DNA of 64,000 nt from Blakeslea trispora (taxonomy: Eukaryota > Mucoromycota > Mucoromycetes > Mucorales > Choanephoraceae), in contig JAIWNE010000001.1 of assembly GCA_025331445.1 (NCBI GenBank), positions 620,001 to 684,000 of the forward strand, given 5' to 3'. Shown here one piece after another: positions 1 to 64,000 of this stretch. The notes beneath the pieces were generated by a model. It had not been told where the DNA came from. It did not search any database and saw only the letters and a list, made by a program, of their open reading frames with translations. A program made the translations under genes and the position numbers. Position 1 is the stretch's first letter. Each line of letters starts with the position of its first letter.

Positions 1-1430
1 GTGCATTGACTTGTTTCATTTCCTTGGTCCCCTCTATATCTCCCTGGCTTAAATTTTGAAAAACCGATCAACTTTCAGAAACCTTTACATGAAAACTTTT
101 ATATGAAATTTCAGAAACTGAGTGAACCATCATGTTTAGAAACGTTTTTTCAACAGGCTGATGCACTCAGTTTTTTGTTGTTTTACATGAAGGTTTTTAT
201 GTGAAGGTTTTTATGTGAAGGTTTTTATGTGAAGGTTTTTATGTGAAGGTTTTCGAATATCAACAATGTTTTTGTAGCTTTAAGTTCAGAGACACGTTAA
301 TAACTTTCTTGATGAATAGCTATTAGCTTACTAACAACTTCCATTTTTTCTTTAAAAAAAAAACTCAATCATTCTTGCTACAAAATACAATCAAGACACT
401 CGAATATGTTCCAATTACAAATAGCTTAAATGCTGCCATAGTTTTCGAAGCTACAAATACTGCCCTTGTATTCGATATCAATATCTTTTATCGTCGTCAG
501 TTTTTCTGCTATGCTTTAGCAGCCTTCTAGGTCAAACCGTGCAACAAAATGTTGTTTAACTATGTAATAATCATATGCTTGAAATTTATTCTTACTCTCA
601 GTTTTTTTTTTGGATTTTGGTGCTTACAACTCACACTTGACCAAGGAAAAGAACAGCAAGATTAACATTTCCTAGGTTGTTATGAAATTCTTTGAAGAAT
701 TTAACTCCATTAGTTAATCGCTAGCCAACCATCGAATAGAAGATTACTTGTGAAAATAGTGCTTTCTCTAGCTGAACTCACTGTGAACCATCTATTTAAA
801 ATTTTATTGACTGCATTATTCGCACTTTGATTTCTTATTGTTTATCAGAAACACTCAACTGATAAAAGACGAATGGATTGATGCTTTAAAGCAATGGTAG
901 CCACTCTCTACTTAGAAAAAAGAAATCAGGTACTATACTTGAGTCTGATGAAGACTGAACAGGTTTCATTTGATTTTCTGTCCATTGGATAACGAAAAAA
1001 ATTAAACTAAAAAAAAACGTGTAACTTGATCTTTCAGACAACTAATCAAGCTGCAGTAATCATTCATCAATTCATGCAAAGAGTTATTTGATAAAATGTT
1101 ATTTAAGTCTTGTTCTTTTTTTAGAGGGATATCACAGACAGTCTTTGTATTTTCACTGGTAGACAAAATGAGGAAAAAGAGTCCTTCAGTTTAGATTTCA
1201 AATCGGTACTTTTTTGGGGGGGGGTTTTCTCGATAAAAAGTTTAGCAGATTCAATAAACTTCAAAATGCCACTGCAAAAAAAATGAAATTAAAACTTTCA
1301 CTTTTTAATATCCCGCTTGTGTATCATCTAATTATTTATTTATTTATTTTTTCTTTTTTATCCTCTTTTTTTTTTTTCCTCTTTTGTGTCTATCTATAAT
1401 TTATAGTAGTTTTGATTGATTGATATAAAC
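1..1430. other. Spacer upstream of the ArfGAP gene
   Basis: No convincing coding segment was found on either strand. The DNA is AT-rich with many in-frame stops. The only structure seen is a 14-base tandem repeat near 188-254, annotated separately, and homopolymer runs just before the first gene. Confidence 0.6.
188..254. repeat. 14-bp minisatellite
   Basis: About five head-to-tail copies of GAAGGTTTTTATGT with little divergence. The first copy has an ACATGAAG variant. It lies in noncoding spacer and no function is visible. Confidence 0.85.
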
Positions 1431-3289
1431 ATGAGCGAAAGACAGTCAAAGGCAGTACAAGAAAGACATGAGCGTATTTTGAATGAGATTGTCAAGCGAC
1501 CTGAAAATGAATTTTGTGCAGACTGTGGTGCTAGAAGTAAACTTTTATTAGTCATTGATTTATAGAAATAAACATGAGTGCTAAACAGGTGTGTTAGATC
1601 CTCGATGGGCTTCTTATTCGCTTGGCGTCTTCCTCTGTATTCGCTGTGCAGGTATTCACCGAAAAATGGGCACTCATATATCAAAAGTCAAGTCTATCAC
1701 TATGGACCAATGGAGTATGGAGCAAATTGAAGTAAGACACTTGTTCAAAACAAGTAATTAGGCTCATTGCTGATTTTTTCTCTCTCTTTAGATAATGCGC
1801 AACTCAGGAGGAAATACAGTAGTCAATCAAAAGATTAATCCCAATCCTGCAAACCATCCACTTCCAATTACACAAGAAGACGATCAGTAAGTGTATACAC
1901 ACACGCACAAAAAAAAGGTCACTATGAAGTAATATTACCTTGTATTGATTCTATCTTTTTTTTTTTTTTAGTGCTATTGAGAAGTATATTCGGACAAAAT
2001 GGGAAAAACGTGCCTTTACTATGGAGAATATAAATAGACAAGTGATGGTAGGTCGTTAAGTCTACTTTTTTTTTGACCCTTATTGTATTCATCTTTTGTA
2101 TTTCTTAAAAAGGCATCACCTCCACCATCCTCACCAATGTCACAGCAGACACAAGTGCAACCTCAGCTACAGTCACAAGTACAGGTGCAACCTACAGTGC
2201 AAAAAGCTAGCCCTGCTGTTGCTCGCTTGCAGGTGTTACCCAAAAGATCATCTTCTGTCCCTGTAACCAACAATATCAATGACAACATGGCTGGTCTGCA
2301 ATACAAATTATTGCAATTGCATGAGATGGGTTTCAAAGATGAATTGAGGAACAGACAGATCTTATCTCAAACTCAAGGCAACCTTGAGGCTACAGTGGAA
2401 ATCTTGTCTAGATTGACACAACAGCCTCAAACGCAGCAGCCTTACCTTCAGCAAAAGCAACCGATTCAAGTGATGTCAGATGAGCAGAAATTAGAACATT
2501 TGATGAAATTGGGATTTTCGGATCGACAACAAAATATAGATGCACTTCGCCGTGCGGGTGGCAATGTTGAAATTGCTATTACTATTGTGAATGAAGCCAA
2601 AAGTGCTACACTTTTAGCCAATCAAAACGCATCAAGCCAGCAATATCTATCCAATCGCTCCAACTCAATGCCTACTCTTCATAGCAATGTTTTGAACAAC
2701 AATTCATTGCTTGCTAATACAGCTAGCACAAATACGTATAATCCTTTTGCTTTGTCGCAACCACCTTCTGCTTTCTCATCACAGCAAGTTGCTTTCCCAG
2801 TACAACCACAGCAACCACAGCAACCACAACAACAAATTGCATTCGCACCATCATTGCAACAGCCCCAACACACTGCTTTTGCTACGCCATTACAACAGCA
2901 GTCTGATCAGTCACAAACTAACTTCTCTTCGCCCTTCCAACAGCCATTTCAATCTCAACAACCCTTTCAACCATCCATGTTTTCACAACCTACACAACAA
3001 GTGGTTAACAACCCATTTAGCGCCTCAGCGCCAAAGTCACTTCCATGTAAGTTGCCATTTTCTTGTGATTTAGCCAAGAGACTAACTCTCTTCTCTTTCA
3101 GCACTCCCCTCAAGTAATAATGTTATAAATAGCTTTCCTATTCAATCATTATCACCAGCACCACAAACAACATCCAACCCCTTCACCCAGATGGCATCAG
3201 CATCATACCTTAGTACTGCTGTACAGCCTCAGCAAGCATCACTGAATCCATGGTCTACCACAGCAACTACAGGCAACAGCTTTTTTTAG
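1431..3289 (+). CDS. ArfGAP domain protein with two UBA-like domains and a Q-rich tail
   Basis: Predicted GTPase-activating protein for Arf GTPases in vesicle traffic. Exons: 1431-1536, 1589-1731, 1792-1886, 1972-2047, 2113-3046, 3102-3289, all in frame to TAG. The N-terminal ArfGAP zinc finger is split over exons 1-2 (CADCGA ... [20 protein letters not shown]), with the arginine finger in CAGIHR context. Exon 4 gives [11 protein letters not shown]. Exon 5 holds two UBA-like segments (around [12 protein letters not shown] and [12 protein letters not shown]). A long Gln/Pro/Asn-rich tail ends with [14 protein letters not shown]. The architecture resembles yeast Gts1 and SMAP-type ArfGAPs; I cannot choose between orthologues. 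The start is the first ATG in frame with the zinc finger. Confidence 0.9.
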
Positions 3290-3591
3290 ATTTTCTTTCA
3301 TTACTCTTTTTTTAAAAAAAAGAGGGTTCAATAAACTCTCGTACATTTGCATTATTCACCACTTGAGATTAAATTGACTTGCCAACAGTAATACCAGTTT
3401 ATTTTTTCAGGAAGATCTGTTGTTAATTAAGCCACGTGCGATTGTTGCTAGTTTCCTACTTTGTCTAGTGACATTACTAGGAGTTGCTTGATTTTTGAAA
3501 GTAGTGTTTAATCGCTTTGCATTCATCTGTTCTTAGCTTGTCACAAATCGACAAATATGTTGAATACTTGAAACAATTCGTTTTATTTTTA

Positions 3592-6500
3592 CTAGTCAGC
3601 AGAATTGGCGATTGTTGCACCAGTGGAAGATGATTGCTTTTGTAAAGATGAAAACTGAGAAGAAGGATATTTGCCATATCTTAGGTAATTCGCATATCCT
3701 TCATATCGCTTTCGTGCAATCCCATTCCACTCTCGACTCACTTGAACAGAAGCGGCACGGCGAGGAATATCGACGTATGTATGATAGACTTGTTCGTCGA
3801 TTCCTGTTGTTTTAATAGCACTTGGATTTATGTCCAGTGCATTTTTGTTTACATAATTCTGATACTGTTGAAATTCAGGAAAATTCTCCATACTGTTATA
3901 GGTGTTGCGATCACTATGAGTGACCATAAGCTTTTCAATATTCTTGAATTGCTGAGTATATCTTTTTTTTTTTTCATTTGTAGAGAGATTAGTTTGTAAT
4001 GAATAGGGTGTGCTGTTGAGGTGTCGTTACCTTTTGTATTCTTTATGTTCTGCAAGGGTCACACTTGGCTCAAGGTTATTCTGTGTAATTCCCTCAATAG
4101 TCCAGACAGGGACTTTTTCGCTGCTGCTTGCTCTATTTGTATCTTCTGCTTCGATTTTTTCTTTGAGCTGGGCATTGGTGTTGGATGAATTGCTCTTAGA
4201 TGCTCTCACAGTAAAAGGACTCATATCGAGTGCTTCTGCTTTGGTTAATCTAGTCAATTGATTGACATCATTAGTTTTTTTTTTATCTCTCTTGGTTAGA
4301 TGACATCCTACTCTTTGGCTTCTTTCGAATAAGCGGAGAGCTTTAGTGGTCTGTATTTAAGTGTACCATTCATGTTGAAGGTGAAAAGACTATCAAGGCT
4401 TGTAAAGTGTTTATGATGATAGCACTCCACCCAATGACCTTGATAAAGATCGCTTGCGTCTGGATCCACAGCAGGTATGCGAAATTGTTTGGGTATCTCA
4501 AAAAGCTCAGGAGCTTGCTCTTCAATTTTCTTTTCAAGCACTTCTTTCTTGTACCAGTATCGATAGCTACAAGGTTGTATTTTCATATAAAAATTGCCTA
4601 TGTTCTATACACATCTCACTTACTCTCTTCGCTCAGTTTTTTCTAATGGATGCTGATTGTGTAGATGATAGTCCGAACTTAGTTCCCACAACATCGGTTG
4701 ACCATCCTTGGTAACAAAATTACCCAAGAACAGATTGATTGCATCCTGCTTGTCGGCATCTACAAAGAACAGCATTAAGCTAATTTACCTTCACTCGATA
4801 AAAAGAAGAAGAAGAAAGCATCTTACCTGAAAATGCATTAGCATAGAAGCGACGAATAGATTCTATCATGTCTCTTGGGTGACTTGTCCATTGATTAATT
4901 TTTCTATAAGTTTCCATTGTGTTGACTAGATGAGAACCACCGTACTGCAAAGCAATTGTATCGCCATGATCATGATACATCTCTGTAAATATGTTGACTG
5001 CATCTGAATCAAAATCGATTTTGGGGGAGGCAATCACGCCCAATACATAGAGCTGATGGCCCAATGCACATTTACCCATAAGAAATTGAGCAGCATTTGT
5101 TCGATCCAAGCAATCAATACAGTTGGTTCTCAAGACACCTTGCTGCCTTGGTCTCTTTGCATTCCCATCCAAAGAAATACCACTTTGAAAGAAGCCTGTA
5201 GCTTCCATTGTCTCGTCTGCGATTTTCTCGAGAAACCCAATAACATCTTGATCGTGGCTTTTAGATGCCCTTGACATATCCCAAGCAATGTACTTTATTT
5301 GTTTATCATCCGGCAAGAACTGATTTAGATAAGAGATCGCTTCTGCAAACTCTCGTCCTAGAATAGATTCACGCTTTGTCTTTTCTTTTTGCTTTATCAG
5401 GTTGAGCACAATACAGGGTGTTCCGTACCGCTGGAAAAGGTTCTCAAAATGAAGTGCAGCCGCCGAGAAAAAGGGATCAACTACATTCAATTCAATAGGT
5501 GGCTTAGGAGACATGTTGGTCGTATCTTGAGACCAAATCAGGGGAATTGATCCTCTATGCTGCACATAAGAAGTATAGCGAAGGTTACCATAAAGATAAT
5601 CTGTTGAATGAAAGGAGGTGGTTGACATATCAGCTACAATCTGCTCAGTCTCTACATCATTAGCCACAAATCCTTTGTCGTTTACGCCACGCTTAAGGAA
5701 TCTTGCACCAGCAAAATAACGAGATCGTCTAGCAATCAAGGTGACCATGATACTTCTACCAAAAACGGAAATCTTGGCCTGATCCACAAATCCATAAATC
5801 AGAGGTAACACCCAACCTGATCGACTGTTTAGATTTTCAAATCCAGAACTCAATAGATAATGATTCCATATAAACATATCGTTGGGTAAAAGCCCGGGAT
5901 CGTTATTAATATTATTATTATGATTGTTGCTGCTACTATTTTCTTCCTGGTTCAGATGGCTGGCTGGTTTGGCCAAAGGAGGTTGTGTCAAATTGTTCTG
6001 AAGCGAGTTTGTGATGTCATAAGTATATGAAAAGTAGAAATTCTTTGCTAAATCAATGTTTTGGAAAGTAGCTACATAGCGCGCTTCATCTGAATTCTTG
6101 TCTATTTTGTGGCCAAGACCAATAGGAACAAGACGAGTTTCATCAATGTGATAAATGTAATGCCCTCCCAAGATAGCCACTTGGCGCCTCTTTGTAATAA
6201 AAATCATGTACCATCCCTGTGTAAAACGAACAAATCCCACAATACCATAAATCCGCATAGAGGAAAGCTGAAGCCCACCTACACTAAGGTTGCCATCCTC
6301 AATCATCTTAAGTAGCCGTGTCTTTTCTTGTTCAGTATAAAGTACATCATCCTCAATCACAACTAGCTCTGTAGGGTTCGTCCGATGAATCTGTAATACT
6401 CGATAGCGTTGTTTCGCTTCATTAGTGCCTACCAGATAATATCGCTGTCAAACAATTGAAACAGAAAGGGAGTGTGGGTCAAATTCAAAGCAGGTTTAGG

Positions 6501-6808
6501 ACTTCTCTAGCACTTACTGTTTTTGTTTCGTATAACTGAAATTGGCTCATATGGAACCGAGGATGGGCCCAATTTAATGCTTCTTTCTTTTTGGTAAAGG
6601 TGTCGTTCACTTTTGGCTCGACAGTCTCTTCTTTCTTGTTTGCATTAGTAGTTGTGGATGCAGTATGTGTTGGGGCATGCGTCATAAACGTGCTTGAGTT
6701 GTTGTTTGACGAAGTCTGGGATATATGAGAATTGAGGTATTGGTCTTCAAGACACTGCTGGTTATCATCAAATATCTGAGCATCTTGATTCATAGTGAAA
6801 AAGGACAT
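3592..6808 (-). CDS. FIG4: FIG4-like Sac-domain phosphoinositide phosphatase
   Basis: Predicted phosphatidylinositol 3,5-bisphosphate 5-phosphatase acting with Fab1/PIKfyve and Vac14 on the vacuole or late endosome. Exons (minus): 6518-6808, 4827-6444, 4624-4759, 4312-4566, 4031-4249, 3592-3961, giving 962 residues in continuous frame (yeast Fig4 is 879). The Sac catalytic motif RTNCIDCLDRTN is intact in exon 2, preceded by the N-terminal Sac region starting RYYLVGTNEAKQRYRV. After the catalytic motif comes the FIG4-type segment ALQYGGSHLVNTMETYRK. The tail matches the FIG4 C-terminus in style (EYKRYTQQFKNIEKL, then WNGIARKRYEGYANYLRYG). An inner ATG (6793) is an alternative start. It is divergent from the LRR gene, with about 200 bases between the starts. 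Confidence 0.92.
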
Positions 6809-6975
6809 GAGAAGAAAAAAAAAGAGAGAGAGAGAGCAAAAACAAACTTATGCAGACTCCAATTTTAAATCATTGTTTCACCAGATTTTGTTCTGATAGA
6901 CAAACAGACAGAATGAGAGTAAGAGAAAGAGAGAAACGCAAAAGTACATCCTCTGTAAAGGGTTAATAGCAACTT

Positions 6976-7992
6976 ATGCCAGTACAGACTCCATTTCTTT
7001 TCTTTCCTTTTTTTATGACTATTGAAATTGAAGGCTGTGAATTCATGGTGTCTAGTTTGTATTCCATATGCTTAAATTATTTAAAAGACCATACGGAGGC
7101 TATTTCTTCTTTAGAAAACATTCCTTTTGAGCCTGTCGTTTATTCTGTTCTTGAGCACGTATTTAATCGTTCACTGCCTTTAAATATCAACATACTTTCG
7201 GTTTGTTCATCAACTTTCCCTCATGAGTTAAGAAGACTTAACACACCTTGGACACGACTTGTTTTATCAAGGGCAGCCATGGGACTGTCCGCACTACCGA
7301 GCCTCAGAATGATCTCTGAAAAGTTTCCTTGCTTCATTACCTGTCTACAACTGGGCAGAAGCGGCTTAGGTGATGACGATCTTTATCTGCTTCGTACGAT
7401 GACCAATCTCCAAGTACTCGATCTCGGTCAAAACCCAAACATAACAGATCGTGGAGTTTCTTATTTGGTCAATATGGCCACACTTGCTTCTCCATATGGC
7501 ATGCATCACCTTGAAGAGGTGCACTTGACAGATTTACCGGACCTAACCGACAAATGTCTGAAATACATTATAAAGTTGAATGTTTCTTACCTAAATCTTT
7601 CCAGAACAGGTATTACAGAAGAAGTGGCTGTTCACTTTCTGACCCGTCGAGGTGGATATCGCAAACTGGCTCCTATACCCTCATTGCGCGCACAAGCCCT
7701 ATTTGCTCCCGGAACCAACAGAAAGTTACATTGGTTCATTAAGCACATAAGTCATATATATGATATAGGCCCATTGCCACTTCGACCTGCTCCATTATTC
7801 GCAGAAGAAGGCAAAGAACAACCAAAACCAACGCTGCAATTTAGAAGAACTCCTCAAACAAAGAAGCGAATTAGAATAGAAGCTGTACCTTCTGATGCTC
7901 CCAATAAGCTTATCAAAAAGCAGAGGCCAACAACAACTGATTACTTGACTATGTTTGAGAAAGAAATAGTCGATTCCAACAGTTGTTTGTGA
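6976..7992 (+). CDS. Leucine-rich-repeat protein, function unknown
   Basis: A single uninterrupted frame of 338 residues. The true start may be the second ATG at 7015 (MTIEIEGCEFM), since the first 13 residues are an unconserved-looking FLFFPFF stretch. Residues about 115-215 contain RNI/AMN-type leucine-rich repeats (CLQLGRSGLGDDDLYLL, LQVLDLGQNPNITDRGVSYL, HLEEVHLTDLPDLTDKCL, VSYLNLSRTGITEE). The C-terminus is basic (KTKKRIRIE, KKQRPTTTDYL). No F-box is evident at the N-terminus. It could be an adaptor protein; no specific function can be assigned. Confidence 0.75.
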   Translation: MPVQTPFLFFPFFMTIEIEGCEFMVSSLYSICLNYLKDHTEAISSLENIPFEPVVYSVLEHVFNRSLPLNINILSVCSSTFPHELRRLNTPWTRLVLSRAAMGLSALPSLRMISEKFPCFITCLQLGRSGLGDDDLYLLRTMTNLQVLDLGQNPNITDRGVSYLVNMATLASPYGMHHLEEVHLTDLPDLTDKCLKYIIKLNVSYLNLSRTGITEEVAVHFLTRRGGYRKLAPIPSLRAQALFAPGTNRKLHWFIKHISHIYDIGPLPLRPAPLFAEEGKEQPKPTLQFRRTPQTKKRIRIEAVPSDAPNKLIKKQRPTTTDYLTMFEKEIVDSNSCL

Positions 7993-8240
7993 AACAAATA
8001 AAAAAAAAAAGTTTGACAGAATACCATGTATGAGAACAGAAGGGAAGGTTCATGTCAACAAATTCTACTTGTCTTCAAATGAACATGATATTAGCTTTGT
8101 GCCTCATTCTGTGTTTCACATTAGTATCAACTCAATTCAAGGATAATTTGAAGAACATTCAATAGTTGCTCATTTCACAGTATTCTTTTCTTTTCTTCCT
8201 GGTTTTATTTGCTTTGCTTATCAGTACAAAAAAGAAAATA

Positions 8241-10404
8241 TCAAAAATGAGGCACTTGAAAGGCATGCAATACCATATTAACTATAGCACATGTACCTTC
8301 ACCAAGCACAAAGCCACTTGCTACAATAATGATGGCGACTTGGCCTAGGCTCTTGTAATCTGAAAACCATCGATCAAGCCAATGATCAGTCTCAGTTGAA
8401 CGACTACAATACCTTTCCCATAAAGTGGCCAATAAACCGCCTACCACTCTAGCCAAGGTGAAATTAGGCGGGTTGTACATACCAATAGCAAAGGCAATCC
8501 CTTGAGGAAGATAGGACACATTTCTTGTTTCTTTCAGAATAACAAAACCACCAAACAAAAGGGCAAAAAACCAAACAAATTCGACGACATGAGGAGGTAA
8601 GGGATGTCCGTTCACTAGACGAGACATGTCTAGCCATACTTGCGCAGTTGGAGCGGGAAATTCGGGCCCAGGAATAGTGTAGACTGTAGTATAGAGCAAA
8701 TAGGCCACAGTAGCAATAATTGAACTGACACAAGAGCCAATAATCTGGCCAATCAATTGTGCTTTAGGAGATGCCTGAAGCAGATAACCTGTCTTGAGAT
8801 CCTGCATGAGATCACCTGCTTGTTGTGCGCCTGCCTCAGCAATACCGCCAGCAATCAAGTTGGCTACAATTGCACCAGGCATAAGTGCTGCAAATGCTAC
8901 TTGACTCATTTTTCCAATGCCACTCACAGGATTTAGATCTGTTTCACCTAATGCTCTCACACCCAGAACGCTCAAAAAGAAAGCAAATGCAATGGATATA
9001 CAGGTCATACCAATCGGCATAGTTTGGCTTCCAAACACAACCTGGATTGTAACAATACATAGTAATACAGATAGAGCAAGGCCTATTAAAGTAACTGATA
9101 AAGGTATTTGTTCATGCAAAGGAGCATCTTGAGAAGAATCTTTTGAACGTACCGAGCCTTGCTCATCATTTTCCCCTTCCAAAAACCCAATTTGCTGTTC
9201 ATCCATAATAGAAGATGAACGTGTATAGAGCATGACATATATCTGTTTAAAGAACACAGCAAATAGAGATAAAGTGGATTCAGCAATCATTACACCTAAA
9301 GAAATCCATAATATCCATCCCTTTGAACCAGTCTTCCAATCATTGATTGGCCCAGGTGCCCATCCAGAAAAATAAGCTAAAGGAGATAGAAAACCCCAAC
9401 CAACAATACAGCCTAGCAACATAGAAAGTGTTGTAGGCAATCCCTACAAAATAGTATTAAGAAGTTGTTTGTTGTTGTTTCTTGTTTTCAGTTTCGAAAA
9501 AAAACCAACAAAGTCCTATCTGTCCTTTACCCCCCCTCTCTCTTTATTACCATGATGATTCCTTGACCGATGTAAGAAAGGCTTGGAGTAAAATACCATT
9601 CCCAGGCTTTAAAGTCAATCCAATTAAACGATATCCAGTTAAACACAGGAAGAGCATAGATACCAGGAAAGAAATAAGACGATAAAGTATAAATAGAAGA
9701 AAGGCTGAATGAAGCAATCAACCCATTCAATTTTAACGTCCATGTTCTTTCTACATCCATGGATCCAACTGAAATATCGCTGTTGGTATCACTGTCAATA
9801 TATCCCATCAATTCGATTTGGCTTTGGTGGGATTCTTGCTTTGCCTCATGTAATAACTCAATCATCTGTGCTGTAGCTGTACCGGAAGGGAAGCGAAGTT
9901 GCTCTCGAACAATTGCTTGTTGGCGCAAGGGTATAGCAAAAAATACACCCATCAAACAAAGTCCTAGTGACCACAACATCAATTCGGATACAGACAATTC
10001 AATTGGACCATCTATATAGTCTTCGCGTGTCAATTGGCTCAAAGCAGGCAAAATACCAACAAATCCAGCAGCTAAAGGCATAGTGGCTGTTGCCACGGCT
10101 ACTGTTTGCAAATAAACATTCTCCTTGGGCCCAAACGAGGGTTGAAGACGGTACTTCCATGGCTTGAATATAGCGAAGCCCAAAAGAGAAGCCTGTAAAG
10201 ACATCATAGATATCCAACCTGTCTGTAAGCCAAAATACATGTTGGAGAAGCACATGAGAGTGCCGATAAGCAAGCCTATACAAGTAGAACGTAGCTATAA
10301 ACAATAAAGCGAGTGTTTAAAGACGTTTTGTTATATATCTTTGCCTAGACAAGTACTGTGACATTGGTCGATTCTTGTTGTCCTCGGATCTCACTGTTAT
10401 TCAT
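8241..10404 (-). CDS. OPT-superfamily (oligopeptide/metal-chelate) transporter
   Basis: Polytopic membrane transporter of the OPT family, closest in style to the fungal YGL114W/YSL-like branch. Exons (minus): about 10357-10404, 9551-10294, 8241-9443, giving 664 residues. Diagnostic segments are LLIGTLMCFSNMYFGLQTGW near the N-terminus, IIM-GLPTTLSMLLGCIVGWGFLSPLA across the second junction, and NPVSGIGKMSQVAFAALMPG and AQQAGDLMQDLKTGYLL in exon 3. Substrate is not predictable; peptides, glutathione or metal-siderophore complexes are known substrates of the superfamily. The first donor is ambiguous (GTACTT or GTCTAG, six bases apart, both in frame). Confidence 0.88.
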
Positions 10405-11020
10405 GTATAAAAAAAAAGTAAAAAGAAGAGTAGAATGGCAAATAATATCTTCGGTATAACTTTTAACCATTACTCTACAGTGGTTTTGTGCTACCTTTTA
10501 TTGATTCATCTAGTGATGCTGATGGTATCTCACCATATATCTAAAATAAAAAAGGGCCTACTAAAACGGTACTCAAATAAGAGGGTGATTTACACGTTGC
10601 TTTTTCCTCCATATGAAAGCATAAATATTTATACTCCTGATGGTCTTCTATGAATCTTTTTATCAGTATATTTTTACGTGTTTAGACTGAAAGAGGAACA
10701 AAAAACAGACAAGGGATGAATCTTTTGATATCTTTTTATTTGGAAAATGAAGTGTGGAGATCATGATGAAAAAGCTTTTTGCTTAGTTGTTACTTTGGCC
10801 TGAGTGGTAAGGCAGACTTAGATAAAGAGATATTCAAGCAAAAGTAAAGACAGTTATAGAGACTAGTGATGTCTGTAAGTATTATTGTGGAACAAGATAG
10901 AAAACAGACTTTTTATTTAGGTGAAGAGAAAAAGTGTTAAACACGATAAAAAACTCTTCTTAAGGCAATCTGAGAAGGTATATGGTGGTTCAGATGCGGT
11001 AAATACTGTCAAGATACAGT
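10405..11020. other. Spacer after the OPT gene start
   Basis: AT-rich noncoding stretch. A 72-codon open frame at 10435-10653 has no recognisable domain and looks like chance. A tRNA-like GGCCTGAGTGGTAAGGC near 10797 lacks the rest of a tRNA. Confidence 0.5.
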
Positions 11021-11080
11021 TGGATAGGCACATTTGGATAGGCATATTTGAATAGGCATATTTGGATAGGCACATTTGGA
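11021..11080. repeat. 14-bp tandem repeat
   Basis: Four imperfect copies of TGGATAGGCACATT (variants CATATT, TGAATAGG), directly beside the 12-bp array. Confidence 0.85.
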
Positions 11081-11096
11081 AGCAGAGATGGAAGCA

Positions 11097-11299
11097 GAAA
11101 TAGAGACAGAAATAGAGACAGAAATAGAGACAGAAATAGAGACAGAAATAGAGACAGAAATAGAGACAGAAATAGAGACAGAAATAGAGACAGAAATAGA
11201 GACAGAAATAGAGACAGAAATAGAGACAGAAATAGAGACAGAAATAGAGACAGAAATAGAGACAGAAATAGAGACAGAAATAGAGACAGAAATAGAGAC
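11097..11299. repeat. 12-bp minisatellite array, about 17 copies
   Basis: Near-perfect head-to-tail copies of GAAATAGAGACA. Because the unit is a multiple of three and has several stop-free frames, both strands stay open across it (Glu-Thr-Glu-Ile or Arg-Asn-Arg-Asp on plus; Ser-Ile-Ser-Val or Cys-Leu-Tyr-Phe on minus). These open frames are best read as repeat artefacts. Confidence 0.95.
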
Positions 11300-11302
11300 C
11301 CA

Positions 11303-11347
11303 GCAAGGCATCAGTAAAGGCATTAGTAAAGGCATCAGCAAAGGCAA
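11303..11347. repeat. 12-bp degenerate repeat GGCATCAGTAAA
   Basis: About 3.5 copies of GGCATCAGTAAA with single-base variants, following directly on the GAAATAGAGACA array. Confidence 0.75.
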
Positions 11348-13872
11348 GTCTTGAGTTGTTTAGTAATAGAGTCACCTCCAACAACAAAGCAAGACAAGAA
11401 AAGTAAGAACGCAGAGGGTAAGCCTTCCTTGGCTTACTTTTTTTTGAATAAGCCAAAGAAGACTCAGTTCTGTTCGCACTATCCCAAATCCTTAGCAACC
11501 CCATACCAGTCAACTAACGAGGAATAGTACAAGTATGTCTGTACCCGCTTCCTCTGCCCAGATCCCTACAGGACACACTCATAGTGTTAACAGATCAGGC
11601 GGCGTAATTGCCCTCAGTCATTCCGACTTCAGTCCCAATACTAGAAAACGAGGGTCGTTCGCGAAAATGGACTAGATTCCGGTCGTAAGCCACTTTATAT
11701 AGGATCAGGAAAGGCAGCATCAGTCTTTGTCCTTACCCCCCATCAAGCTTGAAGTAGAGGCAGAAGCACCAAGAGAAGAAGAGAGAGCAGAGAGAAGCAG
11801 AGAGAGGCAGAGAGAACGCGTAAAAAGCATTTGTATATTTGTAGTTTTGTAGTTTTGTAGTTTTGTAGTTTTGTAGTTTTGTAGTTTTGTAGTTTTGTAG
11901 TTTTGTAGATGGAAAGGCACGCGTATTTTCTTCTTTTTTGTAGATAACGTTTTTTTTTGCTCTTGGTGCAATAATAGACTTGCGTAGATTGCAGATTTTT
12001 AGGCTATGTACGACAAAGCAAGTTAGATGACAGCATTATTAAAGAAGAGTATTTTGTTACTTGCCTTTGAGGTTGTCTGGACGACAAAGCTTCAAGATGT
12101 GGTTGAGATGACTTTGATAAAGAGAGAGAGAAAAAAAAAGAGGGAGAAAATGATCATTACGTTTTATTTACTTCAAATGCACGCTAAAAAAAACCAGTCA
12201 TCCAATCAGAGCCTGGCATCTCTATTGTATCTATTCCATCAGTAAACAAAAAAAAACATGTGATAACTGATAGTACCAGTAAATTAGAGGGCGTTAAGAA
12301 GTAAACAAACTAGGAGATGACATGCTATTTCATGCCGACATGAGCTCTCCTTTATTTTTGATTGTGACAGCCAAACTCCTCTTTAATTTACAGTGATACT
12401 TGTCCAACAAGTCAGACAAGCTTAAAATAAGACACTCGGAAAACTTCAAAAAGCTTACTTTGTCTTGTACAATAAGCAATGTAGCATATCTTTAACTTGG
12501 TGCAATAGACCCCTACTTGATTCAAGCTAATATTGAACAATGCTGCCAAGAGGTATTGGTCATTACATAAAATAACAAATTGAAGATTATTACAAAAAGC
12601 AGTGCAGACATTTGATGCTATTCTTCCGTTGTTTGATATTGTATGAGCAAAATGATATCAAGCAATTCTAAGCATGTCTATCTGGACGGAAAAAGCTATT
12701 CAGCAGAAAATATCAGGTACGGCTTTTTAGCACTCAAAAGTGAGCTGAAGCCACTTGTTCCTTTAATGGTAGGCAATAGAGACCATTAGATGCAAGTTAT
12801 ATTCTGTAATTTCGTTAGCTTGGATTTACATGTACGTCTTCTTTTTTATGAGGAACATGTGTAATAAAAACACTAATGATTGGGACAATCAAATTTTATT
12901 CTTTGTTTGAGGCTTAAGCCTAAAGAAAACCTTTGACTTTGATGCTATGTACAAGTCATTTAGAGCATGTTTCACAGCCAAATGAAGGCATTGAAACAGA
13001 ATCCTGATATTCTCGCAACCAAACAAAACATACTTTAAAACCAAAAACAAAAGTATCTTGGAAATTCACACCAACAAGAAAAGGATACCATATAACAAGC
13101 TCTCTAATGAGATATACAGCATTTTTTGTTGACAGTAGCTTATAGTGCACAATATCAGTATAAAGAGAATACCAATATAGAGCGGTAGCATCTCAACCCT
13201 CATAACTAGACAAGTAAGAACTCAGTACTTCCAGTCAAGAAAGAAATCATCTTGACAGCTATCTCAGCGCCTAAACATAAAAAAGGAAACAAAGTTGGAT
13301 AGTGCTTGAATACGGATCTTCACTGAAAACAAACAATGCATCTCTAGTTGAGCAAAATCCTCAAACTCACACACACTCTGTCTGTTTTTCTGTATTCCTC
13401 GACGTAGAAGACTGAGATAGCTTCTCTTATTAGCGGGGTGGTATACCTTTGATCGAGTCTCTTTTAACAAAATGCAAGGTGAAAGGATTGTTCCTTCCTC
13501 CATTCATCCAAGTACTTGACACTAAATAAACTTCTCCTCGCATTTTTGCGATTGTCAGCTATCTGAATGAAACTACATAGGATCACGGCTTATTAGATAG
13601 AGCAAAACAAAGCTCAACTATTTGATTGTATTCAGTTACAAGATATTGAATGATTGTACTCGAAGCCTTACTGAGTGAGTTTACATAGTATGTTTTTTTT
13701 TGCCTTTAGGATATAAGCAAAACAAGAAATGGCATGCTTTAAAATCACAAAAAAAAACAGATATTCGAAAACGCAATGTGTTCACAGTTGTTTTTAATAC
13801 TTTTGGCACTTGACTATGAGGTTTCGATGAGACGATTTCTAGCCACTTGAATCGACATGTGCCTCATTGTTT
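11348..13872. other. Gene-poor spacer
   Basis: No gene was recognised in 2.5 kb. It contains a 47-codon open frame at 11535-11675 (less AT-rich than its surroundings, preceded and followed by noncoding DNA) and an 8-bp repeat array. Short open frames at 12956-13150 and 13264-13503 show no domain and no plausible splice partners. Confidence 0.5.
11841..11908. repeat. 8-bp microsatellite GTAGTTTT
   Basis: About 8.5 perfect copies of GTAGTTTT in noncoding spacer. Confidence 0.92.
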
Positions 13873-15466
13873 TTACAAGACATGCTTGCTTCTGAGAGCT
13901 GCTCCAAATTGTTGCAATTCTTGAGTAAGCAACTCGGGTTCTTCCAAACTAGGGAAATGACCACCCTACATCAATTCGATTAGCCAGCAAAACCTTGATT
14001 TTTTAATGATGAAAGACTTACAACAGGAAATTCATTAAACTGCCAAAGAGGAGCGAAATTCTCTGCCCATTCCTTAGGAACCTGAAAACAACATAAAGAA
14101 AGATCAGCTTCTTTTTTTCTTTCTTTGTATTCGCTCAAAGGCTTTACCTTCATCAGCTCATGTGCAAATGCTGAAACTGCATAAGGTACTGTAAGAGGCT
14201 TAGACATGATGTCTTTTCCTTCCTTTTGCTGGAGAAATTCATAGTAGATACGAACTGAAGAGGAAATTGTGTTGGTCATATAGTAAATAGTAAGTTCTGT
14301 AAGGAATTCTTCATTGTTGACTGTTTCAGGAAGTGCTTGCGTGTCTTTTTTATCAGTAGGGTGATAGGTCCATTGATGAAACTTTTCAAGGAGCCAAGCT
14401 AACAACAAAAGTTTATCTTTTTTTAAGTTACAACGGAAAAACTAATATTCCGCTTTACTTACCTAACAAACCAACAGGACTATCGGTCAATGCAAATGAA
14501 AGTGTATAAGGTCTACTTCCCTGAATAGCTCGGTAACCGCTTTCAATATCTTCATCCACACAAGCAAAGTATCGGCTACCAAAAGTAACTTTGTTTGGAC
14601 CATAGACACGATCGAAGCCAAGAGCCATTCCACCCAAAAACTTGAGAACCGAGGTAGGGCGCGAGATAATATTATTAAGAGAGGGTAATGGAGGTGTTAA
14701 TAAAGGAAAATTGGTATGATAGGCTTTACAGTTTTGGTTATAGTTTGTAGCAATCGTCAAACCAATGATGGAGCCCCAATCGCCACCATGATATACTAAA
14801 GATGAAATAGATGACGCAAAATATATACAATATAGAGTTAGAGCCTCAGCTGTATTTTGTTACATTAAACTACTTACAGTAACGCTCATAACCTAAATTG
14901 ACCATTAACTTGTTCAGCATTGAAGCCATTTTTCGAATACCACAACCTTTTTCTTTTGGTGCGTCAGAGAACCCAAAACCAGGTAAGCTGGGTACAATCA
15001 CATGGAATGACTTGTATTTTTCGTCAGCTTCTTATTCTCTTAAGAAAATGGCATTCAATCAATCTCTTACCTGTTTCCCATTGTGACCATCGCGTAAATA
15101 ATCAATCATCTTATGATACATGTAGAATGTAGATGGCCAGCCATGTACTAAAATGATAGGTATAGCATTTTCGTCTTGAGTGGAACGTTCATGCACATAA
15201 TGAACAAGAAGACCATCGATCTTCATACGATAATGATGCCAGCGGTTCATTTCTTGTCTTGGTTTTTCCCAGTCAAATGAATATGCCCATTCTTCAGCCA
15301 TAGGTTTTACAGCAGAGGTAGGTGCACCTAATGACCAATTGTAATCCTTTTCAAATTCATGAGGCCAAGCTGTGTCTTGTACTTTTGATTGAAGCTGTTG
15401 CTTCAACTCATGTGAGAGTGAAGGTATTTCAAAAGATTCAATTTCTCCTTCGTTCAAATGTGTCAT
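13873..15466 (-). CDS. Epoxide hydrolase-like alpha/beta hydrolase (EHN type)
   Basis: Soluble or membrane-associated alpha/beta hydrolase of the microsomal epoxide hydrolase family. Exons (minus): 15071-15466, 14878-15010, 14463-14795, 14148-14398, 14022-14081, 13873-13965, giving 421 residues in frame. The N-terminal EHN segment (FEKDYNWSLGAP, WAYSFDWEKPRQEMNRW) precedes the oxyanion-hole motif HGWPS. The nucleophile elbow is HGGDWGS (Asp nucleophile) and the C-terminal catalytic His lies in GGHFPSLEEPE. VPSLPGFGFSDAP is typical of the family. Function is inferred as xenobiotic or lipid epoxide hydrolysis; the substrate is unknown. The catalytic residues expected of an active enzyme are present. 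Confidence 0.9.
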
Positions 15467-16845
15467 ACTAAAATTGATAAGAGAAGAAGAAAAAAAAAAG
15501 AAGGCAGAAAAGATGGATAAAAGCCTGATTAAATAGATATCGGTTTTGCGCTAATACACTGGTTTCTATGAGAACATTTCTGTAATACAAACCAAAATGT
15601 TGAATTGTTCAGTTACAGAAACTGCGGAAATTATGCACTCATATCCTTTCATTTGAAGATATATTTGAAAAGGTTCACCAAGGATTTTATCCGTAAATGA
15701 TCATTCCTCTTAATTAATAGAGATACAGCAGTCAAATCAACATCGTTAGGTAGCCCTTTGTTTTTTTTAACATCATAGTAGCTTGTTTTTGCATCTTTAT
15801 TTCTTGAGCAAAAATAATTGCTTTCGGACAAAGTGCTCGGTAAACTTCTTTTTTTTTAGATAAATGTCAATCAAACTTCAGGACTTGATCTGGTTACAAA
15901 AGATTGACAATAATAAAAAGAAGGAGACATGCTTTGAGCAAAACAACAACAATACTCTTGTTGCCAAACTGACTAACGGTATATTAAATGACTGTACATG
16001 AATTATGCACTATCCTCGGTGGTTTTACCACTTGAAAGGTGCAATGTTATCCTTGTAATAACTGTCACATTATTGTAAGATATCGTTTTATGTCTGTATG
16101 ATTTGATGGTACGGCATATTGGATCAATCAAAATTTCGTCTTACAAGCATACGAATCATATCAATCTACTCGTGATATCGTCACTCTAAAAGAGACACCT
16201 TTTTTTTGGTTTTGAAAAGAAATATGGTTAAATTCATGAGAAGATATCAAAGATGCAATGATAAGAAACAGTGTGAAATTAGCTGAAAATACAACATAAT
16301 AAAGAACAAGCGCTACAAACTAAAAATACGTTATCCCTACCAAAAGAGAAAAAAAAAAGGAATACCAACAAGGTTGCTGCAAACGGCTTTCTGTAACTAG
16401 GTTTAAATAGTAATAAAAAGCTAGAATGTCCATGTAGTAACATGAAAGAAATGCACGTAGCTCTCTCTAAAGTTCGGTAACAGCCTCCTGTTGCTTGTTC
16501 ATGCTCTCTTTTCTTTTCGATCTTGTGTTACCAACCACACAGTTCTCCGCCATACTTTTTGTTTAATCAATGTTTATTTTTAAATAGTTCATCAACTTGT
16601 TACTATGTAACACGTTCATATTATTAGGAGCCATTAGCTCTAGTTTACAAGAAATTAAAGAGAAATCAAAATAAGGGGGGGAGGGGGAGGAAGATGAAAG
16701 TAGAGAGAGAGAGAAAGCTTAAGAAAAAAGAGGAGGGGGAGAAGAAATTTGCTGTTTATTTACAATGATGATACGCTTGTTTTCTTTCCTTCTTCTTTTT
16801 TTCTCTCTCTCTCTCTCTTTTTTTTATACTAATTGTTATGTAGGC
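15467..16845. other. Spacer between hydrolase and Kes1-like gene
   Basis: AT-rich noncoding DNA with polypurine and polypyrimidine tracts (16670-16830) at its left-hand gene's 3' side. I see no coding segment or RNA gene. Confidence 0.55.
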
Positions 16846-18153
16846 CTAATTGCTAGTGTCTTTTAGCACCCAATTTCCTTGTGAAGTGTATTTGAAAATG
16901 TTGTCTTTATGTATGCTTTCTGCCATGTCCATCCACATGTCTTGTAACTGAGTGATACAAGACTCTTGTTCCACCCATCGGAATAATTCAGGTTGCCAAT
17001 CCACTCCAAGTTTTTCTCTTTGGTGCATTTCTGCTCGTTGTTGTTCCTCTACTTGATGTTTCTCCTTTTTAGCCATAGGGGCATTCTGAAGATGAATAGC
17101 TTCGGCTACTTTAGACCAAACACGTCGAGATTCAAGAGGGCCCATTTGATCTACAGGTGGAAGGATGTGGGTAGCTTGTTGTAGGCTTTCTACATCAAGA
17201 AACAAACTCGACTGCTTGTTTTCAAAATCAAACAATGTTGATTGGCCTGTCCATTGTCCTTCAATCTTGTAGAGCCATTGATTTGTCTTGCGTTCGTTGT
17301 GGTTGATGAGACATTTAAAATGATTCTTTTCGCCAGAAATCCATCCACGTGATGAAAACTCAAAATGAGCATAATAACCAGTAGATGATTGAATATAAGC
17401 TGTGCCTAATAGTTCAATAAATGGTGCTAAAGAACATATAAAAAAAGAGAGAGGAAGGGGGGTATAGTTGAGTTTATATGTCTATTTAAGATATATCAAA
17501 TAGTTTACCTGCATACCAAATACCTCTGACAGTCAATGAAGGATTTGACAAAAGGTATTTTTCTCCAAGGTCAGCTAAATCAAGCAATCCACATCCAAAC
17601 TGTTCGCAGACAAGTGTTGTGCCTGCCATACGAGATGTCTGTCCTGTATGTCCATCCAAACGAATACCGGCCTTTTTGTCTTCAACATGGAATGCTGTGA
17701 TAGGTGGGTGATGACACACTTGTTCGCATACGACTTGTGTTGTATGTTGGTCACGCTCCCAGTTCATTTTCCACTGTTCACCCAAAATAGGATTAAACGG
17801 TTTTTTATCGATTTGGCCTTGCGGTATACGGCGCTTAAAGGCTGCATTTAAATAGGAAATATACCATTTGACAACAGCCAACAATCGTTCTTTCTCTGAC
17901 GGTGTCTCTGGAATAGCTGCAAATAACTCTGGCTGAGCTGCCCAATTTTCACTAGAGTAAACAAAGAAAAGTGAGTTGTTTGTTATGAACCACATTCTTC
18001 TGCTTACTTGTATTCAATTAGAGAAACAGGTGCTAAAAAGAAAGTGGGGCATGAAAGTGAGGATAAATCACCAGAGAAGGTCGCTAATGACTTTAGAAAG
18101 GAACTAAAGTCGTTTTTTGCATTTGCTGGAATCTGGCTTGTTGATACCATCAT
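16846..18153 (-). CDS. Oxysterol-binding-protein-related lipid transfer protein (Kes1/Osh4-like)
   Basis: Predicted sterol/PI4P exchanger acting at Golgi or contact sites. Exons (minus): 18008-18153, 17509-17951, 16846-17426, giving 389 residues (yeast Kes1 is 434). The family signature is EQVCHHPPITAF, a variant of EQVSHHPP with Cys in place of Ser. Other markers are KPFNPILGEQW, GTAYIQSSTGYYAHFEFSSRGW and a C-terminal helix with KEKHQVEEQQR and RELF-like spacing (DWQPELFRW). No PH domain or ankyrin repeats are present, so it is of the short ORP class. The start at 18153 is the first of two adjacent ATGs. Confidence 0.92.
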
Positions 18154-18405
18154 TTTTGATGAAAGAAAATAAAGAAAAGAAAAAAGGGAGGGAATAAAAA
18201 AAAAAAGAGAGAAAAAATAAGCAAGTGACTTGTAGGGTAAATCTCAATAAGGGAGCTTTTTTTTTTTTGAGTAACCTTATCGCCAAGAAAATGTTGTCAA
18301 TATGAAGGAAGTCTTGACAGCACTTTTTTTAGAACTCAATAAAACCTTTAAATCGAACAAAAAAAAAAAGGGCAAGCAAAAAGGGTATCCAATTCTTTTT
18401 TTTTT

Positions 18406-19005
18406 TTATTTCTTTTTCTTATTCTTTTTATTGGCTCTTTCAGATAAATACATGGACAAGAAATCACCTTGTTGACCAATCTTCTTTTTCTTATTGTTGA
18501 TTGGCTCTTGTTGTTTCTTTTGCTGCTTTTTGCCTGCCATAGAGAATCTAGAACCTTCTTCATCCTCACTCTCTGAGTCTTCTTCGGGTCGGGTTCGTTT
18601 CCCGATAGGTGCATCTTTTTCGGCACGTCGATTTTGATTTAATATCTTGTTTTTTAGTTGAAGTTCCTGTTTTGACGGTAGACTACTGCTTTCGTTCTGA
18701 TGGTTATGACGCATAGCATCTTTATGAGATAAGAATTTAGCACCTAAACCGAGTCTATCCTTGTTGATGGTCAGTCAGTTATTTTGGCTGTGTTTTTCTT
18801 GCTCTTTCTCTCTTTACCTATCGGGTCTACCAGTAGAATATTTATCCATTGTTTCAAGGTCGTCTTGTTCATCTTCAAGTTTCTCTCCTGGTTTGGGTGG
18901 TGGTAACCATGACTGAATTAAGGATCGAGCAACGCCTATGGAAGCGTCAATTTGCGTCTGAATTTTTTCATTCTCTTGTGTGTTGATCTTGTTCTTCTCT
19001 CCCAT
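18406..19005 (-). CDS. Small lysine-rich, probably nucleolar protein of unknown function
   Basis: Two exons (18818-19005 and 18406-18754, minus) give 178 residues. The N-terminal third has an amphipathic segment and WLPPPKPGE. The junction creates RLGLGAKFLSHKDA, a compact LGLGA-type motif. The rest is charged, with KRTRPEEDSESEDEEGS and repeated Lys stretches ending NKKNKKKK. This composition is typical of nucleolar or RNA-associated proteins. It resembles short uncharacterised fungal proteins, possibly DUF3245-type, but I cannot confirm that. Confidence 0.72.
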
Positions 19006-19123
19006 CCCTTGTTACAAAATAAAAAAAAAAAAGAAGAGAGAAGAGTGTGTTCAAACAGTCGAAAATAGTAGAAAAAAAAAGTAGTGGCTTATGGATTTCA
19101 TTGTCACACACAAAAGGAGGGTT

Positions 19124-20165
19124 TTATTTCAAATGCTTTGCATGATGTTGAATATGGTCTGCAATAAAAGTAGAAATGAAAAAGTAGCTGTGGTCATAGC
19201 CTTCTTGGTAACGAATGCTGAATTCACCTTGACGGCCAATTTCTTCTGTAGTCTTTTTGAGGTTATCAATCAACAATTCTTTTTCCAAAAAACCATCAGC
19301 TGTACCAACATCGACAAGGATATCCAGCTTTTGGTCCAATTGACCTTGCTTTAATAACTCAACAGTATCGTATTGTTTCCAGGCTTCCTTGTCTTCACCA
19401 AGGTAATTGCTAAATGCCTTTTGACCCCAAGGGCATTGAGTAGGATTGGCAATGGGCGAAAAAGCAGAAGCTGTCTTGTATTTATCTAAATGCTTCAAAT
19501 AAATACTCAAGGCACCATGACCACCCTTTTTTTAAGGAATGAGTTACTTTTTGTGTAGATGTCTTTTTAGATGAGAACTGAACTTACCATAGAATGGCCC
19601 ATAATGGAGACACGAGAAGCATCCTATGATTTTGAAAGTCAGTTATTTTCTCCGGGCAAGTTATTCCAGAGTGCTTACAATGGGTAATTCTTGATAGATG
19701 ATAGAAGGTAATTCCTTAGTTACATAAGAATACATACGATAATGCTTGGACCATTTAGGATGAGTAGCATCCAAATAAAATCCTGCACCTGTACCAAAGT
19801 CCCAAGAATCATTATCGCCTTCAATACTGACACCACCTATTATTATTATTATTATGATTATTAGTTCAAAATGGATAGACCTCTTTACACACTCTATATA
19901 CTTTACGTGGAGAAGTATCGGGTGCAATCAAGGCAATACCATGTTTGGCAGCTTCAGCCATAGCGCCACTCTTTTGAATGAAATTATCTTCGGTACACGT
20001 CAAACCAGCCAAGAAGTAAATAGCGGGCACTTTTTGACCATTTGAACTGGCTTCGGGTAAAAACACGTTAAATTTGATATCACAATCAAGTTCATTTGAA
20101 TGATGTTCGTATTTGATGACTTGACCGCCAAAACACTTATTGCTTGCAACTTGTTTCAAAGACAT
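19124..20165 (-). CDS. S-formylglutathione hydrolase
   Basis: Serine esterase (esterase D family) that hydrolyses S-formylglutathione to formate and glutathione in formaldehyde detoxification. Exons (minus): 19907-20165, 19679-19836, 19588-19623 (only 36 bases), 19124-19525, giving 284 residues, the usual family length. Markers: [38 protein letters not shown] across the first junction, and the nucleophile motif GHSM/GGHGAL across the third. The acid is in [10 protein letters not shown] and the catalytic His in GYDHSYFF. The 36-base exon carries the GHSM elbow, so correct splicing is essential for activity. Confidence 0.95.
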
Positions 20166-20380
20166 ATTAAATGACAAAAAAAATATTAATAATAAAGAGA
20201 GAAAAAAAAGGGAAAAAAACAGCTGGAAATGAAAATGAAAGAAATTAAAAAAGTAGCATAACATCATTGACGAAATAATATTAAGGGTCTAGAGAAATTT
20301 AAATTACAGAAAAGGAGATGCATTTGATTGGTGGAAGATGACAGGAAAAGAGCGAGAGAGAGAAAATGTAATTGAATAAA

Positions 20381-21525
20381 TTAGGCTACAGCCAATCGTC
20401 TACGGATGATAACAGGCAATAATGCAACCAGAGCAACAGCCATTAAGCAGGCTACATTAGTAGGCGTCAGAAGTTCGAGTTTGTCTGAAGAGGACAGTCG
20501 GTCAAGTGCTGCACCCGCTTGCACGTGAATAAACGAGGGTGGCGCAACTCCCACAAACGTGCCCCAAAAGAAGCTTGTCAGAGGCACACCAAAATGTGGA
20601 GAACCTAGATTGACAGTCCAGTTGGGTGGCAAAGGTGAAATTCTCAAGACAATCATATAGTTGAACATGTGTTGTTTGTGTTGTACTAGCTATGACCCCC
20701 GCCGAAATAAAGAAAAAAAAAATAAAACGTTGAGTGGATTTTCGGTTTAAACATAAAAACGTTTACTTTTACCTGTTGATTCCATTGATCAAGTCGATGT
20801 CCCACCAGTCTCATGATAGCCACAGAGCCTAGACTACCAGAAATAACATAGGCTATACTTGCACCAATAGCAGAGCACTAGAATTTTTTTTTTTATTTTA
20901 TTTTAATTTAATTGAACAGTGTTTGATGGATAGCTGACTTACCAAGGAAACCGTTATCAGGGCAATCCAAAAGTTAAATAAAGCACCGCTTAGGATAGAC
21001 AGCCACATTGAGCCGGGTATAGAGAAGCTTTGAAGGCTATTGTGTTTGAGATTGAATGGATGATAAGTGACAATGCGTACACAGACGTATAAGGGTAAAT
21101 GCTTACTATACATAGGTGATAAAGAAAGTGATGTAGACATTGGCAAAATGTTGTTCCATATAAACAGACAAAATATCATTCAGTCGTCTGAGGTCTTGAA
21201 GGTTTTTAGGAAACTTGATATCACCTCTATCTTCCCTAAAGACATAAAGAACAATGAGCCTGTTGTCAAACAAGACAGACACTAACTCTTACGGGTTAAT
21301 TGATGGTAAATTGAGTCGAATTAGCATGTACTCCAATGCAGTGAATGTCATGAAGAGTAAGACAAGTGTAGCCATAGACCAAACAAATGAATCACTAGTC
21401 CAAAACCAAACTTTTTTCTCTCTCTGTATCACTATTGGTTTTCCAGTCTCTTCATCATGAATTGTGTATGATTCTATCACTGTTGTCTTTTTTAATATTG
21501 GCTCTATCTCTTCTACTGATTGCAT
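20381..21525 (-). CDS. TMEM41-like VTT-domain membrane protein
   Basis: ER-type multi-span protein of the VTT (SNARE-associated/DedA-like) family; animal TMEM41B is a phospholipid scramblase needed for autophagy and lipid mobilisation. Exons (minus): 21293-21525, 21107-21235, 20943-21036, 20773-20877, 20381-20689, giving 289 residues. Characteristic segments are FPKNLQDLRRLNDILSVY, the reentrant-loop motif FSIPGSMWLSILSGALF, and YMIVLRISPLPPNWTVN followed by SPHFGVPLTSFFWGTFVGVAPPSF. The C-terminus is a membrane span ending in RRRLAVA. Assignment to TMEM41 rather than TVP38 rests on the PLPPNW and GVAPPSF motifs. Confidence 0.9.
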
Positions 21526-22392
21526 GATTAAGAAAAAGAGGAAAGAAAAGAAGAAAAAAAAAAGAAAAGCAGAAACAGAGGGTTTTTTTTCTCCTTTTTT
21601 TTTTATATATTTTTAAACATCAGCAATCGTTTGCTTGGATATTTTTAAATTGAGACTAATTTGCGTTTTACTTTTGGACAAATGAATTTATCTTTTTCTT
21701 CCAGATGATTTATGCTCCTTACAATAGTCTATCTCTGCTAGCATTTCTTATTGCAAATTGAAGTAATAGATTGCTTAAGAGAAACCGTGTTTTGTATATA
21801 AAAAAAACATCCATTTTGTTTGCTGCAAAATAAAATACTCTGGCCATCATAGGTCTGTTGTACACGATTTAATATGTGATATGAGCATACAAGAAAAAGA
21901 GAGAAGGGCAAAGAGAACTAAAGCAAATGAGAGCGATACTTGATTTCCTATGTCAATATCATCCTTATCGAACTATGTATCTATCATGCATTGGACATTT
22001 CTTTCATTAGTGATTAATAAACAGCTACCTCAGTAGTAATTAAATATACATCCTAGTTGACTCTTTCACTTCTTTAGTACTTGCTTTGAAAGGCAGAATT
22101 CAATAGTTTGATTCTCTACCTTATTTTCGAAAAACAAAAATAAAGCGAACAAATAAATAAAAAATAAAAAGAAGAGTCTATGAACACAGCAGAATTACTG
22201 AATTCATTTATTTATTGCCTTCCATTAAGGCAGAAAAATGGTTTTTATTTGTTTACAAGTAACCGTAAACTCACACTTGTTGACTTGGTGATCTGAGACT
22301 GAAGAATGAAGAGTCGGAACAATTCAAAGTCAGCTATCAAAATAAACAAAAAAAAAAGGCAAAATAAAAAACTCTTTTTTCATATTTTCATC
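21526..22392. other. Divergent promoter region, TMEM41-like / TFIIIC95
   Basis: 867 bases between two divergent start codons. It is AT-rich with poly-T/poly-A runs and no coding segment. It presumably contains both promoters; no specific site is recognised. Confidence 0.55.
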
Positions 22393-24331
22393 ATGTCAAA
22401 TTACGATCCAGCACCTGTTTTGCCTGTTGGTCCACAACGATTCTTTTGTGTCGAATTCCCGGGCCATGTGAAGCGCCCTGAACGTGCCATCAAAATGATA
22501 GGTGGACAAAAGACTCTGGCAGAAGCAATCACCAATAATTCTGTAGTTGAATTACGCTATAGAGATACCAACACATTTGCTCACCCTATTCGAGGCGATA
22601 TTATACCTTCCAGTAAACTGTTGGTCAAGATCACTCGACGCGTCAAAAAGAACAAGCCGGTCGAAGAAAAAGAAGAACCTTATCAGCTAGAGATGTTGGG
22701 AGTCATCAACAAGACATTGCGATTTCGTGCATTAGCCGACTTTCAATACCATGTGCCTTCTGAGAACCGTATTCGACAACTTAAAGAGGCATTGATGAAA
22801 GGAACATTAAACAAGATCATTGATTTCAGAATCAGTTTGGATGAAAAAGAAACTGAATTGAATCATATCCCTCCTCCTGCCTTTACACCTTTTGAACAAG
22901 TATTTGATTACAAGTAAGTTTTTTTTTTGCAGAGAAGTTGTTAAGTTACTTATCGGTTTCATGTTAGTTATCGACAAAATGCACCTGTGTTACGTGTGCG
23001 AGTTCGACAACCGGATGGTTCAGTGAGTGTCTTATCAAGATGAATTTATTTCAAACTCTTTTTAATCGACTTTCTTTACAAAGTTCCAAGTGAAATTGAT
23101 CAACAAAGCTAGATATGTGAATACTCATGTCACTGCCATCAACTTTGAAGAAGAAACTGTGCCTACAAAATCATGGCATACGTTGGCTCCCCTTAGATTG
23201 GATCTACAGAAAGAGACAATCAAGGCTCTCTCTGATCTCTTTGAAGAGCGACCTGTTTGGTCTCGATTTGCCTTGAGGAATTTGTTGGATGTTCGATTGC
23301 ATAAATACATTCGAGAGTACGATATTTGATTGATTCTTTTAAATGATTTCTGACACTGACAAATCCTCCATCTTTTTTTTTTTCTTTAAAAAAAAGTTCA
23401 CTTGTTCATATAGCTTATACATTTCAATCAGGTCCTTGGCGTGAATGCTGGTTTAAATATGGTGTAGATCCACGTAAAGACCCTGCTTATCATATGTATG
23501 TCAAGATGTATCTCTTGTATCATTCTTTTGTTTAACCTGCATGTTTGATAGTTATCAACACATAGATGTTCGAAGGATAAACAATCTCAATGCATCTAAT
23601 AGACCCTTTAGACACATTAAGCGATCTAGACCTGACCTGGGTACACCTTCAATCAAGCCAGAACCAGTAGAGGTTCCTCCTGAATCCTTTGACAATAAGC
23701 ATATTTTTGATGGCAAACGTATACCAGGTGTTAGTTCAGGCTATCAGTTATGTGACATACAAGATCCTGATTTGATACCTTTAATTCATAAACCTGAATA
23801 CCGAAAACCTACTTGTTCAGTAAGTCTAGCCATTTTTTTTAGATTTCATTCTAACGGCTTTCTTTTTTTTTTTATATAAGAAATACAGTGGTTATTACTA
23901 TGATTGTGTTGTTGATCGTATTCGACGATATATTCGAGCAAAAAGTCACTCACTCACTGAAAATGGTTTTGCTGAACCTATCGTTGGCTCAGAGGATGGA
24001 CTTATGGAAGAGATTCAAAAGGAAACAGAGAGAGTTCAACAGATGGGTGAAGTGGAAGAAATAGATTTGATGGTCAGAGAGAAGGCAGTGGCTGGAGCCA
24101 TGGAATTAAGTCAGTCAAATCGACCTTTGAAGGAAATGGCAGATCAATACATTGAAGAACTTGAACAAAGCAAAGATTTCGGTAATAAGCAATGATGATG
24201 AATAGTAAAAAAAAAAACGAATTAGTAATTATGTTAAATCTATGATAGATGAAGAGGAAATAGAGATGGACGCTTTAGAAGAATATGATGACGAGTGGGA
24301 TGAAGACACAGAGATGCAAGATGTACAATAA
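22393..24331 (+). CDS. Transcription factor IIIC subunit 5 (tau95/Sfc1-like)
   Basis: Subunit of TFIIIC that helps recognise the A box of tRNA gene promoters for RNA polymerase III. Exons: 22393-22913, 22968-23022, 23084-23316, 23397-23495, 23552-23819, 23881-24181, 24249-24331, giving 519 residues in frame. The N-terminal dimerisation part has FCVEFPGHVKRPERAIKMIGG and LELRYR-type segments. The central DNA-binding part has WSRFALRNLL followed by YTFQSGPWRECWFKYGVDPRKDP, the latter a hallmark of the family. The C-terminus is acidic (EEYDDEWDEDTEMQD), as in tau95. An in-frame ATG further upstream (22306) exists but gives a lysine-rich, unconserved-looking leader. Its stop lies 2 bases from the stop of the opposing gene. 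Confidence 0.93.
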
Positions 24332-24333
24332 GT

Positions 24334-27300
24334 CTACTTTAGTTCAGGAAATAAAGCATAGATGATTTCATCTAATAAGGTATATACAAGGTCCTGATTT
24401 AACCGTTTGTTCTGTAAGACAGTAAACACTCTTCTTGCTCCTTTACGTGCATTCTGACGACCCACCATATTACCCAAGACATCTTTATCCCTTTCTTGTT
24501 TAGTCATCATGATAAATCTTTCTTTTTTTTTTTTTTTTTTACCTGGTAACCATGTGGATAATTTTCGGTTTGCTTCTTCTTTTGATAACAGTTTTTCCTC
24601 TGGCTTTCGAGGTTCTTTAAATGACATTGGTGCACCATTGGGCCAAAGACTGTCGGTCAATTGATGAATATAGAACACAATCATAGAAGAAGAAGCTAAA
24701 TATTTGATTGTATCTCGCAATTTTCTAAATTTGTTATTCAATTGAATTTATCTTGCGTTCATTCTTTCTTGCTTACCTCTCAATGGTGCCCTCCAGAATC
24801 TGTTGAATGATAATCACAATAGCTTGCCTTCTTAACCAATTTGTCTTGTCCTTTAATTCAAACATCTCAATGAACAAATCACACAAAGGTTCAGTAAACC
24901 GTGTCATGCCTTCTGATTTCATCACATCCGAGAACGCCTTTTCTTGACCTTCCTTCTTGCTCGTGTTGTCCTGGCTAAATTCCATCACTTGTTCGCCTAA
25001 ACGCTGAGTGATCAAGTCCAACATGGAGGGAGCTACCAAGATATCATCGATACCAGCAGCTACTGTCTTGTAGATATGTCGCATGATTCCCTTTCGTTTG
25101 GCTAGATCGTCTGAAGGAGTACCTTGTAATATAGATTTCTGAAGATTTTGAACTGAAGGTGAACTGGTGGTATCCGTGGTTTCTTCTACCACAGGAGGAG
25201 TAAAGACATCATGTTGAGAGAGAAACAACTTGAGTTCCTGACTCTGACAGATCTCTCGATCCTCAATGAGCTTACAGAGGTACCTCTCAAGAGCCACACG
25301 ACGGGCCTCAACCAAAGGACGTTGGAGCTTAATAAACGGCCATCGACCTGGAAACTCCATGCTTCGGACATGAGCAAAATGTTCTTTGAGTTTGTTATGG
25401 AGTACCAGAAACTCACTGTATCGACGGGCCACAATCCAGCCTGATACAAATGTATTGTCGACCCCCAACTGCTGAATCTCAATCACATAAAGGGCAAACT
25501 CACCATGACGATCCGATCCAATCGTTGCATTCGTGATATGAACCTGTGTTCGATCGGGCATCAGGACGTTTTCAGATGCCTGAAGCTGATATTGCAACTG
25601 TTGATAGAGCAACTGTTGTCTCTCCTGTCGAAACATTGTTTTTGATTTCTTCAAGATCCTTAATTCTTCCAGTCGTTGTTCAGATTCAGCCTTAGATATC
25701 AAGGCATCCACAATGGCCTCTTGAGCGGTTAGCTTGTCAATCTCTTCGGACAACTGTTGTACTTTACTGGCTAGCATTAGATCACCAGGTGGTGCCAGAT
25801 GGACATTGGGTGCCTTTTCTTCTATGACAGCAGGATGGCTATGGTTGCTACTCTTGTCTGTACTATGGACACTTCCATTTACAGTCAAGGGCTCGAGTGA
25901 ATCATGTTCAATTTCACTAATAGCATTGGTACCACCCGATGATGTCCAGTTAGGTAAGGGTTGTACATGAGGCATAGGTAGGGCTGTGCTAGACTTCATG
26001 GATTGTGGATGGCTTCCGATCAAAAGGGAAGAGGCCATAGAACAAGAGGAGAGAGAAGAGGCTGAAGGAGGTCGTGTGATGGTTTGCCCATCCAGGATCG
26101 AACGCAACTCTGCCTCTACAGCTTCTACTGTGTTGCGTCTGACTAATGGACTAGGACGTATATCGTCATCCGTCTCATCTTCGGTCGTCTCGCCCACTGA
26201 TTTAAGAGAAGCGGGTACAGATTGAGGGCGTGTATGAAACATACTAGAGAGCGAGAGGAAACGCAAAGATGAATTTGAGTCAGAAAGTGCTCTTTGATGA
26301 CCTTGAGTACGTGATTCTGAAGAAGGAAAATGATGTAAAGAAGCAGGTCTTTGTGGTGGTGGTGGTGGTGATGGTGGCTCATCTAGACTGAGACGCTTAT
26401 TTTCTTGCTCCTCATCTGGTGTAGCAATCAAGGGAGGAGCAGACGAGAGAAACTTGAAATAGAGATCGGATCGTTTAAAGTAAGGAAAATGCTCCTTTTC
26501 AATCTCTTGAAAGACAGCCTGTTGTATACGTATCATACAGTCTCTTAAGGCCACAACTTGAGCAATCCATGCATCCGGCAGAGCCTGCTCCGTCTGTTGG
26601 ATAATTTCCCAGAGTTCCGAGACAAGTTCTTGTGCGATGTGTAATCGATGAGGCGAAAGATCAGTAAAATACATGGTATGAATTCTCTTGACATCCTGGA
26701 AAAATGTCTCGAGTACATTCTTATTGTCTGTTGAACAGATCGGACTCAGACTCTCGACAGTAAGCCAGAATTGAAGCTTGACCAGGGCTCCACGTCGATC
26801 CATGAATTCCATGAAATAAGATAGACCCGAAGTATGATGCAAGATCTCTTTCAATTGAAATCCAACTACATGAGGCAAAGGAGGCTTACGCTGTAAAAAC
26901 AAAGGTGACCTAAATGGTTTCTAAATCGTCACTTGAACAATTGAGTAAAAATAAAGTCATTGTGATCCCCTAACGCAACTTACTGTGTTCACCTGTTCCC
27001 CTGAAAGCGTAGCAATTCGCTTATCCGCTCGTTTCTTGGCTACTGATAGACGATTGAGATAGACCATCACATCCTCTACTTTTTCACCATCTACTATTTC
27101 CTCTGGATCTCTTTCGGCTTTAAAAAAAAAGAAAATCATCAAACCCTCTGTCATACTGATTGCTTGTATTTCAAGTTTTCTTTCTTTTACCTATTTGTGC
27201 TCGCTTCTTTTTGATCTGGGTAACAATATCGTTTCTTGCTCTCTTTAGATCCAATAGATTCTTTTCTTCCTGAATCACCATGAGAAATGATTGAAAGGCA

Positions 27301-28661
27301 CGCTTGCCTGCTCGATTCGCATTGGTCATACCAAAACCAAATCCTAATGTCTGAGGTTGCTTGCTTCGTTTACTGATAGGTGAAAATGAAAAGGGATCCA
27401 GGAGAGAGCGAGATTGACCAAGATGATCTGTGCGTCGCCATGATCGGTCCTGATTCTGAGTATCCTGTTGTCTTTCCTGTTCCTGTTCTACTTCTTCGGA
27501 CTGATCTGACCCATCTTCCAACGAATCCACCTCAAAGCCTTCCTCTGTCTCTTCTCTAGCCGAAAATAGCCCCAAACCCCCTCTTTCTTGCTCTTGATGT
27601 TCATGACGATCATTCTCTTCGTCTTCATCTTCGTCATCATCGTCTTGTTGCCATAGTGTAGAATGAATACCTGTACCCAAATAAGCTGTGGATAACTGGG
27701 TATGAGGACCCATCTTTTGATGTTTCTTTTTCTTTGGTTTTAGCGTGGCGTCTAACATAGGCAGGCTATCAAGATCATTGTACGAGTGACGATTCAACAC
27801 TTCTCGCAACTGTCTGACCATCTTTTGCTCCATGATGGCCTTGCCCAGGTAAGTATTGATCGTCACATTCCAGAAATCAGGATCAGCCAACTTATCCAAG
27901 GAGGGCTGGAGCACACTGTTGCTTACAATCTCACGAACAACCACACGTACCGGTCCACTCTGAAGATAGGTTGGATGGATGATCAAGGGCAAGATCTGAT
28001 CGACTAATTGACGTAAATAAGCTGTCTCGGTAGGCTTGGTCGTGATGGCTGCTGTGGTCGTCAAGGCGCTGTGTAGACGGCCATGACGGAAACGACTGGC
28101 CAACAGGAGATCGAGTTCTTCAGATTGAGTGACAGACCGCTCAAGCTGCTTACCCCTGAGAGAGACTTCTGCCGCTCGAAACTCAGTCAGATGATAAGTA
28201 ATATGAGGAATAATACGATTGACAACCAGATAGAGTAGATCGGTCTGTTTCAGACGATCCAGTAGCTGAGCCATGACCACTGTCAGCAGTTGGTGAACTG
28301 CCTCTGGGAAATCCTTGTTGGTGGGGTGAATATGGGTATACCAAGACTGAATAAAGTCTCGTACAATATGCTGAAGTAAAGGTTCTACAGCTTGATGAAT
28401 CTCGCTCTCGATTTCAAGTGGTTCGTATGAACGGCTGGAAAGAGAACTCAAGCGGATAGGTCGAAATCGTACAGATCGTTCTCTTTTGTCGGGTGAAACA
28501 AAGTAAGTAATATAGATATAGAGCACAAAGGTATGGAGTGCCAATAAGGTCATCAGTAACATAAAGAAGCTAGTGGCCCATAAAAAGAGATGGTACCAGC
28601 CTAGCTTCCAACCAATGGCTATTCCAATCACAAGTGCACCATCTAAAGTACGTGGTCTCAT
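24334..28661 (-). CDS. MDM1/SNX13-type sorting nexin (TM-PXA-RGS-PX-nexin C)
   Basis: Large membrane-anchored sorting nexin; relatives (yeast Mdm1, animal SNX13/14/25) tether ER to vacuole or lysosome and lipid droplets. Exons (minus): 27191-28661, 26984-27117, 24777-26890, 24334-24724, giving 1,369 residues. Order: two N-terminal membrane spans (about 10-55), PXA (about 80-250, PLLQHIVRDFIQSWY), acidic low-complexity linker, RGS-like (from about 540, ILHHTSGLSYFMEFMDRRG), coiled coil, PX (about 985-1105, VARRYSEFLVLHNKLKEHF and FPGRWPF), and nexin C (to the end, GRQNARKGARRVF, VYTLLDEIIYALFPELK). A run of 18 A on the coding strand gives six lysines inside the nexin C region and is frame-critical. 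Confidence 0.93.
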
Positions 28662-28871
28662 GCACTAAGGTATAACAATAAAGGGGGGAGAGAGAGAGAG
28701 AGAGAGAAAATTAGAGATTATTTTGGCGTTACACGCTTTAAAAGTAAGCTTGAAATCACGCATTGACTGAAAAAGGCAAAAAAAAAGTGTGTGTGACTGA
28801 AGCTTCTTTTTTTTTATTTTTCTTTTTTTTTTTTTCACTCTATTTTGTACATATATATAATTTTATAGATC

Positions 28872-30010
28872 ATGAGTCAACCAACAGGCGCATTAGATGC
28901 TGTATTTGTTGAATCCGTAGAGATGCCTGAGGGATCTGTCTTGATTCAAGGTCCTGATTTCAACAAGAAACTCTCTCTGTCTCAATTACTAGGCTCTTAT
29001 AAGCAAATGGGCTATCAAGGCAGTAGTCTAGGAGAAGGTATAGATATTATAAAGGCTATGGTAAGTGACATTCAATACATTCAAACGACTACATAAAAAA
29101 AGAGAGACTGACTTTTCCCAAGAGAGCATGGCGATTGTCCGATGAACCCATAGCAGACGATGAAGCCCCTGAATACTTGGATCCCGAAGTTCGAGCCAAG
29201 ACACAATGTAAGATCTTTTTGGGTTATACCTCCAACCTGGTCTCTTCCGGTCTCCGAGAGATCATTCGATTCTTGGCCGAACACAAGATGGTAGATGTGA
29301 TTGTGGCTACCGCAGGAGGTGTAGAAGAAGATTTCATCAAATGCCTAGCACCTACCTATCTCGGTGACTTTAATCTCAAAGGAAGCGATTTGCGCAAGAA
29401 AGGCTTGAACCGTATTGGTAATCTGTTGGTGCCCAACAACAACTATTGTAAGTTTGAAGATTGGGTGATTCCGATCTTTGATCAGATGTTGGAAGAACAA
29501 AAGACAAACAATGTAATTTGGACACCTTCTAGCATGATTGAACGACTCGGTCAAGAGATTAACGATCCCTCCAGCATTTATTATTGGACCAGCAAGAACA
29601 AGATTCCTGTCTTTTGTCCAGCCATCACAGACGGTTCATTGGGTGACATGCTCTATTTCCATTCCTACAAGAATCCCGGCTTGATTGTGGATATCAATGC
29701 AGACATCCGAGCCATGAACAACCAAGCTGTGTTTGCTAAGAAGACAGGCATGATCATTCTGGGTGGTGGTGTGATTAAGCACCATATCTGTAATGCCAAC
29801 TTGATGCGCAATGGTGCTGATTATGCTGTTTATATCAATACAGGACAGGAGTTTGATGGAAGTGACGCAGGTGCTCGTCCTGATGAAGCTGTTTCTTGGG
29901 GCAAGATTCGAGCAGACAGTCGATCCTGTAAGATCTATGCTGATGCTACTCTTGTGTTCCCCTTGATTGTGGCAGAAACATTTGCCAAAGAACATCATCA
30001 AGAAGAATAA
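28872..30010 (+). CDS. DYS1: Deoxyhypusine synthase
   Basis: NAD- and spermidine-dependent enzyme that makes deoxyhypusine on eIF5A. Two exons (28872-29060, 29123-30010) give 358 residues, full family length. Markers: [14 protein letters not shown] then RAWRLSDEP at the junction, [40 protein letters not shown], and [20 protein letters not shown] followed by K, the catalytic lysine in the SWGK context. The ATG lies just after a pyrimidine-rich stretch. The end is 16 bases from the stop of the opposing zinc-finger gene. Confidence 0.97.
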
Positions 30011-30026
30011 AGAAAAAAAAAGTTTA

Positions 30027-31324
30027 TTATTGTCTTCTACGACTGTAAGGACGAAGGACTAATGAGTTTATATGATGAATATTACGCAGATGGGTTCTGA
30101 AATTACTTTTGGAAGAATAGGTGTAATTACAGATAGTACAGTGGTTGTTTGGATGGTTAATATCGGGTGCTTGATCTGCCTTTTCAGACAAGATCTGTCT
30201 ACGCAACTGCTGGGGTAAAAAGGGCAAGACTTGGGGAGTTTTTGGAGTAGTAAGAGAGAGGGAAGAAGAAGGAGGGGCAGGCAGTGGTCTTGATATTCGT
30301 TTGCCTGTATGAATATCAATGCCATGTACCTTCAACAGATGACGCTCAAAGTTGACCTTTTGACTGAACTGGAAATGACAGACAGTACAGGTATTGTCGT
30401 CTGTTAAATCGGGTGCTGTCTCCTTTGTCTGAATGACCTCTACTTTGGCCAACAAACTCTCAAAGGGCTCTTCCTGTTGTTCCAGTTGTCGATAAAACTC
30501 TGCTTGTTCTTCTTCCAATGCTTGTTCATCTGGATTCACGTGACTGTAATCCAAGGCTTCCATCATATACTCATCCAATTGAACATCCACCACAGGTTCG
30601 CTTGGTGTCGACTGAACTGGCTTGGGGGCTTTGGGCTTTCGGCTGGCAGCTGTAGACTTGGCTGATCTTCGAGTGACAGGTTCGTTTCGGTTGGATGCTG
30701 TGGAATGGAATGTGCGAACATGCACACGGAAAGTGATTTTATTCAGGTACTGTCGCTGACAGACATAACAATAGTTTTCCTTTTGGTTTGTTTCTTTGTT
30801 GGGTATCGATTGAGGGTTTCCGGGAGTATCCATAAAGTCCTTTGAGCGAACGAGAATGGTGGGTAAGGTACGTAACTGATGTCGCTTGACTAGATGGTGT
30901 TGATAGTTCTTGACTGAGATAAACAGGATACGACAAGGGGCGCAGTAGTGATTGGCGTAATGAATAGCTAGACGACTGTTGGAAGCCGTAGAGGGATCAT
31001 AGTGATTATGCATACGTCTCAAGTGGTGTTGAAGTTGTTCGGATGTTCGAAACTGATGTTGACAATAGCTACATTGAAGTGAATCATGTTGTGCCTGTGT
31101 TGATGCTTGTGTCAGGCTAAGCTCATGAAACGAATGGATGTGATGGTTTAGTTGAACTGGATCTGAAAATGACTGAAAACAAGCACTGCATTCTACTATT
31201 TATTTATTTATTTTTCAGTGAGTTGTCTGTTTTTTTTATTATTTATTTTATGCTTGTTTTTTTTACGTGATTGTTTAGGTGCAAATCGTTCAATAATCAC
31301 CCGAGGTTCTTTAAAATTGGCCAT
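30027..31324 (-). CDS. C2H2 zinc-finger protein with six fingers
   Basis: Two exons (about 31267-31324 and 30027-31195, minus) give 408 residues. The short first exon reads MANFKEPRVIIERFAPKQS. Exon 2 has six CxxC-H-x(3-5)-H fingers: CSACFQSFSDPVQLNHHIHSFH, then CSYC, CAPC, CYVC, CTVC and CTIC units, irregularly spaced and each ending in H-x(4)-H or similar. The linkers are not TGEKP, so these fingers are unlike the classic tandem DNA-binding arrays. DNA or RNA binding is possible; targets are unknown. Two acceptors six bases or fewer apart are possible for exon 2. A GAAAAA repeat sits directly upstream of the start. Confidence 0.82.
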
Positions 31325-31330
31325 AAGTTT

Positions 31331-31420
31331 AAAGAAAAAGAAAAAGAAAAAGAAAAAGAAAAAGAAAAAGAAAAAGAAAAAGAAAAAGAAAAAGAAAAAG
31401 AAAAAGAAAAAGAAAAAAAA
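31331..31420. repeat. GAAAAA hexanucleotide microsatellite
   Basis: About 13 copies of GAAAAA, ending in poly-A and then TAATAATAAT. On the minus strand this is a polypyrimidine tract ending about 7 bases before the start codon of the zinc-finger gene, so it probably lies in its 5' leader or core promoter. Confidence 0.95.
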
Positions 31421-31537
31421 TAATAATAATAGAATAATGAAATAAGTTTTTTTTTTTCTCGAGAAATAGAAGGGGGGGATATATTAATTTTTATTTTTAT
31501 TTTATTTTATCACACTTGTCATTACATATTTTTTTGC

Positions 31538-31898
31538 TTAAGGACCAGGTCGACTGGCATCAGGTAAAGGTGTAGGTGTTGTAGGTGTTTCAGCGTGTAA
31601 TTGATGGTCTTTGGCATCCATGGCTGTATTTAAGCGTGTCTATAGAATAAAGCATTGAGTGTATGAACCAACAGGCTAAAGAGTAAACTTACCAATTCAT
31701 CATGAAGACGACCTTCCTTCTTTAATTCCATACGACGATTGACAAGCATACCAACATTGACCATATAATACACTAATATGATTTAGAGAAAAAAAAAGAT
31801 TCCAGTTTTCACTCTTGTCTTTTATTACCTGTAGTGCCTGCAAGTAAAAGAACAGCAGATTTTTGTGCAATATCAGCTAATCGACCAGTTACTGTCAT
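31538..31898 (-). CDS. Cox14-like single-span mitochondrial protein
   Basis: Three small exons (31829-31898, 31693-31772, 31538-31639, minus) give 83 residues. One hydrophobic span (SAVLLLAGTTVYYMVNVGML) is followed by a basic stretch (NRRMELKKEGR) and a Thr/Pro-rich tail. The order short head, span with a GT-(V/L)Y pair, then RR/KK-E matches the Cox14 family of cytochrome c oxidase assembly factors in the inner mitochondrial membrane. The similarity is short, so the assignment is tentative. Confidence 0.62.
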
Positions 31899-32385
31899 GT
31901 TTAAAGAATATCCGAAAAGGACAAAATAGAGAGAAAGAGAGAGAGAGAAAAGAATAAAAAAAAAAGAAACAAGCTTACCTGGCCGTAAAATAAATTACCT
32001 AATCAGGTAGTTTGCGTACGCCTAATGCTTTCTTTCACACACACACACATATATATCTTTTCTGCAATCCAGTATGGGATGATAGCTATGCCTTTTTTTA
32101 TTTCATAGAGTATAGCGTATCAAGCCAATACAATCAAGAATTACCTCTCACTCGCTTTTTTAAGTAAAGCAATTGAAAAAAGGGGGACTAAGAAATTACA
32201 CATTTTTTGTCTCATTTTTTATTATAAATTTGTGCCAAATTGCGTCTTGTTTTTTGGCTCAACCTTATGCTGTGAATAACCAGCAGTTCAGCACATGACG
32301 TAAATTTCTTTCTTTTTTTTTATTATTATTATTCTCTTTTTTTTTCTCTCTCTCTTTTTTTTTTATATAAATACTCTATTTTGCA
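31899..32385. other. Divergent promoter region, Cox14-like / Snf7
   Basis: 487 bases between divergent starts. AT-rich, with a (CA)n/(TA)n stretch near 32037-32055, GA-rich stretches and poly-T runs leading into the Snf7 start. No gene is visible. Confidence 0.55.
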
Positions 32386-33259
32386 ATGAATCTGTTTTTT
32401 GGTAAGGCCAAGTCAAAAACAACACCCAAAGATGCCATCTACAAGTTACGTGAAACACTGGGCATGTTGGAAAAAAGACAGACCTTTTTAGAAACAAAAG
32501 CAGAAAACGAACTCAAGATTGCAAAGGCCAATGCCACCAAGAATAAACGAGGTAAGTTAAAGCAAGAGAGATGCTAAGAAAGAAGACACCAACATTGTAA
32601 CCAGCTGCCTTGATGGCCTTGAAGAGAAAAAAGACATATGAAGCCAATATCGAGAAAATCAGTGGGGCTCGTATGACGATCGAAACACAAATGATGGCTA
32701 TTGAAAATGCTAATGTCAACCTGGAAACAATGAGTGCTATGCGTGCTGGTGCTGAAGCCATGAAGAATATTCACGGTTCAATGTAAGTCATACTACAGAC
32801 TCTTTAGTCATCAAACTTATAATATATATATATATATAAAGGGATATTGATAAGGTGGATGCTACTATGGATGATATCCGCGATCAAATGGATGTAGCCA
32901 ACGAGATCTCAGAAGCTATTTCTCGACCTGTGAATATGGGCGATGAACTAGATGAGGTAAAGTAGAGAGGGAAATTAGCTGATTGGCTTGGAAGTGGTGT
33001 TGATCCCACATTGTATGATAGGATGAATTGTTGAATGAGTTGGAAGAATTGGAACAAGAAGAACTAGATGCCAAGATGTTAGAGACACCTTCACCCGTAG
33101 TCAGTGCACCCAATGTACCTGCACACATACCTGGTAAGTGAAATAAGATCAACCTGAATAAACCCAAGACTGATGGTTTCAATAGCACATAAAGCAACAC
33201 CCGAAGAAGATGATGAAGAAGCCGAACTTCGTGCCTTGAAAGCAAGCATTGCTATGTAG
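32386..33259 (+). CDS. SNF7: ESCRT-III core subunit Snf7/Vps32
   Basis: Membrane-remodelling filament protein of ESCRT-III, acting in multivesicular body sorting. Exons: 32386-32551, 32605-32782, 32842-32956, 33022-33133, 33186-33259, giving 214 residues. Markers: [11 protein letters not shown] basic N-terminus, [23 protein letters not shown] helix 1, [20 protein letters not shown] helix 2, acidic C-terminal half with [15 protein letters not shown], and a MIM1/Bro1-binding-type tail [11 protein letters not shown]. Length and helix order match CHMP4/Vps32 rather than Vps20 or Vps24. Confidence 0.94.
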
Positions 33260-34525
33260 TTTCGTTCATATGCACACCTTTATGTACACCCTATAAATAT
33301 ACAAACCATATATACACTTTTTTTTTTTTTTTTGGTTATCCTCACTCCTTTTTTGTTTTGATTTTTTTTTTATTGATATGTAACAAAAAGGGGTAAAAGA
33401 TTTACTTCCCCCCTCTCCTCCTTCATAAATTGATTCTCCGGTCTTATGTGTGTAAAATAACCGTTTGATTCCCTGCCAAGTATTAAAAGCTATTTTTGTT
33501 TTGTTGCTTGACTACTAAAAGAAAGGCTGATGAGTTAAACAGTCATGCCTGTATGTTTTTAATAACAACTATGAAGAAAGTGCAAATAATCCCCAGATCT
33601 TTATGAATTTGTATATGTATTTAAGCATTGAATCAGATAACCTAAATAGCCATTTGCATCAGCAAAAAATTTAAGCTGCATAAAAAGGGCTCACTGATTT
33701 GGCGATTGAAATCCCGCACACTTAGCGAGAGGGCGGGGCTGCTGTGTCTGGGGGCTACTCCGCCGGTAATAAGCAATACGATTGGACACTGCTAGCCAAT
33801 AAAAGTTGTTATTACCGTCGCTCATTTAAGTTTTTGCTTAATGGTTTTTGAATGAGTGGGCTCAAACAGAATATTACTAAAAACTATAAAATTTTCTCTC
33901 TTCTACCAAAGAAATTCATCAAGAAAATTCCAGTGATTGCAAGCTTGTTGGACTACAAATAAGAAACGAAAGTGAGTAAGATAATCAAGCTAATGAAGTA
34001 AGCCTTGTCTCAGAAACGAAGCCAGTAACGCCCTGCAATCCTTACAAGAGCTGGATTTCGTTTAAGGAACATTATTAGAGGAGTCAATGAAAGATATGCT
34101 CTCGAGTAACATCGTTCTGTCTAAGCATTTTGAGGACCTTCTGACTTGCTTGACATAATGAAAAAAGTCCTTCTGAAAATGGAAAAGTGCCCCATTTATG
34201 GAATCAAGTTTGTGATTACAGAGTAATGTGATTATTTGGGTAAAAATCATCAGCAACATACATTTAAAAGGCTTCAATTTTTAAAATCTGAGATGTTTGT
34301 CTCACCCGAGAGTTACACAAAGAGAACAAAGAATATACAATCTATCATATAAAAGGCCAAAAAAAACTTGTTTCTGTTTTTCTCTTTGTCTCTATTACCT
34401 CATCTGTTAGATTCTTCTAATACATCTAATCTCTTATTGCTGGAAGTAGTAAGATATATTTTATTCTGACCTTGATATATCTGCCCCACTAATATGCTAT
34501 GAATAGATCTAATCCCTCTTAGGCA
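33260..34525. other. Spacer at the left of the accessory island
   Basis: Noncoding. Contains a GC-rich, hairpin-forming block (annotated separately) in otherwise AT-rich DNA. Possible left flank of the Fanzor-containing element; no inverted repeat matching the right flank could be found by eye. Confidence 0.5.
33685..33862. other. GC-rich block with nested inverted repeats
   Basis: A 60-base GC-rich core (33713-33770) stands out from the AT-rich spacer. Nested complementary pairs are visible: GGCGG at 33732-33736 with CCGCC at 33760-33764; CGGTAATAA at 33764-33772 with TTATTACCG at 33809-33817; ATTGG at 33781-33785 with CCAAT at 33796-33800. Outermost, GGGCTCACTGATT-like and AATGAGTGGGCTC sequences are roughly complementary. 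It could be a MITE, an element end or a structured RNA gene. Confidence 0.5.
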
Positions 34526-34909
34526 ATGTCCTACCGCAGGGCTCTACAAGATACATTCTATTTGGGCGGTCGTTATACTCCTGCGCCCCAGTTGTCTGTC
34601 AATGTGCAACAACAACCATCTACCATAGCTCCTGGCACGAGGCGTGCATTTGAAATGTCTGTAGAAGAATTCCATGACCTGTTTTATATCGTAGCTCAAG
34701 CCAAGCTACGAGATAACATTGTCCGTGAAAAAAACAAAAAGAAGCCAAACTACTCTGCTCTCAAAGCAAAAACTCTTGCTGGTCAAATTCCAAGAGGACT
34801 GTATGCTGATATGGATAAACATGCTAACCTCGGTTTGCGAGAATCTGCAAACAGATTTCAAAATGATAATTCAGTGTCTCGAGCAATTGATCTTTGGAGA
34901 AGATATGTA

Positions 34910-34941
34910 CAGTCAGAACGAAAAAAAAGGTTAATTTTTTT
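34910..34941. repeat. Left terminal inverted repeat of the Tc1/mariner element
   Basis: 32 bases, perfect reverse complement of 36213-36244, starting CAGTCAGAACG and containing an A8 run. Beyond it similarity decays, with a shared TCCG a few bases further in. Confidence 0.97.
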
Positions 34942-35112
34942 GAATTCCGACAAGGTCATCATGAGGGATGAGGACCATTTTACTTGTTGTTCAGTCAATA
35001 CTTCTTAGTTAACCGAGCTTTCTTTTTTCGGATCATACACTTTCAAATGTCTAATTAATAAAATTATAAAAGAATTGGGGCAAAAGATATGTTTTATTTT
35101 TGGATTGCTTGC

Positions 35113-36120
35113 CTAGGAGTCAATTGAGCCTCCTTTGGCAGCAATCACTTTTTTCATGCGTGATGGCATGCTTGAAACAGTTTTGTCGAAGTATTCGACA
35201 GTGATACTGTTCCAAGCATCCACCAGCATCTCCTCATTGGTTTTTTGGCCCTTAAGTCTGGACCAGTCTTGATGGAAGCGTCGCTTCATTTCACTCCAGA
35301 CGTTCTCAATGGGGTTGAGATCAGGCGATTGAGCAGGCCACTCTATTTTCTCAACCCCATTGAGATCCCTCAACTCCTTGGCAGCTTTGGCTGTGTGGAT
35401 GCTGGCGTTATCTTCCATCAAGACCGATCCGGGATTGCTCTGGAGAAAGCCCAGAAGAACAGGCTTGTAGACAAGGTCTACAAAGTCCTGGCTTGTTCTT
35501 CTGTCCTTTGGCAGGAACACCAACTCGGACTTGTTGCGACCACATATGGCCCCCCAAACCATAAAGCTGGTTCGGCCACTCTTGAAAGAAGGCTTCAGGC
35601 AGTCCTTGTCGTATTTTTCCTGTGGCAATCTCCAGACTTTTTTTTGCAAGATGTCCTTGCCGATTTCCACGCTGGATTCATCTGTCCAGACGACTTGCTT
35701 CCATTGCTCTATCGTCCAGTTTCGGTGAGCTTTGGCAAATTGAAGCCTCTTCTCCATATGGGCTTCCTTTAGAAAAGGCTTCTTTGCCGCAACTCTCTTG
35801 TTGTAACCCAGACCATGCAACTCCTTTGCGATGGTTTGGGTGTGCACCTTTACTGGCAGCTCTTGCTGCAAAGAAGCAAGCGTGACAGATCTGTCCTTTT
35901 GGATGGCTCTCTTCAGAACTCTCTTGCTACGTTCGTCAAGAGATTTGGGTCTTCCAGAGCCCGCAGCTCTTTCAACGGTACCTCTGGCTTGAAATCTCTT
36001 GATGGTCCTGTTAACAGTGACTGGGTTAATTCTAAGTTCTTGGGCAATTTCGATCTGTGGTTGGTTTCTTTGCCAACGATCAACGATGATAGCTTTGAGT
36101 TCAGTGGATAATTGAGACAT
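35113..36120 (-). CDS. Tc1/mariner transposase, DD34E
   Basis: 335 residues from the ATG at 36120 (MSQLSTELKAII); an open frame extends to an ATG at 36186, but the added 22 residues are hydrophobic and unlike the family. Paired-type helix-turn-helix at the N-terminus (IEIAQELRINPVTVNRTIKR), a GRPK motif, then the catalytic triad: Asp in VVWTDESS, Asp in LMEDNASIHTA and Glu in DLNPIENVWSEMK. There are 34 residues between the second Asp and the Glu, the Tc1 spacing. No stop or frameshift is seen. It cuts and pastes DNA at TA sites. Confidence 0.96.
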   Translation of the reverse strand: MSQLSTELKAIIVDRWQRNQPQIEIAQELRINPVTVNRTIKRFQARGTVERAAGSGRPKSLDERSKRVLKRAIQKDRSVTLASLQQELPVKVHTQTIAKELHGLGYNKRVAAKKPFLKEAHMEKRLQFAKAHRNWTIEQWKQVVWTDESSVEIGKDILQKKVWRLPQEKYDKDCLKPSFKSGRTSFMVWGAICGRNKSELVFLPKDRRTSQDFVDLVYKPVLLGFLQSNPGSVLMEDNASIHTAKAAKELRDLNGVEKIEWPAQSPDLNPIENVWSEMKRRFHQDWSRLKGQKTNEEMLVDAWNSITVEYFDKTVSSMPSRMKKVIAAKGGSIDS

Positions 36121-36212
36121 ATTGTGAGTTTCAAGGAATTTTATTAAGAAAGAGAGGTAGAATGATAGGAATGTAAGACGTGTCATACATTTACCCTTCT
36201 TTTACGGAGTCT

Positions 36213-36244
36213 AAAAAAATTAACCTTTTTTTTCGTTCTGACTG
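36213..36244. repeat. Right terminal inverted repeat of the Tc1/mariner element
   Basis: Perfect reverse complement of 34910-34941, ending CGTTCTGACTG next to the TA duplication. Confidence 0.97.
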
Positions 36245-39200
36245 TACAACAAAATTTTGATGTCGTCCAAGAGTCTGTAAGCAATCCTACTACTGAAGCA
36301 ACTAGCTCTACTCAAGCCATTGAACCTTCTTCAGAAGAGCTCCCTACCGAACCTGCTTCCTTTGTTGTTACCGAAGAATATTTTGAAGTCTGTACTGCGT
36401 ATTTTCCCTCGTTGATACGAGATGATCTTGCACCTGAAGTTAGACAACTCTTTGATACTAAGCTTGCTGAACTACTGCCTCAGACCTCCAACTTTATCAG
36501 TGACTTTCAAACAATCACGTTTATGATAATGTCCTGTTTCCGAAGCCATACTTTTGCTGTTCGCAATGGAAAATCAGTATTTGATAGATCAAATGGCTTT
36601 CAAATACAAAGCATCTTCCCAAGTAACTTTCAGCTACAAGATACCTTGATTTTTTCTGCCTCTCCATATGCTTCCAACTTTCTTGCCTCTCCTGATGCTA
36701 ATGACATTCCTTTTCTCTTCACTGACCGACATATTCATTTTTTGAAGTCTGGTTTTTATGGTGTTCGTGGCTTGCAAACAAAGACCAAAACAGATTATCC
36801 TTTGAGAACCCTGTTAATGGAAGCCATCTCTGACTCAGTCAACCAGTTCATCCAACCAAAAAACACTCTTCATATGGCCTGCTATGAGTCTGCATTGACT
36901 AACTATATTACCAATCTATCTGTCATGTGGGGTGATAACAAGATGATCAACATTCTCCTAGACAAGCTTTTGTTAGTGTTGCTACGTATTCATTTGGCTC
37001 CTACAAGAGAAAAAAAGCATCAAGAATATATCAAGTCTATGAAAAATGCCTCTAAAGAAAGAAAAGACGAAGCTGCAAAAGGAAGTAAGACAGAAGCAGG
37101 TCATCCTACCAACTGGTTTCCACTGCTCCATCAAAGCAGAAGAAGGTTAATAGTCCGCAAAGAACGTTACCGGCTTGCAAAATACAGACAAAAATCAAAA
37201 AGCTCATCATCTGCTTATATGAAGCAAAAATGGGAAGCTCGAGCCCAAAAAAGTGAGAAACGTATCGCAACATACACAAAAGCTCTGGAAACTAAGGTAT
37301 GTATGTCTACAATCAACGGGAAATCAGTCACTCATCTATGTCTATTATACCATTTTCAATAGGAGCCCAAAACTACTTCTGCCAAGAGAAAACAACCTTC
37401 TGAGCCTGATGTCGCCGAAGGTTCTGAGCGTCCAAGAAAGATCCCTGCTATCCAACATCCCTCTACTGCTTCTGCTGAGGCTGGTTCCAGTATGCTACAT
37501 ACTAGTCGCATGGAGTTAGATATTCCCACACAGCCGTACGAAGGAAAAGGGAAAGCGCCAATGAATCCCCAAAGCGATCCGAAACCTGTTACTTTCCAAC
37601 CACCCATGACAGGAGAGACACACACTATTCTGCCTGCTACACCAGAAGACTACGCAAGCATGGATGAAAATGATGTTGTCGAAGAAGAGGATGCTATAAA
37701 AGATGCTGATGATGATGCTCCTAGACACAGGTTGAATGGCTTAAAAGGCTTTATCAAGAGCTTGCTGTTGCGTGATGAAGATTTGCCTAACGAACAAGAC
37801 TTGACAGGTCTGCGCTCTGACTTGAATGAGAAGGAAGCAGAAGTGTGTTTGCTTATACTACGACGCTTAAAACCTTACATCCCTTCAAAGAAAAACTACT
37901 CTCATATTGGCTACCAGCTACCTTTTGTAATTCTTGCGAATGATTTGCTGCGCTGTGCTGGCTATGCTAAGTTCTGTCGTAAAATCTGCCCAATGCCTGT
38001 TGCATCTCAAAAGTCCTTTAGACTGGATACACCTTCGTTATTTAAGACATTCTGCGAGCATGGTGACAACAAAATGACATTTTTTGGCTATGACAACAGA
38101 GTCATTAGGGGCCCTTTGGAATACATCAATCATAAGGATGCTGTCTTCAATGCCTTTTTCAAGATTGATAGAATACAACAGTTGTGCAGACGTCGTAAAT
38201 TGGTTTTTGCTCATCATCTTCATTTGCTGCCTGGTGGAAAGTATGTCAGAATCCTTGGTATCAAAGAGAAAGCGCCCATGAAGCAGACTGCTGATGTAAC
38301 AGGCCAGAAGCGTCAATACAACATTCCTGAATCGACTTGGCAAGATATTCTCAATGAGCGTGAAAAAGACAATGAAACCTTGAAACAAGAAGTCGATGAA
38401 CTCTTGGGGAACACCAACCGTTTGTCAAAGCAGCTGAAAACCAGATTTAAAGAATTCAGCAATCAAGATTTTAGTTTGCAGATCAAAACCGCCAAGCAAG
38501 GCTGGAAAAACCCACTTAATCTTGAACCTGAAGTTGCTGTTGTGCAGGGTAGTGATTCTGAAGAAGAGGCAGGTGTATGTTGTCCTCAAATTGGTGAATG
38601 TATGACTGGTGTTCAGAGACAAATTGCAGACATTGTCAGAACTATACAAGCTCATATCCGACGTCCGCATGCCAATAATGATGAAGAGTTGATTACTGCT
38701 GCTAGAAATGAGATCAAGGTGTACATTGATGGGTTGAAGGCTGATAGAAGTAGGTTGTTTCTGGCTATTCAACAAGTCAAGTCTGAACTGGCAGACCAGC
38801 GATACCAGCTGTATATCCGCAGAAGAGCATTAAATTTGACAAAAAGAGATCAAAAAGCGCCCAGACAGACCAGAGAACTGCAGCAGATTACGGGCCAGCC
38901 TACGATTGCTAAAGCTGAAGATATGCAACTGATGGGTGACGCTGATACTATTGCTAAAAATTTTACCTTCTCTGGAACAGACAATGGTGTTGCCAAAATG
39001 ACTGAATCAGTGCCCGTTTCTATTCAAAGATACACTTACCATCTGAAGCTCTACAACAGGTTTTCTGCTTTGACTACTACTGAAGAACAAGAAGAAGAAT
39101 TTCAGCCTTTGCCGTCGTCCACTGTCATCAACGCTGAAGACATTGACTTTGGAAGCCAAAACTTGAACTACAGACACAAGCTTGCTGCTAAAAAGGCAAA

Positions 39201-39942
39201 TGATGTGAATTTGATTCAAGCTGAGAAGGTGTTGTCCGAAAAAAGTTTATCCAATGCAAGTTCCGTAGAAGCAATCCAGACAAACTATCATTTTTTGCAA
39301 GCCAATAGACAGACAGTCAGGAACTTTTATGATTCTCCACAAAGATCTAAACAGGCCATGAAGCAGGAATACTTTACCAAAAAAATCAAGGACCGCCTTT
39401 GCTCTCGCGAAAGGGAATTCACGAATCCTAAACCGAAAAAGAAAGATGTCAAGAAGAAAGGAAAAGAAATACAAAGAAAGAACCTGTTGATGATGATTGG
39501 TGATCGTGGCTTTGGGATAGGTTCCAGAATTAGAGGACATCTTAGATATGGTGGTATTTGGAAACAAGATCGGCATGCAAGGTATACGACTGTCTGTATA
39601 ACAAACGAAAACTATACTTCCCAGACCTGTGTGTATTGCTTCAACAAGCTCACTCATGCAAGATCCCGCATTATCAAACAAGACAAAATAACTTATAGAG
39701 AAATCAAAGGTACCTTTATCTGCTATAATTCCAAGTGCCCTTCTGCTCGTCACGGTCGTAACACAACCTCCAGAGATAAAGTGTCTGCCCTTGCTATTGC
39801 CATCTCCGGAATGACAACTTTGCTCTTCCAAGAAACTCTCCCTGTATTTTCAAGAACCATCAGTCACTCCAACACTGAACTGCACAACAAAACAGCATCC
39901 TTCTGTACAAGAAGCGGTGTATTGGCTGCACGCGAAGCGTGA

Positions 39943-41351
39943 TAAGCAAGGTTGTAAGTGTTACACAAACTCTAATTGCTTTAAATTGCTAAACCTTCTC
40001 TCTCCCCCCCAGACATGACAGCCTTGCCAGCGAGAGAAAAAGAAGCTTAAAAGTCTACTTTGATTACTTGTTTAAAAGAAAAAAGGAATGGACTCTGTTT
40101 CTTTCTTTCTTTGCACTTGAATGGTTTCCCCCCCCCCTCCTTTTTTTGTGTATTTTATTTTATTTTATTTGAAAAGAACATTGATCTTAAACAAAAGTTG
40201 ACATTTATCAACACGACAATTTTTAGTCTAATTTGGTACGCCCGAGTGTGGTTTCGGCATTAAAGTGAAAACAATGACACCGTTTCCCGGGAATAAATGA
40301 CACTTTGTTTACGTACCTTTCCTTCAGTTTTAACAGTTGCCATGCTGAAACCAACATGATTGATATTGTATGAATAGAGACAATGGTAAGAAAAAAAAAA
40401 GAGGGGGGATGAATAAGAAGGACTTGTGGAACTTAACCTATAGAGATATGTGATAAACAACCATGGTAAAATACATACCTTTCTTCCATGCAACCACTCT
40501 TCAAGTAACAAAAGGCTATTTGGTATGTTTATCTAACCAATCATCAACTAGAGGCAATAGCATAAAAAGTAGCTATACTACCTTATTGTTATTAGCTGGT
40601 ACATTAATTGCTTGCTTTTTTTTTTGCTTATACTAGTCTGAGTCTTGTTTTATATGTTAAACATCTTGGTTCTTTGTTTGACACTACAAAAAGACCAAAT
40701 CTCCATTCTTGTCATATAAAAAAAAAAGAAGATCATTTGCAGTAATCACTGTTCATTATTCTGCAGTGAGAAAGAAAAAGAGATAATAGGATGATTTATA
40801 GATGATGTTGTAACAATAAAAACATGCAAGTGAATCATGTCATACAAATAGCCATATATCCCTTTTTTATACTCTTAAAAACACAAACGCCACAATAAGT
40901 TCTACTTTTTCATAAAAGTGATCAACACCGAGCGCAACCACGTTCCTAACGCAAGAGTATTCAAAGCCCTTAATTATTAGTGTCACCTAACAAAGAATAA
41001 GAGCAGAACGCCTGTCTGGCATTTGGTTGATAAGTTCTCCGCATCTAAATGCCACTGCTCCGATATATACATAAAAAAAAAAGACTAATTAGGATGCCTT
41101 CTTCACCTTAGCACTTTAAAGGTGTAAGAGCATGTCAAAACTTAAGGGAACAAGTCCGGCTTTAAAGTCTTTTAATGTCAGAAGAAAGGGAAGGAAAAAG
41201 GCATGTCATAGATTCAACTAGAATTGTTTTAAAAAAGCGACACTTTCTTTTAACTCCCAAAAAGTCACACTACCAATTCGAAATAAAATGCATTCTTGTT
41301 TCTTTTTACTTTTTTTTTTCTTTTTATTTATTATTTAGTTTAATATATAAA
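39943..41351. other. Spacer right of the Fanzor-like gene
   Basis: Noncoding apart from weak hints. A GTAAGTG...CCCCCCAG splice-like pair lies at 39955-40012 just after the stop codon, inside the arms GCAAGGTTGT (39946-39955) and ACAGCCTTGC (40018-40027), which pair with one G-T. Near 40324-40490 on the minus strand, two tiny in-frame pieces (MEES and MATVKTEGK) with splice-like borders could be a leader of an unrecognised gene. A GGCATTT/AAATGCC pair lies near 41019-41053. Confidence 0.45.
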
Positions 41352-42606
41352 ATGACAAGTTTGATGGAAAAACAGCATGGTAAAAAGAAAAAAAAAGAGG
41401 AATAAAATAAACCTCTTTTTTTCTTTTATTCGAAATACTGATTGTTCTCTTTTTTTTTTTTATTGGGATGTTAGGTATAACAGATACCACAGTAAGCTTC
41501 TTTTAAAAAAATTAAATAAATAGAAAAAAAACGAGCTGAATATTTATGAATTAGACAGTAAAAAGTATACTCGAGGAAATAGCAAAAGAAAAGAATTGGT
41601 CGAGGGAAGATGTCACAAATGACTTGAGCATTTTAGCTCGAAATCGGATTTATCATGTAAATGCAAACACATAAAAAAAGAAAGGATCATGCCATTTCTT
41701 AAAATACTTAACCTCCTTTCATTTCCTAGGTACATGATTTGCGCGCTCTGTCCAGTGAGAGTTGGGCAGTAAAGTTAGAGAGATAGAATGTAAGAAAAAA
41801 AGGGTGGTCTGCTTTAACCTTTATATATTAGCAAATTGAGTTACTCCCACTTGTCAAAGATCTCCTAAGAATTGCAATTGACTCAGATTGGCCCAAGAAT
41901 AACAAGCAACCACGCAAGTATCCACAATTCCTTCTACTTTCTTTTTAAGAAAAAGCTGTTGCTAACAGATAGTATAGGCATGGATGAAGATCATGAAGAA
42001 ACAAAATGGAAAAAGGATAAAAAGAAAAAAGACGAATCAGAGGAAGATGAGGCTGGAAAGAAAAAGAAGAAGGATAAGAAAAAGAAGGGATTTGTCAGCT
42101 CTTCTGCTCTAGGCGAACCTGTCGAGCCTGCTGTCTTGTCAAACTTCAGTTATCTACAAGACAATAGCAGTGATACAAGTCTAATCAGCCAAGATCCAAT
42201 TACTATTGAAAATACGATTCGAAACGCTAATGTGTGTAACACAAGCGAGGAAGACAATGAAGATGAAGAAGATGAAGAGGATGAAAGTGAAGAGAATTCA
42301 ACCACTACCTTTACTCGCCGAAAGAGTGTTTCATTCAGTAACGAGACGTGTATTATCGATGATGTTAGATCGATAAAGAAGGATAAAAAGGATAAGAAGA
42401 AGAAAAAGAAGAAGGAAAAAAGCTTGGCGAGTATAACAAACACATCCTTCTCATCTTCCGACTATCCTTATACCCGTCGTCCGATAGTAAACATTCATCA
42501 CCAGACATCGAGAAATTATCAGACATTACCGCCTGTGCCTGCAGATGATTCATTTCTTCAAAGTATTCATGACAAACTAGTATCCTCCACTCCGGTAGAT
42601 GTATAG
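41352..42606 (+). CDS. Lysine-rich protein with a small N-terminal helical domain, unknown function
   Basis: Exons 41352-41379, 41559-41656, 41730-41768, 41832-41917 and 41973-42606 join in frame to 294 residues. The first ~90 residues form a conserved-looking helical segment (VKSILEEIAKEKNWSREDV, IYHVHDLRALSSESWAQIELLPLVKDLLRIAID), reminiscent of short SAM-like or helix-hairpin modules. The rest is low-complexity: KKKKDESEEDEAGKKKKK, an acidic run (EEDNEDEEDEEDE), RRKSVSF (a basophilic kinase-type site) and a second Lys tract. The last intron uses a GATAG acceptor and is the weakest junction. No named family recognised. Confidence 0.62.
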
Positions 42607-42763
42607 ATCTTTTTTGAGAAAATATACACATCTAAAAGAAAAAAAGATAAAGAAAAAGAAACCCAGTGTAAATATTGTTCATGTCTTGTTTCTGGCTTGT
42701 CTTTCTTTAAATAAGAACATTCATCCCTATAGCTTGCTGCCCCCCCCCCTTTTTTTTTTCTCG

Positions 42764-42777
42764 GTTACCATGGCAAC
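42764..42777. promoter_or_regulatory. X-box palindrome (RFX-type site)
   Basis: GTTACCATGGCAAC fits the RFX X-box consensus GTNRCC-N(0-3)-RGYAAC on both strands. It lies between the convergent lysine-rich and ClpP genes, 48 bases beyond the ClpP stop, so the gene it might control is unclear. Confidence 0.5.
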
Positions 42778-42824
42778 TTTAGATTGAACCGATCAACCCT
42801 ACTTCTTTTTTTTGTTTCTACATT

Positions 42825-43929
42825 TTATTTCACTTTATCTTTTTCCTGATCTTCAGTTCGTTTCTCTAAAACCTGATCAATCAAACCAAAACTCTTGGCT
42901 TCTTCTGCAGTCATGAAATAGTCTCTTTCCATCATTTTCTCTAAAGTGTATGTTAAGGGTTTGGGTCAACTATGAGCCAGAGATGACATGAACAAACATA
43001 CCAATAGTTTCTAAATCTCGCATGCCTGTATGTTTTTGATAGATTCGGTTCAATCGTTCTCGAACGCGAAGAATTTCGCGTGCATGAATTGCAATATCAG
43101 ATGCTTGTCCTGCAGCCCCTCCTGAAGGTTGATGGATCATGATAGAAGCATTAGGTAAAGCAAAACGCTTTCCTGGTTCACCTGTCATTGTTTCTCATAA
43201 GAAACCAAGTACTAAATCAGATTATAAGCATCATCTTTCTTACCTGCTGTTAACAAAAGAGATCCCATAGAACATGCTTGTCCATTACATAAAGTAGAAA
43301 CAGGCGATCGAATGTATTGCATCTATTGTTTTTTGGAAATTAAATTGAGTAACAATGAAATGTTTCTGATAAAACTAAAAGAGAAACATTACTGTATCAT
43401 AAATAGCCATGCCTGCAGTAACACTACCACCTGGTGAATTGATGTAAAGACTGATTGGTTTCTCAGCACTTTCTGCCTCAAGAAACAAAAGTTGAGCAAC
43501 AACAACAGAAGCTACATTATCGTCAACCTAATAACACATGGTGTTTAGATTGCTATTCCTCTTTTCTTCTAAAGAAAGCAGTATCTACTTACAGGACCAT
43601 TCAAGCAAATGATACGCTCCTTTAATAACCTCGAGAAAATATCATAGGATCGTTCACCTCGACCCTATAAAAGTATATAATGTTAATCAAGTCTTTTTTT
43701 TTTCTCAACAGTATACGCAAGACTTACAGTTTGTTCAATCACCATTGGTATAAGTGATTGAGCATGAGGTGATTCTGTCCAGCCAGTGAAAGGGGAGGGT
43801 GTACGTGTAAAAAAGGTCTATTCAGAACAATATTGAGCCATGTTGTTGACGTTTATAGCAATCAAGAGGAGCTCGTCTTACTCTTTTGCTAGTAAGAGCT
43901 ACTGCTTTTGAAAACAAACGGAAGGTCAT
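42825..43929 (-). CDS. Mitochondrial ATP-dependent Clp protease proteolytic subunit
   Basis: Serine protease of the ClpXP complex, predicted in the mitochondrial matrix. Exons (minus): 43882-43929, 43728-43817, 43593-43664, 43393-43527, 43244-43322, 43002-43181, 42825-42940, giving 239 residues. A basic, Ser/Th-rich presequence ([16 protein letters not shown]) precedes [20 protein letters not shown]. The oxyanion-loop motif SPGGSVTAG is present. Catalytic Ser lies in [11 protein letters not shown] (about 133), His in [12 protein letters not shown] (about 158) and Asp in [12 protein letters not shown] (about 208). All catalytic residues are present. ClpP is missing from yeasts such as S. cerevisiae, so presence here is taxonomically informative. 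Confidence 0.95.
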
Positions 43930-44459
43930 GACACTTTATTTTGAAAAGAAAAATATATATAAAAAAAAGGAGGAAATTGAAGTCGACCAAAAATAAAAGG
44001 GAAAATGTCTGTAGTCGTAAAACTGTGTGACATTGTGAATTGGAATAACATGCTTAACATTTGTAAATTGTTAGACGGTTTTGATATAGCAAAATCATTC
44101 TTTTTAGTTATTTAGAGCGAAATAAACATCGGGGGGAGTCATCTTTTCTTTTTCTGATCATTTTTAATTTTGCTAAATTCAAACAAGGCAGTACAGTGTT
44201 TAATGCAGGCAGAACCATCTGTGCTTGAAATTACCAAAGGGCATGAATCAGATCAATGCATCAAACCTCCGCCGATAACAATAGGAATTGACAGCTTTCA
44301 TTCCTTATATCTAAGATTGAATATCGCTTACATTATGTCTGTTGATTGAATGAATGAACAACTGGAACTCTTGGTTTCAAATAGTAAAAAAAAAAAAATC
44401 AAACCTGTCACAATACTTTTTATTTCTCTCTCTTTTTCTTTTTTGTTGAAATTCATAAC
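43930..44459. other. Divergent promoter region, ClpP / F-box gene
   Basis: 530 bases, AT-rich, no coding segment seen. Ends in a CT/poly-T-rich tract just before the F-box gene start. Confidence 0.55.
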
Positions 44460-46142
44460 ATGTTATTAACGCTTCCTTCAGAATTGATCTTGGCTGTAGC
44501 TGCCTATTTGTCAAAACACGACTATTATCAGCTTATATGTGTCAATTGTGTGTGTCATCATCTGTTTCTTCCACTACTCTACCAAAATATGCATGTATCA
44601 AACGACAATCATATGGAGCTTATCTTAAATAGACCCGCCTGCCACTTTTATGTTCGAAAGTTGGATGGTTATGGCTCTACATTTTCAAAAGACACTATCA
44701 AAAGAATAACAAAGGCATTTCCACAACTACAGTCATTCCATGTTGGCCATATGCGAATAAACGATCCACCCAGTTTCTATCGATCCTTTGAGAATCTCAG
44801 ATCACTTCACTTCATTTTGGGTGGAGGTACTGTGGTGTTGAAGGATGTCTTGTCTGTCATGCCCCATTTAGAGAGTCTCCGTATCGTTATCAGAGACTTT
44901 TTGGGACCTCATCTCGATGTACTTTGTCCAGTTCATCGGTTGTGTCCTCAATTAAAGCATTTGGCTTTAAAAGGGAATGGAGCAGAGGTCTATGAAAGTA
45001 TGATTCAAGATGTATCGATACAGCCACTTGTCTCGCTTGAATCCTTTGAACTTCAAGTGTCTTCTGGTACAGAACGAACTGGCTCATGGTTTGTTTTTCT
45101 TGCCAATCAATACCCTAACCTTGTCAAGTTGAGACTTGATTATCCTACATTCGATCCTTTTGAACCGAATCGCCATCCTGCCGAGTTTTACGATTGGTTT
45201 CTATCAAAATGCCCTCGTCTCTTGCGGCTCGAATGGGTCAATGTACTGCCCGATCATACATTATTGAAAAAGCTGAACCGCCATCAACTACAACGACAAG
45301 AGATGGTGATTGAAAAAACGGATCTATTGAGACAATATTGTGATGGTACTGGTTTACTTTACAGAGGTCTATTGAACCTATCTCTTTCGTTACCTCGTAA
45401 AAAGGCTTCAGATAGCTTTGTTGCATTGATAGGTAAAGCCTGTCCTCAATTGCAAAAACTGACATTGTCTGGATCCAGTTCTTTTGTAAACAATCTTGAC
45501 ATCAATGCTGTCCTGGATAATTGTCTGCAACTGACCTCACTCTATCTATCTACTCTCCGGCTTGATGTCGAGAAGCGAGAGCTAGAGATAGAGCATCAGA
45601 AAGTTCAGCGTGCACATCCATTGAGACGATTCTCTCTTCATAGCAGCTGCTTTCATCCCCAATCGCTTGGTTATCTAGCTCTCCGTTGTCCTGAACTAAA
45701 GCATATGGCATTAGACAAAGCAAAGCAAACGGAAGAAGGATATCAAATTCAGCTTCATATGCCGCATCTTCAGTTACGTGAACTTCATATCTGCGAGCTC
45801 CAGAACAGACATGTATTGCAGAGTGGAACTGTTCAGCTGTTTCATGTAAAGCAAAAACAAAAGGCTTGTTGGTATTTGGTCGATAAAGCCAAACTATCGA
45901 GTTATGTGAATACTTATAGCAGGGCTACCTCTTTCAAAACCCTCTCCAAAGAAGACGATTCCATTTTGGATACCTTGTTAGAACAGGACCCCAAGACCTG
46001 GCCTGAACCATTGTCTCGTATATTGACTACCTTAGTACTTGAAAACCGTACTGTTTTGGATTTTCTTCCTTTAGGCTATGCTAATATTTCTCTCTATTCT
46101 GTTGATGCTCTGTACCTTAACGGAGCAAGAGCATTTTATTGA
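44460..46142 (+). CDS. F-box/leucine-rich-repeat protein
   Basis: A single exon of 560 residues. The N-terminus is F-box-like (LLTLPSELILAVAAYLSKHDYYQLICVNCVCHHLFLPLLY). The remainder carries degenerate LRRs spaced about 25-30 residues (FPQLQSFHVGH, MPHLESLRIVIRDF, CPQLKHLALKGN, CPQLQKLTLSGSSS, CPELKHMALDKA). Such proteins usually serve as substrate receptors of SCF ubiquitin ligases through Skp1; the substrate is unknown. Lack of introns contrasts with its neighbours and suggests a lineage-expanded or retro-copied family, as is common for these in Mucorales. Confidence 0.85.
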   Translation: MLLTLPSELILAVAAYLSKHDYYQLICVNCVCHHLFLPLLYQNMHVSNDNHMELILNRPACHFYVRKLDGYGSTFSKDTIKRITKAFPQLQSFHVGHMRINDPPSFYRSFENLRSLHFILGGGTVVLKDVLSVMPHLESLRIVIRDFLGPHLDVLCPVHRLCPQLKHLALKGNGAEVYESMIQDVSIQPLVSLESFELQVSSGTERTGSWFVFLANQYPNLVKLRLDYPTFDPFEPNRHPAEFYDWFLSKCPRLLRLEWVNVLPDHTLLKKLNRHQLQRQEMVIEKTDLLRQYCDGTGLLYRGLLNLSLSLPRKKASDSFVALIGKACPQLQKLTLSGSSSFVNNLDINAVLDNCLQLTSLYLSTLRLDVEKRELEIEHQKVQRAHPLRRFSLHSSCFHPQSLGYLALRCPELKHMALDKAKQTEEGYQIQLHMPHLQLRELHICELQNRHVLQSGTVQLFHVKQKQKACWYLVDKAKLSSYVNTYSRATSFKTLSKEDDSILDTLLEQDPKTWPEPLSRILTTLVLENRTVLDFLPLGYANISLYSVDALYLNGARAFY

Positions 46143-46589
46143 TGTATTGAAATGTATGCATAATAATGCTTTTATGGTTGTAAAACAAAACTATGGTTGG
46201 CAATTCCTTTTGAGATCAGAGTACAAGTATGCTATTGTCTTGAAGACTTTGATTGAGTCTCGCGTTTTCAATAAAGCCTGTTTTGTTGTTTGATAAAGTG
46301 ATAAACAAACTCGGTTAAGGTGCTCTTTATGGATAGAATAAATGATCTGATGGCAAGCTTTTAAAGTGCAGCAGAATAAGTGAATTGTCTAAATTTAGGC
46401 TTTTGTCTACTATACTTGTGTGGGCGAGTTTAAATTTTTTATTTTATTTTTTCAAAGCAGTAAGCACCTTCCTTTCTTTCTTTTTTTCTCTTTTTTTTTC
46501 ACTCTCTTTCCTTTCTTTTATATACCTTTCTTTTTTGCTTATTATCCCCACCTTCCATTCATTTAACTCTAGACCACTTGTAAACAGAA
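46143..46589. other. Spacer and promoter of the four-span protein gene
   Basis: 447 bases, no coding segment supported. Pyrimidine-rich tract at 46460-46540 just before the next start. Confidence 0.5.
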
Positions 46590-47511
46590 ATGGGACTCGG
46601 CTTAGAAAAGTGCTGCTGCTTTATACCTTTACGTTTGGGTACATTCATCATTGCCATCTGGTTTTGTGTATGTTCCTAATATGGAATTTATATTTATAAA
46701 TTTTAATTATTCATTTAATTGTGTTAGGCTCTCTATTTACTTTATACGGCTACTGGATTCTTGGGCATTAATGGTACTTCTTTTCAGATTACACATACAC
46801 TTCCACATAACTAACCTTAATATGGAATAGCCATTGTTGTATACTCAGGGCAAGCAGCAAGACCATGGTATTACATTGATTTGTTGTTTTCAGTTTTCAT
46901 CTGTGTAGGCGGTTTATGTGGTATCATTGGATCTACCTTTGTAAGTTCTCTTCATAATAATAATCTATCTTCTAATGACGATATGTTTGTTAGGCTTCTA
47001 GAAGATTTTCAAAAGCATTCAGCTTTATTGCCTGGGTCAATGTAGCCCTTTCCATCTTGATTTATGTCATCTCACTTGTTCTTGTGGGTATTCACAGAAA
47101 TCAAATTGTCGATTCATGTAGAGTAGTCGGATTTGTTAATGTGAACAATGCTCGACGTGAGCCCAACTTCTCAACACCCAGTAGTCAAGTGCACTATTCA
47201 CCTGTGCATTATCCTGGTCTATTGACTGAGCATGCTGCTACCGAATCCCAATGTCAGTCCATGACCAAGACATTCATCATTGCTTTTGGTGTTGTTATTT
47301 TTGTTGTACAGTTGATTCAGGTACAGCTTATAAAAAAAACACAAAATAGCTTGATAAACTCATCACTCGAATACCATGCTAGATCTACTTTGCTTATGTT
47401 GTAGGTGCTTATGCCAAGCGATTGGCTAATGGTGCACGCCATCATCGACTTCATGCTCAACAAATCAAGGATTTCGAAGAATCACGATATCACATGTCTA
47501 CTGTGTATTAG
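46590..47511 (+). CDS. Four-span membrane protein, LAPTM4-like
   Basis: Exons 46590-46667, 46728-46773, 46831-46940, 46994-47320, 47383-47511 give 229 residues. The N-terminus MGLGLEKCCCFIPLRLGTFIIAIWF has a Cys cluster at a membrane entry, as in LAPTM4-type endolysosomal proteins. Further spans: YLLYTATGFLGI, IDLLFSVFICVGGLCGIIGS, FIAWVNVALSILIYVISLVLVGI, then a soluble loop and FIIAFGVVIFVVQLIQIYFAYVVGAYA. The tail is basic with ESRYHMSTVY. Family assignment is by pattern only; a generic fungal four-span protein is the alternative. Confidence 0.72.
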
Positions 47512-48275
47512 ATACTAAAACAGAAACGAAACAATACACATGTAAATAGCATACAATAAACCCTAACAACACCGCATTACCCACTCGTTTGACTATCAAG
47601 ATTAGACTATCAAGCAAAAACAGAGCAAATGTACCGCATTCAGCTTTGTTTCTGTCATCTCTTTTTGTGATTTCTGAATTACCCTTTTGACCATCATTGT
47701 ATTTGAGCACTGTCTTATTACAAAGGAGTCAAGATAAGAAAAAAAAACAAGTTTTATGACTATGAGATGCTAGCTTCACTTAAAAGGAGAAACAGCACTT
47801 TATAATTGAAGATGAGCCATTCATGGAGGCCAAAGTGCCTTTTTTTTTTCTTTGTATTGCATGTTTTCCTATTGAATCGCACTCCCAATCTTATTTTCGT
47901 CTCCAAATACAAAGTGGATTAACTCTATATCTTCCGGACAATTAGTTACCATGGCAACAGAGAGCGAACTTTTTCTTAAGATCTCTTTTGTCGGTTACAG
48001 CATCAAAGAATGACCCTTTTTCTTTGCAAGTCAGGTGACCTAGTGCTGGCCTGACCATGTCTTTTTGTACAGTTCAGTTCGTTTTTTGTCAGGTTTGAGC
48101 TTAAGCCCAAATTAGATGTTATTAAAAAAAAAAAAGCACATTTTTTTCCCTTTATTATTTGTTTGTCATTGAATCATTCGTCATTTGTCTCTTTTTAATT
48201 ATTTCTTTTTCTTTTTCTTTTTCTTTTTTGGAAGCTTATTGATTATCCATTGAATTCGATTTTTATTTAAGAAAC
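47512..48275. other. Spacer with one X-box motif
   Basis: 764 bases upstream of the TBC gene, AT-rich, no gene seen. Holds the X-box at 47945-47958. Confidence 0.55.
47945..47958. promoter_or_regulatory. X-box palindrome (RFX-type site)
   Basis: GTTACCATGGCAAC, identical over 14 bases to the site at 42764-42777. It lies about 320 bases upstream of the TBC-domain gene start, a plausible promoter position. Confidence 0.55.
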
Positions 48276-49905
48276 ATGCATGGACTAAGAATGAACCATA
48301 AAGACTCAGTTGGTAAGTTGCCAGACAAGTCATCTTGACGATGGCTGTCATCTCATCTTTCTCTTTTTGTGTGTGCGGTCTAGCCATCAGTCTCCGCCGA
48401 GCACGACAGAAAAAACAAGTGTTGGAAGCTATTCATCGAAAGGACTGGAGTGCTTTGAAGCGATTAGCTCGGTCACCCGATGGTTATGTCAATGACAGAT
48501 TACGAAACTATGTTTGGTAGGGAAATCCGGTAATAAAATCGAATTTAGGTTTAAGCTATACAGACAACTATGACTAAATAGTATATTTATACATAATTAG
48601 GCCTATCTTACTACATACACAACATGGCACTTATATTGCAGAGAAAGGGAGCGGTAAGTCAAGTACATGTAATGAATGAAACAAAAGAGAGAGAGAGAGA
48701 GAGAAAAACTTATATAGTATCCTGTAGAGAAGGACTTGGCTGATCCAGTACAGGTGGCAAAGGATGTTGAGCGATCATTGTACTACTATCCTCAAGGTTA
48801 GGAATTACAATTCATTGTTGGCTGAATTAACTTAAAAAAAAATATTGTTATTGTTATTGTTATTAGACGTGACACCTACATTTAAAGCACATAAACAACA
48901 AGAGTTACACTGTATGATTGTAGAAATATTATGGCGAAATCCTTCATTAAAATACTATCAAGTAAGATTATAAACATTACACATACAAGAAGAAAAAATC
49001 AACCATAGAAAAAATAATAGGGATTTCATGATATCTGTACTTGCTTTCTACTTGTTTTGGGCAAAAAGGCAGCTATTCCTGCTGCAGAAAATGTTGCTCT
49101 ATTCTTTATTAGAGATGCCATGCTGGACTCATTTGAACCTGTCTCTAAGCAGCTTAGGCTGATGAGTTCGATGATAGAATACGAAGACCCTCAGTTGAGC
49201 CTGTTTCTCGAAAAGGCCAATGTGATGTCTTATTATGCTCTTAGTTGGATTTTGACTTGGTTTAGCCATGATTTTGAGGATTATGAAAAGGTGATACGAC
49301 TGTTTGATCTCTTTTTATCAAGTCAGGCAGTCATGCCTATTTATGTAGCTAGTGCCGTAGGTAAAAAAAAAAGAGAGAAAAAATAGGGAAAAAACAGTTC
49401 GTTTAGAAAAAGAAAGACAGAAACGCTTTGTTTTAACAATTGACTTTAGATTACATTGTTAAGACGAGATGAGATTATGCAAACTGAAAAGGACCTTGTA
49501 CATTCACTTGTCACACATATACCACAGGATCTGGATATTGAGAAAGTCATAGAAAGAGCTGTCGTCTTAGAATCTAAATACTCGGTACTTCATCTACAGA
49601 AACAAAGTGGCATATGGCTACATCAAGAGTAAGGCTAAACTTTTTCTCGCTTCCTTCTCAAGCCTTGACATACTTATTATTACATTTTCATTAGTTCGGT
49701 TATCAACACTTGGGAAAAGGACTGGTTTCCTCTAAGCTGGGATCAAGTACCAGATCATTTGCAAGCAAATAGTTATTTGGCACAAAGCGTTCAAAAGGAA
49801 GCATGGGAAGATGAAATGCTGACTCAATGGACAATAAATCGACGAAAATATATTGAAGAAGAGGATGAATTCAATTTCATAAGCACCGCTTCTCATACCA
49901 AATAA
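48276..49905 (+). CDS. TBC-domain RabGAP, Gyp8/TBC1D20-like
   Basis: GTPase-activating protein for Rab/Ypt GTPases, by homology Ypt1/Rab1 and ER-Golgi traffic. Exons: 48276-48312, 48384-48516, 48601-48653, 48728-48796, 48867-48961, 49021-49356, 49450-49628, 49695-49905, giving 370 residues. The TBC fingerprints are present: arginine finger in VAKDVERSLYYYP, glutamine finger in KYYQGFHDICTCFLLVLG. The opening DWSALKRLARSPDGYVNDRLRNYVW is typical of this branch. The donor after exon 6 is GTAGGT (keeps frame), rather than the GTAAAA four bases later. Animal TBC1D20 ends in a membrane anchor; none is evident in this C-terminus. Confidence 0.9.
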
Positions 49906-50993
49906 ATAGATTGTTATTGATTAGACTTAGCAAGGCAGTGTACACATACTTGATGATCTCGCAAGAAACTAATGCTGAAAACCAATGTTGAGATTTCTAC
50001 TTGTTTCATTTGACAAAGTCTGGTTGTTGTTTTTTTGCTCGAGTTTTTGAACGAGTTTCTATGTAACTGGCTTTTTTGTTTGTATGCATGGTATACTTCT
50101 TTTTTCTTTGGTACATGTGAGATATATTTTAGATAGGACCAAGTTGTTCCTTGGACTTTTCCAAAATAGTATAATTGGTAGGTTAAGCAAGATACAACTG
50201 TAATGCAAAATAGACAACAGTATTGTAATGAGACTCTAATTTTATTTCGCTGTGCAGTATTCATAAGAAGACATCTCTTTCTGAAGCGAAACTTGACATT
50301 GTGTTGATATTTAGTAGCATACTAAACTCGGCTCAGTTATAAAAGCCGAACTTGCTATCTCATGAAATCAAAAGATTGCATTCATAGGCAAACTAAGTTA
50401 AAGTGCTGTCATAAAAAGGACGAGTAACAAACAAAATAACGGTATGTACTCCCCCTCCCCCTTTTTTTTTCCGTGCAAAGTAAGCAGCTGCCCTTTACTT
50501 GATCAAAATTGTCTTGGAAAAGAAATTATTATGATATAGGCAGGTTAGTTTAGATTCAAAAGTAATTTTTTTTAAGTCGAATCATTGTCTTACCTAAGCA
50601 CATTAGTTTGGTAACTACAAAATTGACACGTGTTGTATTGAAGAAATGGCTGATCAAGATCGTAATCAAGGATGCAGTTTCTAGTGATAAAGTGATACTT
50701 GTATGCTAAACTTCTATTACCAGTTGCTCCCCCCAGGACAATCTAGTGTTGCTTAATGTATATGAAAAAAAACACTCGTTTCATTTTTTGTTTTCTTTTT
50801 ATTTTGCTCTTTCTCTTCTAGCCCTTTAAAATCATAAAAGAAAAAGCAAGTGTAATAACAAGTTGGAGCAATAAAAAAAAGTTGGTGAATGCATAATCTA
50901 TAAATATTGTAGTTTTGTGTGTGCGTGTGTGTGTGTATGTGTGTATATGTTGAAAAAAGAAATAGATAGGGTTTCAAAAGTAACATGCTCATT
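49906..50993. other. Spacer between two convergent genes
   Basis: AT-rich noncoding DNA. Contains a C-rich run near 50451-50460 and a (GT)n-like stretch at 50917-50950 close to the end of the carrier gene. No RNA gene or domain recognised. Confidence 0.55.
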
Positions 50994-52361
50994 CTATCGA
51001 AGCATCTTACTATCAGCGCCTTCTTTCACAATAGGCAAATCAGTTGCCTTCTTTGCGTTGTTCTTTTCCTTCATACTAACATTGCTATTCACAATAAAAG
51101 GTGAGAACTCGTCCTCTTTTTTTTTTTCTCTCTCTATCTCTAGATCTACTTACGTATACCAAGCGCCACCGGCCAAAGTCAAAAGAATACCGATAGAGTT
51201 TGTAAATGTGATGTTTAAGTTGAAGATGATGACAGCCAACACAATAGAAAGCACTTGCTTTACATTACCAGCAACAGTCATTGTGAGGGCACTTGTCTTT
51301 TTGTTGGCAGTAAAACTGACGACATTCAAGAAAAAGGCAAGAACACCATTGATCAACAAGGCGGCACAGACGGAGAGAGTCAATTTGGTGTTACAGAACT
51401 CAATCACTTCCGACATCTCACCAGTGATGTAAGAATAAACCATTGTTTGAACAAAAGCTAAGGGTGACATACGAAGCAAAAGATCCAAAGGATGCAACTT
51501 GAGACGACCTACTTGAACACGGTTGGTAACAACTGTCTTGATAGCGGCCAAAAGAGTACCCAAAACTGTCAAAATGAAACCCAGTCGAGTATAATCGTAA
51601 TCACCAAAAGTAGCAAAACCAACACCTAAAACAACCTTTTCAAAAGAAAAGAAAAAAGTTTTTTTCGGTGAGCTCACTACTACATGATCTTCACTTTTCC
51701 CATTTTTTTGTCTCTCTATCTATCCCTCTCTTTTTCGTTTAATCAACTATACTTACAGGCAACAATGAGATGTATGTCATGGTAGAGTAAGACTTGTTCA
51801 AGAACATGATGGATAACATTACAGTAAAGACAGGTGTCATGGCACGGACAACTTGATGAAACTAAACAAATGAAATTATTTTTCGAAGTTAATAACTAAA
51901 CCCTTTTAAGAAACATTTCCCCTTTTTCTAGACCAAAAAAAAAAGAGAGAAAAAACAAGATATACTTACAGGAACAGTAACCAGATTGCTAGAAAGAAAA
52001 CAAAACAAAAAAAGTCTTAGAAATCAAAATCCTACAATTACACGCTTGATTCTACTTACAGTGATACGTTGCTGATAGCAATGTTAATGGTATAGAGAAC
52101 CGAGAAAGCCAACATAACCATATTTTCCTTTTCGCCAAGAGCAGCAGGTGTAAATAAGTCAGCTTTCCAGAAGCTATAAGAACCTATAGCACCACAAAGA
52201 GTGTGTATCGCTGTCAGTGTCCAGGGAAAGGGGAAATCATACAGGGCAAGGATGATCTTGTTATAGAGTGTCAATGACAAGTTGAAGAAGAAATAGAGTG
52301 CAAGCCATATCATAGGCGTATCGAAGGCCTTGAGACTAGAAAGGAGCGAATCTGTTGCCAT
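50994..52361 (-). CDS. Triose-phosphate-transporter-family carrier (drug/metabolite superfamily)
   Basis: Ten-span type carrier of the TPT/SLC35-like family, predicted in Golgi or ER membrane. Exons (minus): 52060-52361, 51970-51988 (19-base microexon), 51757-51861, 51154-51635, 50994-51084, giving 332 residues. Markers: YFFFNLSLTLYNKIIL in the first span, VSL-NLVTVP-FHQVVRAMTPVFTV across the microexon, YISLLPVVLGVGFATFGDY, TVVTNRVQVGRLKLHPLDLLLRMSP, NVVSFTANKKTSALTMTVAGNVKQ and SIGILLTLAGGAWYT. The last exon (NVSMKEKNNAKK) supplies a hydrophilic tail. The substrate (nucleotide sugar, triose or organic phosphate) cannot be inferred. Confidence 0.9.
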
Positions 52362-53802
52362 GATGTATAAAGTATGAAGAAACAAGAAGAAAAAAAGGAA
52401 AAAGAAAAAAAAATTAAATAAGTAATATAAGATGTTTAATTAGGGAGAGTCGCAAAAAGAAAAAAAAAAATAGATAGTATTGGTTACTACATTTAGACTG
52501 ACGTATCATTTTTCATTATTTTTATTTAGGAATACATTTAATCTCAACCCGTTACCAAAAAAAAACTGCCAGCTCCGAAAAAGATAGCTGACTGATTTCT
52601 TCTTTGTACTACCCGAAAGGTTCCAGTCTCATTTATTCAGACACTGTGCGCCCAGCAAGGTAATGGTAACCTTTCTGTTTTGTAGATAGACACAATAAAA
52701 ACTATCAAACTATTTTCCAAACTGCTTGGTCCCTTTTTGAACTTAAAAAAAAGAAGGCTAAATAAAACAAGAGAACGCACTGAATGTCTGTATGAATTAC
52801 ACGTATTCTTTTCTTCGTTTACGCCCATATTAAGACATTGGTAATACATTACATGTGTACGTCTTAAAAAAAAAAGAAACTAAAGAGTAATCTCGATATG
52901 CAAAAGCTAAAGGTGTTCTATAGCAGGTTATTGTAGAATTGGCAATACGCCAGGTAATGTAGAGATAAAAATAGTGCAATAGTCTTCATACAAGATAAAG
53001 TGCGATAAAGAAACACTTCTAAAAGAAAACACAAAGGTAATTCAATAGCCCCTTCTTTTCATCACTTTCGTTCTTAAGTTTTATTACCATAAATGTGATT
53101 CATTTGATTTATTTGCTTCGCATAATGTAAGAAGAAATAGTGTAGCCTAGAACTTTATGGCGATCGGACATTCCGATAATACCTCAACAACAACTTTAGA
53201 ATAACAAATGATATTGATGCTGATTGTCTTGTGCTATTCTTTGTTTGGGATTTACTTTTCAGATCGCTCCATCTTTTGTGTTGAATGTTTCCTTTTAAGA
53301 AATGATTCTTGAGCAGTTATTCAGGTAGGTTGAGGATTAGGATTTAAACAATATATGGATGAAGTTTCCCAATGTCTTGCTATAAATCAATTGTTGCCTT
53401 TGATTTTAAGAAAAGAAACAAATAAAACTAACTTTACTGACAAATCATAGTGTTGAAAGGGATACTTGTCGTTTTCGTTTATATTTTTTTCTTGTTACTG
53501 ATGTTATCCAGAATGGTGACTGCCAAAGTATGAGATGTCAAATCGAAATTTCTGCTTGCATGCTTGTATAATTGATCTGTTTACTAAATTTGGTTGTATT
53601 GCAAGGAGTCTGATAGAGACAACCATCATTATGTTGACAAGTACAAATCAATATGCTCATAACATGGAGATTTCATTAAAGAAAAAAGAAACGCATAAAA
53701 AATCTCGCTTTACAAAAAATGCTTTGTGATGAAAAGATCGTTGTATATGAATTGTATTAACAAAATTAAGCAGGCAAAACAGTGTATGTATATAAAAAAA
53801 AA
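52362..53802. other. Spacer between carrier gene and RFC1
   Basis: 1.4 kb of AT-rich DNA without a convincing exon on either strand. A 64-codon frame at 53535-53729 has no domain and no splice partner. Confidence 0.55.
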
Positions 53803-56800
53803 TTACAATGATGAGTCTGCTTTTTCTTTTTCTGGCTTGATAGATTGGAACAAGACAGGATGCTTTGTGTTGTTATACCTACAAAAAGAAAAAAGTATTG
53901 TCAATCACAAAATCCATCCTTTTTTTTTTTCATAAATTTGATATATTTTCATTTACTTTCGAGTAAGTTGAGATTTGGTTTTGGTAGGCAACTGCGCCAA
54001 AGGACCTTTGCCAGTAGGAGCAAATGTCAAGTCATTGAAAGTATCTAAACACTCTCGATCCAAGTAGTAAGTATCCATAATCTCCATCGCACCATTGTAA
54101 TTTTCCTATATACGAGTGAGCAAATGTTTTCCCTTGTTGATTGTAGTAGAATGTTAGCCTTACGTCTTTAAGTTCTTTGATGATACGATCATTCAAGGCA
54201 GGAACATAATTCTGTCTAATTTCGAATTTGTCTCCTGATGCTTTAAGACGCATGCGTGCTTGGACATCGCTTAATTGTCGAGAATATTTGTCTGCCTTTG
54301 AGTTTTGGCCAAGCCAGCTATAGATAAATGAAATATTAGTCAACCATGGCTCATCATGTAAGCTAAAGCTACATACCCAGCAAAACCCCAACGCGATTGA
54401 ACACCGCCTCGAATGAAACTAGCTGGTCTGACACAAGAGAATATAGAATGAACTGGCATAAGTGACCAATGTTGGATTGTACTATAGGAGAGAATCAGTT
54501 TCCTTCAACATAAAGAGCCTGTTTTATATATATCTCTTGATCTTTTTTCCCATACCCATGAATCATAGCATCAGTAAGGTCACCATCGGCAATAGCTTCT
54601 GAAGCTTTTGCAAACAAGTCCATTTCATTACATGCTGTTTCCTTGGGATTACCAGATTCTGATCTTGCTAACTCAGGGGAACATTTCAAGTAATTTTCCT
54701 GTTTAGATATTAGAAAAAGAGTAAATAGGTTTGAGTTGCATTAGAAAAAAACCCCCACTTACTTGAATCATCAAATTGGATAAGCTGTAATCATGGAAAT
54801 AAACTTCATACTTTTCAGTAAGAGTTTTATTGCGCCAACTACCGCCTGTTAACAGTTCACCAGGGATATCGAAAAGACCAAGTGTAGAATTCTTTTGGTT
54901 GGATTTACCACTTCATTTTAAAAAAAAGGAACCGTCAGTTTAACTTGATTCTAAAAAAAAGGGGGACTCTAATAAGAAGACTTACAGAGTTTTTGCTTGA
55001 TCATATGACAAATTGGTTTCATTGATACGATAGGCTGATAAGATGTTGATGATTTGTCGAATATCGTTTTGTGTAGAGGCCACTAATTCATCAATGGCAT
55101 TAGGTGTAATACTGAGATTTTCTCTAAATGAAATAAAACAATTAGCTTTTTTCTGTTTTTTTTTTTAAAAAAAAAAAAAGACTTTGCAGGTCCTTTACTT
55201 GTAAGCAATTGAAAGAATTCTTGAGCGGATCTGGGCAGCTGTAGATCTATGGGAAGAAAAAGAAAGATTGAGGTTTAGATATATCTTTACTTGTTTTGTC
55301 ACTTTAATTTACCTTCTGAATCTAGCATCAAAACAGACACGCAACAAAGGTGCAACCTTACTTGATCTGACATCATTACAGATACAAATCACAGGAATCT
55401 TGGTATCCTTGATCAGTCGAGCAAGTTCAGCACCGCCGCCACGATCACCTTCAGACATACCATCCACTTCATCCATGATCAACACTACTTTTTTGCCTTT
55501 GATTAGACGATCTTTGGCCTATAGAGAGTGTATGAGTGAATGACTTTGTATTTCTTTTCCTGAAAAAACCTCTCCTTACCTGTTTTTTTTCGGGTTGAAA
55601 GAATTCTGTCATTGTACGATTATCCATCATTTCAGAAATGCTTTCTTCCAAAATTCTCTTACTACGGACATCACTTGCATTGAATTCAAGTGCCTCGTAA
55701 CCATTCACACGGGCTACCACACTAGCGGTGGTTGTCTTGCCAATACCGGGAGGACCACTAAGAAGCACAGCTCGATGGGCATGGATATCGGGTCCTTCAA
55801 ATCCCTTGGCCATATAATCTTGCCATTGAGCAAGCCATTGAGAGATAGAGTTTATAAGCTCCTTGTTACCAATAATCTCTTTTAATTCAGTAGGCTTATA
55901 CTTTTCAGTCCACAACAAGGATTTAGAATCAACTTGTTTACTATTAAATTTTAAGATGAGACCTTGATTTTTTTTTAAGTTTTTTTTTTCTTGTTGCCTC
56001 TACTTACGATGTATCAGTATCTGCTTCTGTAGCCTTAGCTTTACCCTTTCCCTTTGCTGCCTTTGAAGTAGCTGCCTTTGGTGGTGGAGCAACAGATGGT
56101 TTCTTCTCAGCTGAGTTTTCTACCAATTCATAAAATGCATCCTCATCCAAGATCTTGGTACCCACTGACTTTGCTTTAGCCAGTTTGCTTTCACCTGCAT
56201 CTCTACCTCTCAAAAGGTAATGTGTCTTGCCACTGACAGCACCTGTGACACGACTAACACAAAGTCAGCAAACATTTCTTTCAAATAATAAATCAACATT
56301 ACCCTCCATAACGCATCACAATATCCTTTGTTTGCTCTTTAGTCAATGTCTCGTACTGACCACTGATGACAAAGGCTAGACCGTCAAGACAGTTGGGTGC
56401 ACCCACAGGTTCAGGCCGAGTACCCAATGCTTTAGGGCCTTCAACGCTCTTCATCATGGCAAAGTAATTCTTTTTAGCAGCTGCCTTTGGCTTCTCTTCT
56501 TCAGCTTCCTGCTCGATTTTGACAGGTTTGTCTTCTGTTTTGACGGTAGGAAGCACACGTCTCTTCTTGTTAGAACTCTCTGGTTTTGTTGTTGCTTTTG
56601 CAGGAGGAGGAGGGGGAGAAGCGGCTTTCTTGGCCTTCTTTTGAGCAGGAATAGGCTCTTCATCTTCTTCTTCGAAATCATCATCACCATTGTCCTCAGA
56701 ATGCTCGTCATCCTCGAAATCCTCATCATCGTCAAAATCATCATCGTCTGTCTTTCGCTTTCTCTTGGGTGTTTCTTTAGCTGGTTTCTTGGCTGTCTTT

Positions 56801-57455
56801 TTAGTCTCGGCTTTCTTGGTTTTAGCTGGCGTCTTCTTGGTGTTCTCTTTCTCGACTTCAACGACTTCCTTTTTAACTGCAGTCTTCTTGCTCTCAGCCT
56901 TCTTGGGTTCAGCAGCAGCAGCAGTATCTTTCTTAGTCGCAGCAGCTTTCTTTGTCGCAGTAGGTTTTTTGATTTCAACAGTGACACTTTTAGGCTCAGC
57001 AACAGTCTTTTTGCTATCAGCCTTCTTTGAACTACTGCTTCCAAAGAAATCCTTAGGATCTATCTCTCTAATTAAATCAAAATCAATCTATCAATCCAAG
57101 TTTTCTCTTTGAAAACATTCTCTTTTACTCTTTGTCAGCTGAAGCAAAATGTCTTGATTTCAATTTCGGTTGGCTACATAAAGAAGATGGATAAGAAACA
57201 AAAGAAACTGTAGGATAGGACTGAGAGAACTATACAAATCGTCATCATCGTCGCTTTTATCTGAACCAGGATAGATTAGTACATTATGAAACGCGTATTT
57301 GAATTTGACATTTACCGCCTGTTTTTCTCTTTCGAGTGACTGGTTTCTTTTCAGTCTATTGTGTTCAAGAAAGTCGATGAATATAAAGAAGAAGAAAGAA
57401 GCCTGTCCAATGAATGAATCGAAGCTACCTTGTTGAAGTATTTCTCGATACCCAT
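53803..57455 (-). CDS. RFC1: Replication factor C large subunit (RFC1)
   Basis: Clamp-loader large subunit that loads PCNA. Sixteen exons (minus): 57429-57455, 57316-57355, 57236-57260, 57129-57173, 56303-57067, 56008-56253, 55580-55940, 55313-55518, 55199-55246, 54986-55123, 54763-54910, 54556-54698, 54377-54481, 54164-54317, 53957-54105, 53803-53878. All phases agree and give 891 residues (yeast Rfc1 is 861). Start MGIEKYFNK resembles a PCNA-contact N-terminus; a second conserved-looking IDPKDFFG follows. Then a Lys/Ala/acidic linker, BRCT (about 265-345, CLDGLAFVISGQYETL), LLWTEKYKP, Walker A GPPGIGKTTT (about 445), Walker B VVLIMDEVDG, NDVRS arginine region and the RFC1 C-terminal domain (WGFAGWLGQNSK). 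The first four exons are tiny and were joined on phase and motif logic. Confidence 0.93.
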
Positions 57456-58134
57456 TAAGAAAATTTAAAGAAAAGAAAAAGGAAAAAAAAACACGAAAAA
57501 ATGCGAAAAAAAAAATGCAAAAAAAAATTATAAACTCCACTTGGGTTATCGACTTGAATGAACAGAATTTAAACTGTGTTAATAAAAATGATGGCCAATT
57601 TGCTATTGACTTTCTAGCAAGATTTCTAACAATAAAAAAGTGCAACTCTTGAGTTTTCTTTTACTATCACAATAATCTAAGGGAATTGACCTATAATGTA
57701 TATTGTACAGTCATTAGCTGGTCTAATGAAAAAAGCGGTCTCCCTATATGCAATGCTTCTCCTAAAGTAAAAACCCAAGCATAATTGTGGAATTCAATGC
57801 TTCATACAAGCATTTCTCGTTTTTGTTTTCATTTACTATAGTCATTGACCAGATATCCTACCATAGAATATTATGATCTGTCCTTTTATTGTTTTTCAAA
57901 CATGTCTATTGAATATTCTCGCTTGGTTTAGACAAACCAATCCTCATCATCATGAATAACATCAGCTTTCACTTTTGAGGCTATAGCTTCTATTTCTTTC
58001 GAAATTACAGTAGGCTACAACATCTATTTCCTATTTCATCCGTATTCCTCTGTTCACGACATCTATCTGTACTTGTTTTTTCAACTCCGTTTGACACACA
58101 CACACATTTATGCAAAACAAAGAACATGTCTATT
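57456..58134. other. Spacer between RFC1 start and hydrolase end, with an orphan coding-like segment
   Basis: Mostly noncoding. A segment at 57928-58014 on the minus strand, preceded by a TTGTAG acceptor, reads PTVISKEIEAIASKVKADVI then HDDEDWFV and stop, looking like a terminal exon. No matching upstream exon was found. Confidence 0.4.
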
Positions 58135-59394
58135 TTATTGAACAAGAATAGGATCAGGTTCAAAGTAAGAATACTCTATCAAGTGGTCTGAATGAGCTAG
58201 CCCTACTACAAGACCATCATAGGCAGGTGCTACTCTAAATTCCTTTTGTTCCTTGAGATTCTTTTCCAATTCATAATGATCCACACGATGAGTAAAGCCG
58301 ACATAATAAGTCTTGAAAGCGCCTACTTGTTCAGCAGCTTCATTGGATTGATCTAATGAAAAGTGAGATGCATGGGGTTGTGTCACTAATAAGCGAGAAA
58401 GAAAAATCAATGAGTAAAGCCACAAAGAGATTATCCAAACGACTTACGTCGCAAGCAATCAACGACAAATATTCTAGAGCGTCCTTGCATGATAGCCATA
58501 GTTTCGGGTGGAATATAATTTGTATCCGAAATATAACTCACACCATCAAAATAGAAGCCATAACAAAGATAAGGTGCGTTGGTAGTCATGTATTTGCCGT
58601 GATGTACTATTCATCCATGTCAGTTTGCTTCTTGTAGTTATTCTTTTGATTTTTTTTCCTAAACCTGAAAGTGGTGTGAACTCAAGTCCTTGAATCGTAA
58701 AAGAAGTGGAAGGATCAAATACATGATACTTAAAATCAGCTACTTCACCACCACCTAACAACAACAAAAACATCAGTCTGAGAACAAATTCCTTAGGGTT
58801 GTCTATCGTTACCTGTTGCCATAGAAGAGTCAACTAGAAATGGAAAGGTACGACTGACGACCTCCATGGTCTCGGGAGCTAAATAGACATCGATATGAGA
58901 CTGAACAACACCACCCAACGTCCAGCCTCTTAGATCGTCCATGCCATAACAAGCATCGGCATGACCATGTGTGATGATGACACCGTCTAGTTCTCGGATA
59001 CCATATTTAGGCAAGATTTCAATAGCACTATCTAATCAACATAACTTTAGTCTCAAAACCCCCCTTCAATATATATAAAGGTCTTACTATAGAATGTTTT
59101 TCCACAGTCAATAAGCACATTTCTTGGAATAGATAAGCATAAGCTGAGTGAGTAAAGAAGACAGGTTTGTTTGAATAGCATTATGCTCTACCTTAATCGT
59201 GCATCTTTAGGATCGTTATGGTTGCGAAAACGAACTACCATAGAAGTATTTCTTCGGTTGTTCTTTCTTCCACTTGGGGTTTGGGTTGAAAGACATACTT
59301 TGCAAGACTGAGTAGGGTGAGTAAGGCAATTGATGCTTGGTACAGAACTCGAAGTACCAGTACCCAAAAACACTATTTCAACTACACTAGCCAT
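58135..59394 (-). CDS. Metallo-beta-lactamase-fold hydrolase
   Basis: Zn-dependent hydrolase of the MBL fold. Exons (minus): 59192-59394, 59088-59122, 58813-59031, 58665-58754, 58448-58606, 58135-58385, giving 318 residues. The N-terminus VEIVFLGTGTSSSVPSINC is the family's first strand. Metal ligands lie in THGHADACYGMDD (HxHxD), in the HHG of the VHHGKYM stretch and in SYISDTNYIPPE, with a further His in FTHRVDHYELE. It resembles PhnP-like and cyclic-nucleotide or phosphodiesterase-type MBL proteins of fungi; substrate unknown. One intron (58607-58664) uses an unusual GTTTAG donor that is required to keep frame. Confidence 0.88.
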
Positions 59395-59495
59395 TTCTAT
59401 TAAAGAAAAAAAAAAAGAAAAAAAAAGAAAAAAAAAGAATAAAAAAAAGTGAAAAAAAGAGAGGTGCGAAATGAAACTTTTCTTTTTTATTGTTA

Positions 59496-60510
59496 TTATT
59501 CCAAAAGACGAGTGGTTTCAGTGGGTTCAAGGTCAGGAAGACCCAACTTCTTATTTCTGTAGTGCCATACAATACACATCACCAACAGAGTACCCTGCAA
59601 TACACCAGTCACCATATAAGTCAACCAAGCAGTCCAGTTGGTACCAGGACGAACCATCAACGAATAAACAAACAAGGCGGTACCTGGTGTCTGCAGCAGC
59701 ATCATAGGAATACTGATAGCGCCCACCTTCTTGGACTTCCATGTCTTGTAGATCTGAGGTATATATTGAAGTGAAGCCAAGACCATACTGAGGATACCTA
59801 AAAAGGCAGCCCAATAGTTGGTTTGCCAATGATCAGGACCACCTACAAACACAAGCAAAAGGACAGAGATAAAGAAAGAGAGGGCTAAATGACCAATACA
59901 GACAGCAGCAACGACAAGAGAGATCTTCCATTCGTTTGATAAAGGGGATTGAATAGTACTGGGAAGATCCAGATGAAGTGATCGTGGTGCATGCAACTGT
60001 CTCTTTTTGTTTTCTGGGAAATAGAGTAAAAACAGGATAAATCTATAAAGAAGATGATGAGAGTTTTACTCTTGTTTTTTTTCTCGAGAAATCCTTTCAA
60101 ACTTACACTAAACTAAACATAGCCCATTGAAGACCGATTTGAATAATACCCATCAAGCCTTCAAAACACGCTCCAGTAGAGAGTGATTTACAACAGACGA
60201 TAGCATCCCATTGTAACAAAATGATATTAAAGAAACTAGAAGTAGAAGATACAACACCCAACAACAAGAACCAAGCACTAAATCCTTCACTTGTCTTGTT
60301 TGCAATGATTCTATAATGCTATTTATAAAAAAAAAGAGAGTGAGTTTACTACCAGCATTAAAGGACAAGACAATTTACTTGAGGAAGATAGGAGACCACT
60401 AGACCAATACAGAGAAACAGACTGATAAACAGTGTTGTCTTATCGTTCAGTGGAACACATTCTTTTGCTCTCTCTTGAGAATAACTCAGTATCTTGGTAA
60501 CTGTTTCCAT
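59496..60510 (-). CDS. PQ-loop repeat membrane protein
   Basis: Seven-span type PQ-loop transporter, by family probably a vacuolar or lysosomal amino-acid exporter or related MtN3-clan protein. Exons (minus): 60379-60510, about 60107-60318, about 59496-60013. First PQ motif SYLPQ/HYRIIANKTSEGFSAWFLL spans the exon 1-2 junction; second is ASLQYIPQIYKTWKSKKVGAISIPMMLLQ. The C-terminus ends ETTRLLE, a dileucine-type sorting signal (ExxxLL) common in vacuolar or lysosomal membrane proteins. The exon 2-3 boundary is unresolved: the strong CCCAG acceptor at 60014 needs a phase-1 donor (a GTTTAG donor fits), while GTAAGT fits other acceptors. Length is about 285 residues. Confidence 0.85.
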
Positions 60511-60815
60511 AGTAACAAAATGGAAATAAGAAGTGAAGAAAAAAAAAAGAGTTCAGGAGATCTCGAGATCTTTGTTTCAAATAAAAAAAAAAAAAAAAAG
60601 AGACAAGAAACAAATCGTACAGTAAGGAATGGTAAATATTGTCAACTTTGCATTTGCGGAGTCGTGATTTTGTTTTTTTTTGTGGCATTATTTTATTTTA
60701 TAATACAAACTATACGAAAATTTCAAAAAACACAAGATTTAAAATGAAATTTCAATTCTTCTATTGGCCACGTGACCTGAATGTTTCTCCCCCCCCCCCT
60801 TCTGCCTGCTGTGCT
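60511..60815. other. Spacer between PQ-loop and SMG8 genes
   Basis: 305 bases, AT-rich, with a C9 run near 60790; nothing else seen. Confidence 0.5.
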
Positions 60816-62012
60816 TCAAAGTGTATCCCATTTTGGACTTGATTTGAAATGAAATTTAATAAAATCCTTTTGCAGATAAGCACTCTTGAGACGACTTTGA
60901 GCATCCAAAGGGAACTGAATAGGCTTTCCTTGTGCATCGCGGTAGATAAAAGGAAGTCTCAAGCAGTACATGCTGTTGGGCCCAAAGAACAGAGCTTCTT
61001 TAATATCCAAATCCACTATATGCTGATAGAGATTGATTTTAGGCTCAATCGAAATGGACACAGCATCATCAGGTGTCACAATGTAGATACGAAACAGTTG
61101 AGCCGTCACTTCAGTCGTGTTGTTGCTACAGGCACATAGAATGTGAATAGGCAAGTCTTGATGTACAAAATGATTGCCGTGTTCCTTTGGATGGCCTACA
61201 TGACCCAGTTTACAGACACGGCCTTCACCACAACTAAGGAATCGATGGCCATGAGGGCATTCGTATTCAGCACCAATGTAGCCGCGTACAAGACCTTGCA
61301 TACGGTCACGCGCACGTTGATTCCGTTTGCGGCGCGTGTCAAATAGCTGCTTGGGTTGTGTGCTGGAAGGTATAGGATGAGAGCCAAGAGCAGGAAACAC
61401 CTCGAGAGAAGGTGCCACTATCACAGGCTTAGGTGGAGCTGGGGATGGTAAAGTCTTGCCCAAGATTGGCCACTCTGTTGTATCGCCCAAGGCGGAAGAA
61501 GGTGGATTGTCTAGATCCTTTTGTTGTTGTTGTTGTTGTTGTTGTTGCTGCTGCTGTTGTTGTTGTTGTTGGCGTACCAGCTTGACTTCGTTTAGGGTAG
61601 TCATGGACCAAGGAATCAAGAAATGAGTGTTGCTCATGAACCCCTCTACTTTATCTAACCCTACACTGTTCTTGTACAGACTAGAGGATCCCAGATAGAG
61701 TAGAGCAGCATCATGCTGAGGTATTTCATCTGTTCTGAGCACAAGCTTTTGATCTCCATAACTTGAGGCAGCCAAATCAAGAGCAGCTCTAGCGGAGGTA
61801 AGACAACAGCCGAACTTTTGATAGAATCTATAGTTGGCCTCATCCAGATCAAATGGATCATCACGAATACGCTGTGATTTACCACAATTACAGGCATGAA
61901 ACAAACTGAATCCACTATTATGTTTAGCCATATCATACATCATAGCACGCTCATCTCGATTCGGTTGTAATTCATGTTCAATCTAATCTGTTCTTTAGTC
62001 TCTCATACACAC

Positions 62013-62084
<72 letters not shown>

Positions 62085-63905
62085 ACCTTTAAACGACAAG
62101 GTCTTCCTGTTAAACTAATATGCTCACAACTCTGCCTGCCTTGTTTCCAAATAAAATCACATTCACGCTCAAGTCGAACAGCAAATTCTTCCATACAAGG
62201 ACCACGGGCTAATGAACGATACATTCGCATCACATTGTTTCGCTATCACATACAGTAAGTACATATGGCCATACTCCATGCTTGTCTCTTACCTTCCACT
62301 CATGATATTTAGCTGTATAGTAAGGTGGTGAATCTTGTAAATAGGCTTCATTGCATTTCTGCATAATTTCCATAGAATGACTTGTGTTGACCTTAGTTTT
62401 GATTTCGACTTCCTTCCTCTCCTTTCACCTACCTCTTTGAAAATACGTGTTCAATCTTAACAATATCCTTCGTCTTCTTTCGTAAAATCACTTCAATCTG
62501 TTGAATCATGCCTTTTGTACTAGGAAATTGAGTGGTAATGATCTTTCTAAAGTCCGATTCATGCTCTCTCAATGGCTGTTGAAACACAAAGGAAATCAGA
62601 CAGACAGCAGCAGAGGCAAACTGAAGGCCTGTAGGTAGAGGAATAGGCTTGTCATTCTTTCTTGCGTATCCTCCAGTATGATGTAACGGATGGCGTGTGG
62701 TTGCTGTCTTTAGCCAGATAGCTACAAAATTCCTCAATAACTTATCCCTGTAATCATGATACAGTTGTTCCGATGGATCCTGTTGGCCAGACTCCTCTAG
62801 ATAACTCTCCAAAGACAAGGCTGGTTGATCGTATGGCTGAGTGAGGTAGTGAGGTATGATATGAATCACAGGCTGTGAACCGGAAGGCAAGAAGAACAAG
62901 GAGCGTACCTCAATTGAACTGACAGAAGAGGTTGTCTCTAGCTTGAGTGGCATCAGATGAAGGGCACGAAAGAGGTTTTTGATACGCATCTGTAATGCAT
63001 CTTGCATCTTTTTGATAGAGGCAGGCACAATAGCCTCAAAGGGAACATCCGTCACCACAAAGATCATGAAAGGTACGCCTTTAGCAGGTCCCCACCACCC
63101 TGTTGTGGCTGAATGATGGCGTTCATTTTCCTTCTTTTCAAACAGGCTGTTGGGTACACTGATATCCCAATGTTTCCAACAAGCAGAGAGATATTGAGCC
63201 AGGTGTGTATACATGTTCATCTTGAGTTGCTGTAAAGAGACCAAGGTAGACAAGAAATCGGTAGGTAATAGACTAGGTGGTAAAATAGGCTATAGAGTCC
63301 ATCCATGTCAGTCTTATAACAAGTTCAATGGTTAACTAATACTTGCAATCACAAGATGAGATACTGTCAACATGAACAATAAACCACGCATAGTATTTGA
63401 CTGATGACTTGTGAGCATGGTTGCAAATGACTACAAGTGAAATTGACCCAAGTCCATGAGTATAACTTGAAAACAACCCGATCTATTCCATTTACTTTTG
63501 CATCCCATGTAGTGGTATCGTGATTGGCATCCATAAACAGATATACTGTCTTTGTGGTGGTATCCACATGGAGTTGAAGTCCTGGTGCAATCTATGAAAA
63601 AAAGCGAGTTCAGTTTGACTTTTCTCCTATACTAAATCACTCATCACTTGCCTCATTGGCACAGTTGTCTAGTGGCTTCTAATAGAAATGGATGTGTTAG
63701 GATGTGAATAGGCAAACAAAATAGCGTTGTGTACCTTTTGATGAGTATAGAAAACGTTGCTGCCAACGATAGAATTAGCCAAAGTTATGGCTTTGTTTGA
63801 TGTTCGTTTAGCATCAGATACGCCAAAGATAGAAATGACTTGTAAACCAGCATCTCTTAAGGATTCAAGATTCGTCTTTTCCAATAGCGTGTTGATCTCA
63901 TCCAT
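60816..63905 (-). CDS. SMG8: SMG8-like nonsense-mediated decay factor
   Basis: Partner of SMG9 that regulates the SMG1 kinase, which phosphorylates UPF1. Exons (minus): 63735-63905, 63652-63678, 63496-63591, about 63353-63430, 62433-63289, 62293-62380, 62087-62242, 60816-61982, giving about 879 residues. N-terminal P-loop-like G domain (QVISIFGVSDAKRTSNKA), DNCANE/IAPGLQLHVD, then LLFMLTVSHL. The C-terminal half holds CDFIWKQGRQSCEHISLTG, HACNCGKSQRIRDDPFDL, ARAALDLAAS-type and the zinc-coordinating ECPHGHRFLSCGEGRVCKLG. A polyglutamine run of about 17 residues lies before it. The fourth junction is uncertain: the strong GTATTA donor breaks frame, whereas a GTGATT donor nine bases earlier keeps it. 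One intron is GC-AG. Confidence 0.9.
61519..61571. repeat. CAA/CAG trinucleotide run (polyglutamine in SMG8)
   Basis: About 17 uninterrupted Gln codons on the minus strand (CAA with a block of CAG) inside the last SMG8 exon; likely length-variable. Confidence 0.92.
62016..62080. repeat. (CT)n dinucleotide microsatellite in an SMG8 intron
   Basis: About 32 uninterrupted CT units within the intron at 61983-62086. It occupies most of the intron, directly after the donor side on the minus strand as (GA)n. Confidence 0.95.
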
Positions 63906-64000
63906 ATAGAATACTTTATTTTTTTTAAAAAAAAAAAAAAAAAGAAAAAAAAAGGAGAAAGGTTCATAGTGAAATGACATTTTCAAATGCAGCCGAGGCC
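63906..64000. promoter_or_regulatory. Proximal upstream region of SMG8
   Basis: AT-rich with T/A homopolymers directly before the SMG8 start. The window ends here, so upstream content is unknown. Confidence 0.45.

Follow-up and report, generated by a model that had tools for sequence, protein, structure and literature searches.

A giant Fanzor-like gene carried by an inverted-repeat transposon family of Blakeslea trispora

Most Fanzor1 proteins (Fz1) are 600–700 residues long (PMC11423790). The SpuFz1 element holds a single ORF between inverted repeats and has gene-less "ghost" copies nearby, and no transposase was found between its ends (PMC10432273). In Mucor, Rhizopus and Phycomyces, Fanzor1 genes lie within transposable elements, some of them without a transposase gene; the sections of Bao and Jurka (2013) that bear on these elements tie Fanzor1 elements to MuDr, with 9-bp duplications, and describe two other Mucor Fanzor1 families with 6-bp or 11–12-bp duplications and without a clear terminal inverted repeat, or TIR (PMC3627910).

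The window considered here is the whole stretch of 64,000 nucleotides of the Blakeslea trispora genome that was analysed, and all positions are counted along it. Its Fanzor-like gene belongs to a TIR transposon of about 5 kb, a jumping element of this fungus, whose family resembles the SpuFz1 element in its single ORF, its inverted ends and its short gene-less copies. The sequence-only reading had taken a gene at 34526–39942 as the unit; that span is too small, and the actual unit is the transposon at 33732–40028.

33732..40028, plus strand: whole transposon copy; similarity to other genomic copies stops at both positions
33732..33754, plus strand: left TIR (inverted-repeat pair I8)
40006..40028, minus strand: right TIR (inverted-repeat pair I8)
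33724..33731, unstranded: target-site duplication, left copy, 8 bp, AGCGAGAG
40029..40036, unstranded: target-site duplication, right copy, 8 bp, AGCGAGAG
33732..34163, plus strand: 5′ terminal region present in the deleted copies of about 750 bp (blastn against element A)

This copy measures 6,297 bp with the Tc1/mariner element nested in it and about 4.96 kb without. The inverted ends are 23 bp long; the left one recurs at 81 genomic places (with at most 2 mismatches) and the right one at 56, against 0 for the backwards control of each. Of 27 elements in which the two ends were scored, 18 carry a perfect 8-bp duplication; the sample includes L009 and L024, whose duplications are mismatched, and excludes L013, L020, L025, L026 and L027. 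Full-length exon 2 has at least 12 genomic matches at 97% or more. Other copies, of about 750 bp, are gene-less and internally deleted, retaining about 430 bp of the 5′ end and 250–325 bp of the 3′ end. The exon-2 proteins of A and B elements are about 50% identical, and no ORF above 200 codons other than the Fanzor-like gene was found in the A and B elements examined (the Tc1 transposase of the window copy being nested).

The gene itself had been placed at 34526–39942. Its C-terminal motifs (D, E, TS, four Cys and RD) are all present where that reading placed them, but in this copy the span does not form a single open gene: a Tc1/mariner insertion breaks the window copy, and a 66-bp intron separates two exons.

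34526..34909, plus strand: exon 1, first part, ATG at 34526
34910..36244, minus strand: nested Tc1/mariner element, TA on either side, inverted-repeat pair I1
35113..36123: nested Tc1/mariner transposase ORF (PF01498, 3.1e-18; PF13358, 5.1e-17)
36247..37296, plus strand: exon 1, second part
37297..37362, plus strand: intron, 66 bp, GT-AG, donor and acceptor in 9/9 copies examined
37363..39942, plus strand: exon 2, 859 codons and stop, with a conserved region, a coiled-coil-like stretch (by eye), RuvC and zinc ribbon

The Tc1/mariner element was rejected as the carrier of the Fanzor-like gene, as it is nested and did not turn up in the other A copies compared. The 66-bp intron is also removed in a public gene model (P0014). 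Exon 1 comprises 478 codons and is uninterrupted in 5 of the 9 further copies inspected; among these A copies, L009 could not be read by the ATG anchor and L010–L012 are frame-shifted in exon 1. Three sister copies with both exons open give an unbroken protein of 1,337 residues, 1,017 of them ahead of the first Asp, which bears out the earlier estimate of about 1,000. The gene is under purifying selection: dN/dS is 0.23 for exon 2 across 9 A copies and weaker, at 0.47, in copies of the second subfamily, B, and the uncorrected ratio for exon 1 is 0.22 (5 copies).

The likeness to Fanzor1 (SpuFz1, GtFz1 and the Mucorales PpFz1) resides in the RuvC Asp, a Glu six residues before a Cys, a four-Cys ribbon and RD. 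This set, including the GD, is well conserved in Mucorales homologues, with the counts below being non-independent, since several sequences are close Blakeslea and Choanephora relatives.

38980..38982, plus strand: RuvC-I Asp (SGTDNG), residue 1018 of 1337; D in 15/16 aligned sequences covering the position; assigned by motif only, the RuvC-I segment lying beyond the hhalign match
39502..39504, plus strand: Asp of IGDRG, aligned by hhalign with GDGAF of the Fanzor1-type P0030; D in 18/20
39607..39609, plus strand: Glu 6 residues upstream of the first Cys, the Fanzor-type alternative RuvC-II Glu; E in 16/18
39628..39738, plus strand: zinc ribbon C-x2-C-x27-C-x4-C, Cys codons at 39628, 39637, 39721 and 39736 (TS at 39616); Cys in 17/17, 15/15, 15/15 and 14/14 covering sequences
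39772..39777, plus strand: RuvC-III Arg-Asp, Asp at 39775; R in 16/18, D in 17/18

In the numbering of the unbroken protein the putative catalytic residues are D1018, E1227 and D1283. The signature published by Bao and Jurka, D-X(125,275)-[TS][TS]-XX-C4-X(5,50)-RD, is present in exon 2 (D540, TS752–753, C756–C792, RD804–805); shuffling the 859-residue ORF 20,000 times never reproduced it, and one of the 16 window ORFs of at least 250 aa contains it. According to the motif passages of PMC10711439, the RuvC-II Glu of Fanzors lies six residues before the first Cys, and exon 2 has E-x6-CxxC at residue 749 only. The same passages give Fanzors a DPG at RuvC-I "near exclusively" and a RegEx with 120–160 residues from D to E, CxxC-x(12,18)-CxxC and an Asp 4–8 residues after, whereas here the residue following the Asp is Asn in 15/16 sequences and Tyr in 1/16, 208 residues separate D and E, the ribbon reads C-x2-C-x27-C-x4-C, and 12 residues separate the Asp from the last Cys. 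Among the four Fanzor1-type proteins used for comparison, P0029 has DSG, and the ribbon of the Guillardia Fanzor1 can be read with a C-x4-C too.

Sequence searches of Pfam, NCBIfam, PHROGs and PDB with the Fanzor-like protein returned no significant match. PF07282 stays below the Pfam cut-off (E 0.18 for the window protein, 0.051 at best, 2/7 members matched), a cut-off that is cleared by further remnants at 6 of 17 places in this genome. Pattern searches of IMG/VR hit 28 and 6 stretches without yielding a confirmed relative for either A4 or A5. In profile–profile comparison, hhalign, run with three overlapping alignments of the family against 4 Fanzor1-type sequences, gave probabilities of 78–90% and scores of 50–56 over 169–185 C-terminal columns, against 25–26 for reversed decoys and 27, 33 and 31 for the top-scoring of 20 column shuffles of each alignment. 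The match, to Fanzor1-type proteins of Mucorales, is colinear through an FY-rich helix, GDRG/GDGAF, NENYTSQTC/VDEYLTSQIC and the ribbon. The C-terminal RuvC/zinc-ribbon part is thus supported as a remote homologue of Fanzor1-type proteins. The search against Fanzor/TnpB profiles that the sequence-only reading had proposed gave a match above decoys with Fanzor1-type sequences, with nothing significant from Pfam, NCBIfam or PDB; "Fanzor-like" is upheld by hhalign and the motif set, but the stronger label of Fanzor nuclease is not, several canonical features being different. Since DNG stands in place of DPG, the ribbon has a 27-residue loop with C-x4-C and the protein reaches 1,337 residues, we label the family a divergent Fanzor1-related clade.

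No match to Fanzor1 was detected ahead of RuvC. Four pieces of the upstream part, compared with a thin Fanzor profile of 4 sequences (the B protein entering as its second exon plus 4 residues of the first), scored under the best shuffle. An enlarged Fanzor REC/WED lobe in the N-terminal ~1,000 residues, suggestive by eye at exon 2 residues 218–315, is not supported by these scores.

The flanks of the element point to a target preference. Of the 81 left ends, 58 had their left flank retrieved, and 55 distinct flanks entered the motif counts.

33706..33717, plus strand: target motif TTGAAATCCCGC (family consensus TTNAAAYTCCGM), from 55 distinct left flanks

The motif spans −26 to −15 relative to the element and ends 6 bp upstream of the duplication. 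In this orientation and at this distance it occurs in 44 of the 55 distinct left flanks, compared with 0.11% of background positions, and it is common to A and B elements. Judging from these flanks, a short DNA signal seems to determine where members of the family insert. CRISPR-associated transposons and Tn7 also recognise a site and insert at a set distance from it, in a set orientation; they are multi-gene and bacterial, whereas here there are one fungal gene and a short degenerate motif. The sections of Bao and Jurka on Mucorales elements do not describe an oriented motif separate from the duplication (PMC3627910). Two readings of the motif were rejected. As a tRNA gene B box the motif has a spacing off by one, and ARAGORN found 0 tRNA genes at 22 loci; as the partner of a base-pairing template within the element, it has weak internal matches only.

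The 3′ end retained by the deleted copies is the candidate place for a guide RNA.

39779..40028, plus strand: 3′ terminal region, including the last ORF codons, present in deleted copies; candidate guide-RNA place
39946..39962, plus strand: 5′ arm of the terminal stem predicted by RNAalifold, the other arm at about 40012–40027 inside the right TIR

Covariation was found in 1 of the 57 pairs of the RNAalifold structure, and the predicted stem could also be a subterminal repeat in the DNA.

We hypothesize that the protein is a RuvC nuclease, perhaps RNA-guided, which aids an element mobilised by a presumed transposase, and we put the probability of this reading at roughly 55%. The protein would cut DNA through the RuvC site of D1018, E1227 and D1283, using as guide an RNA transcribed from the element's conserved 3′ end, and may cut again at sites that are empty or have been vacated, which would let the element be copied back. 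Strand transfer, giving the 8-bp duplications, would be carried out by a transposase in trans or by an unrecognised N-terminal portion. We count in favour the hhalign scores above decoys, conserved motifs, dN/dS, copy number, duplications and short copies like those of SpuFz1. Counted against are the lack of a significant database match, the position of RuvC-I outside the hhalign match, upstream pieces scoring below shuffles, the dN/dS of 0.47 in B copies, scant 3′ covariation, and the 6-bp gap between motif and duplication, as a canonical TAM is expected to adjoin the guide.

The Fanzor-derived protein could alternatively be the transposase itself, its enlarged N-terminal part reading TTNAAAYTCCGM and either RuvC or a hidden N-terminal nuclease cutting and joining the ends, with a staggered cut placed 6 and 14 bp past the motif on its downstream side. 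The lack of a second long ORF favours this, as do the oriented, fixed-distance motif shared by A and B elements despite the divergence of their proteins, and a selection on exon 1 that resembles that on exon 2. No MULE, KDZ or hAT transposase domain was found in the element, and among the matches found, 0 of 148 for MULE and 0 of 34 for KDZ begin in the 9 kb downstream of any of the 81 left ends; 1 of 32 for hAT does, and it is doubtful, being a 33-position partial match 6.7 kb past a left end that ceases to be related within about 100 bp. On the other side, these counts are lower bounds for the three families searched, and they would miss a partner whose ends differ. Moreover, no TnpB or Fanzor is known to transpose DNA by itself. 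Bao and Jurka attribute transposition in IS200/605 and IS607 to a distinct TnpA (PMC3627910). On balance we regard this alternative as unlikely; its fuller form, a giant stand-alone transposase that reads TTNAAAYTCCGM, cuts 6 and 14 bp downstream, inserts in one orientation and mobilises gene-less copies in trans, is a little more doubtful still.

The protein may also be a degenerate Fanzor with an inactive RuvC, serving as a DNA- or RNA-binding regulator while a hAT- or KDZ-like transposase moves the element. Such transposases generate 8-bp duplications like those seen here, and hAT and KDZ matches are present in the genome; none was found inside the element. DNG in place of DPG and the very low similarity to Fanzor would also agree with decay. 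A dead nuclease, however, need not retain D, E, D and four Cys in nearly all covering sequences, and we consider this improbable. Convergent resemblance of an unrelated zinc-ribbon protein would fit the solely sub-threshold matches to PF07282, but is very unlikely in view of a colinear profile match exceeding decoys and a motif set absent from all shuffles.

Little is known, according to the pertinent passages of PMC10711439, about what Fanzors contribute to the elements that carry them. The B. trispora family suits that question, as it combines many near-identical copies under purifying selection with well-defined ends, duplications that are exact in most cases, short gene-less copies that can serve as substrates, and a target rule that can be read. 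The family further presents a RuvC/ribbon protein of twice the usual size, which lies below the Pfam threshold, and surveys built on that profile would therefore miss such proteins.

The Fanzor-like gene belongs to a broken copy of a transposon with terminal inverted repeats and has two exons, with the following layout:

33732-40028, the transposon copy
34910-36244, nested Tc1/mariner element with a minus-strand transposase (PF01498, 3.1e-18; PF13358, 5.1e-17)
37297-37362, 66-bp GT-AG intron, donor and acceptor present in nine of nine copies examined
37363-39942, exon 2, 859 open codons

The sequence-only reading had placed a Fanzor-like nuclease gene at 34526-39942. Exon 2 is open, but upstream of it this copy has no single open gene: the Tc1/mariner element breaks exon 1. 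This insertion is bordered by TA at either side, carries inverted repeats (a 44-bp pair including TA, 93% complementary) and is absent from the window-like (A-type) copies compared with the window copy. Tc1/mariner-like ORFs were noticed by eye beside or inside further family copies (L078 and L080), and such nested insertion may be recurrent. The public Blakeslea gene model P0014 is spliced across the 66-bp intron. When rechecked on the sequence, the RuvC-motif and Cys residues picked out earlier were present at the positions claimed for them, and the estimate of about 1,000 residues ahead of the first Asp agrees with unbroken sister copies: in three A copies (L014, L015 and L016) the spliced product is 1,337 residues long, and this Asp is its residue 1018.

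When exon 2 was searched against the genome (37.2 Mb, 285 contigs), 53 of 197 candidates were scored, so that counts are lower bounds; at least 60 matches were returned. At least 12 are full length at 97–100% identity, nine of them without stops. Similarity between copies ends at 33732 and 40028, in 23-bp imperfect inverted repeats with 8-bp duplications outside; among 27 elements with both flanks read, the duplications agree at 8/8 in 18, 7/8 in three, 6/8 in two and five or fewer in four. Allowing up to two mismatches, 81 places in the genome match the left end and 56 the right end, against 0 for the backwards controls. Of the 81 left ends, 29 are accompanied by a gene match (within 9 kb) as well as a right end (within 12 kb), seven by a gene match alone, 11 belong to short copies having both ends, one is of another kind and 33 have neither. 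One flank is common to copies L009 and L015 (left) and to L024 and L026 (right), and the duplications of L009 and L024 are mismatched, reflecting either assembly joins or copies that recombined ectopically. The left end L077 (G000:C2:549312) combines a good target motif with an exact copy of the 23-bp repeat, and its relatedness to the family is lost within about 100 bp; this is possibly a different element carrying the same ends.

Gene-bearing elements fall into A-type (about 4.96 kb) and a second subfamily, B-type (about 5.74 kb), whose exon-2 proteins are about 50% identical. The first 369 bp (window 33732-34100) are 98% identical between the two and the last 556 bp only 78%, which suggests that A and B elements exchanged ends. 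The 11 short copies lack the gene: nine measure 722-758 bp and two about 465 bp, and in those of about 750 bp some 430 bp remain from the 5′ side and 250-325 bp from the 3′ side, the last codons among them. They resemble the SpuFz1 “ghost” copies described in PMC10432273. Shortly past the stop codon, 39954-40012 holds GTAAGT, TGCTAAAC, a pyrimidine tract and CAG directly before the right end, an arrangement that resembles a splice acceptor or an intron at the 3′ terminus of the element.

Of the 81 left ends, 58 had their left flanks read, and 55 of these flanks are distinct. Taken together they show a motif, T T N A A A Y T C C G M, at -26 to -15, with C at -18 in 44/55, C at -17 in 45/55 and G at -16 in 46/55, columns elsewhere being near background. 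In leave-one-out scoring, 44 of 55 sites reach at least 6 bits (0.11% of background positions do); among 47 offsets compared, the fixed one ranks first in 45 of 55 flanks. By class, the motif is found in 10/10 A, 5/6 B, 8/11 short and 21/28 other copies; L038 and L048, both counted as misses, do have it, shifted by one base. Its last base stands 6 bp from the duplication (7 from CCG). No comparable motif was seen in 30 right flanks, so insertion is oriented relative to the motif. With no tRNA genes in 22 loci, this does not look like tRNA-linked targeting.

The sequence-only reading had assigned the exon-2 product to the Fanzor/TnpB nucleases. Significance in Pfam, NCBIfam or PDB did not bear this out: the window protein has no significant Pfam family, sequence searches of PDB and NCBIfam found nothing for the family protein, and PF07282 gave E 0.18 for the window protein and 0.051 at best, among the two of seven family members that matched. 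Support came from profile-profile comparison with four proteins (P0028-P0031) reached from one genomic remnant, “Fanzor1-type” being our label from their motifs (DPG in three of four; VDEYLTSQIC in three, IDEYLTSQIC in one); their PF07282 assignments were precomputed, and P0030 fell just below the cut-off on recheck. Three overlapping family alignments (7, 12 and 24 sequences) scored 50-56 at 78-90% probability over 169-185 columns. Reversed decoys reached 25-26, and the top scorer among 20 column shuffles per alignment reached 27, 33 and 31, respectively. The match is colinear through an FY-rich helix, IGDRG/GDGAF, NENYTSQTC/VDEYLTSQIC and then the ribbon; with the 7-sequence alignment it includes RD, and the first Asp lies outside it. 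In the 24-row alignment, several rows of which are close relatives, conservation with gaps set aside is 15/16 for D540, 16/18 for E749 and 17/18 for D805 (exon-2 numbering), and 17/17, 15/15, 15/15 and 14/14 for the four Cys. Fanzor1-type remnants elsewhere in the genome do pass PF07282 (six of 17 places above cut-off); those passing, some with stops, include G000:C1:618090-618260, about 1.7 kb ahead of the window start, and L069-L074.

According to PMC10711439, canonical Fanzors have DPG, a characteristic D-to-E spacing, a tight CxxC-CxxC ribbon and an alternative Glu placed six residues ahead of the first Cys. The family shares this Glu, but it has DNG where DPG is expected, and its D-to-E spacing and ribbon do not fit that description; most Fz1 proteins, according to PMC11423790, have 600-700 residues. 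Given these differences in motif, spacing, ribbon and size, we treat the family, on its sequence features, as a putative clade related to Fanzor1 and not as a canonical Fanzor. We found no description of it in the titles, abstract starts and passages of open-access literature on Fanzor, TnpB, Mucorales elements and fixed-distance motifs; it is possibly listed among Bao and Jurka’s additional files on Mucor families or in subscription literature.

As to what moves these elements, we put first that the protein is an accessory RNA-guided nuclease. A self-sufficient, motif-directed transposase ranks second and is a live alternative: the A and B elements read contain no second ORF above 200 codons. 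The genome has at least 32 hAT, 148 MULE and 34 KDZ transposase matches. Of the matches found, a single one begins in the 9 kb downstream of a left end: a partial hAT match, 6.7 kb past a left end that loses its relatedness to the family within about 100 bp. The check covered these three superfamilies near family ends, and a partner from a different family, or one whose ends differ, would escape it. At L077-L080, four of the 33 left ends that lack both a gene match and a right end, about 3 kb each showed by eye only Tc1-like transposase ORFs. Likewise, for SpuFz1 elements PMC10432273 reports no transposase between the two termini. Bao and Jurka (2013; PMC3627910) raised Fanzor as a possible transposase, a role they excluded for IS200/605 and IS607.

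The protein has named homologues in Blakeslea, Choanephora, Mucor, Benjaminiella and Helicostylum, all of them Mucorales; the two overlapping homologue sets hold at least 15 and at least 18 proteins, about 8,000 candidates having been scored in each, those that shared the most words with the query. Exon 1 (478 codons) is open in five of nine A copies examined, with an uncorrected ratio of 0.22 among the five. For exon 2, dN/dS is 0.23 among nine A copies and 0.47 among seven B copies. We read these ratios as selection maintaining both exons during the spread of the family, with a clearer signal in A elements than in B elements.
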